Below are positions 1 through 64,000 of a stretch of DNA of 64,000 nt, piece by piece. The translations under genes and the position numbers were made by a program. Source of the stretch: Nitrospirota bacterium (GTDB lineage Bacteria; Nitrospinota_A; UBA7883; JACRGQ01); NCBI GenBank assembly GCA_024275955.1, contig JAJRYD010000003.1:1-64000 (forward strand). The letters run 5' to 3'. The notes under the pieces are model-generated. The model was not told the origin of the DNA. It made no database searches and saw only the letters and a program-made list of their open reading frames with translations. Within the stretch, counting starts at the first letter, position 1, and each line of letters begins with the position of its first letter.

Positions 1-69
1 CTTTATAGGGGTCACAAAATGATAGTGAATTTGATATACATTATACCTGCTTCGCCGGAGCGTTCCCAT
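1..69 (-). CDS. tnpA: IS200/IS605-type TnpA transposase, N-terminal fragment (runs off the window)
   Basis: The minus strand from base 69 encodes 23 residues before the window ends: MGTLRRSRYNVYQIHYHF, then VTPIK. This matches the opening of Y1 (HUH) IS200/IS605 TnpA or REP-associated transposases, where a RR-x-x-Y-N-V-Y start leads into a YHFV-x-x-x-K-Y-R strand. The catalytic HUH and Tyr residues would lie outside the window. An AAGGAG ribosome site 3 bases before the ATG supports the start. Upstream lie a palindrome and a hairpin in the positions expected for the left end of such an element. Family assignment rests on the N-terminal pattern only. It could be a complete element or a fragment. 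Confidence 0.6.
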   Translation of the reverse strand, partial: MGTLRRSRYNVYQIHYHFVTPIK

Positions 70-74
70 CCACT

Positions 75-86
75 CCTTATATAAGG
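75..86 (-). promoter_or_regulatory. Palindrome sequestering the tnpA ribosome binding site
   Basis: CCTTATATAAGG is a perfect 12-base palindrome whose minus-strand 3' half contains the AAGG of the AAGGAG Shine-Dalgarno for the TnpA start at base 69. In transcripts it would hide the ribosome site. IS200 is known to limit transposase synthesis with a hairpin of this kind; that it works so here is inferred. Confidence 0.45.
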
Positions 87-96
87 AATCTCACCC

Positions 97-110
97 CGCA
101 GCAAGCTGCG
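97..110. mobile_element. Subterminal hairpin, probable left end of the IS200/IS605-type element
   Basis: CGCAGC-AA-GCTGCG forms a six-base-pair stem with a two-base loop, upstream of the tnpA start. IS200/IS605 elements carry imperfect palindromes near their ends that TnpA recognises in single-stranded form. The exact cleavage site cannot be fixed. The element boundary probably lies between 110 and about 130. Confidence 0.4.
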
Positions 111-197
111 AGGAATTACAAGTTAAAAAAATGGGATTATAATAATCACAATCTATCCATTTCGATGATATACGCTTAGGTAGGTCTGTTTTACTTT

Positions 198-659
198 ATG
201 AAATATTGGCTTTTTAAATCCGAAGAATCGGTATTCAACATTTGCGACCTACTAAAATCCCCCAAGAAAACGACCTGCTGGGAAGGGGTGCGAAACTATC
301 AGGCACGAAACTTTCTTAGGGATGAGATTGAAAAAGGGGATATGGTTTTCTTTTATCATTCCAACTGCGAAACACCGGGAATAGCAGGAACTGCCGTCGT
401 TACCAAAGAAGGATATCCCGATAGCTACGCGTGGAACGACAGGTCTAACTACTTTGACGTTAAATCAAACTATAAAAAACCTATCTGGTATATGGTCGAC
501 ATTCGTCTTAAGCGGAAATTTAAAAATATAATTCCTCTATCGGAATTAAGGAAGCAAACGAAGCTAAAAGATATGAAAATCCTCCAAAAGGGAAGCAGGC
601 TCTCGGTAACTCCGGTTGCAAAGGAGGAATGGAGCTTTATCCTTACGCTGAAGCGGTAA
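198..659 (+). CDS. EVE domain protein (THYN1-like, PUA superfamily)
   Basis: A 153-residue protein that is essentially one EVE domain, the usual length. It opens with MKYWLFKSEESVFNICDLL, the family's YWLFKSEP-like start, followed by WEGVRNYQARNFLRDEI and GDMVFFYHSNCETPGIAGTA, the conserved core of the fold. EVE domains bind modified bases in DNA or RNA, such as 5-methylcytosine derivatives, through an aromatic cage. The ligand here is unknown. It appears monocistronic: 62 bases separate it from the next gene. No restriction or modification genes sit beside it, so a housekeeping RNA role is as likely as defence. Confidence 0.9.
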   Translation: MKYWLFKSEESVFNICDLLKSPKKTTCWEGVRNYQARNFLRDEIEKGDMVFFYHSNCETPGIAGTAVVTKEGYPDSYAWNDRSNYFDVKSNYKKPIWYMVDIRLKRKFKNIIPLSELRKQTKLKDMKILQKGSRLSVTPVAKEEWSFILTLKR

Positions 660-721
660 ACGCGGCCGCAATCAAAAATTAAACTCTTTATGAAGATAGA
701 AAATTTGGCATAATAGCTGTT

Positions 722-2158
722 ATGGTTAAACAGGTTTTCAAGCGATGCGCTTTGCTTATCGTATCGTTTCTGCTTTTTACCTCCTGTGCCACGAACCCAG
801 TTACAGGCAGAAGCGAGCTTAGCTTTGTCAGCGATTCTACCGCCAATAAAATGGGATCCGACGCGTACCCCACCATCAGGCAGGAATGGGGAGGCGATTT
901 TGCCGGCTCTGAACTCCAAGAGTATGTATCGTCCATTGGGCATGAGCTGGCAAAAGTTTCTCACGCGCCAAACCTTCCTTACCAGTTTACCGTTACGAAC
1001 TCTTCCCAGATAAACGCTGTATGCCTTCCGGGCGGGAAGATATTTATAACCCGCGGCCTGCTTAACGAAATGGATAACGAAGCACAGCTTGCCGCTGTAC
1101 TCGGCCATGAGGTTGGCCATGCGACGGCAAAGCACGCGCAAAAAGCTATGACAAGGGGGATACTGATGCAGGCGGCCGCCACCGTAGCCTCCATCGCTAT
1201 AGAATCTAAGACAGATTCCGGCAGTGAGCGTGTTGTCGGGTTCGCGGCTCTACAGGCAGGGCTTTTTGGAGCGCAGGTCGCCAATATGAAATACGGCCGA
1301 GATAACGAATATCAGTCGGATGATCTTGGCGTAGTTTACATGATGAAAGCCGGATACAACCCCGAAGGAGCGATAGAGGTGCAGGAGATACTTGCCAGCA
1401 AGGAAAAGAAAAAACCGAGCTACTTCGAATCGCTTATGCGCTCTCACCCTGTTAGCGAAGAGAGAGTCCGGCATGTTACAAACTATGCTTACGAAAATGA
1501 GGCCGGCTATGCCGCTTTGCGAAAGGGTGACGGAATATTTGCCGACAGATTCAAGAAAAAAACGAAAAGTATCAAAAGAGTAAGCGATGCCTTTGCGCAT
1601 TACGACAGCGCCGACAAACATTTTAAAGAAGGCAGAACGCGCGATGCCATTGATGAAAACGAAAAGGCGATTTCAATCGCTCCCAAACAGGCAGAATTTT
1701 ATATACAAAAAGGCGATTTTGCCCTAAAAGCTAAAAAATATGTCGAAGCCGAAACGGCGTACAACAAAGCTAGAGAACTCCAGCCCGGCTATTACAAACC
1801 AGAGGAGAGGCTTGGGCATCTTGCGAAAGTACGGAATAAGAATGATAAGGCTATCGAACATCATAAAAGAGCGATGAAGCTTAATGCCAACGCGAGCAGT
1901 TCCTACATCGAAAGCGGATACGCCTATATGGAAAAAAAGGATTACAAAAACGCGGTAACTATGCTGAACGCCGGAACAAAAGTAGAGCCTGGCAATGGCG
2001 AAGCGTTCACCGCGCTTGGACTTAGCTACGAAAAGATGGGACAGCATCAGGAAGCCTACTCCGCGTATAAAGCGGGGTCATCGAGATCTTTAGACAAAAA
2101 GTCGAAAGAGTTTGCGGCTGACCGCGTCCAGCAATACCAAAAACTTATGCGTAAATAA
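722..2158 (+). CDS. M48 family metalloprotease lipoprotein with C-terminal TPR repeats (BepA-like)
   Basis: A 478-residue protein. The signal peptide ends in a lipobox (LLFTSC, Cys at about 22), so it should be lipid-anchored, probably facing the periplasm. The M48 catalytic motif HEVGH lies at residues 129-133 and the third zinc ligand is the Glu of NEYQSDDLG near 200. From about 285 to the end there are helical TPR-type repeats with the pattern of A-x-x-x-Y-x-K-A. The architecture of M48 protease followed by TPRs is that of BepA/YfgC, which degrades or matures misassembled outer-membrane proteins such as LptD. A second M48 gene lies at 55.4 kb but has no TPRs. Start is the first ATG, just before the hydrophobic leader. 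Confidence 0.9.
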   Translation: MVKQVFKRCALLIVSFLLFTSCATNPVTGRSELSFVSDSTANKMGSDAYPTIRQEWGGDFAGSELQEYVSSIGHELAKVSHAPNLPYQFTVTNSSQINAVCLPGGKIFITRGLLNEMDNEAQLAAVLGHEVGHATAKHAQKAMTRGILMQAAATVASIAIESKTDSGSERVVGFAALQAGLFGAQVANMKYGRDNEYQSDDLGVVYMMKAGYNPEGAIEVQEILASKEKKKPSYFESLMRSHPVSEERVRHVTNYAYENEAGYAALRKGDGIFADRFKKKTKSIKRVSDAFAHYDSADKHFKEGRTRDAIDENEKAISIAPKQAEFYIQKGDFALKAKKYVEAETAYNKARELQPGYYKPEERLGHLAKVRNKNDKAIEHHKRAMKLNANASSSYIESGYAYMEKKDYKNAVTMLNAGTKVEPGNGEAFTALGLSYEKMGQHQEAYSAYKAGSSRSLDKKSKEFAADRVQQYQKLMRK

Positions 2159-2219
2159 AGCCGGTAGCGATGACAACTGTCATCGTATATGATAACTTTT
2201 TATTTTTAGGAAAAGGCGT

Positions 2220-2852
2220 ATGACCAGCTGGTCCGAAGTTATAAAGGAAGCGGCCAGCCTCTTTGCCATTCTAGACCCTATAGGTTCTATAGCTATTTTT
2301 CTAAGCCTAACAATAGGGCAAAGCCCTGCGCAGAAAAAACGTACAGCCTTTGTCGCTATTGGGTCGGTTTTTTTAATTCTGTTAGTCTCTATAATCCTCG
2401 GCGAAAAGTTACTTTTACTTTTTGGAATCAGTATCGCCTCTTTTCAGGTTGGGGGCGGAATACTTATATTTCTTTTGGCTATTTCGATGTTAAAGGCAGA
2501 GATGCCGGAAATAAAAAGAACCAAAGAAGAGGCGAAAGAGGCTAAGGAGATGCATACCGTCGCGGTGGTTCCTCTCGCCATTCCTCTTCTTGCCGGCCCC
2601 GGGGCGATATCGACCGTAATAATTCAGAGCCATAACGCCTCTACAGCTATCGAGCAGGTAATACTAGCGGCAATCACTCTTTTTGTATGCCTGCTTACGC
2701 TAGCCTCATTCCTGATGGCTGTTCCGATAGAACGGCACCTCGGGAAAACCGGAATGAACGTAATCACACGGCTTATGGGGCTGGTTCTTTCGGCAATAGC
2801 TGTAGAAATAATAGCGAAAGGGCTTAAAGGCCTGTTCCCAGCACTTGGCTAG
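2220..2852 (+). CDS. MarC family integral membrane protein (UPF0056)
   Basis: A 210-residue protein of about six membrane helices. Recognisable family features are the N-terminal LFAILDPIGSIAIFLSLT segment, the central VAVVPLAIPLLAGPGAIST motif with a Pro-rich helix break, and the closing TRLMGLVLSAIAVEIIAKG. Length matches the family. Its substrate is not established; MarC is no longer thought to be a drug efflux pump, and archaeal relatives transport small neutral amino acids. It is separated from the M48 gene by 61 bases on the same strand and followed by a gene-poor stretch with repeats. Confidence 0.9.
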   Translation: MTSWSEVIKEAASLFAILDPIGSIAIFLSLTIGQSPAQKKRTAFVAIGSVFLILLVSIILGEKLLLLFGISIASFQVGGGILIFLLAISMLKAEMPEIKRTKEEAKEAKEMHTVAVVPLAIPLLAGPGAISTVIIQSHNASTAIEQVILAAITLFVCLLTLASFLMAVPIERHLGKTGMNVITRLMGLVLSAIAVEIIAKGLKGLFPALG

Positions 2853-2882
2853 TGGGGGGTGAATATCGGTTCTCTCCGGTTT

Positions 2883-3047
2883 TTAAAGGGTCATGCTTGT
2901 CCTGTCGAGGTGATAGATAGGCGTAATCTTATTAGCCAGTTTCGTAGAACCAACTTCATCTGCCCCTATAGTCAATCATCCCCTTTACAGCTTCAGGGAA
3001 AACATTTCTATGGCAAAACACTCAATCTTTAGCTTTTTTGCTTTAGC
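2883..3047 (-). pseudogene. Possible remnant of a TrkA-N / potassium channel regulatory gene
   Basis: Read on the minus strand, 54 codons contain GADEVGSTKLANKI, which resembles the GADxVxSPxxLGxxI segment that follows the Rossmann fold in TrkA-N potassium channel proteins. Upstream in the same frame is a KLKIECFAIEM stretch of the expected kind, but two stop codons (TAA and TGA) interrupt the frame and there is no start. Element A begins two bases beyond it. I read this as a decayed gene end; similarity is judged by eye. Confidence 0.3.
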
Positions 3048-3049
3048 GA

Positions 3050-3175
3050 GTCTGTTGCCAAATCCTATAAATTTGATTTTGTTTAAAATTGCCAACCTCT
3101 AAAACATCTATTTTGAAAAAGTTAAAAGATGAGTTTTTTCTTGAAGTGTTCCAAGAACTATTTCGGCAACAGCCC
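3050..3175 (+). mobile_element. Element A, copy 1 (degenerate MITE)
   Basis: The left end reads GTCTGTTGCCAAATCC and the right end CGGCAACAGCCC, forming the family's terminal inverted repeat. The interior follows the same order as other copies (AAATTTGATTTT, then TTGCCAA, then a stem-loop). It belongs with the copy at 51799 to a subtype with TTTAAAATTGCCAA. No clean target duplication remains. Confidence 0.7.
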
Positions 3176-3242
3176 GCCAATACCACCGCCAGAGCTACCG
3201 CACCTCTACACCGTATTAGAAAAGCGTTTGGGGTGGTAAAAT

Positions 3243-3371
3243 GGGGCTGTTGCCGAATAAGACAATCTTGGTTTTGCTACAAATTGCCAATCTCTAACGG
3301 TTCTATTTTAAAGAAGTTAGAAAATAAACTTTCCCTTAAAATGCTCAAAAAACTCTTTTGGAAACAGTCCC
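3243..3371 (+). mobile_element. Element A, copy 2 (MITE, intact)
   Basis: A 129-base element starting GGGGCTGTTGCCGAAT and ending GGAAACAGTCCC. The 5-base sequence AAAAT occurs directly before it (3238-3242) and directly after it (3372-3376), a target-site duplication. The central hairpin is AAGTT, loop, AACTT. It sits in the convergent gap between marC and recO. Confidence 0.85.
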
Positions 3372-3381
3372 AAAATACGGA

Positions 3382-3451
3382 GCCTTGAAGCAGAGGCTAA
3401 GGAGCGCACTGGTGTGGATGAAATAGATACTGCCTTTAAATTAGATGACTG
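3382..3451 (+). other. Short open stretch after element A, possible gene end
   Basis: A frame running to a TGA encodes SLEAEAKERTGVDEIDTAFK, then LDD and stop, a charged helical peptide with no start of its own. Element A copy 2 separates it from whatever preceded it. If the element and one target copy are removed the frame continues upstream only about 12 codons to a stop. It may be the tail of a lost gene. No function is offered. Confidence 0.2.
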
Positions 3452-3471
3452 ACTGCTTAAAAATACCAAGC

Positions 3472-4224
3472 CTATGCTAGAAACCGTTCGGTTTTAAAAA
3501 CTTTTTGCAGTCTGGCATTCCTGAAAGCCAATATAGACCGGCTTATCTCCTCTAGTAACGACTGAGATGGCTTTAGCCTTTCTGCCATTTCGAAATCGGT
3601 TATCAAAATTTTGCCAAGAAATTTCGCGGCGCCTTTTGATAGCGGTATGAAACCTGTTTTTTTATCGGAGCAACGCCGGCAAAGCAGACCGCCGGCGAGA
3701 GGGTCGAAAAACGGATCTGTATCGCCGGACCATTCCTTTTTGCAAAGCAGGCATCTCTCAAGCATCGGCCGATAGCCAAGCGCGCTTAGAAACTTTAGGT
3801 CAAAAAACCTTGTCACCCATTCCAAATCTTTCGAGCCGGTCTGCCGCTCAAGCCAGCTAAGCCCCTTTGCTACGAGATCGAACGCGGTCAAATTAGGATC
3901 TCCCTCGCGGAGTCCTGCCTCTACCATCTCCACCATGTAGGAAGCATGGTAGAACTTTTCAAGATCTGCCGATATCCCTGTGCGGGAGGTAGACATCTCG
4001 ACGGAACTAAGTTTAACAAGGTTTGCGTTCTCCTTGCCGAAGAAAACTATATCTAAAGAATGAAAAGGTTCCAGCCTGCCTGCAAACCTGCTCTTGAGTT
4101 TTTTCGCGCCTTTGGCTACTACCCTTATCCTTCCGTAACGCCTGCCGAAAAATGAAACTATCCTGTCGGATTCCGCAAGGTCGTAATGGCGAAGAACCAG
4201 CGCTGTATCGTTATAAAGCGGCAT
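3472..4224 (-). CDS. recO: DNA repair protein RecO
   Basis: A 250-residue RecO. The N-terminal OB-fold shows NDTALVLRHYDLAESDRIV and GRIRVVAKGAKKLKSRFAG, the canonical DNA-binding strand. The C-terminal half carries the zinc finger as CLLC and CRRC pairs about 25 residues apart. RecO works with RecR and RecF to load RecA on SSB-coated single strands. It lies 8 bases downstream of era on the same strand, a common era-recO arrangement, so the two are probably co-transcribed. The ATG start gives the normal N-terminus. Confidence 0.95.
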   Translation of the reverse strand: MPLYNDTALVLRHYDLAESDRIVSFFGRRYGRIRVVAKGAKKLKSRFAGRLEPFHSLDIVFFGKENANLVKLSSVEMSTSRTGISADLEKFYHASYMVEMVEAGLREGDPNLTAFDLVAKGLSWLERQTGSKDLEWVTRFFDLKFLSALGYRPMLERCLLCKKEWSGDTDPFFDPLAGGLLCRRCSDKKTGFIPLSKGAAKFLGKILITDFEMAERLKPSQSLLEEISRSILAFRNARLQKVFKTERFLA

Positions 4225-4232
4225 TATGGATG

Positions 4233-5096
4233 CTATTTTACATTAGTGGCATAGGTGTCGATAAACTTTTCGTCTTTCGTCCATTCCTTTCTTGTTTTCA
4301 CCCTTAGCTCAAGGTAAAATTTCCGGCCGAACCGCTCTTCCAGTTCCTTTCTGGCATCCCACCCTATTCTCTTAATCATCGAACCGCGCTGACCTATCAC
4401 TATCCCTTTCTGCGATTCCTTCTCGACGTATATGGTGGCAAAAACCACAGAAAGTTTTTTACTGCGTTCCTTGAAATCATCAATAGATACAAGGGAGGAA
4501 TATGGTATTTCCTGTCTGGTAAACTGAAAAAGTTTTTCTCTTATTATTTCCGATGTAAGAAACCGTTCCGTCTGTTGGGTGAGGGTATCTTCAGGGTAGA
4601 GCGGGGGAGATGCCGGAAGTATCGCCGCGATTTCTCTCTCAAGCGCGTCGACCCCATCTCCTTTTAGGGCAGAGACCGGAATAATTTTTTCTATCCCTAT
4701 TTCCGAAAACCGCTTGATGACAGGAAGAAATCTATCTTTCTCGACAAGGTCTATTTTATTGACAGCTACTATTATCGGTTTTCCGGTTTTTTTGATATTT
4801 TCAATCCACTCAATCTCCTTATCTATATCTCTCATGCTTGGGCCAGCTAGAAAAAGCAGAACATCGGCTTCATGGATAGCGCCTATCGCCTCTTTCATCA
4901 TTTTTCTATTGAGAGGCTTTCCTTGGGAACTATGCAGGCCAGGAGTATCAATAAAAATCATCTGCGCGAAGGCGGTAGTCTTTATGCCTAATATCCTGTC
5001 TCTTGTCGTCTGAGGCTTATTGGTGACGATAGAAATTTTTTCTCCGCAAAGGGAGTTAATTAAAGTCGACTTGCCGGCGTTTGGCCGCCCTGCCAA
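4233..5096 (-). CDS. era: GTPase Era (start codon uncertain)
   Basis: The G motifs are all present: GRPNAGKS, NKPQTTRD, DTPGLH, NKIDLV and SALKGDG, followed by the C-terminal KH domain with its GQRGSMIKRI loop. Era binds 16S rRNA near the 3' end and supports 30S assembly. The listed start is a TTG at 5094-5096, which yields MAGRPNAGKS and lacks the first beta strand. The missing strand is encoded just upstream in the same frame (FHSGYCCLAGRPN), but between it and an in-frame stop about 15 codons before the TTG there is no ATG, GTG or TTG. Either an unusual codon or a one-base sequence error near the T run at 5111-5115 is involved. Confidence 0.93.
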   Translation of the reverse strand: MAGRPNAGKSTLINSLCGEKISIVTNKPQTTRDRILGIKTTAFAQMIFIDTPGLHSSQGKPLNRKMMKEAIGAIHEADVLLFLAGPSMRDIDKEIEWIENIKKTGKPIIVAVNKIDLVEKDRFLPVIKRFSEIGIEKIIPVSALKGDGVDALEREIAAILPASPPLYPEDTLTQQTERFLTSEIIREKLFQFTRQEIPYSSLVSIDDFKERSKKLSVVFATIYVEKESQKGIVIGQRGSMIKRIGWDARKELEERFGRKFYLELRVKTRKEWTKDEKFIDTYATNVK

Positions 5097-5124
5097 GCAA
5101 CAGTAGCCAGAGTGAAAAAGGGAA

Positions 5125-5886
5125 TCAGTCGTAGGCTTTTACCAGTTTATCAACATGCAGGTCGTGTTCGTATGGGCTGTTCTTTTCATGGCTTACAGTG
5201 CCAGCAAGGGTGATGACTTTTCCGAGGTAGGGAGTAAGTTCGTCTTTTTTCTCGCCGGTAATGTAGTAGCTGTTCTTTTTACCTCTACGAATTTTGACAG
5301 GCACAAGCTGATATGCCGCCTGCTTATACCTCATCAGTCTTCCGGTAACGGTTACTTTTTTACCAGCCTTGGTTCTGCTTCTCACTTTTACCATCTTCGC
5401 TTCAAGCAAAACAGGTTGCGGCATTTTTTCAACCACGGAGATTGCGTAGTAGATAGATTTTTTGGGAGGTATGCGGTAATTTTTCAGATGGTGCCGGTAA
5501 GTAGCGTCAACGATTATAACGTCGTCTTCAAGCTTTATCTTTTTAATGCTCAGCTTATAGTTGTCCATCGGCTGTGAAAGAACCGCGATAATCATATACT
5601 TTTCAAAATTAACCGCGTTGAGCTGTTTTTCAAGCTTCTTGATTTTAGAGTACGACGGCCTGTTGTTAAAACTTCGATACTTGCTTAAGAAATGATCTAC
5701 GCCTCTTTGAGATCTGATTACCTGAACATTGGGAGGAGCTGTCAAGGAGGTGCCAAGTACGTTGGTAGGTATCTGATCCGATATCCTTGTCTTCACTTTT
5801 ATGTTGGCCGCAAACGCCGGAGAGGCAACGAACAACATCAACAGAAAAATTACAAATCGCTTCAACTTACTTAAACACCTTCCCAT
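5125..5886 (-). CDS. Secreted protein with PrcB-like domain
   Basis: A 253-residue protein with a signal peptide (FVIFLLMLFVASPAFAA, cleavage near residue 27). Residues about 60-150 resemble PrcB-type domains: a QRGVDHFLSKY helix, then NFEKYMIIAVLSQPMDNYKL and VDATYRHH. PrcB is a small partner of a surface protease in Treponema. The C-terminal 90 residues (KVTVTGRLMRYKQ to VITLAGTVSHE) look like a small OB-type beta barrel. It lies upstream of era on the same strand, 28 bases away. Domain identification is by pattern and the function is unknown. Confidence 0.6.
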   Translation of the reverse strand: MGRCLSKLKRFVIFLLMLFVASPAFAANIKVKTRISDQIPTNVLGTSLTAPPNVQVIRSQRGVDHFLSKYRSFNNRPSYSKIKKLEKQLNAVNFEKYMIIAVLSQPMDNYKLSIKKIKLEDDVIIVDATYRHHLKNYRIPPKKSIYYAISVVEKMPQPVLLEAKMVKVRSRTKAGKKVTVTGRLMRYKQAAYQLVPVKIRRGKKNSYYITGEKKDELTPYLGKVITLAGTVSHEKNSPYEHDLHVDKLVKAYD

Positions 5887-6183
5887 AACCAGAGGATTCT
5901 ACCATAATTATCGACGGTTCTCTTTGAAAAATTTAGCTTTTAAACCATCTCACCCAAATTCTATATTCTTTTTCACCTAAAAATCCTAGCCTAGTCAAAA
6001 ATCGTATCAAATAAAACCGCTCCTACACAAAACAGGTGCAACCTGCGTGCCACAGATATCTACTTATTTTCCATGTAGTTACATTCTTAGAAAAAAAACA
6101 TAAGTCTTAAAAACCAGACATTTCTAATATTTTGTTTCACCTGATAGAATACGGGAAGGTTCTTAAACGCATTTTAAAACTTT
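5887..6183. other. Divergent intergenic region
   Basis: An AT-rich 297-base gap between two divergently transcribed genes. It must hold promoters for both the PrcB-like gene and the TVP38-type gene. I see no convincing palindrome or second open frame and cannot place the promoters with confidence. Confidence 0.4.
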
Positions 6184-6879
6184 ATGAATAGCAAAAAAAA
6201 GGCAAGCTTAAAACTTGCGACAATACTCATAGTTATAGTCGGATGCGTAGTTCTTATACGCGAGACAGGTCTTATGGGAAAAATTTCCCTCACCGAGATT
6301 CGTAGCCTAGTAGATTCACTAGGAGTGTGGGGGTCTGTAGGTTTCGTTATCGTCTATGCCGTTACCACCTCGTTTGGTCTGCCAGGCACCATTATCACCG
6401 TTGCCGGAGGGTTGATTTTTGGTAGATGGCTCGGCACCGTTTTAAATATCATAGGCGCAACGCTTGGAGCGTCCGGCGCGTTTTGGATTGCAAGACTTGT
6501 AGCAAGAGATACATTAAGTGAAAAATTCCAAGGACAGAAGTGGTTCGAGAAATTTAACGCAGGAATGGAAAAGGACGGTTTCAATTATCTTCTCTTTGTA
6601 AGACTTGTTCCGGTTTTTCCATATAACGGAATAAACTTTGGAGCCGGTCTTACTAAAATATCGTTTAAAGACTACATCACGGCAACCGCAATCGGCATAA
6701 TACCTGGAAGCTTTGTATTTACCAATGCGGCGGCAGAAATCGGAGAATCTGCCTCTGGCGGCGGAATATTCAGCCCGGGAGTTATGCTGGCATTTGTTCT
6801 TCTTGGGCTATTCGCGCTGATACCTGTATTACATAGAAAGTTTAAGGCAAAAAAAACAGACGAAGAAAAAAACGGTTAG
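6184..6879 (+). CDS. TVP38/TMEM64 family membrane protein (VTT domain)
   Basis: A 231-residue protein with a first membrane helix at about 10-28 and the VTT core after it. Diagnostic stretches are GLPGTIITVAGGLIFG, the FxRLxPxxPYNxINxxAG equivalent (VRLVPVFPYNGINFGAGL), and GIIPGSFVFTNAAAEIG. DedA/TVP38 proteins are related to lipid scramblases and some flip undecaprenyl phosphate or phosphatidylethanolamine; which lipid applies here is unknown. The gene converges on fbp and overlaps its 3' end by 4 bases. Confidence 0.9.
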   Translation: MNSKKKASLKLATILIVIVGCVVLIRETGLMGKISLTEIRSLVDSLGVWGSVGFVIVYAVTTSFGLPGTIITVAGGLIFGRWLGTVLNIIGATLGASGAFWIARLVARDTLSEKFQGQKWFEKFNAGMEKDGFNYLLFVRLVPVFPYNGINFGAGLTKISFKDYITATAIGIIPGSFVFTNAAAEIGESASGGGIFSPGVMLAFVLLGLFALIPVLHRKFKAKKTDEEKNG

Positions 6880-7880
6880 CCGTTCAGCATAGCGGTAACA
6901 CGCTCGACATCTTCTCTGCTTCCGATAACGAGCGGAACCCTCATATGAAGACCGTCCGGCTGAATATCCATTATGCGGTTCTTGCCGTCCGTGGCGGTGC
7001 CGCCGGCGTTCTCGACGATAAACGCAAGAGGGTTTGCTTCGTAAAGAAGCCTTAGTTTTCCTTTTGGGCTTTTACTGTCTCTTGGATAGATAAACAGACC
7101 GCCATAGAGAAGGTTGCGGTGAAAATCCGCGACAAGAGAGCCTATATAACGAGCTGTGTACGGACGCTTTGTCGCTTCGTCTTTTTCCTTAAAATAGTCT
7201 ATCGCTCTTTTTGTCTTTTCATCCCAATACTGGTAGTTGCCTTCGTTTACGCTGTATATCTTCCCTTTGGAGGGGGTCTTGATATCTTTATGCGACAAGA
7301 TAAACTCGCCGACATTCGGATCTAGCGTGAAGCCGTTTACGCCGTGTCCGGTAGAGATAACAAGCATAGTGGAGGAGCCGTATATAACATACCCTGCAGC
7401 GACAAGCTCCCTGCCCGGCAGTAAAAAATCATCTTCACCGCACTTTCCGGTGCCGCCGCCTTTCCTGTATATTCCGAATATAGTTCCTATGCTCACGTTC
7501 GCGTCGATGTTCGACGAGCCGTCAAGCGGGTCGAATACCAAGAGATACTTTCCTTTAGGGTAGGCATCTGGGATTTCTATAACTTTTTCGTTTTCCTCCG
7601 AAGCCATCCCGCAAAGATAGCCGGTATACTCCATCGTTCTTATGATTGTCTCGTTCGCCATGACGTCAAGCTTTTGTTGCTCTTCGTCCTGCACGTTTCT
7701 GCCGCCGGCTTTTCCAAGCACGTTAAGAAGGCCGGCTTTATTTACTTCGTAGGAAATCTGTTTAAGCGCTACGGTAAGCTCCACAAACAGTGAAGAAAAC
7801 TCCCCCGATGCTTGCGGATATTCGCGTTGCTCACCGAGTATAAGCTTCGTTACTGTTGTTCCGATATCTCCATGAACCAC
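6876..7880 (-). CDS. fbp: Fructose-1,6-bisphosphatase class 1
   Basis: A 334-residue enzyme of normal length. It hydrolyses fructose-1,6-bisphosphate in gluconeogenesis or the Calvin cycle. Seen motifs are MASEENEKV with the metal-binding Glu pair, VFDPLDGSSNIDANVSIGT, the metal site, and LRLLYEANPLAFIVENAGG near the C-terminus with the substrate Lys/Arg environment. The start is GTG (7878-7880), one base after the stop of glnB, indicating translational coupling. It is the third gene of an amt-glnB-fbp run, an odd mix of nitrogen and carbon functions. Confidence 0.95.
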   Translation of the reverse strand: MVHGDIGTTVTKLILGEQREYPQASGEFSSLFVELTVALKQISYEVNKAGLLNVLGKAGGRNVQDEEQQKLDVMANETIIRTMEYTGYLCGMASEENEKVIEIPDAYPKGKYLLVFDPLDGSSNIDANVSIGTIFGIYRKGGGTGKCGEDDFLLPGRELVAAGYVIYGSSTMLVISTGHGVNGFTLDPNVGEFILSHKDIKTPSKGKIYSVNEGNYQYWDEKTKRAIDYFKEKDEATKRPYTARYIGSLVADFHRNLLYGGLFIYPRDSKSPKGKLRLLYEANPLAFIVENAGGTATDGKNRIMDIQPDGLHMRVPLVIGSREDVERVTAMLNG

Positions 7881-7881
7881 C

Positions 7882-9488
<1,607 letters not shown>

Positions 9489-9590
9489 AACATATTAAAG
9501 ATTTAGGCGCAACCAGATCGCATCGTGGGGTAGCGTCTCAGCTTGAATTCCAGCGGCTTTCCCTACTTTCTCAAAGGAGGGGACTATAAG

Positions 9591-9707
9591 GGGGCTGTTG
9601 GTTTAATTGTTCTACAAATTACCAATTTCTAAAGGCTCTATTTTAAAGAAGTTAGGAAATGAACTTCTCCTTAAAATGCTCAAAAAAACTCTTTTGGAAA
9701 CAGGCTC
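9591..9707 (+). mobile_element. Element A, copy 3 (MITE, internally shortened)
   Basis: A 117-base copy starting GGGGCTGTTG and ending GGAAACAGGCTC. ATAAG precedes it (9586-9590) and follows it (9708-9712), a 5-base target duplication. About 12 bases after the left end are missing compared with other copies. The central stem GAAGTT/AACTTC is intact. Confidence 0.85.
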
Positions 9708-9761
9708 ATAAGGGGTAGTAGCCCTTTTAAGGGTAACCGCTCCGTCCAGCACTCCGCGCGC

Positions 9762-9774
9762 GGGGGCGGGGGGG
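9762..9774 (+). other. G-rich tract
   Basis: Runs of five and seven G separated by one C, preceded by CCGCGCGCG. It lies downstream of the porin stop. Such a tract could form a G-quadruplex on one strand, but only two long runs are present, so this is a weak suggestion. Confidence 0.25.
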
Positions 9775-9855
9775 AGTTTCCCTTCCGATTTGCAGGGGAA
9801 GGATAAAGAGACTGTAATTTTTAAACTGACACACTGCCTCCACGCCTCTGCGTGA

Positions 9856-11064
9856 TTAGAACTGCATCGCGACCGAAAGCATTAACACCTCATCGCCTTT
9901 TACATCATCTGTTTGGAGTATGTTTCCCGTTTTCCCGAAAGCTGGGTCATTATTCATTGTGTACAGAAAGGCGAACGTGACACCTGGCCTAAAGTCATGT
10001 TTTACCGCCAGCACTGTCCTTTGCTTCGCCTTTTGTAAAACAGAGTCGTTCGACTTGCCGTCTGGGTCGTAATACTCGTACATCACCCCGTAGACTGTCT
10101 TGCCGTCGAACCCGTATGTAAGCTCCCCAAACGATGAAAACCCTTTTTTAAAGCTTTCTATCTCCAGTGTTACCGCGTCGCTATATTGGTAGAGTGCCAC
10201 AAGGTCGGCGATAGTGGTGTTACTGCTCACATCGGCATTGGTAAACCCGCCTTCAAGGTAAGTAAACTGTCCTTTAAACGAAAACTTGGAGTAGTCGGCC
10301 TTAAAATCTACTGCATAGTGGTTGTTCTTTACTTTTATCGGCGTTGTATATTTATTCCCGACATAACCGCTAAGCCCGACGTTCCATACAAACTCTCCGT
10401 TTGGATTGGCATTAACCGGATTAGGGTAGTTCGTTACCTGCGCTGTTTCCCTATAGTTATCTCCATCTCCATTTGCCGGAAAAGAAAGCCTAAGAGCTAC
10501 CGATTTGGAACTGTTCGAATCTGTTCCTTCTCTTCCTTCACCGTTTACCACCGCTAGAGAAAGGTCGGTAAACGCGAAACTTCTGTCGTATCTTATTCCG
10601 TAATCCCACTCCCGCCATCTTTTCATAGATACCGGCCTGTTTCTGTCCTCTATCGCAAGGGTGTTAAAAAGCCCAAAAGGAACCTTAACGACACCAAACC
10701 TTAATGTAGCTCTCGCATCCATGAAACCGCTAAACTGCATATAAGCATCTTCCGGGTTGCCCTCTCTTCTATCGAAAGATGCCGGGGCCCTCGCGTGGTC
10801 GTTTACCGTTGGGCTGTATTCACCGCGAAACCTTATAAGCACATCGTCATACACAGCGTGCTGAACATCGAGTTTAAGGTGTCCGGTAAAGGTAGTCTCT
10901 GCGCCGCTCCACCCTATTCCTCTGTCGTCGTAGAATACGAAATCGAGATAGCCGTTTATGCTGGTTTCGCCCTTTGAAAGCTTTCCCTCGCCGGCAAAAG
11001 ATGGAAAAACCGAAAGAGCTACAAAAAGGGAAGCGACCGATACGATAATTCTAAAAAACTTCAT
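9856..11064 (-). CDS. Outer-membrane porin
   Basis: A 402-residue protein with a signal peptide (cleavage after SFAG near residue 24) and a body of alternating polar and hydrophobic beta strands. The last residue is Phe (MLSVAMQF), the BamA recognition signature of barrels. The N-terminal GETSINGYLDFVFYDDRG strand and the MDARATLRFGVVKVPFGLFN segment resemble phosphate-selective or general diffusion porins of proteobacteria. Substrate is unknown. A CACGC-AGAG-GCGTG hairpin follows directly after the stop on the minus strand but lacks a T run. The 3' end of waaF lies directly upstream and overlaps the porin start by four bases. Confidence 0.85.
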   Translation of the reverse strand: MKFFRIIVSVASLFVALSVFPSFAGEGKLSKGETSINGYLDFVFYDDRGIGWSGAETTFTGHLKLDVQHAVYDDVLIRFRGEYSPTVNDHARAPASFDRREGNPEDAYMQFSGFMDARATLRFGVVKVPFGLFNTLAIEDRNRPVSMKRWREWDYGIRYDRSFAFTDLSLAVVNGEGREGTDSNSSKSVALRLSFPANGDGDNYRETAQVTNYPNPVNANPNGEFVWNVGLSGYVGNKYTTPIKVKNNHYAVDFKADYSKFSFKGQFTYLEGGFTNADVSSNTTIADLVALYQYSDAVTLEIESFKKGFSSFGELTYGFDGKTVYGVMYEYYDPDGKSNDSVLQKAKQRTVLAVKHDFRPGVTFAFLYTMNNDPAFGKTGNILQTDDVKGDEVLMLSVAMQF

Positions 11065-12041
11065 TTATTTATTTCCTCAAAAATTTTTCTTGCCGATATA
11101 TTTTCCATACACCGGAAATCTACCGGACACTCACGTTTAAAACATGGGGCGCAATCGGCCTTTACTTTTATCACTTTCACGTTCGGCAAGCGTGGCGCTG
11201 TCCTTTTCGGGTCTGTAGAGCCAAAAAGCGCAATCACTCTTTTACCAACTGCGGCGGCAATATGCAAAGGCCCGGAATCATTTGCCACTATACAGTCGCA
11301 AATATCAATTACCGCCGCCATCTGGCCTATTGATGTTTTCCCCGCGAGGTTTACTATCCCCGGGTCTATAGACGATAGCTCGTCTCCAAGCTCCTTTTCT
11401 GAAGCTGTGCCGAACAGTACCGCGTTTCTTTTGTCCGCGGCTATTAATTTCAGTAACTCTTTCAGTTTTTCTGTCGGCCAGCATTTTGCGGAACCGTATT
11501 TCGCGCCGAGAGGGATACCGACAACTCTGTTTAATTTTCCAAGCTCGGCCGCGAACTGTCGCTCCTCTTCCAGAATTGGAAAGCCAATAACAGCAGACCT
11601 AGCCTTGCCATCGCCCCGAAACTTTAAAAGCTCCAGATAAAAATCGGTCATATGAAGACGGTAATCCCCTTCCACCGGATCGGTGAGAAAGAGAGACCGA
11701 AAGTTGCCGGAATAACCGAGACGCATAGGCGCTTTTGTTTTCAGCCCGTTCCACGCCGACCTAAGCGAGTTAGTAAACAGTATAAGCGCGTCTATACCGG
11801 CTGACGCCAGCATAGCGTGGGCAGAACCTTCGCTAGCCCTTGAAAAAGCCGATACCTCGTCTACAAAATTATACCGGAGCCAAAAATCTTTTAGCTCTGA
11901 GCGCGCTAGAACTGTAAGTTTTTCCGGCTTAAAAATTTCGTTAACAGCTTTGACGGCAGGCGCGCACATCACCGCGTCGCCGAGCCAGTTGGGAGACCTT
12001 ACCGCGACATGCTTGATTTTTGAAATATCGACACGCTTCAA
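11061..12041 (-). CDS. waaF: ADP-heptose:LPS heptosyltransferase (GT9)
   Basis: A 326-residue GT9 enzyme. VRSPNWLGDAVMCAPAV is the WaaF-type N-terminal acceptor loop, and ANDSGPLHIAAAVGKRVIAL with FGSTDPKRTAP forms the sugar-nucleotide site. It adds heptose to the LPS inner core on the cytoplasmic face of the inner membrane. The start is TTG (12039-12041), preceded six bases away by a strong GGGAGG ribosome site, so the unusual start is well supported. It follows the acyltransferase gene on the same strand by 11 bases, making an LPS synthesis pair. Confidence 0.9.
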   Translation of the reverse strand: MKRVDISKIKHVAVRSPNWLGDAVMCAPAVKAVNEIFKPEKLTVLARSELKDFWLRYNFVDEVSAFSRASEGSAHAMLASAGIDALILFTNSLRSAWNGLKTKAPMRLGYSGNFRSLFLTDPVEGDYRLHMTDFYLELLKFRGDGKARSAVIGFPILEEERQFAAELGKLNRVVGIPLGAKYGSAKCWPTEKLKELLKLIAADKRNAVLFGTASEKELGDELSSIDPGIVNLAGKTSIGQMAAVIDICDCIVANDSGPLHIAAAVGKRVIALFGSTDPKRTAPRLPNVKVIKVKADCAPCFKRECPVDFRCMENISARKIFEEINK

Positions 12042-12052
12042 ACAATACCTCC

Positions 12053-13021
12053 CTATTTTATCCCGGAGAGGTCGGTTTTCATCCGCGCTTCTTCGGCAAA
12101 TCTTTCCGATTCCGATATCTCTTTTTCATTCGGCTGTACAGACCATTTTCTATGCATCCATAACCATATCTCTGGATGTTTGCGCACAAACTCCGACTGA
12201 AGATCGGCTATCTTTTGCGTGAGAAGAAAGATATCCCGTTTGCTTTCTCCGGTCTGCTTAAACTCCAGCTCCGGAAGTATGTAGGCGTGGTGCGTGCCGT
12301 CGCCTTTTGGAAATGAGAATATCGGCACTATCGGCGCGCCTGTGCGGAAATGCAGAACCGCGGGAGATTTATGGTTAGACGACCACCGCCCCAAAAACTT
12401 CACCCATACGCCGTTTGTAGATGCTTTTTGATCGGCGGTAAACGCTAGAATTTCGCCGTCTCTAAGCGCCTTTATCATCGAGTGCATCGCCTTTTCTTTT
12501 TTTACGATTTTAAGCCCGCAACTTTCGCGAATGCCGTCCATCTTTTTATCGAGAAACCTGTTGTCTACCTCGCGGATTACCCAGTGTACCGGCATACCTC
12601 TGGCGGCGATAGAGCCGGAGACCAGTTCGCCGTTGTATATATGCATCGAGGTAAGCATTGCCCCTTTTCCCTGTTTTAACGCTCTCTCTAGGTTTTCCCA
12701 TCCTTCAACGGTAGCGTAGCTGTCGACGTTGCCTTTGTTCATGCCGCCCATCCAGCAAAACTCGACATACATCCATACCATACTGATGACAGAGCGAACG
12801 CCTATATCTTCCATACGTTCCTCCGGCATACTTTTAAAAACGGAGCGAAGGTTATCAAGAGCTATACGGCGTCTTCTTTTATTTAGTTTCCAGAAAAGTT
12901 TTGCGAGTAACTCCCAGAGGGTATAGACCATCTTTCTTGGGGCGAAACGGTTAAACTCCATAACCGGAGCGGCGGCTATGTAAATGATGAACTCTTTTAG
13001 CGCGGAGCGTTTCCTGCTCAC
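12053..13021 (-). CDS. Lipid A late acyltransferase (LpxL/HtrB family)
   Basis: A 322-residue membrane-associated enzyme that would add a secondary acyl chain to Kdo-lipid IVA or a related core. RRIALDNLRSVF matches the family's N-terminal NL motif. The catalytic H-x4-D/E appears as HIYNGE, with Glu. Further matches are DQKASTNGVWVKFLGR and the GAPIVPIFSFPKGDG strand. A Trp-rich WLWMHRKW motif near the end corresponds to the family WxWxHRRW. The GTG start overlaps the stop of hisH by four bases. Confidence 0.9.
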   Translation of the reverse strand: MSRKRSALKEFIIYIAAAPVMEFNRFAPRKMVYTLWELLAKLFWKLNKRRRRIALDNLRSVFKSMPEERMEDIGVRSVISMVWMYVEFCWMGGMNKGNVDSYATVEGWENLERALKQGKGAMLTSMHIYNGELVSGSIAARGMPVHWVIREVDNRFLDKKMDGIRESCGLKIVKKEKAMHSMIKALRDGEILAFTADQKASTNGVWVKFLGRWSSNHKSPAVLHFRTGAPIVPIFSFPKGDGTHHAYILPELEFKQTGESKRDIFLLTQKIADLQSEFVRKHPEIWLWMHRKWSVQPNEKEISESERFAEEARMKTDLSGIK

Positions 13022-13632
13022 TGTCCGTTTATTCTCCCCGTAAAATTTTTGAGCATACGCAGTCCCACATCTTGGCTTTTTTCCGGGTGAAACTGCGTCG
13101 CAAAAATATTTCCCTTCCCGATAGAGGAAACAAACATACCGCCGTAGTCTGTTCTCGAAGTGATTATAGCTTCTTCCTCCGGCTCTACATAATACGAGTG
13201 TACAAAATAGAAGTTCGCGTTATTTTCTATTCCTTTAAACATCGGAGATTCTTTTTCGACGACCGCTCCGTTCCATCCGATGTGCGGCACCTTAAGCGTT
13301 CCTTTGGGGAACTTTTTCACTTTGCCTTTAACGATACCGAGTCCTTTGCACCCGCCAAACTCCACGCTCTCTTCAAAAAGAAGCTGAAGGCCAAGACAGA
13401 TGCCGAAAAACGGTTTACCGCTTTCGACAAATTTATGAATAGGCTCTATCAGCCGATACTTTTGGAGGTTCTCCATGCAGACGGCAAAAGCACCGACACC
13501 GGGCAAGACTACGGCACAAGCGGAGGTTATCTCCCGAGGGTCGCGCGTAATGACCGCGCTTGAGCCTACCTTTTCAAAAGCTTTTTGGACACTTCTAAGG
13601 TTGCCCATATCGTAATCAATTATAGCTATCAT
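13018..13632 (-). CDS. hisH: Imidazole glycerol phosphate synthase glutaminase subunit
   Basis: A 204-residue class I glutamine amidotransferase. The nucleophile Cys is in FFGICLGLQLLFE and the His-Glu dyad in QFHPEKSQ. It supplies ammonia to HisF for imidazole ring closure. Its partner hisF lies 16 kb away at 29 kb, so the histidine genes are split. hisB is directly upstream on the same strand, 42 bases away. Length and start are normal. Confidence 0.96.
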   Translation of the reverse strand: MIAIIDYDMGNLRSVQKAFEKVGSSAVITRDPREITSACAVVLPGVGAFAVCMENLQKYRLIEPIHKFVESGKPFFGICLGLQLLFEESVEFGGCKGLGIVKGKVKKFPKGTLKVPHIGWNGAVVEKESPMFKGIENNANFYFVHSYYVEPEEEAIITSRTDYGGMFVSSIGKGNIFATQFHPEKSQDVGLRMLKNFTGRINGQ

Positions 13633-13674
13633 CGGTTTGCCGAATTTAGTTTCGGGTGTTAAACGTGGTTGAAG

Positions 13675-14268
13675 TTATAAACTGCCTTTGGTGGAAACAG
13701 GAACTCCGACAGCCCTTGTTTCCGGCATTGTCGCTATGTCAAGCGCCCTTGCCAACGCCTTAAAAATCGTCTCGGCGATATGGTGCAGGTTACTGCCATA
13801 CAGCACGTTGACATGCAGTGTTATTCCGGCGTTATTTGAAAAGGCATGAAAAAATTCTTCGATAAGCTCCGCGTCGAACTCGCCTATCTTTCCTTTAAGG
13901 CTGTGCGAATTGAAAACAAGAAACGGTCTGCCGGAAAAATCTACCGTAACGGACGAAAGCGCTTCATTAAGCGGAATCACGGCGTTGCCGTATCTTTTGA
14001 TGCCTTTCTTCTCGCCAAGAGCTTTGGCAAACGCCTGCCCAAGAGCTATGCCGCAATCTTCCACCGTGTGATGAAAGTCTACCTCGGTATCGCCGTCCGC
14101 CTTGAGTTCTATATCAAAAAAACCATGTACCGATATCTGGTTCAGCATATGATCGAAAAACGGTATAGATGTCTCTATTTCCGATTTGCCGGTACCGTTT
14201 ATGACAAGACTGACGGAAATTTCTGTCTCTTTTGTTTTTCTCTCTACTGTTGCTTTTCCCATAGCCAC
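13675..14268 (-). CDS. hisB: Imidazoleglycerol-phosphate dehydratase
   Basis: A 197-residue monofunctional HisB without the phosphatase domain. The paired metal-binding motifs are DFHHTVEDCGIALGQA and HHIAETIFKALARAL, and FFDHMLNQISVHG is conserved. It carries out the sixth step of histidine synthesis. Two ATGs two codons apart could start it. hisH follows on the same strand. Confidence 0.96.
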   Translation of the reverse strand: MAMGKATVERKTKETEISVSLVINGTGKSEIETSIPFFDHMLNQISVHGFFDIELKADGDTEVDFHHTVEDCGIALGQAFAKALGEKKGIKRYGNAVIPLNEALSSVTVDFSGRPFLVFNSHSLKGKIGEFDAELIEEFFHAFSNNAGITLHVNVLYGSNLHHIAETIFKALARALDIATMPETRAVGVPVSTKGSL

Positions 14269-14314
14269 ACATAATATCGCTTTTCCGGCCTATTTAGAAG
14301 AACAAAGGCTTTTA

Positions 14315-14335
14315 GGTAGTGTATCAGTTTGAATT
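14315..14335 (+). repeat. Single end resembling the 9.5 kb inverted-repeat element
   Basis: GGTAGTGTATCAGTTTGAAT matches the left end at 9529 with few changes, and the following bases (CAAAGATTTCCCC) are of the same type. No partner end is found nearby. Element A pieces begin 28 bases downstream, as at 9.5 kb. Confidence 0.35.
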
Positions 14336-14363
14336 GCCAAAGATTTCCCCTCCTTGCCATAGC

Positions 14364-14419
14364 GGGGCTGTTGCCGAATGGCACAAATTCGATTTTGCTA
14401 CAAATCGACAATCTCTAAA
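14364..14419 (+). mobile_element. Element A, 56-base left-end fragment
   Basis: It begins GGGGCTGTTGCCGAATGG and matches the first 56 bases of the element, ending at ATCTCTAAA where a full copy starts directly. There is no right end. It looks like the product of recombination or slippage between two tandem copies. Confidence 0.75.
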
Positions 14420-14549
14420 GGGGCTGTTGCCGAATGAGATAAATTTGATTTTTCCACAAATCGCCAATCTCTAAAACCTCTCTTTTAAAGAAGTTAGAAA
14501 ATAAATTTCCCTTTTCAATGCTCAAAAAAACTCTTTTGGGAACAGTCCC
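14420..14549 (+). mobile_element. Element A, copy 4
   Basis: A full copy from GGGGCTGTTGCCGAATGAG to GGGAACAGTCCC. It closely resembles the copy at 14993 (both have TTTCCCTTTTCAATGCTC), so the two may be a recent local pair. No target duplication is visible, in keeping with the tandem arrangement. Confidence 0.8.
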
Positions 14550-14591
14550 TTTATCTATTTTAACCAAAAGCTAAAAAAAAGGAGCTGGCGT

Positions 14592-14984
14592 TTAGCTCCC
14601 TGTAGTAAAGCTCCATGCTATGCGGGAAAGGCTGTTGCCTGCCCTATCGGTGATAGTATCGCTAAGCGTTGCGGTATAAGTTGTGTTCGCCGTTAGGTTA
14701 GAGTCGATGGTGAATACCGCTTTCTTTTCGTCGGAGCTATACGAAACGGTTCCGGTCACGCCGTTATTTAGGCTAAACGAAGCGGCGGAAACTGTGGCGG
14801 CATCGAGCTGTTCCGAAAAGGTGGCGGTAATATCGAGACTAAGCGCCGTACCTGTTGCCAGATTTTCCGGAAATGTAGAAACAACGCTAGGGCTTTTAGT
14901 GTCGGAGCTTACGGTCAAGGTAAAGTTTCCGCATGAAACGGCAGTTAAAACAGAGAAAACCCCGAACAAAACAAGTTTACGCAT
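14592..14984 (-). CDS. Small lipoprotein with one Big_5 (Ig-like) domain
   Basis: A 130-residue protein. The leader MRKLVLFGVFSVLTAVSCGN ends in a Cys consistent with lipid anchoring (Cys 18). The rest is one Big_5/SbsA-like Ig domain: SPSVVSTFPENLATGTALSL, FSEQLDAATVSAASFSL, TYTATLSDTITDRAGNSLS and the closing WSFTTG. A related lipoprotein lies at 26997. The frame stays open further upstream, but that part is element A sequence inserted 8 bases before the ATG, so I place the start at 14984. No ribosome site is visible between element and ATG. Confidence 0.75.
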   Translation of the reverse strand: MRKLVLFGVFSVLTAVSCGNFTLTVSSDTKSPSVVSTFPENLATGTALSLDITATFSEQLDAATVSAASFSLNNGVTGTVSYSSDEKKAVFTIDSNLTANTTYTATLSDTITDRAGNSLSRIAWSFTTGS

Positions 14985-14992
14985 CACAAAAT

Positions 14993-15121
14993 GGGGCTGT
15001 TGCCGAATGGGATAAATTCGATTTTTCCGCAAATCGCCAATCTCTAAAACCTCTCTTTTAAAGAAGTTAGAAAATAAATTTCCCTTTTCAATGCTCAAAA
15101 AACTCTTTTGGAAACAGTCCC
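14993..15121 (+). mobile_element. Element A, copy 5, next to a start codon
   Basis: 129 bases from GGGGCTGTTGCCGAATGGG to GGAAACAGTCCC, flanked on both sides by AAAAT (14988-14992 and 15122-15126). Its left end lies 8 bases before the start of the minus-strand lipoprotein, so the promoter and leader of that gene must lie in or beyond the element. Confidence 0.88.
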
Positions 15122-15173
15122 AAAATATACTTTCGTTTTATTTTTTTTAAAGAGGTAAAATTTTATCGTCTCT

Positions 15174-17054
15174 TTACAGTTGTTCTTTTGGCAGATAAAG
15201 TTTTATCGTTTCTCTTCCGCTTTTTCCGGTTACAGCTATCGAAGCCGAGCCGCTCTTTTTAAACTTTTTCATATTTGAACCGCTAAAGATTTTTTTTATT
15301 CTTCTTTTACCGTGCCATATCTTCGAGTCGTTTTTCCCTTTATGAAAAACGATAAGATGGGCGCTAAGCAGATTAGGCAGTTTACCTACATCGACACCGG
15401 CTCTGGCAAGCTCGGCCCTAAACGCCGGGTACACAACACGAGGAGCTGTAGAAAGCCGTGAAAGAACTACAACGGTTCCTTTTTTAAGCTTTCCTATTTC
15501 TCCGCTCAGCTTTTTACTGCCTGCCATGTTTTGGTTTTCATCAGGATAAAATCGTCCGTTCACCTCGTCGTTTTCCGCGAAAAGCGCCAGATAGCCTTCC
15601 TCTGTATGCGCATTTTTAGAAAAATTCTTGCGCCATACAATACGGCTCTCCGCCTCTATATGGCTTTCCAGATATACGTTTTCGTAAATAACCTGATGCA
15701 GTTTTGGCGACGACTCGGCTATGAGGGTTTCACCCTCGTCAACCTTCCATTTTTGAAAATCGGCTGGATGAAAAAATCCGACTCCACCTTCTTTTAAAAG
15801 AGCGCCTATTTCATAATATGTAAACTGCGGAAGCTCCGCTAGAAGCTCCGGCTCGAGCAGTTGCGAGAGTTTTATCTTTTTTCTTTTTTTAAGTTTTTCT
15901 ATGCTTTTGTCAAACTGTTTCGTCTGCTCGAAGATGTTTTTATAAACATCATACGCCTCCCTATACATTTCGGCATTTACAAGCCCCCTTGCCAGCAGAA
16001 TGGCGGTTTTCTTTTTTAGCTTTTTACACTGTTTGCAGTTTAAGCTCAAAAACTGCTTCGGCAAGCCGGCCTTGCTCTTTACGATGGAGGATATTTCCAG
16101 CAGGCGGACGTAGTACTTCACCGCTTTTTGCAGATCGCCAGCTTTTATAGATGCAGAAACAACTCCAGAGAGAGCCTCCTTACTGCCGGGGTTGATACCA
16201 TGCGCGCCGATGTAGCTCTTACTCGCCGCTTTATAATCGCCTGCCACTTCGTACCAGTGGGCGGTTTTCATGTAAGAGGTGTACCAGCCGGTGTATGTCC
16301 GCCTGCCGAGAAGCGCTCTATCTATATGCTTTAGAGACAAACCATTATCGTCAATTTTCTTTTCGCGGATTTTGAGCGCCGCGTTGTAAGGGTCTATCAC
16401 CAACGCTCTTTCTATAAGCTGATGTTTGATTGATTCGTCTTCGAACTGTTCTACCTTTTCAAGGTACGACTCGGCTAGTTCTTTAAGGTTTACGCTGTAT
16501 CGAAACTCTGGAATGTAGCTTCTAGCTTCTGCTCTTTGCTCCGCGCCGGAGAGATGCACAAGGTATCTAATATCCCACTCCAAAGCCCATACCCCGTCAA
16601 CTTTTCTCCAAAACTCTTCCTGTATGGAGCTTATCGTTACCTGAGGCATCGGAGGCGGAAGAGGCTGTACAACTTCGGATGAGACTTCTGCGAAGTTTCT
16701 GCCGGCGTTAAGCTTTATGTTTATTATCTTGTAGGCAAGATGAGTCGGCACATACCGTTTATTTAACAGTTCCTCCATAGCTCCGCCTCTTGTAGTCTCT
16801 GGAAGAAGAACGCCGTTGGGAAGATGCGGCTGAAGGATAAACTGCTTTAATGAAATTATTGATTTCAGCCTCGGTGAGAGGAAAGAGTATATTTTTTCCC
16901 AATCGTTGGCTATCTTAGCTTCAAAAAAATCTCTCTGCCTTTCAACAAGCTTTAAAACTTCCCTTCTCTCCTTTTTGGTGAGCTCCACAGCTAAGACCAG
17001 AGGAGAGGCTAAGTGGAAAAACAGCAGAAATAAAACAACGCTCTTTTTTATCAT
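15174..17054 (-). CDS. Secreted TPR-containing protein, function unknown
   Basis: A 626-residue protein with a signal peptide (VVLFLLFFHLASPLVLA). Residues about 25-165 form an alpha-beta domain that resembles NTF2-like folds (RQRDFFEAKIANDWEKIYSFL, later EEFWRKVDGVWALEWDIRYL). TPR-like helices follow at about 185-400 (for example WYEVAGDYKAASKSYIGAHG). The C-terminal 200 residues are beta-rich and end in SASIAVTGKSGRETIKLYL. It overlaps the stop of the upstream glycosyltransferase by four bases (ATGA), and a TPR lipoprotein gene precedes that, so the three form one transcription unit. I do not recognise the family. Confidence 0.75.
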   Translation of the reverse strand: MIKKSVVLFLLFFHLASPLVLAVELTKKERREVLKLVERQRDFFEAKIANDWEKIYSFLSPRLKSIISLKQFILQPHLPNGVLLPETTRGGAMEELLNKRYVPTHLAYKIINIKLNAGRNFAEVSSEVVQPLPPPMPQVTISSIQEEFWRKVDGVWALEWDIRYLVHLSGAEQRAEARSYIPEFRYSVNLKELAESYLEKVEQFEDESIKHQLIERALVIDPYNAALKIREKKIDDNGLSLKHIDRALLGRRTYTGWYTSYMKTAHWYEVAGDYKAASKSYIGAHGINPGSKEALSGVVSASIKAGDLQKAVKYYVRLLEISSIVKSKAGLPKQFLSLNCKQCKKLKKKTAILLARGLVNAEMYREAYDVYKNIFEQTKQFDKSIEKLKKRKKIKLSQLLEPELLAELPQFTYYEIGALLKEGGVGFFHPADFQKWKVDEGETLIAESSPKLHQVIYENVYLESHIEAESRIVWRKNFSKNAHTEEGYLALFAENDEVNGRFYPDENQNMAGSKKLSGEIGKLKKGTVVVLSRLSTAPRVVYPAFRAELARAGVDVGKLPNLLSAHLIVFHKGKNDSKIWHGKRRIKKIFSGSNMKKFKKSGSASIAVTGKSGRETIKLYLPKEQL

Positions 17055-18532
17055 TTAAGCTTCCATATTTGATAATAGGCAATATTATCTGAATAACTAT
17101 AATTTTTCGTAACCCAGTTTATCAGCAAAGGGGCGTAATGCTTTAAAGAACGTTCTTTTTTATTGTCTATTTCTATATCGACAAGAACGACTATTCGCGG
17201 CAGTGCCTCGCTTAGCTGTTTTACCAGCTCCTTTTCCTGCGTAGAATCCTTCAGTGTGCCGGGCAGTATCCAGTCGTAATAGGTCGGGTTGTCTATACCG
17301 GCAAGGTAGTAAAAAATAGGGCCAAGAGGCGCGACGAATATCGTTTCACCTTCTTTTGTTTCGTTTTCCAGCCTAGAGGTCAGCTCCGAAACAATTCGCG
17401 CGTCCAACTCGGTAAGGTGTATCGCTTTGGCTTTGCCGTCGTTCATTCTCGCTGTCGTCTGCTTTACCGCCCCTACAGAGCCGACATAGAACCCCTTTAC
17501 CATATTAAAATCTGCCAAATACAAGACGAAAACAGCCAGAAATACTGTTTCTGCCAAAGCCTTTAGGTGAGTTTTTTCGATTTTCTCTAGTACGCGGTAG
17601 GCAAGAAACGGGGCGACAATAAAAAAAAGCGGAAGGCACCGCACCAAGTTGTCGAAGCCGGCCCTTGTGGTGACAAGCGCCATGGCGCAAAACTGCAGGT
17701 ACGAGAGTATCATGAGTCCCGTCCGCTTAACCCCCTCGTCCATTTTAAACGCTACGGCAAAGACTATAGGGGCCGAGATAAACGGCAGGTAAAAAAGGAT
17801 ATTCTCCAGAAACGCAAAAAAATCGAACTCCCTTCCCTGATAACCTTCAAAAATGGGCGGGAAACTATTCCCCCAGAGAAAAAGATCGTTCCGCATATGG
17901 AAAATAAGCTGGTCGCCATGCTTGCCGAAAAGAAAGAGACCTAATCCTACAGCGGCAAACAGTGTTATCGCCGGCAATTTCCATCTTCCGCCGTAATCCC
18001 GCCAGACAAGATAGGCATAGACCGGCAAAAAGAAGATTAGCGTTTCGGTGCGAAAGAGATAAGCGATAAACGCCCCTGCCAAAACCAAGCCGATGTTGCG
18101 CCTGCTTTCAAGAAATGCCAGAACCGCCCAGATGTTAAAGAGAAAAACAAAGCCGTAGAACCTTTGGTAGTAGACAGCCGGAGCTGAAAGGATAAGAAGT
18201 GTCGCGGCGACAGCGAATGGAGCCGGCATTAACCTTCTTGAAATCTGAAAAGCAAGCAGAGGGAAAAAAGCTGTCAAGACTGCCAGCGACCTTCTAACGT
18301 CGACCATGTCGGAACCGACAAACCTATATATCAGTTCCACCAGCAGGTAGCGCCCTTGCGTGTACCCGAAGAAATCTGTCATTACCGATTGGCCGTTGAG
18401 GTACCTGACACCTCCGTAATAAATACCACCCTCGTCCCAAAGGTTGATACCGTAGCGGCAAAATGAAAGATAATAGACGGCAGATAGAAAAAAGATTACC
18501 GTTCCGATAAAAAACGGCCTGCGGTAAATCAT
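17051..18532 (-). CDS. GT39-like integral membrane glycosyltransferase
   Basis: A 493-residue protein with about ten membrane helices and a periplasmic C-terminal part. The first loop after helix 1 has INLWDEGGIYYGG (Asp-Glu at about 33-34), the acidic catalytic motif of PMT/ArnT-type GT-C enzymes, and a further YLNGQSVMTDFFG segment. Such enzymes move sugars from polyprenyl-phosphate donors to protein or lipid on the outer face of the inner membrane. The middle gene of a three-gene unit with two TPR proteins. Acceptor and sugar are unknown. Confidence 0.8.
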   Translation of the reverse strand: MIYRRPFFIGTVIFFLSAVYYLSFCRYGINLWDEGGIYYGGVRYLNGQSVMTDFFGYTQGRYLLVELIYRFVGSDMVDVRRSLAVLTAFFPLLAFQISRRLMPAPFAVAATLLILSAPAVYYQRFYGFVFLFNIWAVLAFLESRRNIGLVLAGAFIAYLFRTETLIFFLPVYAYLVWRDYGGRWKLPAITLFAAVGLGLFLFGKHGDQLIFHMRNDLFLWGNSFPPIFEGYQGREFDFFAFLENILFYLPFISAPIVFAVAFKMDEGVKRTGLMILSYLQFCAMALVTTRAGFDNLVRCLPLFFIVAPFLAYRVLEKIEKTHLKALAETVFLAVFVLYLADFNMVKGFYVGSVGAVKQTTARMNDGKAKAIHLTELDARIVSELTSRLENETKEGETIFVAPLGPIFYYLAGIDNPTYYDWILPGTLKDSTQEKELVKQLSEALPRIVVLVDIEIDNKKERSLKHYAPLLINWVTKNYSYSDNIAYYQIWKLK

Positions 18533-18548
18533 CCGGCCTTTTTCCGGT

Positions 18549-19820
18549 TCAGTTTTTCAATAACTTTTTTGCCTTTTTCCCGGATTCTGAATCGGGAGAA
18601 AGCTTTACCGTGGTCTCATACTCTTTGCGGGCTTCTTTCTTGTTGCCTTTCTTTGAGAGTATATTTCCTTTAAGGAGGTGTAGGTCTACAAGGCCCTCTA
18701 CCGCCGACTGGTCGAGCATCGCCATAGCTTTTTCGGTAAACTCTATGGAGGCCTCAAGGTCGCCTTTCGCGTAGTGTACCTTTGCTAGGTAGTAATAGTA
18801 GCTCGGCTTTTCTGCCGGCGCTTTTTTAACCCCGTCGTTGAGTACTTTAACCGCCTCGGCGTAGTTAGAGGAAGATTGCATGCTTGCATCGGCAAAGCCA
18901 GCCCTCGCTTTTGAAAAGGCAGGATTGATCTTAAACGACTTGCCAAAATGCTCAAACGCTTTTTCGTAGTTTCCCTTCTTCAGGTAATACTCTCCAAACC
19001 AGAAATGGGTAAACTCGTTTTCGGCATTCATCTGGTTTGATTTTTCAAGGTAAGGAAAGGCATCGTCCAGTCTGCCTGTAATCATCATCAGCTGGCCCAG
19101 GCTCAGATATACATAAGGGTTTTCTTTATCTAGCGATATTGATTTAAGGTAGCTTTGCTCCGCCATATCCCATATTTTCTGCTCATCAGCCCACCGGCCG
19201 TAATAGTTGTAAGCCATAGCACTCTTAGGGTTTATCGCGAGTGCTTTATCTAACGCTTCTTTTGCCTCCGGGTAATTCTCGTTTCTTGTAAGAATAACCG
19301 CGAGGCTTTCCCATGCCTGCCCAGAGCCGGACTGAAGCTCTGTCCATCTTGTCGCGCGGTTGACAGCCTTTTCCAGCAGACCGATTTTCGGATATATGTC
19401 GGAAAGTATTTTATAGTTTAAAGCGAAGTTCGGCTCCTTTTTAGCAGAAAGTTCAAAAAGCTCTACCGCCTTTTTAAGGTCTTTTTTGTGATAATAAATA
19501 ACCGCTTTCCAGTGATCCAACAGGTATCTGTCACTCTTCGAGATTATCGGCTCCAGCTGGTTTAGGACGGTGAAAGCTCCGTCAAACTTTTCGAGCCGTG
19601 CCAGTGTTTCGGCCTTTAGAAAATGAGCCGGTAAATTCCGCTCAAATAGTTCTATCGCCGTTTCGGCCTCCTTGAGAGCTTTTCCCATCTGGCCGGCGTT
19701 TAGATACTCTTTGGCTATTTCAAAATGAATCTCGGAATCGAACTGTTTTTTCTCTAAAGAACCTGTACAGCCCAAAAAAAAGAGCGGGAGCAAAAGGGCA
19801 AGAATCATCCTTAACTTCAT
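18549..19820 (-). CDS. TPR repeat lipoprotein
   Basis: A 423-residue protein. The signal ends in a lipobox (LFFLGC, Cys 18). The remainder is almost entirely TPR repeats, about ten, with the last near KKGNKKEARKEYETTVKL. It is the first gene of the unit with the glycosyltransferase (16-base gap) and the 626-residue protein. TPR lipoproteins of this kind act as docking scaffolds, for example PilF-like pilotins or cell-envelope assembly factors; the partner here is inferred to be one of its neighbours. Confidence 0.8.
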   Translation of the reverse strand: MKLRMILALLLPLFFLGCTGSLEKKQFDSEIHFEIAKEYLNAGQMGKALKEAETAIELFERNLPAHFLKAETLARLEKFDGAFTVLNQLEPIISKSDRYLLDHWKAVIYYHKKDLKKAVELFELSAKKEPNFALNYKILSDIYPKIGLLEKAVNRATRWTELQSGSGQAWESLAVILTRNENYPEAKEALDKALAINPKSAMAYNYYGRWADEQKIWDMAEQSYLKSISLDKENPYVYLSLGQLMMITGRLDDAFPYLEKSNQMNAENEFTHFWFGEYYLKKGNYEKAFEHFGKSFKINPAFSKARAGFADASMQSSSNYAEAVKVLNDGVKKAPAEKPSYYYYLAKVHYAKGDLEASIEFTEKAMAMLDQSAVEGLVDLHLLKGNILSKKGNKKEARKEYETTVKLSPDSESGKKAKKLLKN

Positions 19821-19837
19821 ACTGTCTAGGATAATAC

Positions 19838-19868
19838 AAAAAAACCCCCGGCTTTTACAAGCCGGGGG
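19838..19868 (-). terminator. Rho-independent terminator of the small secreted-protein gene
   Basis: On the minus strand CCCCCGGCTT, a four-base loop and AAGCCGGGGG form a perfect ten-pair stem followed by seven T (A run at 19838-19844). It lies 30 bases after the stop at 19899 and before the TPR lipoprotein start, so it closes the secreted-protein transcript. The cleanest terminator in the window. Confidence 0.92.
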
Positions 19869-19898
19869 CCTAATATCGAACTAAACTATACGATAGCT

Positions 19899-20336
19899 TT
19901 AGTTGGTACTTTCTCCATGAGAGAAGTTAAACCCGCCACTATATGTAGACTCGAAAAGAGTAGTAAAACCACGAACCGTCGTAGGTTTAATATCTACCCA
20001 GCCACGTCTGTTATTGGTGTCGGTGGTATCGTCGCCGCCGGTAGTACCATTAAAGACTGTGGAAGCTACGTTACCGAGATTACCGAGGTTGAAAAACCAA
20101 CCGCCGTTACTCACGATAGTCTTGGTGGTAGAGCCTAATGCTGTACCGTCCCACCTGTAAAAAGTTACTGTAGTAGCCACACTTCCGCCAGAATCGTTGT
20201 TTACCCATACATAGGTATTCCAAGTGGTAGCTGTACTACCGCACGAACCACAACCAAACCAGTAGCCTTTGTCCGCGTGGGCACTCCCCGCAGAAACGAG
20301 TAGCATCGCAACAGTTGCTAAAAGAAATTTTTTCAT
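19899..20336 (-). CDS. Small secreted protein, novel family
   Basis: A 145-residue protein. Start chosen at 20336 because a perfect AAGGAGG lies seven bases before the ATG; a longer frame from 20402 has no such site. MKKFLLATVAMLLVSAGSAHA is a textbook signal peptide. The mature part begins DKGYWFGCGSCGSTA (two Cys three apart) and is rich in Thr, Ser, Gly, Asn and aromatic residues in beta-strand pattern (WNTYVWVNNDSGG, TVTFYRWDGTALGS, GWVDIKP). It is monocistronic, with strong ribosome site and strong terminator, which suggests high expression. No family recognised; a matrix or surface protein is possible. Confidence 0.7.
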   Translation of the reverse strand: MKKFLLATVAMLLVSAGSAHADKGYWFGCGSCGSTATTWNTYVWVNNDSGGSVATTVTFYRWDGTALGSTTKTIVSNGGWFFNLGNLGNVASTVFNGTTGGDDTTDTNNRRGWVDIKPTTVRGFTTLFESTYSGGFNFSHGESTN

Positions 20337-20662
20337 ACTAAATCCTCCTTCCTTAATAATATTTTTTTGTTCAATTTTATAAAAATCGGTCAATCGCAAC
20401 AAAGATAAGCCTCCCCTCTTTTTTTGATATCTGGTCTAAATCGGTAGCCTCCGTCTAATATTTTACATCTCCAAAGCAAATTCATATCTTCGTATCGTCA
20501 AATAAGATTATTTCTTTAGTCAAAAAACCTTTTTCAAATAGACAAATTAACAGTTATCAGCTTATTGGAGCAAAGACCGTGCCGTAATATCTTAAAAAGG
20601 CTTATATGCTAAAAGAAAAAGCTAAAGCGATAATGCCTTTAAAAACAAAATAATAGAACTGG

Positions 20663-20800
20663 CTATTTATCTAAAACCACAGCTTTTCCTTTTTGAATAG
20701 ATATCATTCTATTCCTTTCCTCTGTTTCTACCGCTAGATGCCAGAAATCTGCAATACGTTTGTACCAAGTAAGGAAAAATTTTCCAAAAAAATATGCCGG
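20663..20800 (-). pseudogene. Possible C-terminal gene remnant, 45 codons
   Basis: An open minus-strand frame between stops reads like real protein: PAYFFGKFFLTWYKRIADFW, then HLAVETEERNRMISIQKGKA, then VVLDK and stop. It has no start codon apart from an internal Met 14 residues before the end. It may be the tail of a lost gene. I do not recognise the family and the length makes chance possible. Confidence 0.2.
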
Positions 20801-20869
20801 TTAGGTATCGGTTACTCGCCTTCGCCGTATACCTGCTGACTTTTGAGGCATTTTAAGAGTTTATCTATA

Positions 20870-20986
20870 GGGTTCCTCTAAAAATAAGTGATCTTCTTCA
20901 TCGGTTTCGGCAATAGTACTAAATCCCCATCTATAATTCGACCAACCAAAAGTCAGAACTTTAAAAATAGATTTTTAGAGGTTCCC
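20870..20986. mobile_element. Second MITE type (117 bases)
   Basis: GGGTTCCTCTAAAAAT at the left matches, inverted, GGGAACCTCTAAAAAT read from the right end: 14 of 16 positions agree. There is no open frame inside. Flanks read TATAG and TGTAG, near but not exact duplicates. The ends differ from element A, so it is a separate family; some IS5-group elements have similar GGG-A/T-CCTCT ends, which is only a hint. Confidence 0.6.
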
Positions 20987-21063
20987 TGTAGTAATTTGTT
21001 TTTTTAAGATTTTCCCATTTTCTTGAAATGGGGCCTTAGTTGCGTCATACTATCTGCTCTCTT

Positions 21064-21140
21064 GGTGGGCGTAGCTCAGTTGGTAGAGCTCTGGATTGTG
21101 GCTCCAGTGGCCGTGGGTTCAAATCCCATCGCTCACCCCA
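21064..21140 (+). tRNA. tRNA-His (anticodon GTG)
   Basis: Acceptor strands GTGGGCG and CGCTCAC pair, with the extra G(-1) opposite the discriminator C that marks tRNA-His. D arm GCTC-AGTTGGTA-GAGC, anticodon arm CTGGA-TTGTGGC-TCCAG with anticodon GTG, T arm GTGGG-TTCAAAT-CCCAT. The CCA end is encoded. It stands alone. Confidence 0.96.
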
Positions 21141-21265
21141 TTTAACTAGTTGCTAAAAAGCAGAAGACCGCCTGCTATTCTCCAGTTTACATTGGTACCT
21201 ACAAACATGTAGAATGTAGGTCGCGCTATGTATATAAATTTTGTTTTGCACTTTAGAGGTGAATG

Positions 21266-21652
21266 ATGGGTGATATTGATCCAAACTTGCGGGTTCTTGT
21301 TGTTGACGATTTTGCTACTATGCGCAAGATCGAGAGAAATATTCTTGGACAGCTTGGCGTCAAAAACGTTGACGAAGCTGATGATGGATCTACAGCTCTT
21401 CCCAAGCTAAAGGCAAACCCTTACGACATAGTTCTTCTTGACTGGAACATGCCTACAATGACAGGTCTTGAGTTGCTTAAAACAATGCGGGCCGATGACG
21501 AGCTTAAAGAGACACCTGTTATCATGGTCACGGCGGAAGCACTGAAAGACAATATAGTTGCCGCCGCGCAAGCCGGAGTAAACGACTATATCGTAAAACC
21601 GTTCACCGCCGGAGCTTTAGAAGAAAAAATCAAGAAAGTCTTAAAGCTTTAA
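21266..21652 (+). CDS. cheY: Chemotaxis response regulator CheY
   Basis: A single receiver domain of 128 residues. The acidic pair is in [12 protein letters not shown], the phosphorylated Asp in VLLDWNMP (about residue 59), the Thr switch in VIMVTAEA and the Lys in [22 protein letters not shown] is close to proteobacterial CheY. Phospho-CheY would bind FliM. Two ATGs are adjacent at 21263 and 21266; the second leaves six bases after GAGG and is preferred. No other chemotaxis genes adjoin it, but a flagellar operon begins at 63.4 kb. Confidence 0.93.
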
Positions 21653-21655
21653 GAA

Positions 21656-21731
21656 CTGCTCTTTTTTTTCTACACCGCACTTTTTTCTTAAATCTGCAGG
21701 CTGTCTGTTTGGGGCGTGCCGTAAACTTTGT
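21656..21731 (-). pseudogene. Decayed duplicate fragment of the neighbouring TPR gene
   Basis: On the minus strand this stretch encodes TKFTARPKQTACRFKKK, matching ARFTACSEHTACKFKKK in the intact gene at 21893-22597, then goes out of frame by one base before an EKK-rich part that also matches. The underlying DNA (for example TTAAGAAAAAA and CCTGCA) is visibly related to 22358-22432. It is cut off by cheY on one side and element A on the other. Confidence 0.6.
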
Positions 21732-21748
21732 TTGCCCTATCCTGTAGA

Positions 21749-21876
21749 GGGGGCTGTTGCCGAATGGCATAAATTTGATTTTGTTACAAATTGCAATCTC
21801 TAAAGCCTCTATTTTTACGAAGTTAGAAAATGAACTTCTCCTTAAAACGCTTAAAAACTCTTTTGGAAACAGTCCC
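21749..21876 (+). mobile_element. Element A, copy 6
   Basis: Starts GGGGGCTGTTGCCGAATGG and ends GGAAACAGTCCC, with GTAGA on both sides (21744-21748 and 21877-21881). Central stem GAAGTT/AACTTC. It lies between the convergent ends of cheY and the TPR gene, 16 bases from the latter's stop. Confidence 0.88.
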
Positions 21877-21892
21877 GTAGAGTCGAGTAGCT

Positions 21893-22597
21893 TTACCTGT
21901 TTTCAAGTAGCTGTAGGTAAGCCTTTGCTTCCTTAAAATCAGAATTAATATCCAACGCCTTTTTTATATAGATTGCCGCCTCTTCCTCTTTACCCCATTC
22001 CTTATAGGCCCGTGATAAATTGTAGTAGAGTACTTCGTCTTTTGGGTCTATCTTCAACGCCTTGGTATAGTTCCGTACCGCCTCTTCGAAAAGCTTGTTC
22101 TGTCTTAACTCGATACCTAGCTGGTTGAAGGTATGTTTGTTTTCTTCTGTGTATAAATCGGCGTTGTCCGCCATAGCATCGAAATGTTCAAGAGCTTTAT
22201 CAGTTTCGCCAAGAGCCATATGGGCCTTGCCTTTTCCGAGGTGGGCCTGAAGGTTTTCACTATCCTCCTTTAACACCCTTCCAAGCTCAAAAGTAGCGGA
22301 GCTGAATTCTTCGTTTTCGAGATGCTTAAGCCCCACCTCCACCATCTTGGCCACCTGCTCCGCCTTTTTTTCTGCCGCGCTTTTTTTCTTAAACTTGCAG
22401 GCTGTATGCTCGGAGCATGCGGTAAACCTTGCCTGAAAGTCATCCATAGAAATTGTTTCCGACGATATCCCTGTCGTAGTGCCGTCGTTTTTAGGAAACT
22501 GAAGGTCTACTCCGCCGCCTCTTTCCTTGACGTAGTAGTGAAGGGCGTCAGCCGATGAACCAGAAGCAGGTTTTTCAAAATAGAGACCTTCAACCAT
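21893..22597 (-). CDS. TPR protein, probably cytoplasmic
   Basis: A 234-residue protein without a signal peptide. The N-terminal 65 residues form a small domain of unknown type (VEGLYFEKPASGSSADALHY, then FTACSEHTACKFKKK with two Cys). TPR repeats fill residues about 80-234, ending in YNLSRAYKEWGKEEEAAIYI. It is 37 bases downstream of the bactofilin-TPR fusion on the same strand, so a shared transcript and a role with it are likely. A decayed duplicate of its Cys-containing segment lies downstream at 21.7 kb. Confidence 0.75.
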   Translation of the reverse strand: MVEGLYFEKPASGSSADALHYYVKERGGGVDLQFPKNDGTTTGISSETISMDDFQARFTACSEHTACKFKKKSAAEKKAEQVAKMVEVGLKHLENEEFSSATFELGRVLKEDSENLQAHLGKGKAHMALGETDKALEHFDAMADNADLYTEENKHTFNQLGIELRQNKLFEEAVRNYTKALKIDPKDEVLYYNLSRAYKEWGKEEEAAIYIKKALDINSDFKEAKAYLQLLENR

Positions 22598-22634
22598 ATC
22601 TAATTATTCCCCTCTAAAAATCACGGACTCTGTA

Positions 22635-24296
22635 TTAGCGATTCGCCCTTTTTTGGGCGCCGGTGAATTTTTTTAACTGAATTTTAAACCACCTGTCGTT
22701 CGGACTAAGCTCTAGAGCCTTATTAATCCACTCAATCGCCCCGTCAAAATCACCTTTATTGTAATAAACCTCCGAGAGGGTATCCATATACCCTGGTAAA
22801 TCTTTGAAGTACTTCATGGAGGCAAGCGAAAGCTGTTCCGCCTCATCAAGGTTTTTTCCGCCAACCGCGTATGCCCATGCCAGCCTGTTTTGTGCCGGAG
22901 CGTTTGTCGGGTCTATCTCAAGAATTTTTTTGCAGTACTCTTCGGTCTTTTCATTGTCTCCCATCCGGCTGTAGGATGTAGCCAGCCCAAGATAGGAACG
23001 TATGTTATTAGCACTTTTTGACAAGGCAAGGTTAAAATATTCTATCGCTTTTTTAGTATCGCCGTTAGAGAGAAAACCAAAAGCACTGTTGTTAATATTC
23101 TCCACATGGCCAGAATCCATTCTGCCGACAACACGAAACTCTTTGGCGGCAAGCTGTTCCTGCCCAGACTTGTGAAGAACATAGGCTAGGGCAAGCCGGT
23201 TCTCCATATTTTCCGGATCAAGCTCCAAAACCTGCCTATAGGTATTAATCGCCTTTTGCATCATCTCCATGCTCCGCTGAAGGTCGGCAATCACTATAAG
23301 GTCTTCACGCGATGGGGGAGTGGAGACCAGCCTCTCATTAAAAAGTGCTAGCGCTTTATCTGTGCTTTTGTCAGACTTATAAAGCCTAAACAGACGCTCC
23401 ACCGACAGCCGGCCGCTTCCTGCTCTGTTTACTATCGCCTCTTGTATTCTTATCTGCCCTTCCTTATCCCCTTTCGAGGAATAGTACTCGAAAAGTATCG
23501 CTCCAACCTCTTCACTTTCAGGTTTCATATCAAAATAGGTTTCATAATATGGAATCGACTCTTCTGTCTTGCCGAGGTTTTCCAGAGTGGTGGCAAGCTT
23601 CATTATCACCGCTAAATCTTTCGACTCGGCCTTGCCGGAACTTTTATAGTATTCAAACGCTTTTTTATAATTTCCTTCACGGTAAAAGGTGTCGCCCATT
23701 TTTAAAATCCTGTCTGGGTTTTCCTTCGAGAAGTAAAGATAAATATCTCTCGATATTTTATGTTCGAGGATTTCATTTTTCGATTTATAAACAAAAAATC
23801 CGCCGCCGCCCAAAGCGCCAAGAAAGAGCAGAGTGAAAAGGATAGATAGAAACCCCATCCCTCCTTTTTTCTTCTTTGGAAAACTATTTTTACCGATTGT
23901 CTCTGCGTAGTTGTTGCCCAGTATTTCGCTTAAATCTTCGTCGTTACCGTTTGAAGCTGTTTTCTGAGTGCCAGAAGGCATAACACAGCTTCCCTGAAGG
24001 ATGGCGCCCTCTTCCGCGACGAGAACAGGAGTGTCGATACTCCCGTTAAGATAACTTTTGTCAAAAATGGAAATTTTTCTTTCGGCTTTGACGTCGCCCA
24101 TAATTCTTCCCATATTAAAGAGATTACCGGCATTCACCATAGCCTCGACTTTGCCCAGATTGCCGACGATAAGGGTTCCTTCCGTCTGTATCTCCCCTTG
24201 AAAATCGCCATCAAAGCGAAGGGCACCCTTAAACTTAAGAACGCCGTTCATCCTTATTCCATCCCCAAAGTAGGAATTTAACTCCTCTCTCATCAT
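22635..24296 (-). CDS. Bactofilin domain fused to a membrane helix and TPR repeats
   Basis: A 553-residue protein with an unusual order of parts. Residues about 8-108 are a bactofilin domain: GDGIRMNGVLKFKGALRFDG, DFQGEIQTEGTLIVGNLGKV and GRIMGDVKAERKISIF show the short beta repeats with spaced Gly. A Lys-rich patch (PKKKKGG, 140-146) and one membrane helix at about 147-169 follow. Residues 185-545 are about nine TPR repeats. The topology implied is a cytoplasmic bactofilin polymer and a periplasmic TPR scaffold. Bactofilins organise cell-shape or polar envelope machines; their usual form is a 110-200 residue protein. The LmbE-type or M23 partner often found beside bactofilins is absent. Confidence 0.85.
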   Translation of the reverse strand: MMREELNSYFGDGIRMNGVLKFKGALRFDGDFQGEIQTEGTLIVGNLGKVEAMVNAGNLFNMGRIMGDVKAERKISIFDKSYLNGSIDTPVLVAEEGAILQGSCVMPSGTQKTASNGNDEDLSEILGNNYAETIGKNSFPKKKKGGMGFLSILFTLLFLGALGGGGFFVYKSKNEILEHKISRDIYLYFSKENPDRILKMGDTFYREGNYKKAFEYYKSSGKAESKDLAVIMKLATTLENLGKTEESIPYYETYFDMKPESEEVGAILFEYYSSKGDKEGQIRIQEAIVNRAGSGRLSVERLFRLYKSDKSTDKALALFNERLVSTPPSREDLIVIADLQRSMEMMQKAINTYRQVLELDPENMENRLALAYVLHKSGQEQLAAKEFRVVGRMDSGHVENINNSAFGFLSNGDTKKAIEYFNLALSKSANNIRSYLGLATSYSRMGDNEKTEEYCKKILEIDPTNAPAQNRLAWAYAVGGKNLDEAEQLSLASMKYFKDLPGYMDTLSEVYYNKGDFDGAIEWINKALELSPNDRWFKIQLKKFTGAQKRANR

Positions 24297-24358
24297 ATCA
24301 GCCTATTAGGTGTAAAATTTTAAGTCAAGAGCTGACTTTGACAGCGCAACTCATTATT

Positions 24359-25864
24359 TTATTGTAGGTTTTTCAACGTAATCTCAAACCTGCCAAGCTG
24401 GCCCGAACGCTTCTTTTCAAGCAGAGTGAACTCTCTTGAACTTAGAAACCCAAATAGAATCAATACGATAACTACAAGTATGCATGCTTTTCCGGCACTC
24501 TTTTTCTCTGGGCCGACCCCTTTTAAAAGAGCTACCACACCTGTTGAAAGCACCATATAGAAAAAAGGCAAGAAGGGGTAGACCATCCGTGAGAGGGCAT
24601 AAAAAATAATCGACACGAAAAACGGAATAAGAAGAAGCAGGAGAGGAAGGTATCTTATCGCTCCTTTATCTTTCATCTTTGTCAGCTGGTAAAAGCCGTA
24701 GAGAAAGAGGAGAAGAGCGAGCGAGAGCGCTACCTTGTTTTTTGGCACGAAAGAATCGGCCTTATTTGGGATTTCGCCTTCCAGCCCCGCCGGAAAGTTA
24801 TTCAGAAAAAACCCGTTAGAAAAACCGTTTAGAAATATGCCGGCTTTTTTAGGTAATAGCGATAGTTCCATCGGAAGATTCTCTTTGATATGCTTCCACC
24901 CCAGCCTGTAACCATCCCTCACCATAGCCAGATGCGACCCGTTGTCTGGCGTAAGGTTTAGGACAGCGCCATCTTCTAGTCTCTCTGAAAAATAAGGGGC
25001 GTAGGTGCCGGTCGCTTTTTGGTGGTGCCCTTCAAGAAAGTTAAACGGCCCATTGAGTGCCACAGGAACAAAGGTAGGCAGGTTCGCCTGTGGGTAAGCT
25101 TTGTTAAGCTCTTTCATAAAAAAATAGTTCCTTACCGTCCATGGCGTAATCAAAAGAATAAATCCTAAAAATGCCGCGGTGAAAATTTTTATCTTCCTCG
25201 CGGGGACCCACTCTTTTTTAAACAGCCCAAACATAAAAAAAATAAAGACAGCCAAAAGAAACTCCGACCGTGAGAGGACGGCGATGGCGGCTGTACAGCC
25301 GAAGAAAAATGAAAAAATGATATAGTGCCGGGCCGCTATCGACCTTTCTCTGTAGAGAAATATAAAACAGAATGTGGAAAGCGAAGAGGTGAATAGATAA
25401 ATATTCTCGGTATTAAGACCGCCGGTAATGAAAATAAGCGTAAAAGATACAGAACATAAGAAGGCGGTTATTAAAGCTGTTTTTTTGTCTAGCAGTTCTC
25501 TTGCGGTAAGGTAGATAAAAAGAATGGAAAGAGAGCCGATAACCGCGTAGCAGATTTTTAAGATAAATATATCGTGGCCGAACAGCGATTGAAACGCTAT
25601 CAGTGCCCATATCGTAAACGGCGGCGGGAATGGGATGTTCATCCCTTTTCCGCTTAGAAAATCATCTGCTATCAGCGCGTAATAATCTGCGTCTGAAAAA
25701 TGCAGGACCGACCCGCTAAAAAACCGCATGCCGAGGATGGAGCTTTTTCCCGCCTCCTCCCAGCCAAGAGAGCCGAGATGCCAATACCTGTAGAGGAAAG
25801 AAAGAATAATTATGGAGAGCAGGCAAGCTATCTCACCGCCTTTAACACCTTTGGGAAAATTCAT
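24359..25864 (-). CDS. PMT/ArnT-like membrane glycosyltransferase
   Basis: A 501-residue protein with about eleven membrane helices. Helix 1 is followed by GSLGWEEAGKSSILG and FSDADYYALIADDFLSGKG; the acidic WEE and DADYY motifs fit the catalytic loops of GT-C enzymes of the PMT_2 type. Later segments include a FLSSREFTLLEKKRSG C-terminal tail. It is distinct in sequence from the enzyme at 17.1 kb. The bactofilin-TPR gene follows it by 62 bases on the same strand. Substrates unknown. Confidence 0.78.
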   Translation of the reverse strand: MNFPKGVKGGEIACLLSIIILSFLYRYWHLGSLGWEEAGKSSILGMRFFSGSVLHFSDADYYALIADDFLSGKGMNIPFPPPFTIWALIAFQSLFGHDIFILKICYAVIGSLSILFIYLTARELLDKKTALITAFLCSVSFTLIFITGGLNTENIYLFTSSLSTFCFIFLYRERSIAARHYIIFSFFFGCTAAIAVLSRSEFLLAVFIFFMFGLFKKEWVPARKIKIFTAAFLGFILLITPWTVRNYFFMKELNKAYPQANLPTFVPVALNGPFNFLEGHHQKATGTYAPYFSERLEDGAVLNLTPDNGSHLAMVRDGYRLGWKHIKENLPMELSLLPKKAGIFLNGFSNGFFLNNFPAGLEGEIPNKADSFVPKNKVALSLALLLFLYGFYQLTKMKDKGAIRYLPLLLLLIPFFVSIIFYALSRMVYPFLPFFYMVLSTGVVALLKGVGPEKKSAGKACILVVIVLILFGFLSSREFTLLEKKRSGQLGRFEITLKNLQ

Positions 25865-25983
25865 CTATTTCAGCTTGGATGGTTCCTATCGTAGCTACTT
25901 TAAAAAAATTCGATTTCCTCTTTATCCTACCGTTAAAAATGGTATAAACACAGACTCTTTATAAATTGGATAAGGCGAGGCAG

Positions 25984-26820
25984 ATGAAAGACAACGACAT
26001 ACTTGACCCACGTAAAGGAAATTTTGTGTGCGAAAACCTTGCGATTGAAATGAGCTATCCAAAAACCAAGCCCGACATAGAGGCTTTTCTCTACTACCTC
26101 TACCACGAGGATGTAGAGCTGTTTGTCGACAACTACTACGACTGGTTTCTTTTGCTAAAAGGAAAATGCTCTAAGCTTGCCAAAAACGGCAACTGTAAAA
26201 TAAAAGATAGGCAGGCGGACGAATGCACGCAACATGGGCACGAAGTGGAAAGCCTAGAAGATACTGCCAAGTATCATTTTCGTAACGAATGGGAGCTGGT
26301 TCGCTACCTGAAAGAGAACAGACCGGCTCTTTTTAAAAAACTTTATCCAGAGACAAGAAAAATTGCCGCCCTAAAAAAAGCTCCAAAGCTTAAAAAGCAG
26401 AAACAAAAAGCACTTACCCCAGCTCTTGACGATGACCATAAATGCTCAAGCTGTATTTCTTGCTGTAATTACCTAAACCTCATCATCGACAAGCCGACAG
26501 GAGAAAGCAGGCTCAACTCGATCCTCTGGTACATCTACAGGGAGGGGGTTCATGTTTACCTCGATGTCGATGGAGACTGGAGCCTCTACCTAGAGCTCCC
26601 CTGTCTGCAACTGGATAAAAACGGCCTATGCCAAATCTACGATCGCCGGTCGTCAATCTGCCGCCAATTTTCCAGTAGCCACTGCCATGGCAACCAGATG
26701 GAAGACTCCATCAGGGAATCGTTTCCCAATGACAGTAAGTTATTGAACTTTATAGCCAAGAAGAGAAAACCGCTTTTTAAAAGATTGAACACAAGTCTAA
26801 AAAAGCTTGCATCGAGATAG
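25984..26820 (+). CDS. Tandem YkgJ-type CxxCxxCC domain protein with a degenerate first copy
   Basis: About 278 residues. The second half is a YkgJ-like metal-binding domain: CSSCISCC, then LPCLQLDKNGLCQIYDRRSSICRQF. The first half has the same layout (KGKCSKLAKNGNCKIKDRQADEC) but only one Cys where the CxxCxxCC cluster should be (NFVCENL). So one domain keeps a probable zinc or iron-sulfur site and the other has lost part of it. I start at the ATG at 25984 after AGGCGAGG rather than the TTG at 25966. It is transcribed alone. Function unknown. Confidence 0.75.
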   Translation: MKDNDILDPRKGNFVCENLAIEMSYPKTKPDIEAFLYYLYHEDVELFVDNYYDWFLLLKGKCSKLAKNGNCKIKDRQADECTQHGHEVESLEDTAKYHFRNEWELVRYLKENRPALFKKLYPETRKIAALKKAPKLKKQKQKALTPALDDDHKCSSCISCCNYLNLIIDKPTGESRLNSILWYIYREGVHVYLDVDGDWSLYLELPCLQLDKNGLCQIYDRRSSICRQFSSSHCHGNQMEDSIRESFPNDSKLLNFIAKKRKPLFKRLNTSLKKLASR

Positions 26821-26996
26821 AGCTGACCAGTAAGTCAGACCGATTACAGCTATTGCATATTTCAGCTTATTCTAACCTATTGCTTTATCTTTACACCCAA
26901 ATATGTTAGATTCTCTAAAGTGATTTTGAGAACTAGGCGATAAGAATCTTACTAGGCCGATTCTTTTACCGTCTGTTTTTTGGGGGTGTTGTTATT

Positions 26997-27449
26997 ATGG
27001 CACGGTTTTCTTCAGTAGCTTTGGTTCTGGTATTTTTAATAACCGCTTGCGGCGGCGGTGGGGGAGACAGCACCGGCAGTGATAGCGGCGGGGTAACCGA
27101 CGCTTCCAGTACGGTAAAAATAACAAGCACAAACCCTGAGGATGGCGCGACCGCCGTAGCGCTTACCGTATCCGGTAGCCGCACGCATGTTTATGTCTGG
27201 TTTGACGACCTTATCGACACGACTACTCTGACATCTAGTACAGGGTTTACTTTGGACGGCGGGTCAGGCTCTATCGCCGGAGCAGTTACCACTACAACTG
27301 TATCTGGTTCCAAGACCGAGATGCTTTATATACCGACCAGCACGCTTTCAACCTCGACACTGCATACAGCGACAGTAGCCAGCACAGTTAAAGATACCGG
27401 CGGAGCATCGAGAACTGCCGCCTATTCTTGGACATTTACAACCGAATAA
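26997..27449 (+). CDS. Lipoprotein with one Big_5 (Ig-like) domain
   Basis: A 150-residue protein. The leader ends LVFLITACGGGGG, a lipobox with a Gly-rich tether after the Cys. The Ig-like domain reads STNPEDGATAVALTVSGSRT, YVWFDDLIDTTTLTSSTGFT, and closes with AYSWTFTTE, as in the lipoprotein at 14.6 kb. Thr and Ser content is high. It probably sits on a membrane surface, monocistronic, followed by a terminator. Confidence 0.8.
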   Translation: MARFSSVALVLVFLITACGGGGGDSTGSDSGGVTDASSTVKITSTNPEDGATAVALTVSGSRTHVYVWFDDLIDTTTLTSSTGFTLDGGSGSIAGAVTTTTVSGSKTEMLYIPTSTLSTSTLHTATVASTVKDTGGASRTAAYSWTFTTE

Positions 27450-27463
27450 GAACAGCACGAAAA

Positions 27464-27487
27464 AACGGCAGACAGCCGGTTGTTTTT
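27464..27487 (+). terminator. Probable terminator after the Big_5 lipoprotein
   Basis: AACGGC and GCCGGTT pair around a five-base loop with one bulged G, followed by GTTTTT. It lies 15 bases after the stop at 27449. Confidence 0.6.
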
Positions 27488-27553
27488 AAACTTCACGAAA
27501 CCTTAAAGTGAACAGAAAATAGATTCGATTATTTTCTTGATTGGTGCTGACTT

Positions 27554-28108
27554 CTAATATTCTGCGGCGAGAGTGGTCTGCCGGCTTGAGAGCCATTGAA
27601 AATCTTTCTCTTTCCCCTCTGGAAGCTTGGTTTTGGCATAGCTCCTCTCGCCAGCCGGAAATGGCCCTTCTATCTCCATTACATACGGCTTAAATCCACT
27701 CTTTATCGGCTTTCCGAATGAAATTCCCTCGATGTCCATTGTGCCGCCGTCCTTGTAGTTAGCGGCACGTATCTCTACTCTGAATCTCGATATATCACGG
27801 TCTCCTCTATTATTAAAACTACAGCCAAGCATATAGCCTTGGCTAAAAGAGCAGACCTGCCTTGTATATTTTTTGACATATTCGAGTGCCGTGAGGCTTT
27901 CAGCCGAGCTGTCGGTTGTAGAGAACTCTTCATCCACAACTATAGGAGGTTCATCGGGATAGCTGTTAGGCACATCGTACTGCTGTTTCAAAAGCTGTTC
28001 GGAACTTCTTGCGCTATTATTATCGGGGGTGGAGGTAGAGCTAACTCTGCCGGCAAGCTTGTAGGCTATCGTCAGCGCAATTAGGCAAACAAATAATATT
28101 CGTATCAT
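27554..28108 (-). CDS. Hypothetical protein with an N-terminal membrane anchor
   Basis: A 184-residue protein. MIRILFVCLIALTIAYKLAG is one hydrophobic helix or uncleaved signal. Residues 25-75 are low complexity and acidic. Residues about 85-175 look like a small beta sandwich (FSQGYMLGCSFNNRGDRDIS, FRVEIRAANYKDGG), similar in layout to FxLYD-type domains, with two Cys that could bond. It is probably periplasmic. No neighbours suggest a role and the family is not recognised. Confidence 0.6.
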   Translation of the reverse strand: MIRILFVCLIALTIAYKLAGRVSSTSTPDNNSARSSEQLLKQQYDVPNSYPDEPPIVVDEEFSTTDSSAESLTALEYVKKYTRQVCSFSQGYMLGCSFNNRGDRDISRFRVEIRAANYKDGGTMDIEGISFGKPIKSGFKPYVMEIEGPFPAGERSYAKTKLPEGKEKDFQWLSSRQTTLAAEY

Positions 28109-28331
28109 CAGCTATCCTCTCAGAGATAATTTGGTTTGCAGTATCTAACCCGCCCTTTACATCATTACTGAGTCAGCAACACTCGGCGCCTATCGGCTAT
28201 GTTGTTCTCACTATGTAGATATTACCAAGTTTACTGAAGAATATGAAACCAGTGCCTCGCCCACGCTACTTGCGTGCAGGCGACAGCGATGCGCAAGCAA
28301 ACTTTTAGGAAATTTTAAGCAGTTTTATTTT

Positions 28332-28365
28332 CCACCAGTGAGTACCGCCCCCACCGGCAAGGTGG
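28332..28365 (+). repeat. 34-base direct repeat with terminal hairpin, copy 1
   Basis: CCACCAGTGAGTACCGCCC followed by CCACCGGCAAGGTGG, identical over 34 bases to 28466-28499. The last 15 bases fold as CCACC/GGTGG around GGCAA. Confidence 0.85.
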
Positions 28366-28465
28366 TGCGCACTGCCGGTCTGCTGTTTATCGTAGCTAGT
28401 GTCCCACCGAAGGTGGCAACGGTGCATTGATGCTAAGTTTGGGAACTTTTAGGAAACGATATCTA

Positions 28466-28499
28466 CCACCAGTGAGTACCGCCCCCACCGGCAAGGTGG
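28466..28499 (+). repeat. 34-base direct repeat with terminal hairpin, copy 2
   Basis: Identical to the copy 134 bases upstream and likewise preceded by AACTTTTAGGAAA. It ends eight bases before the hisIE stop codon, so on the minus strand the hairpin would be just 3' of that gene. Confidence 0.85.
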
Positions 28500-28506
28500 C
28501 CGCGTG

Positions 28507-29142
28507 CTACGGCTTGAAACGGTTTTTAAGTTCAGTCAGTATTTTTTCTGGCGGGATATCGTGCGCGGTGAGCGCGACCATCATATGGAAAAGGAGGTCG
28601 GCCGCTTCGTAGACTATCTCTTTCTCATCGTTATTTTTGCAGGCCATTACAAGTTCGACTGCTTCCTCGCCTATTTTTTTTAGGTAGGCATTTTCCCCTT
28701 TTTTGAAAAGGGAAGCGGTATAGGAACCTTCCGGCAAATCTTTTTTCCTCTGCTGTAGCACCTGATAAAGGCGTGCAAGCAGTTCTTCGCTGTCTGCCGG
28801 CGCCGGCTTTGTAAGCTCGTCACCATCAGCTATTTCCCTAAACCAGCAGGTTTCACTACCTGTGTGGCATGCCGGCCCTTTAGCCTCTACGGTTATCAAA
28901 AGGGTATCGGCATCGCAGTCGTATTCCATCTTTGCTACTTTTTGCGTGTTGCCACTTTCTTCGCCTTTCTTCCATACCTTGCCACGCGAGCGTGAGAAAA
29001 AATGCGTGAAGCCTGTTTTCCTTGTCATCTCTATCGTTTCCGGGGTCATCCATGCCATCATAAGAACTTTTTTCGACTTTGAATCCTGCACGATAGCGGG
29101 GATCAATCCCTTTCCGTTGAATTTCAGTTCTATTTCGCTCAT
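28507..29142 (-). CDS. hisIE: Bifunctional phosphoribosyl-AMP cyclohydrolase / phosphoribosyl-ATP pyrophosphohydrolase
   Basis: A 211-residue fusion. HisI covers residues 1-110, with zinc and magnesium sites in [20 protein letters not shown] and ETCWFREI. HisE covers about 117-211, with [15 protein letters not shown] and [14 protein letters not shown]. It performs the second and third steps of histidine synthesis. The ATG overlaps the hisF stop by four bases, so hisA-hisF-hisIE are translated together. Confidence 0.96.
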
Positions 29143-29894
29143 ATTCTTACAGGTACCCCTTTGTCTGCCAGATAGCTTTTCACTTCGCCGATTGTATGCT
29201 CACCGAAATGGAATATGGAAGCGGCCAGAGCGGCATCTGCTTTCGCCTCGTTAAACCCTTCGTAAAAATGCTTGAGCGCTCCCACGCCTCCAGAGGCGAT
29301 GACAGGTATATCGACCGCTTCACAAACGGCCCGTGTCAGTTTAATATCGTACCCTTCTTTAGTGCCGTCCCTATCCATGCTTGTAAGAAGTATTTCGCCG
29401 GCGCCGAAATCGCGCATTTTTTTACACCAGCCTATAGCCTCGATGCCTGTACCGTTTCTCCCTCCGTGAGTATAAACCTCAAACTGCTCGCCAGACCATT
29501 TCGCGTCAACCGCCACTACTATACATTGCGTGCCGAATTTGAGAGCGGCCTGTTTTACAAATTCGGGGTCTTTGATGGCGGCGGTATTTATCCCTACCTT
29601 GTCGGCACCGGCTTTTAGAAGGCTACGGATATCATCAAGAGTCCGTACGCCACCGCCAACGGTAAGCGGCATAAAAATCTGCTCGGCGGTTCTCTCTACG
29701 ACATCTATGATGGTGTTTCGGTTGTCGCTGGAGGCGGTAATATCGAGAAACGTAAGCTCGTCCGCGCCCTGCTTATCGTAGATTGCCGCCTGCTCGACAG
29801 GGTCGCCGGCATCTATAAGGTTAAGAAAGTTTATCCCTTTTACCACTCTGCCGTCCTTAACGTCGAGACATGGAATTATTCTTTTTGTCAGCAC
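29139..29894 (-). CDS. hisF: Imidazole glycerol phosphate synthase cyclase subunit
   Basis: A 251-residue TIM barrel. Catalytic Asp residues are in [12 protein letters not shown] and VVAVDAKW, with phosphate loops at VGGGVRT and IASGGVGAL. It closes the imidazole ring with ammonia from HisH, which is encoded 16 kb away. The GTG start overlaps the hisA stop by seven bases. Confidence 0.96.
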
Positions 29895-30607
29895 TGAAAC
29901 TCTTTCACCGCCGCCGCGAGATCTATAGCTTTTGTGTAAAGCGCTTTGCCTATAATAGCTCCGCTTACTCCCTCTATTTTGGAAAGAGCCAAAAGGTCAT
30001 CGCTGGAAGATACTCCGCCGGATGCTATTAACGGAAATGGAGAAGCGAGGGCCATCTCTTTTATCGCGTCGATGTTTACTCCCTGCATCATTCCGTCGCG
30101 CGATATGTCGGTGAAGACTACCGCGGCAAGGGGCCAGCTTTTTAGTTTTCCCATAAGCTCTTTGCCTGTAAGCGTGGATGATGTTACCCATCCGTCGCCT
30201 GTTGCCATATTTTCTTTCACATCAATACCGGCTACTACCTTGTGTCGATATTTTTCGGCAATAGCGCGCGCGCTGTCTGAGTCTTTTAACAAAAGCGAGC
30301 CGATAACAATCCTGCTTACCCCCGCGTCGAAATAAGCGGCGGCGGTAGAGATGTTTCTTATCCCTCCTCCAAGCTGTATAGGAGTTTTGACCGCCTTACA
30401 GATATCTTTTACCAGCTCCCCGTTTTTCGGCAGACCTTCAAACGCTCCGTCTAGGTCTACTATATGAATAAGCTCGGCCCCGCCCTCTTCCCACTTTTTT
30501 GCCTGCTCGACAGGGTTGTCGGAAAATACGGTTTCCCTCTCCATATCACCTTGAATAAGACGGACGCAACGCCCGCCTTTTAAATCTATTGCCGGTATTA
30601 TTTGCAT
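29888..30607 (-). CDS. hisA: ProFAR isomerase HisA
   Basis: A 239-residue TIM barrel. [20 protein letters not shown] carries the catalytic Asp 8, VAGIDVKE the second Asp, and LGGGIRN and IASGGVSS the phosphate loops. It catalyses the fourth step of histidine synthesis. First gene of the hisA-hisF-hisIE set. A 124-base gap separates it from the receiver gene upstream. Confidence 0.96.
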
Positions 30608-30731
30608 CGCAAGATTCTACACCTCTGGATGCAGGTTTACCAGTACGGTATGCGCTATAACAGCCAAAGGGCTCTCCGAACGGTTAGCCGGCATACTAAG
30701 CTGAAAAAATTTAGAAAATAGATTACGACGA

Positions 30732-31661
30732 TTATTTAGCGTTTTTGAGAATCTGGCATAGATGCTCCGTGCAAAGAAAGAACGAGTGCATAAACTCATG
30801 TCTAGGTATAACCTTTGCTTCCAAATTAGTTTTATCGCCTTTAGCATTCAGGTACGCAAGACGAACCTTATCTTTCCCCTCTACCTCCTCTGCCCAGTAG
30901 CAGTTTTCGCCGCCGCCGATAACATTTACCTTTTCGTGGTACTGCCCGTTTATCTTGCCGTCCACAAGAGTAGCGGTCGGCTCGTCGCTTAAAACCTTCG
31001 CGCCGGCAGTGCTGGAATGAAAAGATGCTCCGCCGCCGGCACCTTTTGCAAGGTTTTCCTTAGAAACAGTAACTACCTTCTGTGGCTTTTCCGGTTCGGC
31101 AGGTTTAGACGATTCGTTTACCAGCTTTTCCAACGCCTTTAGCTCGGCCGGGGAGCGCTTTGTTTGTTTCTTTTCCACGACTGTCTGCATCTCAAACGGG
31201 TTTGACCCGCCTCCCATGCTAAAGCTTTGGATAATCGGCTCAGCTTTTCCCGATAACGCTATAGCTATTTTTTCTTTAAAGTCGGACTGTTTGAACGGTT
31301 TTATAAGGTAGGCGGTCGTCCCTGCTTTTGAGGCCATCATAAAACGGGGCTGGTGCTTGGGGTCAGCTATAACAAGAATGCCGTACCTGCCGGAATATCT
31401 CTGTTTAAAACTTTTTATAAACGGCAGGTAGCCTTTAGAAGGGGTGTCCCAATCTATAATTAAAAGATCGATCCCGAGCCTCGGCGTAGCCGGCCCAAAC
31501 GCCATTGCCGATTTATCTACATTCTTCGATACCTCGGCGTCAAACTCTGCTTTAAGGCCTACGGAAATGACATCGGCATACCCCGACTTTCTGCACATAA
31601 TATCGACAATATGGCGAACCTTTTCATCATCAATAAAAACCAGAATTTTTTTGTTGCTAAT
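30732..31661 (-). CDS. Receiver-domain protein with an unknown C-terminal domain, probable ATT start
   Basis: About 310 residues if started at an ATT (31659-31661). From the nearest ATG the protein would begin MCRKSGYADV and lose the first receiver strand. The sequence upstream in frame is SNKKILVFIDDEKVRHIVDI, exactly a receiver start with the acidic pair, and the only start-like codon before the in-frame TGA is that ATT, seven bases after TAAGGAG. The phosphoacceptor is in LLIIDWDTPS and the Lys in LIKPF. Residues 150-220 are low complexity. The last 80 residues (NVIGGGENCYWAEEVEGKDK, then RHEFMHSFFLC) form an unrecognised domain. It overlaps the bioF terminus region by its ribosome site. 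Confidence 0.75.
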   Translation of the reverse strand: MSNKKILVFIDDEKVRHIVDIMCRKSGYADVISVGLKAEFDAEVSKNVDKSAMAFGPATPRLGIDLLIIDWDTPSKGYLPFIKSFKQRYSGRYGILVIADPKHQPRFMMASKAGTTAYLIKPFKQSDFKEKIAIALSGKAEPIIQSFSMGGGSNPFEMQTVVEKKQTKRSPAELKALEKLVNESSKPAEPEKPQKVVTVSKENLAKGAGGGASFHSSTAGAKVLSDEPTATLVDGKINGQYHEKVNVIGGGENCYWAEEVEGKDKVRLAYLNAKGDKTNLEAKVIPRHEFMHSFFLCTEHLCQILKNAK

Positions 31662-31672
31662 CTCTCAGCTCC

Positions 31673-32833
31673 TTAAAGGATTGCCGTAGAAGAAGCCAAG
31701 ATAGCCAAAACCTTTTTCCGGTCATCTTCCTGTTGACTTAGTGTCAATGTTAACCTCAAACGAGACGAGCCTTCAGGAACCGTCGGAGGACGTATAGCCT
31801 GAACATAGACCGCTTCGCTCCAAAAACTGTTCTCAAGTTCCAATGCCGTACCAGCATTACCTGTAACTATAGGTATTATATAACTTTTTGACCCGCTAGC
31901 AATATTTAACTCTGCCATTTTTGAATTAAAGTCTTTCACTATTTCCAAAAACCGCTCTCTTTCTTTGGTAAAACTGCCAAGAATATCAACAGCGGTAACA
32001 GCTCCCATCGCTATTGCCGGGGGGATGGCGGTAGAATAAATAAAGCTTCTTGCATGGTTTATAAGATAGCTGTAAAGCTCTGCCGAGCCGCACGCGAAAG
32101 CACCGGAAACACCAGCCGCCTTACCTAACGTGCCGACCAAAACATCAATTTTACCTTCATTTTCAAATAGTTCTGGTGTCCCCCTGCCGTTTGCCCCAAG
32201 CACGCCAAAAGCATGGGCATCGTCTAGGTATATTCTGGCATCGTACTTTTTGGCTAGTCCGCAGATATCCGGCAAAGGTGCTATATCTCCATCCATGCTA
32301 AAAAGGCCATCGGTGATAATCCACCTCTCTCTGGCGAAACGATACTTTACGAGAAGCTTCTCCAGCGCCTCCATATCGAGGTGCCGGTACCGCCTGAATT
32401 CGGCTTTGGAAAGGAGACATCCATCAACCAGCGAGGCATGGTTAAGCTTGTCGCAAAGCAAAATATCGCCTTTGCCGGTGATTGCCGGAATAATGCCGAT
32501 GTTTGCCGCGTAGCCGGAATTAAAGAGAAGCACCGCCTCTGCCTGCATAAAATTTTTGAGCTTTTCTTCCAGAATAGAGTGCGCCGATGTTGAACCAGAA
32601 ACAAGCCTCGACGCGCAGGCACCAGCGCCGAACCTTTCGACAGCACCGCGCATCGCGTTTTTCAGTTCAGGGTGCTGGGAAAGCCCCAAATAATCGTTGG
32701 AACAAAAAACAAGATATTCCCTGCCGGCAAGCTTCGCTCTGCCGCCGCGCGACCCTTCAAAAACTTTTATCTCTCTAAAAAGGTTTTCGCTTTTTAGTTT
32801 TTCGATTTTGTCCGTAATTCTTTTTTTAAACAT
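31673..32833 (-). CDS. bioF: 8-amino-7-oxononanoate synthase
   Basis: A 386-residue alpha-oxoamine synthase. It joins pimeloyl-ACP and alanine in biotin synthesis. NDYLGLSQHPELK is the substrate loop, DDAHAFGVLG the PLP-contacting segment and GTLGKAAGVSGAF carries the PLP Lys. The gene lies 50 bases downstream of bioB on the same strand. Related KBL or CqsA-type enzymes cannot be fully excluded, but linkage to bioB supports BioF. Confidence 0.93.
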   Translation of the reverse strand: MFKKRITDKIEKLKSENLFREIKVFEGSRGGRAKLAGREYLVFCSNDYLGLSQHPELKNAMRGAVERFGAGACASRLVSGSTSAHSILEEKLKNFMQAEAVLLFNSGYAANIGIIPAITGKGDILLCDKLNHASLVDGCLLSKAEFRRYRHLDMEALEKLLVKYRFARERWIITDGLFSMDGDIAPLPDICGLAKKYDARIYLDDAHAFGVLGANGRGTPELFENEGKIDVLVGTLGKAAGVSGAFACGSAELYSYLINHARSFIYSTAIPPAIAMGAVTAVDILGSFTKERERFLEIVKDFNSKMAELNIASGSKSYIIPIVTGNAGTALELENSFWSEAVYVQAIRPPTVPEGSSRLRLTLTLSQQEDDRKKVLAILASSTAIL

Positions 32834-32883
32834 AAAAAGAGACTGCCCGAAAAATGCCGTAGACGCTTTACAGCTTTAAAAAA

Positions 32884-33897
32884 TCAGGAACCAACCTCAA
32901 GCCCGAGGTCTTCGACCATTTTGATATCGTCCTCCGCTTTTCTGCCTCTGGTGGTAAGGTAGTTGCCAAGCATCGTCGAATTCGCCCCCGCAAAGAAAAT
33001 GAACGATTGAACATCGCGAAGGTTTACTTCCCTTCCGCCTGCCACTTTTAAATCTCTCTCCGGCAGAAAAAGGCGATAGACGGCGATGATAGAAAGAATT
33101 TCGAGAGGAGTAAGCGGTTTCGCATTTTCCAGCTTGGTGCCTTCTATCGGGTTAAGAAAATTTAGCGGTATCGACCCGACTTCCAGCCTTCTTAGCTCAA
33201 CAGCCATCTCTATCCTTTGCTCGTTATTTTCGCCCATGCCGAAAATACCTCCACTGCATAGGCGCAGTCCGGCGTTTCTTGCCGCCTCTATCGTGGCGAC
33301 ATTCTCGTCGTAGGAACGGGTGGAACATATATTGGGATAAAAGCTTCTTGCTGTTTCAAGGTTATGGTGAAACTCCTGCAGTCCCGCCTCCTTTAAGGCG
33401 ACCGCCTCTTCCTCGTTAATAACGCCAAGCGACGCACAGCGGTGAATGCCTACCTTGCCTTTCATCTCTCTTATAGATTCGAGAATCAGTTCAAAATCTC
33501 CAGCCCTGTCGTTGGGCCCTTTGCCGCTGGTAACGATGCCGAATTTCATCGCGCCATTGCCTATCGCCTCATTGGCGGCCTTAACTATCTCTCCGCTTTT
33601 CATCAATCCGTACTCCGGCACATCGGCATCATGGCCGGAATACTGCGGGCAAAAAGCGCAATCCTCCGAACAAAGCCCCGACCTTGCGTTGACGATGGAG
33701 CAGAGTGAAATGCTGGCTCCTTTATGCTTTCTGCGCACGGCATCGGCGGCGGCGATAAGATCCATTATATTTTCCGGCGGAAGTTCGAGTAACTCTATAG
33801 CCTCCTGCTCGGAAACAGGGTCAAGCCTCAACGCTTTTTCCCTGCACTCTTCGATAAGCCTGCGGCCGGTAGAGACCGCTACACCAGAACCGCTCAT
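32884..33897 (-). CDS. bioB: Biotin synthase
   Basis: A 337-residue radical SAM enzyme. The SAM cluster motif is CSEDCAFC and the auxiliary [2Fe-2S] ligands lie around LCSGGIFGMGE and the C-terminal half. FFAGANSTMLGNYLTT is a strong BioB mark. It inserts sulfur into dethiobiotin. The ATG overlaps the hsp20 stop by four bases. bioA and bioD are not nearby. Confidence 0.96.
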   Translation of the reverse strand: MSGSGVAVSTGRRLIEECREKALRLDPVSEQEAIELLELPPENIMDLIAAADAVRRKHKGASISLCSIVNARSGLCSEDCAFCPQYSGHDADVPEYGLMKSGEIVKAANEAIGNGAMKFGIVTSGKGPNDRAGDFELILESIREMKGKVGIHRCASLGVINEEEAVALKEAGLQEFHHNLETARSFYPNICSTRSYDENVATIEAARNAGLRLCSGGIFGMGENNEQRIEMAVELRRLEVGSIPLNFLNPIEGTKLENAKPLTPLEILSIIAVYRLFLPERDLKVAGGREVNLRDVQSFIFFAGANSTMLGNYLTTRGRKAEDDIKMVEDLGLEVGS

Positions 33898-34373
33898 CCG
33901 CTTTCCGTGGCTACTTTTACACGGACATAGTCCGGCCCCGGCCTTGTATCTTTGCGCATTTTTATTGTTAAGACTCCATTTATAAAAGTAGCCGATATAT
34001 CATCTTCCATCACGGAAGACGGCAGACGAAAGGTTCTTTGAAAAGGGCCGTAGCTTCTCTCTACTCTTAAAAACTTTTCACCCTCTTTTTTGTTAAATTT
34101 TCTTTGCCCCTGTATCGTTATGAAATTATTGTGTACCTCTATTTTTATATCGTCTAGGTCTACGCCGGGTATATCTGAGTGGAGGTTAATGCTGTCGGAT
34201 GTTTCGTATAGATCTACATGGGGCGCCCATGTGCGGGCGATTGCCGGTATCGACGAATTCTCGCTCTCAAAAAAACTTCTGACGCTATCCTGCAGATGTA
34301 TAATCTCCTTGAGCGTTCCCTTTTTTCTCTGCCCCAAAATCTCCTCCAAAAACCACAAATGATGAACCACCAT
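33894..34373 (-). CDS. Small heat shock protein Hsp20
   Basis: A 159-residue protein with an alpha-crystallin domain at about 55-150: PHVDLYETSDSINLHSDIPG, then EVHNNFITIQGQRKF and the GVLTIKM strand. It would hold unfolding proteins. The N-terminal 20 residues (MVVHHLWFLEEILGQ) are unlike the family; a GGAGGAG site inside them suggests a start about 12-14 codons later at a TTG. It overlaps bioB by four bases, an unexpected pairing. Confidence 0.92.
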   Translation of the reverse strand: MVVHHLWFLEEILGQRKKGTLKEIIHLQDSVRSFFESENSSIPAIARTWAPHVDLYETSDSINLHSDIPGVDLDDIKIEVHNNFITIQGQRKFNKKEGEKFLRVERSYGPFQRTFRLPSSVMEDDISATFINGVLTIKMRKDTRPGPDYVRVKVATESG

Positions 34374-34408
34374 TATAAACCGACTTGGCCCCTACCTGTC
34401 GACCAGCG

Positions 34409-35479
34409 TTATATGGATAATATCAGCTCGGCCGCCTTTATATCGCCGTCGCCCGCATCAGTTTTCATACCTTTTCTAAATTTCATATCTGCCCTCAGGC
34501 ACTTTTCCAGCCCAGAGCCGGAGAAAAGCTCTTTGTGGGAAATATATCTTGTTGGGATGTAACCGCTTAAATCCTCTGCAAGCGGAGCATATTCGGCAAA
34601 TTTCCCGCGAGAGGTGTACAAAAGTGGCCTGCGGTTAAAAATGGTTTCGCAGGCGATACCGTACCCCGGCTTTGAAAAAACAATATCGCTAGCTTTAACA
34701 AGGTCGGCATGATCTACCTGCTTATTGCTAAAAGTTAAGAGGTTTCCGCTTCTCCGGGCTTTCTCGGCCAAAAACAGAAACTGAAAATCTTTAAGCTTTT
34801 CGAGCCTCAAATTTTTCATATCTCCAAACCCGAACCCGCCGAATGAAAACATTACGGCAGGTCTATCGTCTATTTTCAGCTCCTCCCGTATCTCCCCTGT
34901 TTCGCGCGACGACCTCTTGCCTATTAACGGCACCAACTCCTTTTTCGCAAAATCGCCGATGCCGTAGGTGAAAGGCGTATTGATAACAAGGTCGGCTGAC
35001 CGATAATATTCGCCTACCGTTTTAGAGAGTTCGGCGAAACGCAGGTCGTCATCTTTGTAAAAATCTAGTATCCAATCCCATGTAAAGGTAGCTACAAGTA
35101 TCGACGGCAAAGAGGCAAGTTTTGCCAGACGAACGGCGAACGGAACTATGTCGGAAACGACGGCAAAAGGTTTTAACATGGAAACAATATTGAGATGTTC
35201 ATCCATCCATCTTTTTTCATCGCCGAGAAGAAGGCTCCACTGCTCGAAAGTTTTCTCCAAATCGTTTGTAAGAGAGTTTTCCTGCACCACTCCTATATCG
35301 ACAAGGCAGTTACGATAGCCGAACTCTATTCCTTTTAAATTGCATTCGAAAATATATTTGGGGGCGGATGAAACTATCTCTGTCCTCACACCTTTCGCGT
35401 AAAGTTTTCTTATAATCATAGCCGAGCGGACAGCATGGCCGAACCCATGCCCGCTAATGTAGTAAAGAACCGTTTTCAT
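34409..35479 (-). CDS. GT28-like glycosyltransferase (MurG-related fold)
   Basis: A 356-residue protein. YYISGHGFGHAVRSAMIIRK is the nucleotide-free N-domain loop typical of MurG-type enzymes and of the N-terminal half of sugar-kinase-linked proteins. The second domain has PAVMFSFGGFGFGD and the acceptor segment SDIVFSKPGYGIACE. It probably uses a UDP-sugar. The gene lies between panC (13 bases upstream) and hsp20. Acceptor not predicted. Confidence 0.75.
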   Translation of the reverse strand: MKTVLYYISGHGFGHAVRSAMIIRKLYAKGVRTEIVSSAPKYIFECNLKGIEFGYRNCLVDIGVVQENSLTNDLEKTFEQWSLLLGDEKRWMDEHLNIVSMLKPFAVVSDIVPFAVRLAKLASLPSILVATFTWDWILDFYKDDDLRFAELSKTVGEYYRSADLVINTPFTYGIGDFAKKELVPLIGKRSSRETGEIREELKIDDRPAVMFSFGGFGFGDMKNLRLEKLKDFQFLFLAEKARRSGNLLTFSNKQVDHADLVKASDIVFSKPGYGIACETIFNRRPLLYTSRGKFAEYAPLAEDLSGYIPTRYISHKELFSGSGLEKCLRADMKFRKGMKTDAGDGDIKAAELILSI

Positions 35480-35492
35480 ATCATCGGCACCG

Positions 35493-36371
35493 CTAATGTT
35501 GCTTGCGCCGTTGCCGGAGGTTCAGTCTTATATTGTCGGTCAAGCGTTTTCCGCCAACAAAGGCGGCAACGAAAACTAATGCCTCTTTCGATTTACCCCA
35601 AAGAGGTTCAAGCGTTTTCGCGTCGGCTATTTCCGCGTAATCAAGCTGTACTGCCGGAGCCTCCTTTTTAAGCATTTTCTTCATTCCGGCAAGTGCCGAC
35701 GTTGCCGACTTTGCGCCGTTCTTTTTCATTTCTGTCTTTGCGAAAACAAGAGCGCGGTATATCGCCTTTGCCGCTTTTTTCTCTTGGCCGCTTAAAAGGG
35801 CGTTGCGCGAAGAGAGCGCCAGCCGGTCTCTCCCTCTGACAGTCGGGCATCCGCATATTTTTACCTGCATATTAAAATCGTCAACCATCTTTTTTATAAG
35901 AGCAAACTGGTGCGGGTCTTTAAGGCCAAAATAGGCGCGTGTAGGGTTTACGATATTGAAAAGCTTCATCACCACTATCAACACGCCTTTATAGTGCCAC
36001 GAGAGTTTTTGAGATTTAAGCGCCTTGAAGAGATTCGGCAAAACTACCTGCGCCGAAAAACCATTAGGGTAAATCTGCTTTTCGGAAGGAGCAAACAGGA
36101 TATCGGCTCCCGCCTTTTTTGCTATTGCGGCATCGCCTTTAAGGTTTCTTGGGTAATTCAGGAATGCCATCTTCCTGAACTGAAGCCTATTTACAAAAAC
36201 AGAAACAACTACTATGTCGTTTTCCTTTTTTGCTTTTTTTATAAGAGATAGATGTCCATCATGGAGTGCGCCGAGCGTCGGAACAAACCCTATTGATTTG
36301 CCGGAATGTTTAAGGGAAGATACGGTTTTCAGCATTACGGAAACCGATGAAACTTTTTTGAACCGGAACAC
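35493..36371 (-). CDS. panC: Pantoate-beta-alanine ligase, divergent
   Basis: A 292-residue PanC homologue, which would join pantoate and beta-alanine using ATP. GFVPTLGALHDGHLSLIK is the N-terminal ATP loop and LALSSRNALLS the KMSKS-like loop. Several normally fixed positions differ: FVNRLQFRKMAFLNYP where FVNPLQFGPNEDFxxYP is expected, LSWHYKGV in place of RPGHFRGV, and FGLKDPHQ in place of FGEKDAQQ. Fold and length are intact, so it may be active with altered kinetics or substrate, or in decline. It lies directly upstream of the GT28-like gene. Confidence 0.85.
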   Translation of the reverse strand: MFRFKKVSSVSVMLKTVSSLKHSGKSIGFVPTLGALHDGHLSLIKKAKKENDIVVVSVFVNRLQFRKMAFLNYPRNLKGDAAIAKKAGADILFAPSEKQIYPNGFSAQVVLPNLFKALKSQKLSWHYKGVLIVVMKLFNIVNPTRAYFGLKDPHQFALIKKMVDDFNMQVKICGCPTVRGRDRLALSSRNALLSGQEKKAAKAIYRALVFAKTEMKKNGAKSATSALAGMKKMLKKEAPAVQLDYAEIADAKTLEPLWGKSKEALVFVAAFVGGKRLTDNIRLNLRQRRKQH

Positions 36372-36394
36372 TTATAAAAAAGGCAACTTGCGGA

Positions 36395-36961
36395 TTAGTT
36401 GCTCTCTATCCCTTTTATTTTTTGGTTGAGGCGCAGGTTGTCTTTTTTGAGCTTTCCCAGTTCGTCCTGCAAAAACGCTCTTTCGTAATTTATTTCAGTC
36501 GCGGCCTTCTCTTTATCGTCCTTAAGGGAAAGAAGCGCGGTGTAAGCCGCTTCCAGCCCCTCGGTTTTTTTAAGTAACTCTCTGTCAGTTTCCCGTTCCC
36601 GCAATACCCGCTCCACCTTGGCTTTAAGCTCTTCCACGCTAAAAGGCTTTGTTATAAAATCTACGGCACCTGCCTCAATAACATCTATAAACGAATATTG
36701 TGAGGTATGCGCAGTCATTATGATTACATCAATGCCGTGCAGGTTTCTCTGGACATGCTTTAAAAGCTGAATGCCGTCCATATTCGGCATGCGGACATCC
36801 GCTATAACTACTTGGAACCGGCCGGAACCAAGCTTCTCTATCGCATCAAGGCCGTCAACCGCAGGTTCGGATTCAATACCCATTGATTTCAGGATACGCG
36901 CGACCATATGCCGCAACACCTCTTCGTCATCAACAACGAGCGCTTTTATACTTTCCTCCAT
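36395..36961 (-). CDS. Response regulator with C-terminal coiled coil
   Basis: A 188-residue protein. Residues 5-120 are a receiver: ALVVDDEEVLRHMVARIL, phosphoacceptor in VVIADVRMPNMDG, Thr in VIIMTAHTS and Lys in ITKPFSVEELK. Residues about 125-188 form a charged coiled coil without DNA-binding motif or enzyme. Output is likely through protein contact. It lies 23 bases upstream of panC on the same strand; its kinase is not adjacent. Confidence 0.88.
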   Translation of the reverse strand: MEESIKALVVDDEEVLRHMVARILKSMGIESEPAVDGLDAIEKLGSGRFQVVIADVRMPNMDGIQLLKHVQRNLHGIDVIIMTAHTSQYSFIDVIEAGAVDFITKPFSVEELKAKVERVLRERETDRELLKKTEGLEAAYTALLSLKDDKEKAATEINYERAFLQDELGKLKKDNLRLNQKIKGIESN

Positions 36962-37010
36962 AACATAGCCTCAAACCTATCACAATAAGTAGATAAATGT
37001 CGATACATGC

Positions 37011-37649
37011 CTATTGTTTAGATTTTTTAAAAAAATAGGTTTTGTTCTCCTCTCCTCTTAAGAGTCTTCTAATATTGGACCTGTGGGTTATTATAATAAC
37101 AACCGCCAAAAGAGTCACTACAAGATATATTTCCAACGAATATACGATGCCGAAGCTGTAGTACGAAATAAGGCAAATCAGTGGAAGCGAAACTGCCGCT
37201 CCGATAGAACCCAACGAGACATAATGAGTTATGGAAGTAATCAAAACATAGAGAGCTATCGCCAAAAGGAGTGGAACCGGAATGAGCGCCAGCATCACCC
37301 CAGCGGCCGAGGCAACCCCTTTGCCTCCCTTGAACCGAGCAAAGAGAGTGAATATATGACCGGCAACAGCCGAAAAACCGCATAGAATCATTATCTGCTC
37401 TGCTGAAAAAGTATCTGAAAATAAATTTTGTGAAATCCATTTTGTCGCCGCAAATCCTTTCAAAATATCAAACCCGAGAACAGCTATATACAGCTTTAAG
37501 CCGGCAACACGGTATAGGTTTGTCGCTCCGGCATTTCTGCTCCCTGTTGTTCTAATGTCGATACCGGCAATCAACCGGCCGGCAATAAGCGCTGTCGGTA
37601 TAGAGCCGAGTATGTACGCGGCAACTATCCCGACGTATAACGGCACCAT
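37011..37649 (-). CDS. plsY: Acyl-phosphate glycerol-3-phosphate acyltransferase
   Basis: A 212-residue membrane protein of about five helices. Family marks are GSIPTALIAGRL, TGSRNAGATNLYRVAG, and GHIFTLFARFKGGKGVAS. It acylates glycerol-3-phosphate with acyl-phosphate, the first step of phospholipid synthesis with PlsX. The length is normal. The C-terminal tail is basic. Followed by the response regulator gene 49 bases later. Confidence 0.95.
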   Translation of the reverse strand: MVPLYVGIVAAYILGSIPTALIAGRLIAGIDIRTTGSRNAGATNLYRVAGLKLYIAVLGFDILKGFAATKWISQNLFSDTFSAEQIMILCGFSAVAGHIFTLFARFKGGKGVASAAGVMLALIPVPLLLAIALYVLITSITHYVSLGSIGAAVSLPLICLISYYSFGIVYSLEIYLVVTLLAVVIIITHRSNIRRLLRGEENKTYFFKKSKQ

Positions 37650-37830
37650 ATTTTAAAACCTCATCTAAGGGAACAAAACATCTCTATTAAGCGATAGATT
37701 ATACCTTGTAGGCACCGGCTAAGAGCATACCAAATAGGTACTGCCGTACAGCTTCAAAAATATATTGCTAACAACGGCAAAACCTGTTACTTTTCCCCAT
37801 GAAAAGTGAGTGATACGAAGATGGGGGTCT

Positions 37831-38460
37831 ATGAAAAAATATTTGTTACTTTTGCTGTTAGCTGTTTTCGGTCTCTCTTTCCAATCGCCTGTTTACGCGC
37901 AAGAGGCTGAGGAACTAGAAGAATTTGTTGAAATCGAGGGAATTGACTACTGGGTCCTCAACATGAACCTGCTTAGCGGCAACAAGGCATTCACAAGCGG
38001 TAGCCTTTGGGGAGATGGACATGCCAAAGTTACTCAGGCGTGGGATATAAGCATCGACATGGGAAGAGACAGCTGGCCGTTAAGACTTTTGTTTGGAGCA
38101 ACCAGATCTGCCTCTAAAAAACGGGTCGTTGTCGGCGGCACAAACTACAGAACCGAAGTTTCCGAGGTATACGCCGGAGTTAGAAAATATCTTGGAAAAA
38201 GAGCATTGAGGCTCTATTTTGGCGCCGGAGTGGCAGGGATCGGCGGCCTAATCGAAACAGAAACCACCACAAGCAAAACCAGATACAGCGAGACGGCGCT
38301 GGGGCCTTTTGTGAATGGCGGAATGTTGATTGATATGAGCGATACCTATCACATCGGTGTTGACGTACGGCAAATATATGGAACAAAAGTAACTATAGAT
38401 GGCAAAGAAGGCTCTCTCGATTACCTTCAAGCGGGGTTGCTGATAGGAGTTCATTGGTAA
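37831..38460 (+). CDS. Predicted small outer-membrane beta-barrel protein
   Basis: About 209 residues with a signal peptide (YLLLLLLAVFGLSFQSPVYA). After a short acidic linker come about eight amphipathic strands such as RLLFGATRSA, EVYAGVRKYLG, LRLYFGAGVAGIGG and a final YLQAGLLIGVHW with a terminal aromatic residue. It resembles OmpA/OmpW-sized barrels. Start chosen at 37831, after GATGGGGG, giving a clean leader; seven extra codons exist upstream. Function unknown. Confidence 0.7.
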   Translation: MKKYLLLLLLAVFGLSFQSPVYAQEAEELEEFVEIEGIDYWVLNMNLLSGNKAFTSGSLWGDGHAKVTQAWDISIDMGRDSWPLRLLFGATRSASKKRVVVGGTNYRTEVSEVYAGVRKYLGKRALRLYFGAGVAGIGGLIETETTTSKTRYSETALGPFVNGGMLIDMSDTYHIGVDVRQIYGTKVTIDGKEGSLDYLQAGLLIGVHW

Positions 38461-38611
38461 CAGACCGGCCTTAATAGCCTCCCTATGCTTAGAAATTTCT
38501 GCATACTTAGCGATTACGGTTTTCACGCAGTTGGCCGTCTCCGGTAGGGCTTCTTTGCTACAGATAATTTTTCGGCTTTTTTTCGGCTTTAGATAGTGTA
38601 GAGTAGGCGGT

Positions 38612-39193
38612 ATGGGAAGTGTAAGGGCGTTTATTGCCGTAAAGATTTACAAAAAAACCTGCGAAAGCTTTGCCGAAATCATACAAAAATTTAAAGATTC
38701 GCATGCCGATGTCAGCTGGGTTCATCTGGAAAATCTCCATATAACCTTAAAATTTCTCGGGAATATAGATTCCGGAAATATCACCCCGATTAACAAAACC
38801 CTTTCAAAGCTTGCCGAAAATTTTAAAGCTTTCGAGCTTCGGATAAAGGGAATAGGCGCTATACCTAACCCCAGCTATCCCCGAGTGGTCATTGCCGGCC
38901 TTGCCGGTGAAAACAAAACACTCAACAAACTTGCCGCGGTAATCGAATCTGCCCTTGAACCGCTTGGAATAAAGAGGGAGGAGCGCTTGTTTCTGCCGCA
39001 CCTAACACTCGGTAGGGTAAAATCGTTCAAGTCGAAAACTATGCTGATGAATAAAATAAGAGAATATCACGACAGAGAAATTGTAAGAATGCTGGTAGAT
39101 AAATTTCATTTTATGAAAAGCGAATTGATGCCGGGTAGGCCTGTTTATTCGGACATATCCGAAATGCCTTTAAAAATTGGAGAGGGAAAATGA
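38612..39193 (+). CDS. thpR: RNA 2',3'-cyclic phosphodiesterase
   Basis: A 193-residue 2H phosphoesterase (LigT). The two catalytic HxTx motifs are in [12 protein letters not shown] and [16 protein letters not shown] at the start is typical. It opens 2',3'-cyclic phosphates on RNA ends. The stop overlaps the recA start by four bases, a conserved thpR-recA link. Confidence 0.93.
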
Positions 39194-40272
39194 CTGAAAT
39201 AAACTCGGAAAAGAAAAAAGCTCTTGATATCGCTTTCTCGCAGATAGAAAAGAATTTTGGAAAAGGCTCCGTAATGCTGATGGGAGACTCCACGCCGAAG
39301 ATAGCGGCAGATAACGTAATATCTACCGGAGCGCTTTCGATAGATTCGGCTCTCGGGATAGGAGGCATTCCACGAGGCAGGGTGGTAGAAATTTTCGGGC
39401 CGGAGTCGTCCGGCAAAACCACACTTACACTGCATATCATAGCCAACGCGCAAAAAAACGGCGGTATTGCCGCCTTTGTCGATGCCGAGCATGCTCTAGA
39501 CCCTCTCTACGCCGGAAAACTTGGAGTAGACATAGATAACCTTGTAATATCCCAGCCCGATACAGGCGAGCAGGCTTTGGAAATAGTCGAAACGCTCGTA
39601 CGCTCGGGCGCGTGCGATGTCGTGGTGGTCGATTCCGTAGCCGCCCTTACCCCAAGCGCGGAAATAGAGGGCGACATGGGCGACGCTCAGATGGGCCTGC
39701 AGGCAAGGCTTATGAGCCAAGCCTTGAGAAAGCTTACCGCTATAATATCCAAGTCTGGTACCTGCGTTATTTTTATAAACCAAATAAGAATGAAGATAGG
39801 CGTTATGTTTGGAAGCCCCGAAACGACGACAGGCGGTAACGCGCTTAAGTTCTACTCAAGTATCAGGATAGACATAAGAAGAATCGCCGCTATCAAAGAT
39901 AAAGGAGAGGTTATAGGAAACCGTACGCGCGTAAAAATAGTCAAAAATAAACTTGCTCCTCCGTTCCGTCAATCGGAGTGCGATATCATTTTCGGGCAAG
40001 GCGTATCGTGGGAAGGAGACCTTATAGACCTCGGCGTTGAAAACGGGATAATAGAAAAATCTGGCTCGTGGTACTCGTACAAGAAGGAAAAAATAGGACA
40101 GGGACGCGAACAGGCAAAACAGTTTATGAAAGAGAACCCGGGTACCGCCGCCAAAATAGACGGCGTCTTGCGTGAAAAGCTAGGCCTGAAACCAAAAACA
40201 GGGCTAAAAGCCGATGCGGCGGAAACTTCCGGCGAAAAGAAAAACGGCAAAGGAGCAAAAGTTAAAAGCTGA
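39190..40272 (+). CDS. recA: Recombinase RecA
   Basis: A 360-residue RecA of full length. Walker A is [10 protein letters not shown], with [17 protein letters not shown] and the [12 protein letters not shown] Walker B. The DNA loop L2 region reads [19 protein letters not shown]. It forms filaments on single-stranded DNA for recombination and triggers LexA cleavage. I see no clear LexA box; the gene may be driven by the thpR promoter. recX follows after two bases. Confidence 0.98.
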
Positions 40273-40274
40273 CA

Positions 40275-40745
40275 ATGTCCTCTCATCTTAAAAGAGGGAT
40301 GAATGCCGCCTACAGGATGTTGGCGTATCGCGACAGGTCTATCCTCGAAATCCGCTCGGCACTTAAAAAAAAGGATTTCGAACCGGCCACGATTGAAGAG
40401 GTTATTGGCGAGCTTACCCGCAAAGGGTACTTAGACGACAAAAAGTTCGCGTCTGTTTACGGACAATCGCTGGCACGAAGAAAAAATGTGGGGCCGAACT
40501 ATGTGAATATGCGCCTTCTCGAAAAAGGTGTCGCCGGCGGTACCGCGCTTGAAGCTACCGATAAAATTTTCGAGAACCATAAAGCGATGGACGAAACTAT
40601 TAACAGGTGGATAGAAAAAAAGGTTGGGAAAACCAAAAAGAATATCACCCCTGTACAAAAGAAAAAAAAGGTCTATGATTTTCTTTTGAGAAAAGGTTTT
40701 TCCCATAGCGATATTTTTAGGGCGCTGGACAGATGGAATTTTTGA
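40275..40745 (+). CDS. recX: Regulatory protein RecX
   Basis: A 156-residue RecX made of three-helix repeats: YRMLAYRDRSILEIRSALKK, then LTRKGYLDDKKFASVYGQSL, and a final FLLRKGFSHSDIFRAL. It limits RecA filament growth. Two bases separate it from recA and it overlaps pilD by 13 bases. Confidence 0.93.
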   Translation: MSSHLKRGMNAAYRMLAYRDRSILEIRSALKKKDFEPATIEEVIGELTRKGYLDDKKFASVYGQSLARRKNVGPNYVNMRLLEKGVAGGTALEATDKIFENHKAMDETINRWIEKKVGKTKKNITPVQKKKKVYDFLLRKGFSHSDIFRALDRWNF

Positions 40746-41506
40746 CCCCCTTCTTGTTTTACTCAATTTACTTCTTTGGAGTGGGGGCATGCGTAGGCTC
40801 ATTCCTCAACGTCGTCATCTACAGGGTTCCCAAAGGCGAGTCTATAGTCAGGCCAGGCTCTAGGTGCGGTTCCTGCGGAAAACCTGTCAAACCGTGGAAC
40901 AATATCCCTATCGTCAGCTATATTCTTTTAGGCGGGAGATGCGCTAAGTGCGGCAAAAAATATTCCGCCCGCTACATGGCGGTAGAGTTTATAACCGCCG
41001 TTCTTTTTACCGCCTGTTTTGTAAAATTCGGCCTCACGGTAGACGCGGTAATCTATATGGCGCTCACCGCCTCACTCGTAGCTGTTACCTTTATAGACCT
41101 TGACCATATGATAATCCCCGATTCGATAACGCTTCCCGGCATACCTCTTGGCTTCCTCTCGTCATGGTTCTTCTTGCCTACTACGCCGCAGGATGCCTTT
41201 CTCGCCTTTCTGATAGGCGGCGGTTTTTTCTACCTTATCGCGGTATTGGTTCCGCATGGAATGGGAGGAGGAGATATAAAGCTGGTAGCGATGCTCGGTG
41301 CGTTTCTGGGGCTAAAAGCGGTCTTCATTACTATCTTTCTAGGCTCGGTCATCGGCTCTATCGGCGGCGGTATAGGGATAGCGTTTGCCGGAAAAGGCAG
41401 AGCGTCTAAAATACCTTTCGGCCCTTACCTAGTAGCCGGAGCGTTAATCGCCGTCTTTTGGGAAAGAGAGCTGATAAACCTATATCTCGATATTTTCGTT
41501 TTCTAG
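40733..41506 (+). CDS. pilD: Prepilin leader peptidase / N-methyltransferase
   Basis: A 257-residue membrane aspartyl protease. The zinc-binding Cys pairs CGSC and CAKC are in the cytoplasmic loop after helix 1; the catalytic Asp residues are in TFIDLDHMIIPDS and MGGGDIKL. It cleaves and N-methylates type IV pilins and type II pseudopilins. It begins inside the end of recX. No pilin gene is in the window. Confidence 0.94.
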   Translation: MEFLTPFLFYSIYFFGVGACVGSFLNVVIYRVPKGESIVRPGSRCGSCGKPVKPWNNIPIVSYILLGGRCAKCGKKYSARYMAVEFITAVLFTACFVKFGLTVDAVIYMALTASLVAVTFIDLDHMIIPDSITLPGIPLGFLSSWFFLPTTPQDAFLAFLIGGGFFYLIAVLVPHGMGGGDIKLVAMLGAFLGLKAVFITIFLGSVIGSIGGGIGIAFAGKGRASKIPFGPYLVAGALIAVFWERELINLYLDIFVF

Positions 41507-41637
41507 CCGGCAGAAAACGGGGGACGAACCTCCAGTTTTCCAAGCCGATGCCAGAGTATCTTCCGACAGACCCAGAGCGGAGCAAAGATACCGCAGGTTG
41601 CGCCACCCTATACTCTCTTGCTACTATTTTAGGACAA

Positions 41638-42387
41638 ATGGAAAAAAAGTTATTGCTCGCAACCTTTCTATCAATCGTAACAATATCTGCCACATCCTTT
41701 GCCGAAATAAGACCGCGCCACAGGTTTGTAGATCTGCATATCGCCGGCTTTAGGGCAGGAGTAGACGAAGAAGCTAAGGTAATAGAGCTTTACGGCGAGG
41801 GGACAACAGACTACCTCGCTCTCGACGTGGAAAACGGCTTTCGTTATTTTTTATCCCACTGCTATTTCTTTGAAAAGGAAAGCTCATACCTGAAAGTGAC
41901 AAGCGATATGGAAACCAAGAAAATAACCAAAATAGAGCTTTCCTACCATAACAACGGTGAGCGATGCGAGAAGATAACCTACTCAAAAAAACTGCTCAAA
42001 ACAGGAAAGGGAATATATCTTGGAATGAGGTTAAAACAGATACTATTTGCGTATGGACTGCCTCAGCAAATGTATATAGAAAAACTGACCCCGGAAGAAC
42101 TGCTTATATTCGCAAAAAAAAGAGCTATACCGGAAGGGATGAGCGCAAAAGAGTTTGCCGATATACTGACAGCAAAAAGAGAAACACCAGTAGGCTTAAG
42201 TAAGGGGGAGTTTATCATAGCTTTTGAAAACCCAGAACAGATCCTAGGAATCTACAAAACCGCCGTCTACGAATGGCGCACCAACAGCCGCCGCGACCCG
42301 GACGTAAGCGGAGACTACTTTGTGGAAGTATACCTTAACAGGGGAAGGCTTATAAAAATCAGCATTCAAGACGACCCCGAAAGATAA
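41638..42387 (+). CDS. Periplasmic protein of unknown function
   Basis: A 249-residue protein with a signal peptide (KLLLATFLSIVTISATSFA). I start at 41638, at the ATG before this leader, preceded by AGGACA; a longer frame from 41458 overlaps pilD and is not protein-like. The mature part is mixed alpha-beta, with RHRFVDLHIAGFRAG, two Cys about 40 residues apart, and a GIYLGMRLKQILFAYGLPQ stretch that resembles the small beta-hairpin repeats seen in periplasmic lipoprotein folds. No family recognised. Confidence 0.65.
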   Translation: MEKKLLLATFLSIVTISATSFAEIRPRHRFVDLHIAGFRAGVDEEAKVIELYGEGTTDYLALDVENGFRYFLSHCYFFEKESSYLKVTSDMETKKITKIELSYHNNGERCEKITYSKKLLKTGKGIYLGMRLKQILFAYGLPQQMYIEKLTPEELLIFAKKRAIPEGMSAKEFADILTAKRETPVGLSKGEFIIAFENPEQILGIYKTAVYEWRTNSRRDPDVSGDYFVEVYLNRGRLIKISIQDDPER

Positions 42388-42510
42388 ACAAAAACAGTTA
42401 AAAGCCGGTTTCAGAAAAGCGAAGGTGGCGTTAATCCGAAAAGATAATAAAAGCTGGCAAGGTATCTCCGAGGGTTGGTCGCTAGGATAAGTTGTACAAT
42501 TAATCAACGG

Positions 42511-42545
42511 GAGATTGCTTCGTCACTTCGCTTCTCGCAATGACA
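42511..42545. repeat. ATTGC/GCAAT palindromic intergenic repeat
   Basis: GAGATTGCTTCGTCACTTCG followed by CTTCTCGCAATGAC. The outer ATTGC and GCAAT pair. Sequences of this form (ATTGCTTCGTC...GCAATGAC) are scattered in many unrelated bacterial genomes between genes. It lies between the unknown periplasmic gene and ychF. Confidence 0.5.
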
Positions 42546-42601
42546 CGTTTTGGAACTGAAAGGACACCTATATAGGAGCGGCTCCACGCCCAGCGTGAGG
42601 G

Positions 42602-43681
42602 CTAAGCGTTCACACGGAAGTAGATAACATCGCCGTCTTTTACAATATACTCTTTGCCTTCGACGCGCATCTTTCCTTTATCTTTCGCGCCTTGCTCTCC
42701 GCCACAGGCTACATAATCATCGTACGCGGTAACTTCGGCGCGGATAAAACCTTTTATAAAATCGGTATGTATTACCCCTGCCGCTGTCGGCGCCGGCGAA
42801 TTTTGTACAACTGTCCATGCCCTTACCTCTTTTACCCCCGCGGTAAAAAACGTTACAAGCCCAAGAAGCTCGTAGCCTTTGTGTATCATCAGGTCAAGGC
42901 CGGTATCGGAAAGCCCCATCTCTTTTCTATATTCGTTTCTCTCTTCGGGAGAGAGTTCGGCTATCTCTGCTTCTACCTGCGCGACGATAGCGATAAAACC
43001 TGCGCCCGACTTTTCTGCATGTTCCCGCACCGCCTTTACATGAGGCCCATCCACGTCGGACGCGTCCATCATGTTCGCCACATACATTATTTTTTTCGCG
43101 GTCAGTAGCGGCATCTCCTTTGCCACATCCTCGCCGCCGGTTTCGATAGCGAGCTTTCCCTCTTCCAAGCCTTTTGCTATCGGCTCAAGTTTCGCCAAAA
43201 GTTTTATATCGTCCTTGTTGCCGGATTTCGCTGTTTTCCTTAATGACCTGATTTTCTTTTCCACGCTGTCAAGGTCGGCCAGCATCAGCTCGGCCTCTAT
43301 AATTTCGATATCGCGCAAAGGATTTATTGAACCCATTACATGAGTAATATCGCCAGATTCAAAACAGCGCACCAGATGCGCCACGGCATCTACCTGCCGT
43401 ATATGGCTGAGAAACTTATTGCCAAGACCTTCGCCCTTGCTCGCCCCCTCCACAAGCCCTGCTATATCTACAAACTCTATCTGGGTCGGCAATATTCTTT
43501 CGGGCTTTACAAACTCAGCAAGCTTTAAGAGCCGTTTATCCGGCACCGGAACTCTGCCGACATTAGGCTCCACGGTACAAAAAGCAAAGTTGCTCGCCGC
43601 CGCGCCGGCAGATGTAAGAGCGTTAAAGAGTGTCGACTTGCCGACGTTTGGAAGGCCGATTATTCCGCAGTTAAATCCCAT
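42602..43681 (-). CDS. ychF: Redox-regulated ATPase YchF
   Basis: A 359-residue Obg-family P-loop protein. The N-terminal GIIGLPNVGKSTLFNALTS and FCTVEPNVGRVPVPD are diagnostic, as is DIAGLVEGASKGEGLGN. The NMMD sequence (VANMMDAS) replaces the NKxD of G proteins, in line with ATP preference. A C-terminal TGS-like domain follows (TVVQNSPAPTAAGVIHTDF). It binds ribosomes and affects stress responses. Confidence 0.96.
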   Translation of the reverse strand: MGFNCGIIGLPNVGKSTLFNALTSAGAAASNFAFCTVEPNVGRVPVPDKRLLKLAEFVKPERILPTQIEFVDIAGLVEGASKGEGLGNKFLSHIRQVDAVAHLVRCFESGDITHVMGSINPLRDIEIIEAELMLADLDSVEKKIRSLRKTAKSGNKDDIKLLAKLEPIAKGLEEGKLAIETGGEDVAKEMPLLTAKKIMYVANMMDASDVDGPHVKAVREHAEKSGAGFIAIVAQVEAEIAELSPEERNEYRKEMGLSDTGLDLMIHKGYELLGLVTFFTAGVKEVRAWTVVQNSPAPTAAGVIHTDFIKGFIRAEVTAYDDYVACGGEQGAKDKGKMRVEGKEYIVKDGDVIYFRVNA

Positions 43682-43728
43682 TTAAGTTTTTATGCCTCTA
43701 CTTGTTTGTGTCGAGAATACTTAAACCG

Positions 43729-44469
43729 TTAAAAGGCGGAGAGCCGCTCGGCAAAAGCGATTGTTTGCGCTTTTAAAGGCCCACCGATATCCGATGAAAG
43801 CCCTTTTATGACCACTGCTTGAGATTTTAGCTGGCTTGTGAGGATAGAGCTCTCCACTCCGGCAACCTTGCTCGAAAGCCCGCTCACCGCCTCTTTGAGG
43901 CTATCGACACCAGCCGTATTGGTCGAAATCTTTACACCAAGTTTTTCGACCGACAGCTTAGCCGAATCTAGCCCAGCACCGAGGCTTGCTATCTGCGCCT
44001 TCTCGGCAATTACCTGCTGGTTAAGCATGCCTACTTTGGCCGCAAGAGCTAAAACAAGAATAATGGCAAACCCAGCAACCACAGTACTCGCTTCGGGCCA
44101 TTTCCAACCGCCTTTTTCATTTTTGGAATCATTTTTCTTTTTGGCTTGCGGCTTTTTTTGGGCGGCCTCCTCTTTTTTCATACGCGCCGCCAAAACCTTC
44201 TCTGGCGAACTTTCTCTTACCGGCTCCAGCTTAACCGCCTCGGCCAACGCCCCCTGGTGGCTCGGCGCGGTCGAGATGTGGGCCACCTTTACTCCCGGTT
44301 TGGCCGGTTTGCTGGTAGCCGCAATAGGTTTGGAAACCCCGATAATGCCTGGGTCTACATATGTAATAGCTCTAACCTTTTTAAGCCCTTTTTTCTCTAA
44401 AAGCTTTATCAGCTCCTTTGTTGTTATTTTTCTGGCTTTTGCCAGTTCAAACACTCTTATTTTTTTCAT
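43729..44469 (-). CDS. Membrane protein with an N-terminal IF2_N-like domain
   Basis: A 246-residue protein. Residues 1-35 (MKKIRVFELAKARKITTKEL, then IKLLEKKGLK) match the small IF2_N domain that begins initiation factor 2. Nothing else of IF2 is present. A Pro/Lys/Ala-rich linker of about 90 residues leads to one membrane helix at about 128-147, and the rest (150-246) is a predicted coiled coil with regular Leu/Val spacing. Orientation by positive charge puts the IF2_N part in the cytoplasm and the coil in the periplasm. ychF follows on the same strand. Function unknown. Confidence 0.75.
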   Translation of the reverse strand: MKKIRVFELAKARKITTKELIKLLEKKGLKKVRAITYVDPGIIGVSKPIAATSKPAKPGVKVAHISTAPSHQGALAEAVKLEPVRESSPEKVLAARMKKEEAAQKKPQAKKKNDSKNEKGGWKWPEASTVVAGFAIILVLALAAKVGMLNQQVIAEKAQIASLGAGLDSAKLSVEKLGVKISTNTAGVDSLKEAVSGLSSKVAGVESSILTSQLKSQAVVIKGLSSDIGGPLKAQTIAFAERLSAF

Positions 44470-44612
44470 TACGAGACTTATACTATTCTACAAGCAAGCC
44501 GATTGGCAAGTGATAGAGGCAAAGCGACAGCTTCATTTGCACGCAGACGCTTCGTTTCCCGCTTGCGCGCTCTTTTTTTGGCTAAAACATGGTATTCGGG
44601 TATAATACGCTG

Positions 44613-45476
44613 ATGCTCAAATTATTGCCATCTGCGCTCGTGGCGGTTGTTATTTTATCTGGTCCGGCAGTTGCCGGCAAAAGAACTATCGGCGAAGTGG
44701 GGCTAGGCAAAAGCCATCTACAGGTTCCCTTACTTGGCGAGGTAAAAAAAACCGACATCCCTGAATCTATGTTCTACGAACAGGTCGACGATATAGTTCT
44801 GGAAGAAAAGCTTCTTACCGCAGGCTACATCAGCAAAAGCGACCAGCCGTACGGCCGGATTATCGACACCAACCACAAAGGGAAAGAGCTTTTTGACGGC
44901 GATATCGCATATATAAATCGAGGAAGCTCCGATAAGCTGAAAAAAGGAGATACTTTTTTTGTGTACCGGCGGATGAAAGAGATAATGGCAACTAATGACA
45001 AAAAAAAGAAAATTGGAAATCTTATTTCCATAAGAGGCAAGCTTAAGGTAATTGATGTCGGCAATGCCACCTCGGCCAAATGTATCGTCACAAAAGCCTA
45101 CGGCCCGATATTCACCGATGACTTCATAATCCCTCAGTTCAGCATCACTATACCTACGATGGATGAAGATAGACCTCTTGAAGATAAATCAATCACCGGA
45201 ACGATCCTCGCCATAAACGCCACGAACAGGGAGGGGATGGTCGGCGATGTCGTTTACCTCGACGTAGGCAGAGATGCCGGCGTGGATGAAGGAGATATAT
45301 TCGGGCTTTATGACATACCTGCCAAAAAAAGCGCGGCAGATAGGCTTGGCTACCGCAAACAGGTAGGCAAAGCGAGGGTGATTACCGTAAGAGGCGCCAC
45401 CGCTACCGCAATCATCACATACTGCGTCGAAGAGATTCTCGTAGGGCAAAATGTTGCCTACATACAGGAACGCTAG
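44613..45476 (+). CDS. Periplasmic protein, FlgT-like C-terminal fold possible
   Basis: About 287 residues with a signal peptide (LLPSALVAVVILSGPAVAG), starting at the ATG at 44613; eight further codons upstream are possible. Two similar beta-rich segments occur: GDIAYINRGSSDKLKKGDTF and GDVVYLDVGRDAGVDEGDIF. Each has the D/G-V-Y-x-x-G-x-x-x-G-x-x-x-GD-x-F shape seen in SH3-like C-terminal domains of FlgT and LysM-linked proteins. So it is a tandem of such domains, likely bound to the envelope. No partner identified. Confidence 0.65.
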   Translation: MLKLLPSALVAVVILSGPAVAGKRTIGEVGLGKSHLQVPLLGEVKKTDIPESMFYEQVDDIVLEEKLLTAGYISKSDQPYGRIIDTNHKGKELFDGDIAYINRGSSDKLKKGDTFFVYRRMKEIMATNDKKKKIGNLISIRGKLKVIDVGNATSAKCIVTKAYGPIFTDDFIIPQFSITIPTMDEDRPLEDKSITGTILAINATNREGMVGDVVYLDVGRDAGVDEGDIFGLYDIPAKKSAADRLGYRKQVGKARVITVRGATATAIITYCVEEILVGQNVAYIQER

Positions 45477-45500
45477 CCCATACCAGCCGCGCAGGTTTTA

Positions 45501-46739
45501 ATGCCTGATTCCCAAAAAATCCAAACGGCAAGAATAGTTACCGTCGGCAATGAAATCGTTACAGGAAAAATAACCGATTCCAATTCTGCTTTCCTCGCGC
45601 GCTTCCTCGTCCGCAGAGGGTACAGTGTTGCCGATATAGTTTCCGTACCCGATAGCGCGAAGGCTATAAGGTCTGCCGTTAGAAACGCTCTTAAAAAATC
45701 AGAGATAGTAATCGTTACCGGCGGGCTTGGGCCGACACATGACGATATAACCAAAGAGGTTATCTGCCGTATCTTTAAATGCGAAACAAAATTCGACCCT
45801 AAAGTTCGTAAAGAACTTGAAATGATTTTCAAAAAAGCTGGAAAAAAGTTCCCTCAAGCAAGCGCTGATTATGCATGGATACCGACAGCGGCTAAACCTG
45901 TAAAGAACCGGCTCGGCATAGCTCCGGGGCTTCTTTTTGGAAAAAAACTTCTGCTCCTTCCGGGCGTGCCGTCAGAAATGAAAGATATGATAAACCTCTC
46001 TGGCGATAAACTGGTTCCTCATGGCGGAACTTTTTTTATGGAAAAAGTTCTGCATACCGGCGGAATAGGCGAAACCTCGCTGATGGAAAAGATGACCAGC
46101 CTAAAAGAAGCGCTCAAAACGGTAGATGTAGCTTTTCTTCCCCATACCGGAAGAGTAGACATACAGGTTATCGCGTCAGATAAGAAAAAGCGCGAAACAT
46201 CGGACAAACTACGCAAAGCGGTACAGCTTTTAAAAAAAGATATCAAAGAATATATCTGGGGAAATGACGACGAAACTATCGAAGAGGCACTAGGAAAACT
46301 TCTTTCCTCTAAACAAAAAACTCTCTCTACCGCGGAGTCGTGTACAGGCGGCGGCATCGGCTCTGCCGTCACCTCCGTTTCCGGCAGTAGCAGATATTTT
46401 ATCGGCGGCGCTATCACATACTCCGATAAGGCAAAAGAAAAGGCGCTTCGCGTTTCACCGGCTGTTATCAGAAAGTATGGCGCGGTAAGCAAAGAGGTCG
46501 CCCTTGCTATGGCAAAAGGCGCGAGGAAAAAATTTAAAACCGACTTTGCCGTTTCAGCCACAGGTGTTGCCGGCCCTAAAGGCGGAACAAAAGATAAACC
46601 TGTAGGGCTTGTCTACATAGCTATCGCCTCATCCAGATGGAATCTATGCAGGGAACTAAGGCTTGGAAACAACCGTGAAATGAACCGGCGGAGAACAGTT
46701 TTTGAAGCGCTGTACCTGCTTTACAAAAAACTGGCTTAA
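45501..46739 (+). CDS. cinA: CinA: nicotinamide-nucleotide amidohydrolase
   Basis: A 412-residue protein with both parts of CinA. The N-terminal MoCF/COG1058 domain has IVTVGNEIVTGKITDSNSAF and VTGGLGPTHDDITKEV. The C-terminal PncC domain has STAESCTGGGIGSAVTSVSG and SATGVAGPKGGTKDKPVGLV. It removes amide from NMN in pyridine nucleotide recycling and is linked to competence in some bacteria. It stands 24 bases after the FlgT-like gene. Confidence 0.95.
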   Translation: MPDSQKIQTARIVTVGNEIVTGKITDSNSAFLARFLVRRGYSVADIVSVPDSAKAIRSAVRNALKKSEIVIVTGGLGPTHDDITKEVICRIFKCETKFDPKVRKELEMIFKKAGKKFPQASADYAWIPTAAKPVKNRLGIAPGLLFGKKLLLLPGVPSEMKDMINLSGDKLVPHGGTFFMEKVLHTGGIGETSLMEKMTSLKEALKTVDVAFLPHTGRVDIQVIASDKKKRETSDKLRKAVQLLKKDIKEYIWGNDDETIEEALGKLLSSKQKTLSTAESCTGGGIGSAVTSVSGSSRYFIGGAITYSDKAKEKALRVSPAVIRKYGAVSKEVALAMAKGARKKFKTDFAVSATGVAGPKGGTKDKPVGLVYIAIASSRWNLCRELRLGNNREMNRRRTVFEALYLLYKKLA

Positions 46740-46766
46740 AGCCTGCATCTTTACAGACGGGAACCG

Positions 46767-47867
46767 TCAGCCCTTTTTTAATAGCTTGGCAAGCTCAAGG
46801 ATAAATCTTTTATTATCTTCCTTGCGCCCTATGGTAACCCTTATACAGCCCGGCAAACCGTATACATCCATCGGTCTCACGACAACACCTTTGGCCATAA
46901 GCTGGTTAAACACTTTTCGGCCTTTGCCCACCTTGACGAGTATAAAGTTAGCCTCTGTCGGGTAAAATTCGATTCCTCTTTTAGCAAGCTCCCTGTAGAG
47001 CTGTTTTTTTCCCTGCTGGTTTATCTTTTGCGATTTTTTTATATGACCAACGTCGCCAAGCGCGGCAAGAGCGCCTGCCTGCGCCAGCATATTTACATTA
47101 AACGGCTGACGCACGCGGTTAAGATAATCTATCAGCTCCGGGTTGCCGACAGCATAGCCGATCCTCAGCCCTGCCAGGCCATACGCTTTTGAAAAAGTTC
47201 TTAAGGTTATAATGTTTGAGAACTTTTTTCTCATAGCAATCGTGTCTGGGTAGTCGCGCGCTTCCACGTATTCGTAGTACGCTTCGTCCATAACCACGGG
47301 AACCTTTGGGATGGAGGTGAGGAATGCGGTCAACTGCTCTTTATTTAAATATGTGCCTGTGGGGTTATTCGGGTTGGCTATAAACAGTAGCTTGGTTCTC
47401 CGGTTAATTAGCTTTGCCATCGCGTTAAGGTCGTGTCCGTAGCCTATAGATTTTGCTTCGCGCACCTCAACGCCCATCCCCAGAGCGGCTATCTTATACA
47501 TTAAAAACGCTTGTTGCGAAATTACGATATTGTCTCCCTGCCTTAAGAGAACACGAAACAAAAGCTCTATCATTTCGTTTGAGCCGTTACCTATGACAAG
47601 TTCGTTTGGACGTATGCTAAGCTTTTTCGCAAGCTTCTCGTGGAGGTAAAAGCACCCTCCTTCCGGGTAAAAGTTTACCTTTGCCGCCGCTTTCCTTACG
47701 GCGGCAAGCGCTTTTGGAGAAGGGCCAAGCGGGTTCTCGTTGCTTGCCATCTTCACGGAACGCCTGATGCCAAGCTCCCGCTCCACTTCATCAAGCGGTT
47801 TGCCCGGCTCATACGGTTTAAGCGAGCGTATGTAGTCGGGTACCGATTTTCCTAAAAATTCTTTCAC
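46767..47867 (-). CDS. hisC: Histidinol-phosphate aminotransferase (possible aromatic role)
   Basis: A 366-residue class I/II aminotransferase. The PLP Lys is in TFSKAYGLAGLRIGYAVG; ASNENPLGPSPKAL and NPNNPTGTYL are typical HisC. It lies four bases after pheA on the same strand and far from the other his genes. HisC enzymes in such a place often serve both histidinol phosphate and aromatic amino acids, so a dual role in phenylalanine and tyrosine synthesis is a reasonable inference. Confidence 0.92.
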   Translation of the reverse strand: MKEFLGKSVPDYIRSLKPYEPGKPLDEVERELGIRRSVKMASNENPLGPSPKALAAVRKAAAKVNFYPEGGCFYLHEKLAKKLSIRPNELVIGNGSNEMIELLFRVLLRQGDNIVISQQAFLMYKIAALGMGVEVREAKSIGYGHDLNAMAKLINRRTKLLFIANPNNPTGTYLNKEQLTAFLTSIPKVPVVMDEAYYEYVEARDYPDTIAMRKKFSNIITLRTFSKAYGLAGLRIGYAVGNPELIDYLNRVRQPFNVNMLAQAGALAALGDVGHIKKSQKINQQGKKQLYRELAKRGIEFYPTEANFILVKVGKGRKVFNQLMAKGVVVRPMDVYGLPGCIRVTIGRKEDNKRFILELAKLLKKG

Positions 47868-47871
47868 GGTT

Positions 47872-48942
47872 TTAAGACTCTATCGGGTACGAACCAAACA
47901 CCCTTAGCCCTTCAGAATTTTTTTTAGCCTCCTCAAGCGCCGATTCGACTTTTTTGTCCTTGCGGTGTCCCTCGAAATCTATATAAAAAAGGTACGACCA
48001 TGCCGAGCGCGGAATCGGTCTTGACGCTATTTTCGTCAGGTTAATCTTTCGTTTATGAAAAATAGATAAAAGGGAATGCAAAGTACCCGGCTTATTATTA
48101 AGCGTGATGGCTGTAGAAGTTTTGTACCTTACTTTCGGGCTTCGCTTTGCATCGCTTTTTGAAAGCACCATGAACCTTGTCATGTTATTCGAAAAATCCT
48201 GCACATTCTGCGCGAGAACATTAAGGCTGTATATTCTCGCCGCCGACAGGCCGGCAATGGCGGCTGTGGTTTTGGATTTTCCAGCCATCTTGGCCGCCTC
48301 TGCCGTACTCGATGTTTCGACAACTTTGACGCCATGAAGGTTTTTGGCAAGATACCTGCGGCACTGCGCCAAAGGCTGTGGATGCGAATAAATCTTTTTT
48401 ATTGAAGAAATTTTTCCAGCGTTGGAAAGTAGGTTCTGGTTGGCCGCTATTGTTTTTTCCGCACATATATGAAGTGACGATTCCGACAAAAGGTCGAGCG
48501 ACAGGTTTACACTTCCCTCTATGGAGTTTTCGATAGGAAGAACGCCGAAGTTCGCGAGTCCTTTTTCAACGTTTTCAAAAACCGCCTCCCATCCCGACGC
48601 TGGGGAGTAGTCGCACGAAGCTCCAAATTGCGACAGAGCCGCCTCGTGCGTAAATGTTCCCTCTGGGCCGAGGTACGATATAACCGGCCTCGATTCAAGC
48701 GAACGCGAGGCAGAAATAATTTCGGTAAAAATCGCTTTGAGAGAGCTGTCTGGAAGCAGTTTGTTTACCTTTCGCAGTTTTTCTAAAATAGCTTCTTCTC
48801 TTGTCGGGTCGTAAACAGCCTTGCCCGATTTCGACTTGAGCTTGCCGATGTCGATAGCCTCCCGCGCCCGTTTATTAAGAAGCTCTACTATCTTCCGGTC
48901 GATGTCGTCTATTTTTCCGCGACACTGGTCTATCTTTTTCAA
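47872..48942 (-). CDS. pheA: Chorismate mutase / prephenate dehydratase
   Basis: A 356-residue P-protein. Residues 1-85 are an AroQ chorismate mutase (IDDIDRKIVELLNKRAREAI). Prephenate dehydratase follows: SYLGPEGTFTHEAA, PIENSIEGSVNLSLDLL, and MTRFMVLSK. The C-terminal ACT domain has the ESRP-like regulatory stretch (LTKIASRPIP) and should give feedback inhibition by phenylalanine. It precedes hisC by four bases. Confidence 0.95.
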   Translation of the reverse strand: MKKIDQCRGKIDDIDRKIVELLNKRAREAIDIGKLKSKSGKAVYDPTREEAILEKLRKVNKLLPDSSLKAIFTEIISASRSLESRPVISYLGPEGTFTHEAALSQFGASCDYSPASGWEAVFENVEKGLANFGVLPIENSIEGSVNLSLDLLSESSLHICAEKTIAANQNLLSNAGKISSIKKIYSHPQPLAQCRRYLAKNLHGVKVVETSSTAEAAKMAGKSKTTAAIAGLSAARIYSLNVLAQNVQDFSNNMTRFMVLSKSDAKRSPKVRYKTSTAITLNNKPGTLHSLLSIFHKRKINLTKIASRPIPRSAWSYLFYIDFEGHRKDKKVESALEEAKKNSEGLRVFGSYPIES

Positions 48943-49101
48943 TTCTCATCTCTCCACAAACAATAGAGGCTAGTCTATTTTAATAAATCACCGCTTGCAA
49001 GCCTTTGCGTGCCGGATGCCGAGAGGTTGCCACCATTCTTGCTGGTTGATAATATACCTGTCTGTCTGCGGGCTTAATCTGCGGGGGAAGGAAACTCTTT
49101 A

Positions 49102-50955
49102 ATGCCTGAAAAGTTTACGAAAGTCCTTATTGTCGGCTCTACTGAAGATCGCTTGCGGGAAATTCTTGAGATATTTGAAAGAATGGAGAACGGGCGGTAC
49201 AACATCGACACCAGCCTAGACGAAAACTGCTCTACCCAAGGTTCGCTGGAAGGTATCAATTACGACGTTGTCATTTGCGACCACGAAACGCCAAGCATGA
49301 ACAGCTTGGGGTATCTCAAATACCTTAGGTCTATCGGGTTTACCGCCCCGATACTTATGATTGTGGGTAAGCAGGACCAAAAGCTCGAATTAAAGGCAAG
49401 ACAAGCCGGTGTTGACGACTTTCTGGTGAGAGATCAGGTAGAGCCGTTGCTTCTTGACCGTTCTATACGGTTTGCGATGGAGGCAAAACGGAGCAATGCC
49501 GCGCTACTCGCAAGCCATGAGCTTTATAAGGCTCTTGCCAAGTCCAGCCCTATCGGCACATGGCATACAGACAAGGGCGGCGAAACACTTTTTATGAACC
49601 ATATAATGTGCCGGATGCTCCAGATAGAAAGCCAGCAGGAAATAAGCGGGAAAACCTATCACCAGTTTTTTACAAAAGAGACTCAGAAAAAAATAGAACA
49701 AGAAAGCCGCACGCGGGCGGCAGGCACGGTGTCGAGCTATGAAGGTAAGCTGATAGGAAAAAAGGGAAGAAACCTAGATGTGCTTATTGCCGGCGGGCCT
49801 TTTATAACTTCTGACGGACAGTTCAACGGCATTATCGGAACTTTTACAGACATCACCAAAATAAAAGAAGAGGAGCTTCTCTTATCGGAGGCAAAAGAGC
49901 GGGCGGAAGAGGCCACAAAATTAAAGGATAAGTTTGTCTCTCTTGTCGCGCACGACTTGCGCGGCCCGCTTAGCACGATGCTTTCATATCTACGCCTTGT
50001 CCGCAAAGAGCAAGATTTCGATCGCTCCAAAAAAAGCGCCGAGTATATGAAAACCGCCATCAAAACAGGTCACGGCATGTTGGAGCTTATAAAAAAACTG
50101 CTCGATATCAGCCGGTTGAAAACCGGAAAGCTCCAACCGCAGATGAAATTTTTCAATCTCCGGCTACCGATGATTAAGGTAGCTTCGGGGCTTGACTATT
50201 CGGCAGAAAAAAAAGGAATAACAATTACTAGGGAGATAGCGAAGCATTCCCGAGTGTTTGGCGACCCTGTCCTTATCGAACAGGTATTGCAAAACCTGCT
50301 TTCCAACGCGGTAAAATTCTGCGGCGATGGCGACAACGTTACGATAAACGTTCGGGAAACCGATGTTATAACCATCTCCGTTACCGATACCGGAATAGGC
50401 ATAGAGCCGGAAAGACAAAACACTATCTTTGACTACGAAGCAAAGACTTCCACTACGGGAACGGCGGGAGAGGTGGGAACCGGCCTGGGCCTTCCACTTT
50501 GCAGAGACATAATGCAGGCGCATGACGGAGAGCTGACAATGAAGTCGTCGCCCGGCAATGGCAGTAGTTTTTGCCTGACACTCCCGATTCGACATCCGCT
50601 TGTAATGGTTGTCGAAAGCGATGACGCGCACAGAAAGCTTATCGCGGCATATCTTAAAAAAATAAAGGCCGATGTAATCGAAGCAGTATCAGGTGATGAG
50701 GCGATAAGGATAATGGAAACCGATTCGCCAAGCCTTATTATTCTCGACCAGCATCTTATAGCGTCAGAGGAAGACCGCTTCATGGAAGAGGTGAGAAAAA
50801 ACCCTAGCTACAGAAAAATTCCGATAGTAGCTATGACAGGGGGGGATGAAGCCGAAGCGAAAGAAAAAGACTATGTAGCAGGCGCGAGCGACTTTATCAA
50901 AAAACCATTTGAAGAAAGTGACCTGATTCCGCTGGTACGCCTATATATAGGCTGA
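49102..50955 (+). CDS. Hybrid histidine kinase: receiver, PAS, kinase, receiver
   Basis: A 617-residue cytoplasmic protein. Residues 5-125 are a receiver with the Asp in VVICDHETPSM (Asp 60), but the conserved Lys is replaced (FLVRDQ), so it is probably altered in switching. A PAS domain follows (about 138-255). HisKA has His 284 in LVAHDLRGPLS; the ATP lid motifs are LLSNAVKF, DTGIGIE and GTGLGLPL. A second receiver (about 500-617) has LIILDQHL and FIKKPF. Two receivers at opposite ends suggest a sensor that takes signal from another kinase. It is monocistronic. Confidence 0.92.
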   Translation: MPEKFTKVLIVGSTEDRLREILEIFERMENGRYNIDTSLDENCSTQGSLEGINYDVVICDHETPSMNSLGYLKYLRSIGFTAPILMIVGKQDQKLELKARQAGVDDFLVRDQVEPLLLDRSIRFAMEAKRSNAALLASHELYKALAKSSPIGTWHTDKGGETLFMNHIMCRMLQIESQQEISGKTYHQFFTKETQKKIEQESRTRAAGTVSSYEGKLIGKKGRNLDVLIAGGPFITSDGQFNGIIGTFTDITKIKEEELLLSEAKERAEEATKLKDKFVSLVAHDLRGPLSTMLSYLRLVRKEQDFDRSKKSAEYMKTAIKTGHGMLELIKKLLDISRLKTGKLQPQMKFFNLRLPMIKVASGLDYSAEKKGITITREIAKHSRVFGDPVLIEQVLQNLLSNAVKFCGDGDNVTINVRETDVITISVTDTGIGIEPERQNTIFDYEAKTSTTGTAGEVGTGLGLPLCRDIMQAHDGELTMKSSPGNGSSFCLTLPIRHPLVMVVESDDAHRKLIAAYLKKIKADVIEAVSGDEAIRIMETDSPSLIILDQHLIASEEDRFMEEVRKNPSYRKIPIVAMTGGDEAEAKEKDYVAGASDFIKKPFEESDLIPLVRLYIG

Positions 50956-51006
50956 TAAAAACAGGTCGCTTACGCTCACTGCTACCGAATTATAGTTTCC
51001 TCTGTT

Positions 51007-51135
51007 AGGGCTGTTGCCCAATGAGATAAATTTGATTTTTCTACAAATTACCAATCCCTAAAGGCTCTATTTTTAAGAAGTAAGAAAATGAACTTCTCTT
51101 TAAAACGCTCGAAAAACTATTTTGAAAACAGCCTC
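51007..51135 (+). mobile_element. Element A, copy 7
   Basis: 129 bases from AGGGCTGTTGCCCAATGAG to GAAAACAGCCTC, flanked by CTGTT at 51002-51006 and 51136-51140. Stem AGAAGT/ACTTCT with an enlarged loop: the base changes on both arms keep pairing. It lies between the convergent kinase and hypothetical genes and occupies most of the ~300-base gap. Confidence 0.8.
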
Positions 51136-51253
51136 CTGTTTGGTTAAAGCTGTTTGACATCAGCCGGTTCTAACGGGGAGGGACTGCTTGCCTGTTATTA
51201 AGACAAGTCAAAACCTGTAAACACTTTCCCCGATGCTTAAGCTCTATGGAACG

Positions 51254-51649
51254 CTAGTCGAGCGAGATTCCGTATTTTCTAAGCCAACCTTCGGTATCGA
51301 ATTTATCTGAAAGATAGTCGAGGAATTTTTTTTCGCTTTTAGAGACCGCCCTTCCGTCTATAACCTCCGGGCTTTCCAGCTTTCTGCGTACCTTGCGTCG
51401 TTTCAACTTTTCCTGCCTAAACTCCTCCGTCTCCTCAATTTCCCCGTCACGGAATTCCGATATTTCGGCACTCTTAATTTCCGAGAGAGAATCAAGTTTC
51501 AAAACAAAAACCATCAAGGTTTTGGCGGTTCTTTCGTCAACATTTTGGATTAGCTCGAGAGCTTGCTTAACATCCTTTGAACCAAGGATAGCCTCGACGA
51601 TAGCTCTGGAAAGCTTTTCCATATCTCTATCATGGTTCTCAGGCATCAC
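51254..51649 (-). CDS. Hypothetical helical protein
   Basis: A 131-residue cytoplasmic protein, very acidic and basic in blocks. LSRAIVEAILGSKDVKQALE and TAKTLMVFVLKLDSLSEIK form helices, and residues 75-95 are a Glu/Arg/Lys-rich stretch. The end reads FLDYLSDKFDTEGWLRKYGI. It seems to be transcribed alone on the minus strand. No family recognised. Confidence 0.55.
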   Translation of the reverse strand: MMPENHDRDMEKLSRAIVEAILGSKDVKQALELIQNVDERTAKTLMVFVLKLDSLSEIKSAEISEFRDGEIEETEEFRQEKLKRRKVRRKLESPEVIDGRAVSKSEKKFLDYLSDKFDTEGWLRKYGISLD

Positions 51650-51798
51650 TAATAAACCCTCAATAAAAAAAATATGTCCGATTCACATATAAGCCAAGCT
51701 CCCCACCGACTGCTTACGAAGTAGTATAGCACCTTAAACGCAAAATGCGACTTGCTTAAAAGATTAAAATGCTTTTTCCGCGTTAAAAATTATATGAG

Positions 51799-51927
51799 GG
51801 GGCTGTTGCCAAATCCGATAAATTTGATTTTGTTTAAAATTGCCAATCTCTAAAACATCTATTTTGAAGAAGTTAAAAGATGAGTCTTTCCTTCAAATAC
51901 TTCAAAACCTGTTTCGGCAACAGGCCG
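51799..51927 (+). mobile_element. Element A, copy 8 (subtype with longer terminal repeats)
   Basis: 129 bases from GGGGCTGTTGCCAAATCC to GTTTCGGCAACAGGCCG, with ATGAG on both sides (51794-51798 and 51928-51932). Its right end repeats the left end best of all copies. The interior matches copy 1 at 3050. It lies between the hemerythrin stop and the start of the hypothetical gene, in a 415-base gap otherwise empty. Confidence 0.88.
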
Positions 51928-52064
51928 ATGAGGTAGACGTAAAAACTAAACCTAATGCAGGAAACCTCATTAGCCTCTCCAAAGCTTTAGCATATCTGCC
52001 TGTCGTGAAGAGCTAAGAGTAACCGCTTGTTTTTAATGCCGAAAAGGAACGGATAAAAACTAGC

Positions 52065-52469
52065 CTATTTGATACCTTTTCCGGTGAGGTACGGGCCGTA
52101 TTCCTTGTCGGTTTCGGCTATATGAAATTTCAGCCAGTCGAGCAAACAGTCTATGATTTCAGAATTCAAAATTACGGCACCTGCGTTGAAATTCTTCCAA
52201 TACTTTTTTACTTTTAGCGCAAGCTCCTTATGCTTCTTTTTATGCTCCTCGTAACCGGGATAGCCTGTCTCAAGCATCAGCTTTTCCTCGGCCGAGAAAT
52301 GAGTGGCGGTATAGTCAAAAAGCTCGCCTAGCAGTTTGCTTTTCAGCTCTCCGCTTTTTTTATCTCTAATTGAATTAACAACTTCACCCAATAAAACAAA
52401 AAGTTTTTTGTGCTGTGCGTCCAACGAAGGTACGCCGACCTTGTAGGAGTCGTTCCACTTTACTACCAT
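52065..52469 (-). CDS. Bacteriohemerythrin
   Basis: A 134-residue single-domain hemerythrin. All di-iron ligands are seen: His 20 in SLDAQHKKLF, His 57 and Glu 61 in THFSAEEKLM, His 76 and His 80 in YEEHKKKHKEL, His 116 and Asp 121 in WLKFHIAETD. It binds oxygen reversibly, for storage, delivery or sensing. It is a free domain, not attached to a receptor. Transcribed alone. Confidence 0.94.
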   Translation of the reverse strand: MVVKWNDSYKVGVPSLDAQHKKLFVLLGEVVNSIRDKKSGELKSKLLGELFDYTATHFSAEEKLMLETGYPGYEEHKKKHKELALKVKKYWKNFNAGAVILNSEIIDCLLDWLKFHIAETDKEYGPYLTGKGIK

Positions 52470-52644
52470 AATTCCGCCTCCTCGGTTTCAAGCAACATTT
52501 GGCCATGCTAGCATACCTCAATACAGTCAACGAGCCGTTCAAGAATAAACTTTATTTACTCAATCTCTTGGGCTTCGCGGCTTATACGCCGGCGAGAAAA
52601 ATAATTATATTTCAAACCTTTGTAGCTCTAAAATCGGTTAGCAT

Positions 52645-52774
52645 GGGACTGTTTTCAAAAGAGTGTTTTTAAGCGTTTTAAAGAGAATTTCATTTTCTAA
52701 CTTCGCAAGAACAGAGGCTTTAGAGATTGGCAATTTTAAACAAAATCAAATTTATACCATTCAGCAACAGCCCC
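52645..52774 (-). mobile_element. Element A, copy 9 (reversed), next to a start codon
   Basis: On the plus strand it runs GGGACTGTTTTCAAAAGAG to CATTCAGCAACAGCCCC, that is the reverse of the other copies. AGCAT flanks it on both sides (52640-52644 and 52775-52779). It ends 16 bases before the ATG of the CHASE2-adenylate cyclase, with no ribosome site in between. Confidence 0.88.
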
Positions 52775-52790
52775 AGCATGTAAAACTGCT

Positions 52791-54917
52791 ATGGAAAACA
52801 TCGGAATAGGGAAAACATTCGGAAAAAGCAAACCGTTGCTTGGCACCATTATCATCGGGCTTGTGCTTACCGCCTCTTTTTTCTTTTACGAAACCGGCGC
52901 GACAGCCCGCCTAAGGCTGATACTGCTTGATGCCGCCGCGAAACAGGTAAGACTTGATAAAAAAACAGCAGATAATATCGCTATTGTACTTATAGACGAA
53001 ACCTCTCTACAGGCTCTAAACCCGATACTTGGAAGATGGCCCTGGCCTCGGGCCGCCTACTCCGACCTGATGGAATTCTTCAAAATGGCGCCCCCGAAAA
53101 TGGTACTCTACGATATCCTTTTCACCGAAACACAAGACCCCCGAACCGATGGACTGCTCGGTGCCAACGATAACGCGCTTGTTTTGACCACCTTGGAGTC
53201 CGGTTTTGGTTATCACGCTATTCAGATTCTGGAGGATACCGAAGATGAATATAACAAAACCGACCTGAACCGCCCTTTGCCGGACGATTTCATAAAAAAG
53301 TTTGCGGTACCTCTCGAAGGTTCCTCCAACTGGCTAGACTCTACAAACAACAAATACTACCTGCCGTTTAAGGAGCTTTACAACGCTTCCGCCGGTATAG
53401 GGGTGGTAGAGTTTTCGCCGGATATAGACGGCGTGTTCCGCCACACTATACCGCTTAGAAGCTATCTCGGCTCCGCTTTTCCTGTACTTGGGCTTTCTCC
53501 TTTCATTAACGGCCAAAAAGTCTCTATAAAGAAAAAGGCAGTAACGATAGGAGATAGGGAAATACCTCTGGACGATGAGGGAAAGCTTCTTATAAATGTT
53601 TACGGAAAATTCAATACCTATTCAATCAGCGGCATATTCGCTTCTTACCAAAAAATTATGAAAGGGGAATTTGAAGATCTTATAGTCGACCCTTTGGAAT
53701 TTGAAGATAAAATTGTCTATATCGGCTCCAGCGCTGTCGGCGTTGAAGATTTAAAGGCAACCTCTATGTCGCCGAACACTCCGGGAGTATTTCTGCATGC
53801 CGCTCTTTCGAGCAACTTTATTTTGGACGATTTTCTTACACCGCCGAACAAGAGTATTACCAGAATGCTTATCGTTATCTTCGCGTTAATCTGCGTTCCC
53901 CTCCTTCTTTATCTGCCGGGATACCGCAACAAATATGGGTTCCTAATCGTGCTTTCTTTTGGTTTTTTTCTATTTTGCTATCAAAACTTTACGCAAGGCA
54001 AGGTTTACGATTTTATATCTCCTTTTTCAGCAATCTTTTTTTCCAGCCTGTTTAGTTTTGGCTACCTTCTTGTGACAGAAGGAGTGGAAAGAAGGCGGGT
54101 TAAAAAGATGTTTTCACAATATGTCTCGCCGGAGGTTCTTGACGCGGTAGCGGAGAACTACGAGAAATACGGCTCTCTGCTTTCGGGAGGCGAAGAAGAT
54201 ATTACGATACTTTTTACCGACATCAGAAGTTTTACATCTTTCTCTGACAGCCACTCCGCGGACACCGTGGTAAAGATGCTCAATATCTATTTCTCGCGGA
54301 TGTCGGAAATTATTTTTAAAGGGAAAGGAACCATAGATAAATTTATAGGCGACGCGATAATGGCGTTCTGGGGGGCGCCTATAAAAATGGAAAATCACCC
54401 CGATATGGCGGTCAAAACCGCTATTAATATGATAAAAGAGCTGGAGAAAATCAATGAGGAGATACAGAGCAAAGGGATAAACCACACCATCAAGATAGGA
54501 TTCGGCATAAACAGCGGCTCGGCGATAGTCGGCAATATCGGCTCTGAAAGAAGGCTTAGCTACACTGTTATAGGTGACGCGGTAAACCTGGCGGCACGGC
54601 TGGAAAGCATAACGAAGAACTGGGGGGCCGAGATAATCATCTCGGAATTTACGAGAGAAAAACTCGACCCGAAAATCCCGTGTAGAGTGATCGATAGGGT
54701 AGAAGTAAGAGGCAAAAAAGATAAAATTAAAATTTTTCAGGTATTTGTAGAGGACGATGACGAATCGAGCAGGCTGGTTAAAATAACCAACGAGGCGTAT
54801 CAATTATTTGAAAATGGAGACTTTCAAAAAGCACTTGGCCTTTATGAATCAATAGATGATGGAATAATCAAAGAAGTTTTCGTCGAGAAATGCAGAAAAA
54901 AACTAAATCTGTTATAG
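52791..54917 (+). CDS. CHASE2-domain class III adenylate cyclase
   Basis: A 708-residue sensor enzyme. After a first membrane helix (20-37) comes a large periplasmic CHASE2 domain (about 40-350: IAIVLIDETSLQAL, GRWPWPRAAYSDLM, VYIGSSAVGVEDLKATSMSP). Three membrane helices follow at about 357-435. The cyclase domain has the two metal Asp (ILFTDIRSFTSF and GDAIMAFWGAP) and the adenine-selecting Lys/Asp (TIDKFIGD and TVIGDAVNLAARLE). So it makes cAMP in response to an unknown periplasmic signal. It starts an operon with the SH3, M48 and outer-membrane genes (9, -1 and -14 base junctions). An element A copy lies just before its start. Confidence 0.93.
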   Translation: MENIGIGKTFGKSKPLLGTIIIGLVLTASFFFYETGATARLRLILLDAAAKQVRLDKKTADNIAIVLIDETSLQALNPILGRWPWPRAAYSDLMEFFKMAPPKMVLYDILFTETQDPRTDGLLGANDNALVLTTLESGFGYHAIQILEDTEDEYNKTDLNRPLPDDFIKKFAVPLEGSSNWLDSTNNKYYLPFKELYNASAGIGVVEFSPDIDGVFRHTIPLRSYLGSAFPVLGLSPFINGQKVSIKKKAVTIGDREIPLDDEGKLLINVYGKFNTYSISGIFASYQKIMKGEFEDLIVDPLEFEDKIVYIGSSAVGVEDLKATSMSPNTPGVFLHAALSSNFILDDFLTPPNKSITRMLIVIFALICVPLLLYLPGYRNKYGFLIVLSFGFFLFCYQNFTQGKVYDFISPFSAIFFSSLFSFGYLLVTEGVERRRVKKMFSQYVSPEVLDAVAENYEKYGSLLSGGEEDITILFTDIRSFTSFSDSHSADTVVKMLNIYFSRMSEIIFKGKGTIDKFIGDAIMAFWGAPIKMENHPDMAVKTAINMIKELEKINEEIQSKGINHTIKIGFGINSGSAIVGNIGSERRLSYTVIGDAVNLAARLESITKNWGAEIIISEFTREKLDPKIPCRVIDRVEVRGKKDKIKIFQVFVEDDDESSRLVKITNEAYQLFENGDFQKALGLYESIDDGIIKEVFVEKCRKKLNLL

Positions 54918-54926
54918 AATACCGGC

Positions 54927-55439
54927 ATGATGTGTCATCGCTCAGACAGCTCGGTTAGGCCTGTTTCTAGCTTTGCCTTATCGCTTATCGCTTTTATCCT
55001 TGTTTTTGCGTACAACCTTCACGCGGCGGAAATTCTTTACGTTCAAAGCGCTAAAGCAAAATTAATGTCGGACAAAAACTTCAAGTCCGACCTCAAGGAA
55101 ACCCTTAAGAGGGGGGATAGACTGGAGGCGCTCGAAAACTCTGGCGGCTGGTATAAAGTTTCAGCCGGCACCACGAAAGGGTGGGTTCACCGGCTGTCAG
55201 TATCTACAAACCCTGTAATGGAAAAACTAACTCTTATCAGCGCCGACGCGCCCGACATATCGAGAGGCGCCAGAAAAAGGGCATCCGCCATAACCTCCGC
55301 GGCGGCGGCGAGAGGGCTTTCCGATACAGACAGAAAAAGGCTAAACGAACAGGGCCGTGCCGACTACCGTTCGCTTGAAAAACTCGAGAAAGATGCCGGT
55401 GGAATTTCAGAAAACGAAGTGGAAGAGTTTGCGAAGTAG
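54927..55439 (+). CDS. Periplasmic SH3-domain protein
   Basis: A 170-residue protein with a leader (FALSLIAFILVFAYNLHAA). Residues about 38-95 are a bacterial SH3 domain: ILYVQSAKAKLMSDKNFKSD, then GDRLEALENSGGWYKVSAG and GWVHRLSVS. The C-terminal half is helical and charged (RKRLNEQGRADYRSLEKLEK). SH3b domains bind peptidoglycan stem peptides or partner proteins. Its stop overlaps the start of the M48 gene by one base. Confidence 0.8.
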   Translation: MMCHRSDSSVRPVSSFALSLIAFILVFAYNLHAAEILYVQSAKAKLMSDKNFKSDLKETLKRGDRLEALENSGGWYKVSAGTTKGWVHRLSVSTNPVMEKLTLISADAPDISRGARKRASAITSAAAARGLSDTDRKRLNEQGRADYRSLEKLEKDAGGISENEVEEFAK

Positions 55440-56275
55440 TGGCAAGCGTGGGGGGGAAAGTCGGCAGGTTTTATATCGCTGTAACAATCTTTGCCGCTGC
55501 TGCTTTTGCTACTCCGGCAGATAGCGCAGACCGCAGGAGGGCGCATCAGGAAACGCAATATATCACCACTGACGATGTTCAGGCTGAAGTCGACTTCGGC
55601 AGGGAGGTAGCGGCAAGGATTATCGGCAAATATTCGCTTTACGAAAATAAAAAACTTACGAGATATCTGAACCTTCTGGGAAAAGCATTAGCCGGCAATA
55701 CCAACAGACCGGAGCTGAACTTTACCTTCGGGGTTCTCGATACCGACATAATAAACGCTTTCTCGGCACCGGGCGGCTATATTTTCATCACCAAGGGGGC
55801 TATAAACTCTATGGAGGATGAAGCGGAGCTGGCAGGGGTAATCGCCCATGAGCTTATACATGTTACGGAAAAGCATATAGTAAAGGAACTCGGCATAAAA
55901 GGTTCCGAGTCATCCGCGGTCGCCGGTATAGGCAGGCTGATAGGAGGCGCGACCGATGTGGCAAAAGTCGCCTTTTCGCAGGCGGTCGATAAGGCGGAGA
56001 ATATTCTTTTTAACCGCGGCTACCAGCAAAAAGATGAAATAGAAGCCGACAGGCTTGGAACCCTTTTGATATATTCGATGAACTACAACCCGACAAGCCT
56101 TATAGGGTACTTTAAAAAGATAAAGGGAATAGAGGGGGAGCCGACAGGTTCCATTAAAAAACTGCACCCTCCTTTTGACGAAAGGATTAAATCTATTTTT
56201 TCCATTATCGCGGAGGATGGGCTTAAACAAGATGGAACATTAAGAAAAAAGGAGAGATTCGATGCCAATATATAG
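55439..56275 (+). CDS. M48 family peptidase, short form
   Basis: A 278-residue secreted protease. GTG start one base over the preceding stop; leader FYIAVTIFAAAAFATPADSA. The zinc site is HELIHVTEKH, with the third ligand Glu in DEIEADRLG. FSAPGGYIFITKGA is a family mark. The start of the barrel gene overlaps its end by 14 bases. Together with an SH3 protein and an outer-membrane barrel this suggests envelope protein quality control or maturation. Confidence 0.92.
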   Translation: MASVGGKVGRFYIAVTIFAAAAFATPADSADRRRAHQETQYITTDDVQAEVDFGREVAARIIGKYSLYENKKLTRYLNLLGKALAGNTNRPELNFTFGVLDTDIINAFSAPGGYIFITKGAINSMEDEAELAGVIAHELIHVTEKHIVKELGIKGSESSAVAGIGRLIGGATDVAKVAFSQAVDKAENILFNRGYQQKDEIEADRLGTLLIYSMNYNPTSLIGYFKKIKGIEGEPTGSIKKLHPPFDERIKSIFSIIAEDGLKQDGTLRKKERFDANI

Positions 56276-57554
56276 TAAGGGAAAATATTTTCATCTACTG
56301 ACAGTGCTACTTCTCGGGTCTTTGGCCAATCCTCTTTTCGCCGATGATTTTCACTACACAAACCTTCTGGTCGGCGAGCGTGCCGCCGGACTGGGCGGTG
56401 CCTACACAGGGGTGTCCGACGACCCTTCCGGCCTTTACTACAACCCAGCCGGAATAGTTTACTCGCAAGGGCAAAAACTATCTGCAAGCGTAAATTCCTA
56501 TACCAATGGGGAGCTAAAATATAAAAACGTATTCAGCGGTCAAGACTATGTAAGAAAAACTTCTTCCATCCTCCCAAACTTTTTCGGCATCGTCCAGCCC
56601 ATGGGAAGCGGAATGTTCGGCCTTTCCTATGCCGTTCCCGACTCAATAAATGAAGATCAAGACCAGAGTTTCAGCAATGTAACAATCTCCGGCATTCCTA
56701 TCGACAGGTTCATAATAAACAAAAAAAAGGAAGATACTACCTATCTCTTTGGGCCGTCTTACGCGAGAGAATTTTCCAACGGCCTGTCGCTTGGGGTTAC
56801 CCTTTATTATTACCAGAGGAAAGTAAAAACAATAAACAACCAGTACATTGATTACGACGATACATGGATAAGCACCGCCTGTAGCGGGGCGGCGTGCGAC
56901 TCGGATAAAAGAATAGTAAACATTGTCGAGGAGCATTCGGAATCCGGCTGGAAGCCGGTGCTTGGGCTAATGTACTCCCCCGAAGCGGCAAAGTACTCGC
57001 TTGGTCTCACCATTTCACAAACATCAATAACTTCTAACTACTTTTACAAACAGAAAACCGTAAAGAGATACAGCGATAACGCAACCTCGGTAACGACAGT
57101 TGACCCTATAGCCAAAAGGAAGCATCCTACGGAAGTGAAAATAGGGGTTGCCTATTTCCCATCCAATAAGCTGATGTTTACAGGCGACATCCAGCATTAC
57201 ACCGCGGTAGAAAACTCAATAGATAACGGAATAAAAGACAAAAGAAAATCGGTTACCAACTTTGCGGGCGGGTTTGAGTATTACCCCACTTCGAGGCGGG
57301 CTTACCGTGGCGGATTTTTTACTAGCTACGCGAATACCCCCGCCCTCTCCGATGCCGATTCGCTAAGCTACGACCACTTGGATATAAAAGGATTGTCCGG
57401 CAGCGCCAGCTTCTTCACAAAAAACACCTCTCTTACAATCGGAGCAGTCTATAGCATCGGTAGCGGTGACGGGCAAGCAACCACGGAAGCGGTAACACAG
57501 AGCCTTGAATATAAATCACTCGCGCTCTACCTAGCTTCCTCTTATTCCTTTTAG
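56262..57554 (+). CDS. Outer-membrane beta-barrel protein (PorV/OmpP1-like)
   Basis: A 430-residue barrel. Leader LLTVLLLGSLANPLFA. The first strands carry GERAAGLGGAYTGVSDDPSG and LYYNPAGI, the sequence signature of the FadL/PorV/UPF0164 group. The last residue is Phe (LYLASSYSF). FadL takes up hydrophobic compounds; PorV-type proteins serve secretion. Which applies is not settled. It is the last gene of the cyclase operon. Confidence 0.88.
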   Translation: MPIYSKGKYFHLLTVLLLGSLANPLFADDFHYTNLLVGERAAGLGGAYTGVSDDPSGLYYNPAGIVYSQGQKLSASVNSYTNGELKYKNVFSGQDYVRKTSSILPNFFGIVQPMGSGMFGLSYAVPDSINEDQDQSFSNVTISGIPIDRFIINKKKEDTTYLFGPSYAREFSNGLSLGVTLYYYQRKVKTINNQYIDYDDTWISTACSGAACDSDKRIVNIVEEHSESGWKPVLGLMYSPEAAKYSLGLTISQTSITSNYFYKQKTVKRYSDNATSVTTVDPIAKRKHPTEVKIGVAYFPSNKLMFTGDIQHYTAVENSIDNGIKDKRKSVTNFAGGFEYYPTSRRAYRGGFFTSYANTPALSDADSLSYDHLDIKGLSGSASFFTKNTSLTIGAVYSIGSGDGQATTEAVTQSLEYKSLALYLASSYSF

Positions 57555-57563
57555 CCAAGCGTA

Positions 57564-57593
57564 CCGCTGGAGGCAATAACCTACATGCGGTAG
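57564..57593 (+). repeat. Short palindromic repeat, copy 1
   Basis: CCGCTGGAGGCAATAACCTA followed by CATGCGGTAG, close to 63122-63150 (about 24 of 29 positions). CCGC and GCGG can pair. It lies ten bases after the stop of the barrel gene. Confidence 0.45.
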
Positions 57594-57657
57594 ATACGGT
57601 TTTGGCCCTGTGCGCCTTTAGCATACTTACTAAAACTCGTATTGCTGGAAGGATTAG

Positions 57658-57787
57658 GGGGGCTGTTGCCCAATGAGATAAATTTGATTTTTCTACAAAT
57701 TACCAATTCCTAAAGACTCTATTTTTAAGAAGTTAGAAAATTAACTTCTCCTTAAAATGCTTTAAAAACTCTTTTGGAAATAGTCGC
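57658..57787 (+). mobile_element. Element A, copy 10
   Basis: 130 bases from GGGGGCTGTTGCCCAATGAG to GGAAATAGTCGC, flanked by ATTAG (57653-57657 and 57788-57792). The stem is extended to AGAAGTTA/TTAACTTCT. It lies in the 356-base gap between the barrel gene and a small membrane protein. The rest of the gap shows nothing clear. Confidence 0.85.
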
Positions 57788-57910
57788 ATTAGAGGAAACT
57801 CGTTTTCCGCTTTGCGGTAGAGCAGGCGCCTCTTGGCTGTTAATCATGCGGAGCATCCGTTTCCATTTCCGTGTAGAAAAACGCTATCTTTTTGATGTAA
57901 CATCTAGTGG

Positions 57911-58372
57911 ATGGAAAATGAGAGTGGAAATGTCAGGTATCGTGAAGTTCCGCCCGAGGGTGCGAGCGGAAGAGATAACCCGCCAAAAGAGGATAAGCCT
58001 AACCCGCCTGTGGACAGACCTGTTTACGCCGTGCCGAAAAAGGATACAGGTAGCTCCAGTAGCTCCGCCGATACGGCTGGCAGGCTTAATTTTAAACCTC
58101 TGCTGGTAGCCGGAATGATAATTCTGGCGATTGTCGGAACATATATATACAGCCGCAATATGGTACAGCTACCTGTCCATTCTGCTCCTGCAGAAATTTC
58201 GACAAACAGGGACAACAGCCTAAAGGTGGAAACGCTTCGAACCATCGGCATTCTTAGCCAGATAGAAGCCGCCTACACCGATAACCCTGAAAAGCTTGAA
58301 GAGGTGAAAAGCCTGAAAGACGACGCTGAAAAAATTCTGGAACTGCTTGAAAACGAAATACGGGAGGAATAA
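57911..58372 (+). CDS. Single-pass membrane protein, unknown
   Basis: A 153-residue protein. The first 60 residues are polar and Pro-rich (REVPPEGASGRDNPPKED). One membrane helix lies at about 64-80 (LLVAGMIILAIVGTYIYS). The C-terminal 70 residues are helical and acidic (RTIGILSQIEAAYTDNPEKL, EEVKSLKDDAEKILELL), presumably periplasmic. It precedes three small genes on the same strand. An overlapping frame from 57774 is not protein-like. Confidence 0.6.
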   Translation: MENESGNVRYREVPPEGASGRDNPPKEDKPNPPVDRPVYAVPKKDTGSSSSSADTAGRLNFKPLLVAGMIILAIVGTYIYSRNMVQLPVHSAPAEISTNRDNSLKVETLRTIGILSQIEAAYTDNPEKLEEVKSLKDDAEKILELLENEIREE

Positions 58373-58382
58373 ACGCGGTCTT

Positions 58383-58850
58383 ATGTGGAGTGATTTAAAA
58401 AAAATCGGTAATAGCCTGCTGGAGCAGACCATAGACCAAAAGGAGCTTATCCTATTTAACTTAAGAGTTAAAAGCCTCTCGGAAAAACAAGAGTCTGCCT
58501 TTGCCCGTCTAGGTTCTCTTGTTTACACTCCGCTTAAGGGCGGCAACACCATATCGCCTGATGATGAGGAGCTTAAAAGCCTTCTGGCGGAAATTGAGGG
58601 TATTGAGAAAGAGGTCGAAGAAACCGGCCTTGTAATGAAAAAAATAAAAACCGAATCGGCATCGGGTAGAGACAGAATGGTAGACGACATTGAAAAAGCA
58701 TGGAACAAAACCAGAACAGCTTTTAACGAACTGGTAAGCGATGGTGAACCGAAAAAGGAAGCAGATAAACCGGAAGTAGAGGCAGTAAATTCCGACTCGG
58801 AGACGGCAGAAAAAACAGTAAAAAAAGTTAGCACAGATAAGAAAACCTGA
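58383..58850 (+). CDS. Hypothetical helical protein
   Basis: About 155 residues, starting at MWSDLKKIGNSLLEQTIDQK. Helices with heptad pattern run from 10 to 110 (LLAEIEGIEKEVEETGLVMK) and the tail is disordered and rich in Lys, Glu, Ser and Thr. No leader. It lies ten bases after the previous gene. No family recognised. An ATG 12 codons upstream is possible but overlaps. Confidence 0.55.
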   Translation: MWSDLKKIGNSLLEQTIDQKELILFNLRVKSLSEKQESAFARLGSLVYTPLKGGNTISPDDEELKSLLAEIEGIEKEVEETGLVMKKIKTESASGRDRMVDDIEKAWNKTRTAFNELVSDGEPKKEADKPEVEAVNSDSETAEKTVKKVSTDKKT

Positions 58851-58878
58851 TAAGCTGTTTTAAGTAGATGGTGGTAAG

Positions 58879-59244
58879 TTGGTTGCTTTAAAATTTCTTT
58901 TCGGACTAGCTATTCTGATCGTTCTAGTAGTCTTTTCCCTTAATAACCTAGAACCGCAGGTGGAAATCAAATATTATATCGACAAAACTCTTGGCCCTAT
59001 GCCTCTCTCGTTCGCACTGCTTGGGGCGGCGGCGATCGGGTCTATCGTTGCCGCGCTGGTTACGCTTATTGAGCAGATTAAACTTCGGCATACAGTAAAA
59101 AAACAGGCAAAAGAAATAGCACAGCTCGAAAGCCAAATCTTAGAGTTTGAAAGTATGCCGCCGGAGCCGATTCCCGATAACTTAGCAGACAGAGACGAAA
59201 CCGCACTCCCCCCCGCCCTGCCTCCAAAACCTGACGAGAGCTAA
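58879..59244 (+). CDS. LapA-domain (DUF1049) membrane protein
   Basis: A 121-residue protein with two membrane helices. FLFGLAILIVLVVFSLNNLE and PLSFALLGAAAIGSIVAALV, then a coiled coil (RHTVKKQAKEIAQLESQILE) and a Pro-rich tail, match LapA/YciS, which works with LapB in LPS control in E. coli. The start is TTG (58879); no ATG or GTG lies in frame before it. LapB itself is not nearby, but TPR proteins abound elsewhere in the window. Confidence 0.82.
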   Translation: MVALKFLFGLAILIVLVVFSLNNLEPQVEIKYYIDKTLGPMPLSFALLGAAAIGSIVAALVTLIEQIKLRHTVKKQAKEIAQLESQILEFESMPPEPIPDNLADRDETALPPALPPKPDES

Positions 59245-59377
59245 AAAACTCCCTGCCCCAGCCTTCTCCCCGCAGATACGAATAGGTTTGTCAAAGAGTT
59301 TGGGGAGGTGTATATTAAGACGTTACATATTTAAACATCGGTTCATTTGCACAAATACGGCTAAAGGAGATGCAATA

Positions 59378-60322
59378 GTGGAGCTTTACGATCTTGTCAT
59401 AATCGGCGGCGGCCCCGGCGGTATAGCGTCGGCGATTTACGCAATAAGAGCAAGGATGAAAGTTCTGATGATAGAGAAGGCTGGAATCGGAGGACAGATT
59501 GCCGTTTCCGACATTATAGAAAATTACCCCGGTTTCCCATCCGTTTCGGGGCCTGAACTTATGCAGGCGTTTGAAGATCATGCCAAAGGGATAGGGCTGG
59601 AGATTAAATACGCGACAGTTAAAAAAATTCAAAAGACAGACAGCCTCTTTGCCATAGAGATTGGCGAGGGGAGCTTAAAATCGAAGTCGATAATAATGGC
59701 GACAGGCGCGGAGCCTGCTCGTATCGGCATTCCGGGCGAGACGGAGTTTATAGGGCGTGGTGTCTCCACATGCGCTACCTGCGATGGTCCTTTTTACCGC
59801 GACAAGGAAATAGCGGTAGTCGGCGGCGGCGATACGGCGGTAAAAGAGTCTATCTACTTAAGCAAGCTTGTAAAGAAAATTTATCATATCCATAGACGCG
59901 GTAGCTTCCGAGCCGAAAAGGTTTTACAGGAAAGGGTATTTGAAAAGGACAATATAGAATTTCTCTGGTTTCACTCACCTCTAGAGATAAAGGGAGACCA
60001 GTCTGGAGTTACACAGCTTGTGGTAGAGAATTCTAAAGATGGAAGCCAAAAGACGATAGACCTGCTGGGAGTTTTTATGTTTGTCGGCATAGTGCCAAGC
60101 ACTTCATTTGTAGATTGCGAAAAAGATGACAGCGGGTTTATAAAAACCGATGAGAAGATGGAGTCTTCCGTCAAAGGACTGTTTGCCATCGGCGATTGCC
60201 GGGTTACACCGCTTAGACAGGTTGCTACGGCGGTTGGCGACGGTGCTATAGCGGCTACTAAGGCCGAGGAGTATGTATCCGAACTCGAAGGTACATCGTA
60301 CGAAGGTAAGCAAAAAAACTGA
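59378..60322 (+). CDS. trxB: Thioredoxin reductase
   Basis: A 314-residue flavoenzyme. FAD site VIIGGGPGGIASAIYAIRAR, redox-active pair CATC in GVSTCATCDGPFY, NADPH site VVGGGDTAVKESIYLS, and FAIGDCRVTPLRQVATAVGDG. It reduces thioredoxin with NADPH. GTG start (59378) chosen because AAAGGAG lies eight bases before it and the preceding frame (from 59288) is not TrxB-like. It follows the LapA-like gene by 133 bases. Confidence 0.93.
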   Translation: MELYDLVIIGGGPGGIASAIYAIRARMKVLMIEKAGIGGQIAVSDIIENYPGFPSVSGPELMQAFEDHAKGIGLEIKYATVKKIQKTDSLFAIEIGEGSLKSKSIIMATGAEPARIGIPGETEFIGRGVSTCATCDGPFYRDKEIAVVGGGDTAVKESIYLSKLVKKIYHIHRRGSFRAEKVLQERVFEKDNIEFLWFHSPLEIKGDQSGVTQLVVENSKDGSQKTIDLLGVFMFVGIVPSTSFVDCEKDDSGFIKTDEKMESSVKGLFAIGDCRVTPLRQVATAVGDGAIAATKAEEYVSELEGTSYEGKQKN

Positions 60323-60409
60323 GAAGCAGGTAGCCGGTGGTGAGGCTGTCTGGTTTTTGTTTTTATCTATAGCGGCGAGGGGCCAAACGAAGGTGGGTAG
60401 TGACGAGAG

Positions 60410-62449
60410 ATGATTAACGAAAGAGTGCTTACGGCGAATCTTAACGCGTTTGTTAAGTGCAACACCCAGCGTATCGACAAAGCTCTTCAGATTGCGCCTG
60501 CCGCTTCCGGCATAGGGTTATTGGTTATTCCGGTTCTTTTTGAAAACAATCATAAGGAACTTCCGGGCTTTGTGGATGGCGCTAAAAAGCAGAGCGTAAT
60601 CCCTTTTCTTGAAGTTACCGAACAGATGAAAAATGCCGGCGAAGCGGTTATAAGGCATTTCAAGCAGGTTCTTTCTGAGATAGACGGCAGTAGCGCGGCC
60701 GACCCTATGGCTATATACGGCGGAGGCGCTGGAGGAATCGTTTCGAAGACGCTTATACACTCGCTTTTTATTATGGGAAGCGTAGGTACCGCGGCGCAGA
60801 ACGAAAAATCCGATTTCGATTACTGGGTAGTTTACGACAAAACGAAACTCGAGAAAGAGGAGATCGATTTCCTCAAGGAAAAAATACGCCTCTTGGAGCA
60901 GTGGGGCGATAAAAAAGGGGTAGAGCTTCACTTCTTTCTTACAGATGTAAATGACGCGAGGAACAATATCTATGGAAGCGCGGATGAAGAGAGTGCCGGC
61001 ACATCCCAAGCTAGTCTCTTGAAAGAGGAGTTTTACCGCACAGCGTTACTGGTAGCCGGCCGGTACCCGGTATGGTGGGCCACTCCTCCAAGCATAACAG
61101 ACAAACAATATGCCGAAGCTATGGAAGTGCTTTCCGGCTCGGCACAGCTCGACCCGACGAGGTTCGTGAATCTTGGCAACATCGAGTCTATCCCTATATC
61201 GGAGCTTTTCGGCGCCGCTTTGTGGCAGATGAACAAAGCTATTGATTCGCCTTATAAATCTGTCCTTAAAATGGGAATGCTGGAAGAGCTTATTTTTTCC
61301 AAAAAGTCCACGCTTCTTTGCGAGGAGCTAAAAGAAAAGGCGATAGCCTCCAATGGCGAGCCTAACCCCGATCCATACCTTATTCTCATAGAGCGGCTTT
61401 TAGGCTACTACAATGGACGAAAGAGGGATGATGTGACAGATCTCTTGAAAAAATGTTTTTACAATAAGGTTCATATAAAGATAAACGACAAAACGGTTAA
61501 AAAAAGCAAATTGAGCTACAAAGAAGAGCTGATGATTAAATACACTGCTGATTGGGGCTGGGACAGCCGGATGGTAGACGACATGAACGGGTACGATGAC
61601 TGGCCTTTCGACAGAATGCTAAAGCTTGGGAACGAGCTTCATAAATTTTTGCTGGAAACATACAGAAACCTTACGGACAACCTGAAAAAACAGAAACAGA
61701 GCGATAAGCTGATTTCCAAGGAAGACCTCACGGTGCTTGGCAACAAGCTTTTTGCTTTTTACAACGTCAAGAAAAAGGGAAAGGTGGAGCTTATAAGAAG
61801 GGCCACCGATACCGCTTTGCGACAAGAGTCGGCGACGTTCAACCCGATAATCACGCGGGGCAAAAAAACTATTTGGGCGGTTCTAAAGGGAAACGTCACG
61901 ACCCTTATAGCAAGAAAAGAGGTTGTGGCCCACGCGGAAATTAAAAGAAACTACAACCTTACCGAGCTGGTTGTATGGCTTTGGATTAACAAAGTGATAG
62001 ACCTTAAAAGTTTTCTGCACTTGGTTTCCAGCCCGCTTCCGGTTTCCCTGCAGGAGATACAAGGGCTAATGAAAGCTATAAGCGAATTTATGCCGTTCCA
62101 GTCGATTGCCAGTATAGACAGCGGACTGCTTTTGCACCGCCCCAAAACGGTCAAGCTTATGGTTATTGCCAACTTTAATTCACAGGCATGGGCCAAAAAG
62201 GTAGAGGAAGTTACGATACTTTACAAAAATAGCCACGGCGAAACATTCGTGGAAACGCTTGAAGGGAAGGCTGGTCTGCAAAGGGCGGCAGTTGTATACG
62301 GCACAGCTTTAGGTGAGGGAATAGAACATCAGCAAAATTTCTTTACTGTCTATATACCGCGTGCCGAAAATTCGCTAAAGCTGGAAAAGCAGATAAGAAG
62401 TTTCCTCCTCTCCGCCTCACAAAGTGTCAAAACAGCCAAAGAGAGTTGA
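60410..62449 (+). CDS. Class I adenylate cyclase (CyaA-like)
   Basis: A 679-residue protein, shorter than E. coli CyaA (848). The nucleotidyltransferase site reads MGSVGTAAQNEKSDFDYWV, the GS-x10-D-x-D pattern of class I cyclases, with two metal Asp. Further conserved segments are TALLVAGRYPVWWATPP, MLEELIFSKKSTLLCEELKE and GWDSRMVDDMNGYDDWPFDR. The missing length is mostly the C-terminal regulatory part. It is an origin distinct from the class III enzyme at 52.8 kb. The GT2 gene starts on its stop codon. Confidence 0.9.
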   Translation: MINERVLTANLNAFVKCNTQRIDKALQIAPAASGIGLLVIPVLFENNHKELPGFVDGAKKQSVIPFLEVTEQMKNAGEAVIRHFKQVLSEIDGSSAADPMAIYGGGAGGIVSKTLIHSLFIMGSVGTAAQNEKSDFDYWVVYDKTKLEKEEIDFLKEKIRLLEQWGDKKGVELHFFLTDVNDARNNIYGSADEESAGTSQASLLKEEFYRTALLVAGRYPVWWATPPSITDKQYAEAMEVLSGSAQLDPTRFVNLGNIESIPISELFGAALWQMNKAIDSPYKSVLKMGMLEELIFSKKSTLLCEELKEKAIASNGEPNPDPYLILIERLLGYYNGRKRDDVTDLLKKCFYNKVHIKINDKTVKKSKLSYKEELMIKYTADWGWDSRMVDDMNGYDDWPFDRMLKLGNELHKFLLETYRNLTDNLKKQKQSDKLISKEDLTVLGNKLFAFYNVKKKGKVELIRRATDTALRQESATFNPIITRGKKTIWAVLKGNVTTLIARKEVVAHAEIKRNYNLTELVVWLWINKVIDLKSFLHLVSSPLPVSLQEIQGLMKAISEFMPFQSIASIDSGLLLHRPKTVKLMVIANFNSQAWAKKVEEVTILYKNSHGETFVETLEGKAGLQRAAVVYGTALGEGIEHQQNFFTVYIPRAENSLKLEKQIRSFLLSASQSVKTAKES

Positions 62450-63150
62450 GCAGTCGGCTTGTATCGGTAATCATTCCCGCCTACAGGGAGACGGCCGCTC
62501 TGGCTAATATTTTATCAAGCTTGAAAGGTAGAGAAAATCTTGAAATCATAGTTTCTATTCCATACGGAGATGAGATATCGAAGGAATCGGCAAAACCTTT
62601 CTTACCCTATATAAAAATAGTGGAAGGGGAGGCAGGTAGAGGAAGCCAGCTTCATAGCGGTGCCTTGCTCGCCTCGGGCGACATACTCATTTTCTGCCAT
62701 GCCGACACGCTACTGCCGGATAGCTGGGAAGAGATGGTTGCCAGAGCTATCAAAGATGGTGCTGTAGGCGGCGCGTTTAGGCTCAGGTTCGGTTCAGATA
62801 GGTTTGTCTTTAGAATTATAGAGCTGTTTGCCGGCATAAGGGCGTATGTTCTCGGCTACGTTTACGGCGATCAGGCTATCTTCGCAGAGAGTAATGCGTA
62901 TCACTCTGCTGGCGGTTTTGAGCCGTTGCCGATAATGGAAGATTTAGACTTTTTCAAACGGCTCAAAAGGCATGGGAAAGTGACGATACTAGACGTGGAG
63001 GTGATAACCTCCGCCAGACGCTACGAAAAATCCGGCATCATTGCAGGCGTGCTTCGGAACACAGTAATAGCGTTCCTCTATTTTCTGGGTGTTTCGCCAG
63101 GCCGCATAGCAGGCCAGCGAGCCGCTGGACGCAATAGCCGCACGCGGTAG
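62446..63150 (+). CDS. Family 2 glycosyltransferase (TIGR04283-like)
   Basis: A 234-residue GT-A enzyme. VSVIIPAYRETAALANIL begins it; FCHADTLLPDSW holds the DxD-like metal site; GAFRLRFGSDRFVFRIIELF and DQAIFAESNAYHSAGGF match the short TIGR04283 type, which in other genomes neighbours radical SAM and selenium-linked genes not seen here. The start is TTG, overlapping the cyclase stop by four bases. The last ten codons fall in a repeat also found at 57.6 kb, so the C-terminus has probably been altered. Confidence 0.85.
   Translation: MSSRLVSVIIPAYRETAALANILSSLKGRENLEIIVSIPYGDEISKESAKPFLPYIKIVEGEAGRGSQLHSGALLASGDILIFCHADTLLPDSWEEMVARAIKDGAVGGAFRLRFGSDRFVFRIIELFAGIRAYVLGYVYGDQAIFAESNAYHSAGGFEPLPIMEDLDFFKRLKRHGKVTILDVEVITSARRYEKSGIIAGVLRNTVIAFLYFLGVSPGRIAGQRAAGRNSRTR
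63122..63150 (+). repeat. Short palindromic repeat, copy 2, inside the GT2 3' end
   Basis: CCGCTGGACGCAATAGCCGC followed by ACGCGGTAG, similar to 57564-57593. Its last three bases are the stop codon of the GT2 gene. Confidence 0.45.
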
Positions 63151-63341
63151 GCAGGAGAAACAGCGGCACATTTTATAAAATCTTATGAGTCTTGAAAGGT
63201 AGTATTTTCCAGGTGCGAAAGCGAGGGGCCAGCCTTTTTTAATTGGTCTAAAGTCTTCCACAAGCCTTTGATTAAAATCTAAAAGTATGCGTGGCGGGTG
63301 CGGGCAGACCAAAATGAGCTGTATCCCTATAGAGGAAATTT

Positions 63342-63357
63342 TGGCTCTATCCCTGCA
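63342..63357 (+). promoter_or_regulatory. Putative sigma-54 promoter of the flagellar operon
   Basis: TGGCTCTATCCCTGCA fits TGGCAC-N5-TTGC with the exact GG to GC spacing of ten bases. It lies 90 bases before the flgB ATG. Flagellar rod genes depend on sigma-54 and FlgR/FleQ-type activators in many proteobacteria. The 296-base gap before flgB shows no other feature. Confidence 0.6.
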
Positions 63358-63446
63358 AGTTTGACGGTTTTTTACAGCCTACAATTACTAAATACTTGAA
63401 AAATAAGGTGCTGTCTCTGGCATTGATGTTGCTTATATCTGGGGAT

Positions 63447-63866
63447 ATGGGAATAATAGGCAGATTGTTATTTAGCGATAACGCACCAAAAGTTGTCCGC
63501 AAGGCGGTTGATTTTAATGCCGAGAAGGTGGCGCTTACAGCGGCAAATATAGCAAATGCCGAAACGCCCGGCTATAAGTCTTCACACCTAAAGTTCGAGT
63601 CTATGCTACAAAATGCCACCTCCCGCAACAAGCTAAAAATGAAAACTACAAATTCAAAACATTTCTCTATGCAAAGCCCAAATTTTAAGTCTATGCGGCC
63701 CGATATAGAGATTGACAGTTCAAGAGGCCGGATTGACGGCAATAACGTAAACCTTGAAACAGAAATGACTAACCTGGCAGAGGCGAAAATAGCGTACGAC
63801 GCCAATATGACGGCGATGTCGAAACGCGGAAGCATAATAAAAAGCGCGATAGTGGAAACAAGATGA
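63447..63866 (+). CDS. flgB: Flagellar basal body rod protein FlgB
   Basis: About 139 residues. AANIANAETPGYKSSHLKFE is the conserved N-terminal rod motif, and NNVNLETEMTNLAEAKIAYD with ANMTAMSKRG the C-terminal one. It forms the proximal rod with FlgC, FlgF and FliE. Start set at MGIIGRLLFSDNAPKVV, as in other FlgB; a TTG 17 codons upstream would add a false leader. The next gene is fliE-like, not flgC. Confidence 0.93.
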   Translation: MGIIGRLLFSDNAPKVVRKAVDFNAEKVALTAANIANAETPGYKSSHLKFESMLQNATSRNKLKMKTTNSKHFSMQSPNFKSMRPDIEIDSSRGRIDGNNVNLETEMTNLAEAKIAYDANMTAMSKRGSIIKSAIVETR

Positions 63867-63878
63867 GGGAAGTAAGCG

Positions 63879-64000
63879 ATGAATAATTTAAAAATAGATT
63901 CTTTTAAACCGCTTGGCGAGTCTTTTAAACTGCCGAACCAGAACAGCCTTGGCAGTGACGGCGGTTCATTTGCCAAAACTCTCGGCGAATCAATACAAGA
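63879..64000 (+). CDS. fliE: FliE-like flagellar protein, 5' part only
   Basis: Forty codons before the window ends: MNNLKIDSFKPLGESFKL, then PNQNSLGSDGGSFAKTLGES. The SFAKTLGESIQ segment matches the SFxxxLxxAI region of FliE, the MS ring-rod junction protein, which is about 100 residues long. AAGTAAG-type spacing before the ATG and a 12-base gap from flgB place it in the operon. Assignment is based on context and this short motif. Confidence 0.6.
   Translation, partial: MNNLKIDSFKPLGESFKLPNQNSLGSDGGSFAKTLGESIQ

Follow-up and report, generated by a model that had tools for sequence, protein, structure and literature searches.

A MITE-like element inserted eight bases upstream of a putative lipoprotein start codon, with read-through from the upstream gene as the favored outcome

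Introduction

A short repeated element lies immediately 5' of the start codon of a gene for a putative lipoprotein in the window, the stretch of 64,000 nucleotides analyzed here, and the question raised by this arrangement is what the insertion does to the gene. Insertions that alter the expression of a neighboring gene are already known for Correia, ERIC and MITEAba12 elements, according to the cited sections of the published accounts (PMC6382973, PMC10969869, PMC2229807). A preliminary description of the locus recognized a transposition, a duplicated target and the displacement of the native DNA past position -8, and this part of its interpretation stands. It also offered silencing of the gene, a promoter inside the element or an N-terminal extension as the sole outcomes, and that part does not. 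Read-through transcription from the gene upstream, a fourth outcome absent from that description, is favored here from the arrangement of the sequence as likelier than those three.

The insertion and its surroundings

The copy at issue is 129 bp long as read from the sequence, and the features around it are collected in the table. Eight bases, five from the duplication and the trinucleotide GTG, separate it from the minus-strand ATG (14984-14982). The preliminary description had placed the element eight bases 5' of the start codon, with AAAAT at both of its ends and the ATG separated from its original upstream DNA, and each of these observations is confirmed in the sequence; the span that it gave, 14982-15126, comprises the start codon, the element and both duplications. 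The flanking AAAAT repeats support a true transposition with a duplicated target.

Table. Features of the insertion site and its neighborhood (positions in the window)
Feature	Position	Strand	Description
Partial copy, first 56 bases	14364..14419	+	directly abuts the copy at 14420..14549
Second full-length copy	14420..14549	+	96% identity and shared orientation with the copy at 14993..15121; 3' of the lipoprotein gene; ends lack a duplication
Terminator-like hairpin and T run	14579..14601	-	overlaps the lipoprotein stop codon; from a scan, weak
Big_5 single-domain gene, putative lipoprotein	14592..14984	-	130 aa, native ATG at 14984; Pfam
Target-site duplication AAAAT, gene-proximal	14988..14992	.	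read from the sequence
MITE-like copy	14993..15121	+	left end GGGGCTGTTGCC nearest the lipoprotein gene; complement of GGGACTGTTTCC at the right end
Farthest-upstream listed in-frame start, TTG, inside the element	15096..15098	-	from the ORF list; would add 38 residues
Target-site duplication AAAAT, distal	15122..15126	.	read from the sequence
Weak promoter-like site TTTAAA-16-TATATT	15124..15151	-	in native upstream sequence, now separated from the ATG by the insertion; from a scan
Co-directional upstream gene	15174..17054	-	626 aa; in Pfam only TPR_7, below cut-off

Three other full-length copies, each flanked by its own duplication, share 98.4, 97.7 and 97.7% identity with the copy at 14993-15121, whereas the median identity of the family is 84% over 82 full-length copies; the copy at 14993-15121 is therefore taken as young. 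No empty site for this insertion was found in any genome searched, and no orthologue of the lipoprotein that might mark such a site was seen in 59 other genomes. Matches to the lipoprotein at E <= 1e-5 came from nine of the 59, at 31-49% identity, and the matching open frames span 278 to 1890 aa, compared with 181 for the query frame.

Downstream of the gene, the joint between the partial copy at 14364-14419 and the adjoining full-length copy lacks a duplication, which suggests deletion or recombination after insertion. The full-length copies at 14420-14549 and 14993-15121 bracket the lipoprotein gene in the same orientation, and recombination between them could delete the gene together with one copy. 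That the two copies and the gene form a composite mobile unit is hardly credible. The 96% identity and shared orientation of the copies would be consistent with such a unit, but the right copy has an AAAAT duplication of its own, and the outer flanks are mismatched, with CTAAA or ATAGC to the left of the pair and AAAAT to its right, so that no joint transposition is recorded.

The element family

A search with a profile of length 129 gave 105 matches in 312 kb of the own genome, and 82 of these are full length. These 312 kb are the window and fetched stretches that were mostly picked for holding copies, and copies with decayed ends are under-represented in them. The stretches were picked from the matches of a similarity search of the own genome with the copy at 14993-15121 (at least 41 matches, with 40 of 166 candidates scored) and from the first 100 of 187 places of the pattern GGGRCTGTTNCC, which has 92 + 95 matches in the 2.45-Mb genome as against 0 + 3 for the reversed pattern. 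The 23 partial matches among the 105 were left out of the counts of duplications and gene context.

Exact 5-bp duplications occur at 52 of the 82 full-length copies, where 1.42 would be expected from left and right flanks paired at random. The duplicated targets are AT-rich, with T at position 2 in 37 and A at position 4 in 39 of the 52. The consensus of the 82 copies is 129 bp long and has terminal inverted repeats of 12 bp, GGGGCTGTTGCC / GGGACTGTTTCC, which match at 10 of 12 positions as counted by eye; likeness between the two ends of the consensus fades by eye after about 12-15 bases. A transposase gene cannot fit in 129 bp, and the longest frame has 42 codons. With inverted ends, a duplication of fixed length, a short length, many copies and no transposase gene inside, the family is MITE-like and non-autonomous. 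Two divergent copies, at 51799-51926 and 3052-3175, are 76% and 73% identical to the copy at 14993-15121; both ends of each are left-end-like, and they are perhaps a subfamily.

When gene context is defined by ORFs of 80 aa or more, rather than by annotated genes, one of the 82 copies lies inside an ORF, 41 lie between tandem, 23 between convergent and 14 between divergent genes, and three are at contig edges. The insertion upstream of the lipoprotein gene is of an ordinary kind. Between tandem genes the strand of the element is unbiased (22 of 41, p 0.76), a result that speaks against any directional signal built into it.

In 96 other genomes, with at most nine candidates per genome scored, the element was not found but for two short matches (36 and 23 query bases, E 2e-5 and 8e-4) that are taken as chance. 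Exact-pattern scans of genome_contigs and viral_contigs, from which records near the own genome may be left out, found no element. By these searches, this MITE-like family, with its high copy number and 5-bp target duplications, is found in the own genome only.

No source transposase with the ends of the family was found in the own genome, an assembly of 56 contigs that may lack it, by searches with PF01609, PF13610, PF00665, NF033572, PF13586 and PF01526, and an autonomous parent in this genome is unproven rather than absent. PF01609 has four matches. Three belong to an IS5-type transposase, for which NCBIfam transpos_IS5_1 is the best match, with a score under its whole-protein cut-off because the frames are fragmentary, and the fourth is on contig C56. 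The IS5-type element was rejected as the parent given its ends, TAGTCG... rather than GGGGCTGTT, as was the match on C56, whose 3.25-kb locus has no GGGGCTGTT end. There are three matches to PF00665 (rve), the comparison of ends covering the PF01609 loci only, and none in the own genome to PF13610, NF033572, PF13586 or PF01526. The IS5-type transposase pieces with TAGTCG ends (loci L069, L070 and L071, on contigs C9, C27 and C33) include two at the start of a contig, and in the L069 copy part of the transposase gene is repeated within the copy.

The lipoprotein gene and its upstream neighbor

The lipoprotein gene is intact, and its product contains a complete Big_5 domain in Pfam (E=1.1e-24, 87.6 bits with a cut-off of 23.6, profile positions 1-105 of 105). 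A putative lipoprotein signal, MRKLVLFGVFSVLTAVSC, starts by eye at the ATG at 14984, and its AVSC box, identified by eye from the consensus, presumably contains the lipid-modified cysteine. A second ORF that by eye resembles a small lipoprotein of the same style, with an ITAC box, is at 26997-27449.

The upstream gene has matches in seven of ten other genomes of the bacterial family. Its stop codon is 47 bp from the duplication; the native spacer to the lipoprotein ATG is 55 bp, as compared with 189 nt when the element is present. A terminator scan of 14300-15400 gave three sites against 1.6 expected and is therefore weak. It gave no terminator-like site on the minus strand between the upstream gene and the lipoprotein gene, and none within 14993-15121, so that a terminator role for the element is not supported.

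The region of the start codon was also compared in the occupied and the empty site. Neither has a Shine-Dalgarno core, which is present at 13 of 38 listed starts; over 148 gene starts the Shine-Dalgarno signal peaks at -13 to -8. The predicted cost to open positions -12..+13 is 8.5 kcal/mol with the element versus 5.7 without it, and 100 shuffled inserts gave a median cost of 7.5 (10-90%: 5.5-10.0), so the rise is not specific to the element. The predicted fold of the element RNA is only slightly more stable than that of shuffles, with z of -1.3 for the strand of the gene, -2.0 for the opposite strand and -1.0 in context.

Effect of the insertion on expression

In the favored account, the non-autonomous MITE-like element inserted in the spacer and duplicated AAAAT, and transcription of the lipoprotein gene would continue by read-through from the upstream gene. 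Translation from the native ATG would then yield an unchanged protein, with initiation perhaps moderately weakened by structure and because any coupling with the upstream gene is lost. Read-through is the likelier outcome because the two genes share a strand, were natively separated by a short gap and have no terminator-like site between them; operon membership was judged by spacing, strand and the simple terminator scan. Also counted for this account are the scarcity of copies in ORFs (1 of 82), the unbiased strand between tandem genes, the predicted rise in opening cost and a further copy, at 52645-52774, that has a 5-bp duplication and whose distance to the ATG of an intact 708-aa ORF at 52791 is 16 bp. 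Weighing against it are the lack of specificity of that rise, the promoter-like site in the native DNA, and the searches that gave neither an empty site nor a transposase with these ends. The account as a whole, namely a recent MITE-like transposition into a short spacer between two co-directional genes, read-through transcription and translation from the native ATG, is held with moderate confidence. The consequence for the lipoprotein gene itself is probably modest, and the young insertion is a case in which the effect on a neighboring gene can be measured.

Silencing of the gene, either by separation from its own promoter or by a hairpin that hides the start, is unlikely. The co-directional upstream gene, at a native distance of 55 bp and with no terminator-like site between, argues against it, as do the intact ORF with its complete Big_5 domain and the similar cost of opening shuffled inserts, and silencing as envisaged in the preliminary description is not upheld on the first of these grounds. 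On its side are the displacement of all native sequence past -8, the drop in the predicted unpaired probability of the ATG from 0.45 to 0.05 with the element, and the weak promoter-like site just outside the element, but that site is at chance level, since 36 of 300 shuffled versions of the native stretch do as well. Were the site real, the gene would have possessed a promoter of its own and the insertion would have greater consequences. In the empty site its TATATT ends five bases 5' of the ATG, and the insertion might then have split a near-leaderless gene between the -10 box TATATT and the ATG, such that an element-derived leader of about 130 nt would now set expression. This reading is very improbable, given the chance level of the site and the frequency of TANNNT, which across 148 gene starts is 0.04-0.06 at positions -15 to -12 as compared with 0.026 in shuffles, but 0.01 at -11, the register of the lipoprotein gene, and so not enriched there. 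For MITEAba12 and Correia elements, internal promoters have been proposed or demonstrated in the cited parts of two accounts (PMC6382973, PMC10969869), and a promoter in the present copy that now drives the lipoprotein gene would have this precedent. It is nonetheless quite improbable here: the best site on the gene strand, TTGAAA-16-TAACTT, is equaled in 95 of 300 shuffled sequences, which is why the internal promoter of the preliminary description was set aside, a consensus promoter scan is blank on both strands of the element, and copies between tandem genes do not favor either strand (22 of 41).

Translation could instead start inside the element, adding up to 38 residues and burying the lipoprotein signal. 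The minus-strand ORF 14592-15098 (168 aa, from a TTG) does pass from the element into the lipoprotein frame, as the preliminary description had noted, and when start codons are ignored this frame is open across the whole element, five more codons and one that straddles the edge. On its own the open frame is weak evidence, since the shuffled element is open in the lipoprotein frame in 3.9% of cases and in any of the six frames in 25%. The frame is open in 14 of the 82 copies, which exceeds the count for each of the other five frames (2-7), and the consensus has one stop there. A functional open frame was rejected because most copies have a stop in that frame; the open frame is incidental, not a property of the family. 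Fusions of MITEs to genes are known from the cited sections of three accounts (PMC6382973, PMC10969869, PMC2229807) and, together with the TTG at 15098, would favor an extension, as would the finding that, among the 55 copies with a gene starting away from them, 14 contain the beginning of that neighbor's longest ORF. That last count, however, indicates that the longest-ORF rule by itself readily creates such extensions. In addition, the standard-looking signal peptide at the native ATG, judged by eye, makes a start 38 codons upstream unlikely. The N-terminal extension of the preliminary description is therefore not retained, and is given little more credence than the composite unit considered above.

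Comparison with known elements

Tn3-type elements have a 5-bp duplication, a GGGG end and terminal inverted repeats of about 38 bp. By these features, the present family resembles TIMEs in its 5-bp duplication and GGGG end, but membership was rejected because the family has no inverted repeat of about 38 bp, its ends diverging after about 12-15 bases, and because the genome has no match to a Tn3 transposase. TIMEs are miniature elements derived from Tn3, as described in the cited part of the source (PMC4133298).

MITEAba12 of Acinetobacter, in the sections cited, is 111-114 bp long with 9-bp duplications and a co-resident parent IS, ISAba12, and some of its copies fuse to the 5' end of neighboring genes (PMC6382973). 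The present family is likewise non-autonomous and short with AT-rich targets, and its ends share a TGTTGC core with the MITEAba12-related IS ends GGCTTTGTTGC; it differs in its 5-bp duplications, its otherwise distinct ends, the lack of a parent among the matches found and a promoter signal that does not rise above shuffles (PMC6382973). Correia/NEMIS elements of Neisseria are characterized, in the excerpts cited, by 24-bp terminal inverted repeats, TA termini, known promoters and an IHF site in the 155-bp form (PMC10969869, PMC2229807). They too occur as many short copies, often immediately upstream of genes, whereas the present family has other ends, a 5-bp duplication and, again, no promoter signal above shuffles (PMC10969869, PMC2229807).

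ERIC and RUP elements are similar in having terminal inverted repeats and a target duplication, and ERIC, at 127 bp, also in size. Their TA termini and repeats of 7 and 9 bp, as given in the cited part of the source, contrast with the 12-bp repeats (10 of 12 matching) and the 5-bp duplication found here (PMC2229807). Membership in Correia, ERIC or RUP was rejected, as the present family has a 5-bp duplication without the fixed terminal TA that the same excerpt ascribes to those elements (PMC2229807). Across MITEAba12, Correia, ERIC and RUP, the effects described in the cited sections include promoters, RNA structure and 5' fusions (PMC6382973, PMC10969869, PMC2229807). ERIC is also co-transcribed with its neighbors in Yersinia, according to the portion cited (PMC2229807), and this would be the setting of the copy upstream of the lipoprotein gene.

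Follow-up and report, generated by a model that had tools for sequence, protein, structure and literature searches.

Architecture of the locus

The window, as we call the whole 64,000-nucleotide stretch of DNA analysed here, carries on its reverse strand an open reading frame for a protein of 246 aa, whose features are collected in Table 1. Alignment of 20 orthologs resolved the same succession of parts in all of them: an N-terminal IF2_N domain, a linker, one membrane helix, a stalk and a C-terminal cap. Comparison among four genus-level relatives within the window's family showed dN/dS to be low in the IF2_N domain, the membrane helix, the stalk and the cap, and higher in the linker; the frame is a genuine gene and evolves under purifying selection.

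Table 1 Features of the membrane-anchored IF2_N protein gene and its surroundings (window coordinates; residues refer to the encoded protein)
Feature	Position	Strand	Evidence
Membrane-anchored IF2_N protein gene	43729..44469	-	ORF; orthologs in 22/23 class genomes; overall dN/dS 0.10-0.26 among genus-level relatives
IF2_N domain, residues 1-39 (reaching ~residue 45)	44353..44469	-	PF04760, 30.7 bits, cut-off 25.3; N1-like
Variable basic linker, residues 46-129	44083..44334	-	Orthologs: 48-152 aa, net charge -35 to +20
Linker short motif KVAHISTAPSH, residues 61-71	44257..44289	-	By-eye likeness to strings at loci L019 and L011
Single transmembrane helix, residues 130-148	44026..44082	-	Sole segment above hydropathy threshold
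Coiled-coil stalk, residues 149-208, predicted periplasmic	43846..44025	-	Heptad periodicity, z = 5.1
Conserved C-terminal cap, residues 209-246	43732..43845	-	Aligned in all class members; other-family profile match, E 5.9e-6
Putative -10 element TATAAG, 7 nt before ATG (candidate leaderless start)	44477..44482	-	TATAAT in 8/10 other family orthologs
ychF, downstream, 47-nt gap, possibly co-transcribed	42602..43681	-	YchF-GTPase_C, 127.9 bits

The N-terminal domain resembles the first IF2_N copy of IF2

In a Pfam scan with curated cut-offs, IF2_N was the only domain of the window protein to score above its cut-off (E 2.7e-7), and no GTPase or IF-2 domain did so. The first-pass annotation, made from the letters alone, had read these residues as IF2_N-like and proposed a profile search as the check. 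The significant score bears this reading out, and an AF2 prediction of residues 1-40 consists of short helices at modest confidence. The gene cannot be read as a piece of infB, since the genome encodes its own complete IF2 on another contig (C11), with both N-terminal IF2_N copies (N1 and N2), the GTPase domain and the IF-2 domains. As in IF2, the anchored domain stands at the extreme N-terminus and is followed by a flexible linker, whereas the rest of IF2 is replaced by the membrane helix, stalk and cap.

Every family of the class has members in which the domain can be detected, at 32-48 bits (top score 48.1) outside the window's family. Within that family all 11 members match at E <= 1, some of them weakly: in the genome search three passed the cut-off (the window, G006 and G002), three scored 22-24 bits, and the five that fell short of the E 0.001 threshold were linked to the family by full-length homology. 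Structure prediction was confined to the window and one locus. AF2 reached a pLDDT of 50.8 for the whole protein and 61.2 for residues 1-60, placing helices at residues 6-12 and 17-26 and a short strand pair in a block with pLDDT of 64-80. Foldseek searches with the whole-protein and N-terminal models gave no significant match; the IF2 structures 4b43 and 4b3x were among the ten matches, though at E > 1 (for 4b43, rmsd 0.7 over 25 columns). Claims about the fold from either model (whole protein or residues 1-60) were accordingly dropped, as confidence was too low and Foldseek not significant.

We then compared the anchored domains with profiles built separately from the N1 and N2 copies of the class's own IF2 proteins. 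The window domain scored 18.1 bits against N1 and 6.0 bits against N2, and the N1 profile prevailed for 17 of 20 anchored domains. These values suggest an N1-type domain, although the scores are modest and do not prove descent from the lineage's own N1.

The likeness to N1, together with the (K)IRV-x-ELAK start that IF2 N1 and the anchored domain have in common, raises the question of whether the protein recruits the partners of IF2 N1 (NusA with RNA polymerase, or the initiating 30S subunit) and so fixes transcription-translation complexes near the membrane. In Escherichia coli, pull-down, crosslinking and tracking show that N1 directly binds the C-terminal part of NusA, and this binding requires the AR1/AR2 region (PMC12297416). 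The NusA of the present genome is a protein of 339 aa (L108:844-1863) that ends after KH2 and lacks the C-terminal acidic-repeat (AR) region, so the E. coli mode of binding is not transferable as it stands; NusA was rejected as a ready-made partner, and binding through KH2 alone may occur. The E. coli N1, moreover, does not noticeably bind ribosomes (PMC12297416), and no gene of translation or transcription adjoins the anchored IF2_N gene outside the window's family. We therefore regard such recruitment as possible but doubtful. The more specific proposal, that the lineage has moved an IF2 N1 copy to the inner membrane to hold complexes of transcription or translation initiation there, appears unlikely; if true, it would give the lineage a device dedicated to gene expression at the membrane. 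On contig C11, nusA and infB are ~10 kb apart rather than adjacent.

The charge of the domain bears on another proposal of the first-pass annotation, the tethering of nucleic acid to the inner membrane, for which a small helix-turn-helix-like domain and a basic linker would hold chromosome or RNA. The window protein would suit this role, with a net charge of +9 in the domain and a further +9 in the linker, but it is the most basic of the orthologs, and a reading from this single sequence could have been misled. Across orthologs the 45-residue domain has a net charge between -3 and +9, in most cases close to zero, much like IF2 N1 and N2, and linkers run down to -35. RacA-type proteins, in which a MerR-fold domain and a coiled coil anchor the chromosome, offer a parallel: the IF2_N fold is presumably MerR-like too, a helical rod follows it, and RacA bound to DNA appeared in the Foldseek list of the whole model, at a non-significant score. 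The window protein differs in having a membrane helix, and the basic charge of its domain and linker is not conserved. For that reason a nucleic-acid tether is very unlikely, and we rejected it; the near-neutral domain of most orthologs favours binding of a protein instead, as does the NusA-binding role of E. coli IF2 N1.

Constant ends and a variable middle

The remaining parts foreseen by the first-pass annotation, namely a linker rich in lysine, alanine and proline, one membrane helix and a coiled coil, were all recovered. Linker length and charge vary widely among orthologs (Table 1). A few short strings recur by eye, in the window's family among some members only, with KVSHIFSAPSH (L019) and VISHIFPP (L011) resembling the motif of the window protein and (S/R)LSLVPP-like strings present in other families; these may be candidate docking motifs.

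Each of the 20 orthologs has exactly one hydrophobic segment, with mean Kyte-Doolittle values of 1.98-2.84 (2.43 in the window protein). Its N-terminal flank is at least as positive as its C-terminal flank in most orthologs, the difference being nil or reversed in a few. From this pattern of charge and hydropathy, together with an IF2_N domain that begins at residue 1, the topology is predicted to have the N-terminus inside and the C-terminus outside.

Within the window's family, heptad periodicity after the helix (assessed against permutations) is clear, with z of 2.1-6.5, and several members of other families show it weakly. The protein may oligomerise through this stalk, which spans 42-104 aa among orthologs; in G012, a protein of 497 aa, it has been extended by 42-bp tandem repeats encoding 14-residue alanine-rich units (L078:6333-6868). 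That stalk matches the Pfam Alanine_zipper family (PF11839, 30.7 bits), recalling alanine-zipper stalks such as that of the major outer-membrane lipoprotein. The present proteins differ in having no lipoprotein signal, and the match is confined to this one member, the stalks of the others having ordinary heptads or being weakly periodic.

At the C-terminus, the final ~38 residues can be aligned throughout the class, and no Pfam or NCBIfam family covers this region. NCBIfam models gave only weak matches to coiled-coil regions of the window protein, far below family cut-offs, and a PDB profile search returned only IF2 N-termini, generic coiled coils and unrelated chains. Because the length of the stalk varies while cap and IF2_N domain stay, the stalk looks like a spacer between two working ends, as suggested by the alignment.

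This layout also recalls RodZ, a single-pass adaptor in which a helix-turn-helix domain, a membrane helix and a periplasmic part follow one another. The protein could accordingly be a scaffold for cell shape or envelope, akin to RodZ or to polar adaptors, in which an N1 fold has been reused as a small cytoplasmic domain docking a cytoskeletal or polar protein; conservation in single copy across the class would fit a structural role of this kind. The domain nevertheless belongs to a different family, the window protein matches neither HTH_25 nor the RodZ C-terminal domain in Pfam even at E <= 10, no other scaffold domain emerged from the Pfam scans, and no morphogenesis genes were seen in adjoining positions. 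A scaffold of this type is consequently a doubtful reading.

A single-copy family apparently restricted to one class

The protein occurs in all 11 genomes of the window's family. A scan of the genome collection yielded one relative, in Nitrospinales bacterium isolate nzgw267; a profile of the window's family then led to further members, and a profile of those other families to the remaining orthologs (G011, G012, G013, G014, G015, G016, G018, G019, G020, G021 and G022). Altogether, 22 of the 23 genomes of the class hold one copy each. No ortholog was found in the class genome G017 (90% complete), nor in G023 (76% complete), the single genome of another class. The other-family profile also matches the C-terminal half of window-family proteins (E 2.4e-12 in G001; Table 1 for the window protein), which makes the two groups homologous in both halves.

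Outside the phylum (265 genomes), the other-family profile matched by its N-terminal part only, nearly always in frames of IF2 length. When 241 genomes were searched with a profile of the C-terminal half, every hit lay within the class (where G012, with its expanded stalk, was missed), and no protein with this half but without IF2_N turned up among them. The family thus appears, as found so far, to be restricted to one class of Nitrospinota, and, among the genomes searched, IF2_N is indeed as rare beyond IF2 itself as the first-pass annotation had remarked. Literature searches returned no paper containing the phrase 'IF-2 N-terminal domain-containing protein' and, for IF2_N combined with membrane, no relevant paper about such a protein. 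The domain architecture and the class-restricted family are new; single-pass membrane adaptors that have borrowed a domain are already known as a general kind.

Gene neighbourhood and start region

The gene downstream is ychF, as the first-pass annotation had stated, and the two genes possibly share one transcript. Within the window's family the two stand side by side on the same strand in 9 of 11 members, and no other family that we examined shows this pairing, so the neighbourhood, although conserved locally, was rejected as a functional clue. An accessory of YchF, working with the ribosome-binding ATPase encoded alongside, would agree with the arrangement in these nine genomes, but the protein is present in the other families without ychF beside it, and we consider this role highly improbable. 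A link to ribosomes and translation through ychF is likewise not supported. Elsewhere in the class the neighbours are different. Directly after the ortholog, families f2 and f5 have crcB, for a fluoride channel (loci among L031, L033, L077 and L018); antisense frames compatible with crcB occur in f6, along with a DUF190-like gene downstream; f5 and f6 have a divergent cytidylyltransferase-like gene; and in f4 the neighbours are (histidine) kinase, ubiX or radical-SAM genes. Names were assigned by eye, except for crcB and the cytidylyltransferase (Pfam). As neighbourhoods differ between families, genome context names no partner.

The other orthologs of the window's family that carry TATAAT do so 7-9 nt before the ATG (Table 1). 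Spacing of this kind is what a leaderless transcript would have, and these genes are candidates for one. It is not a common layout in this genome, since an exact TATAAT 5-8 nt before a candidate start was present at only 5 of 257 long ORFs (324 kb), and orthologs in other families do not have it.

Divergent from the anchored IF2_N gene, and kept nearby in 7 of the 11 genomes of the family, is an ORF (44589-45476, forward strand) whose FlgT_C-like product (25.8 bits, slightly under the cut-off of 27) looks secreted. Its start region (44577-44616, forward strand) contains TTGGCT-17-TATAAT ending at 44606, followed after six bases by an ATG in frame at 44613; the same layout, TATAAT-CCCTCA-ATG, is seen at L006. 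The start of the longest ORF is probably wrong here and the true start leaderless, judging from this spacing.

A proposed role as membrane adaptor

Our preferred reading, to which we assign a probability of about 0.5, is a single-pass inner-membrane adaptor with a cytoplasmic, protein-binding N1-type domain and a periplasmic cap that docks to the envelope. In such a protein the compact domain would face the cytoplasm on its flexible linker and act as a module for protein-protein interaction rather than as a binder of ribosomes or nucleic acid. Past the one membrane helix, a helical stalk of free length would carry the conserved cap into the periplasm, where it would dock to an envelope component; a cytoplasmic partner might in this way be held at the membrane, its place or state set by the partner in the envelope. 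The protein is thus probably a tether between cell interior and envelope. Domain homology, a lone membrane helix, constant ends around a variable middle, one copy per genome, conservation across the class and purifying selection are what the data show directly; the topology, oligomerisation by the stalk, protein binding by the domain and the roles of both partners are inferred. A tether had been the general idea of the first-pass annotation, and in that general form it is the best reading, whereas its ribosomal version was not supported and its nucleic-acid version is unlikely.

IF2_N hardly ever occurs outside IF2, and binding by the N1 copy has been addressed only recently. A class-wide family that carries this domain alone on the membrane provides a natural experiment on its binding away from translation, and for an uncultured branch of Nitrospinota the anchored IF2_N protein provides both a marker protein and a handle for pull-down.
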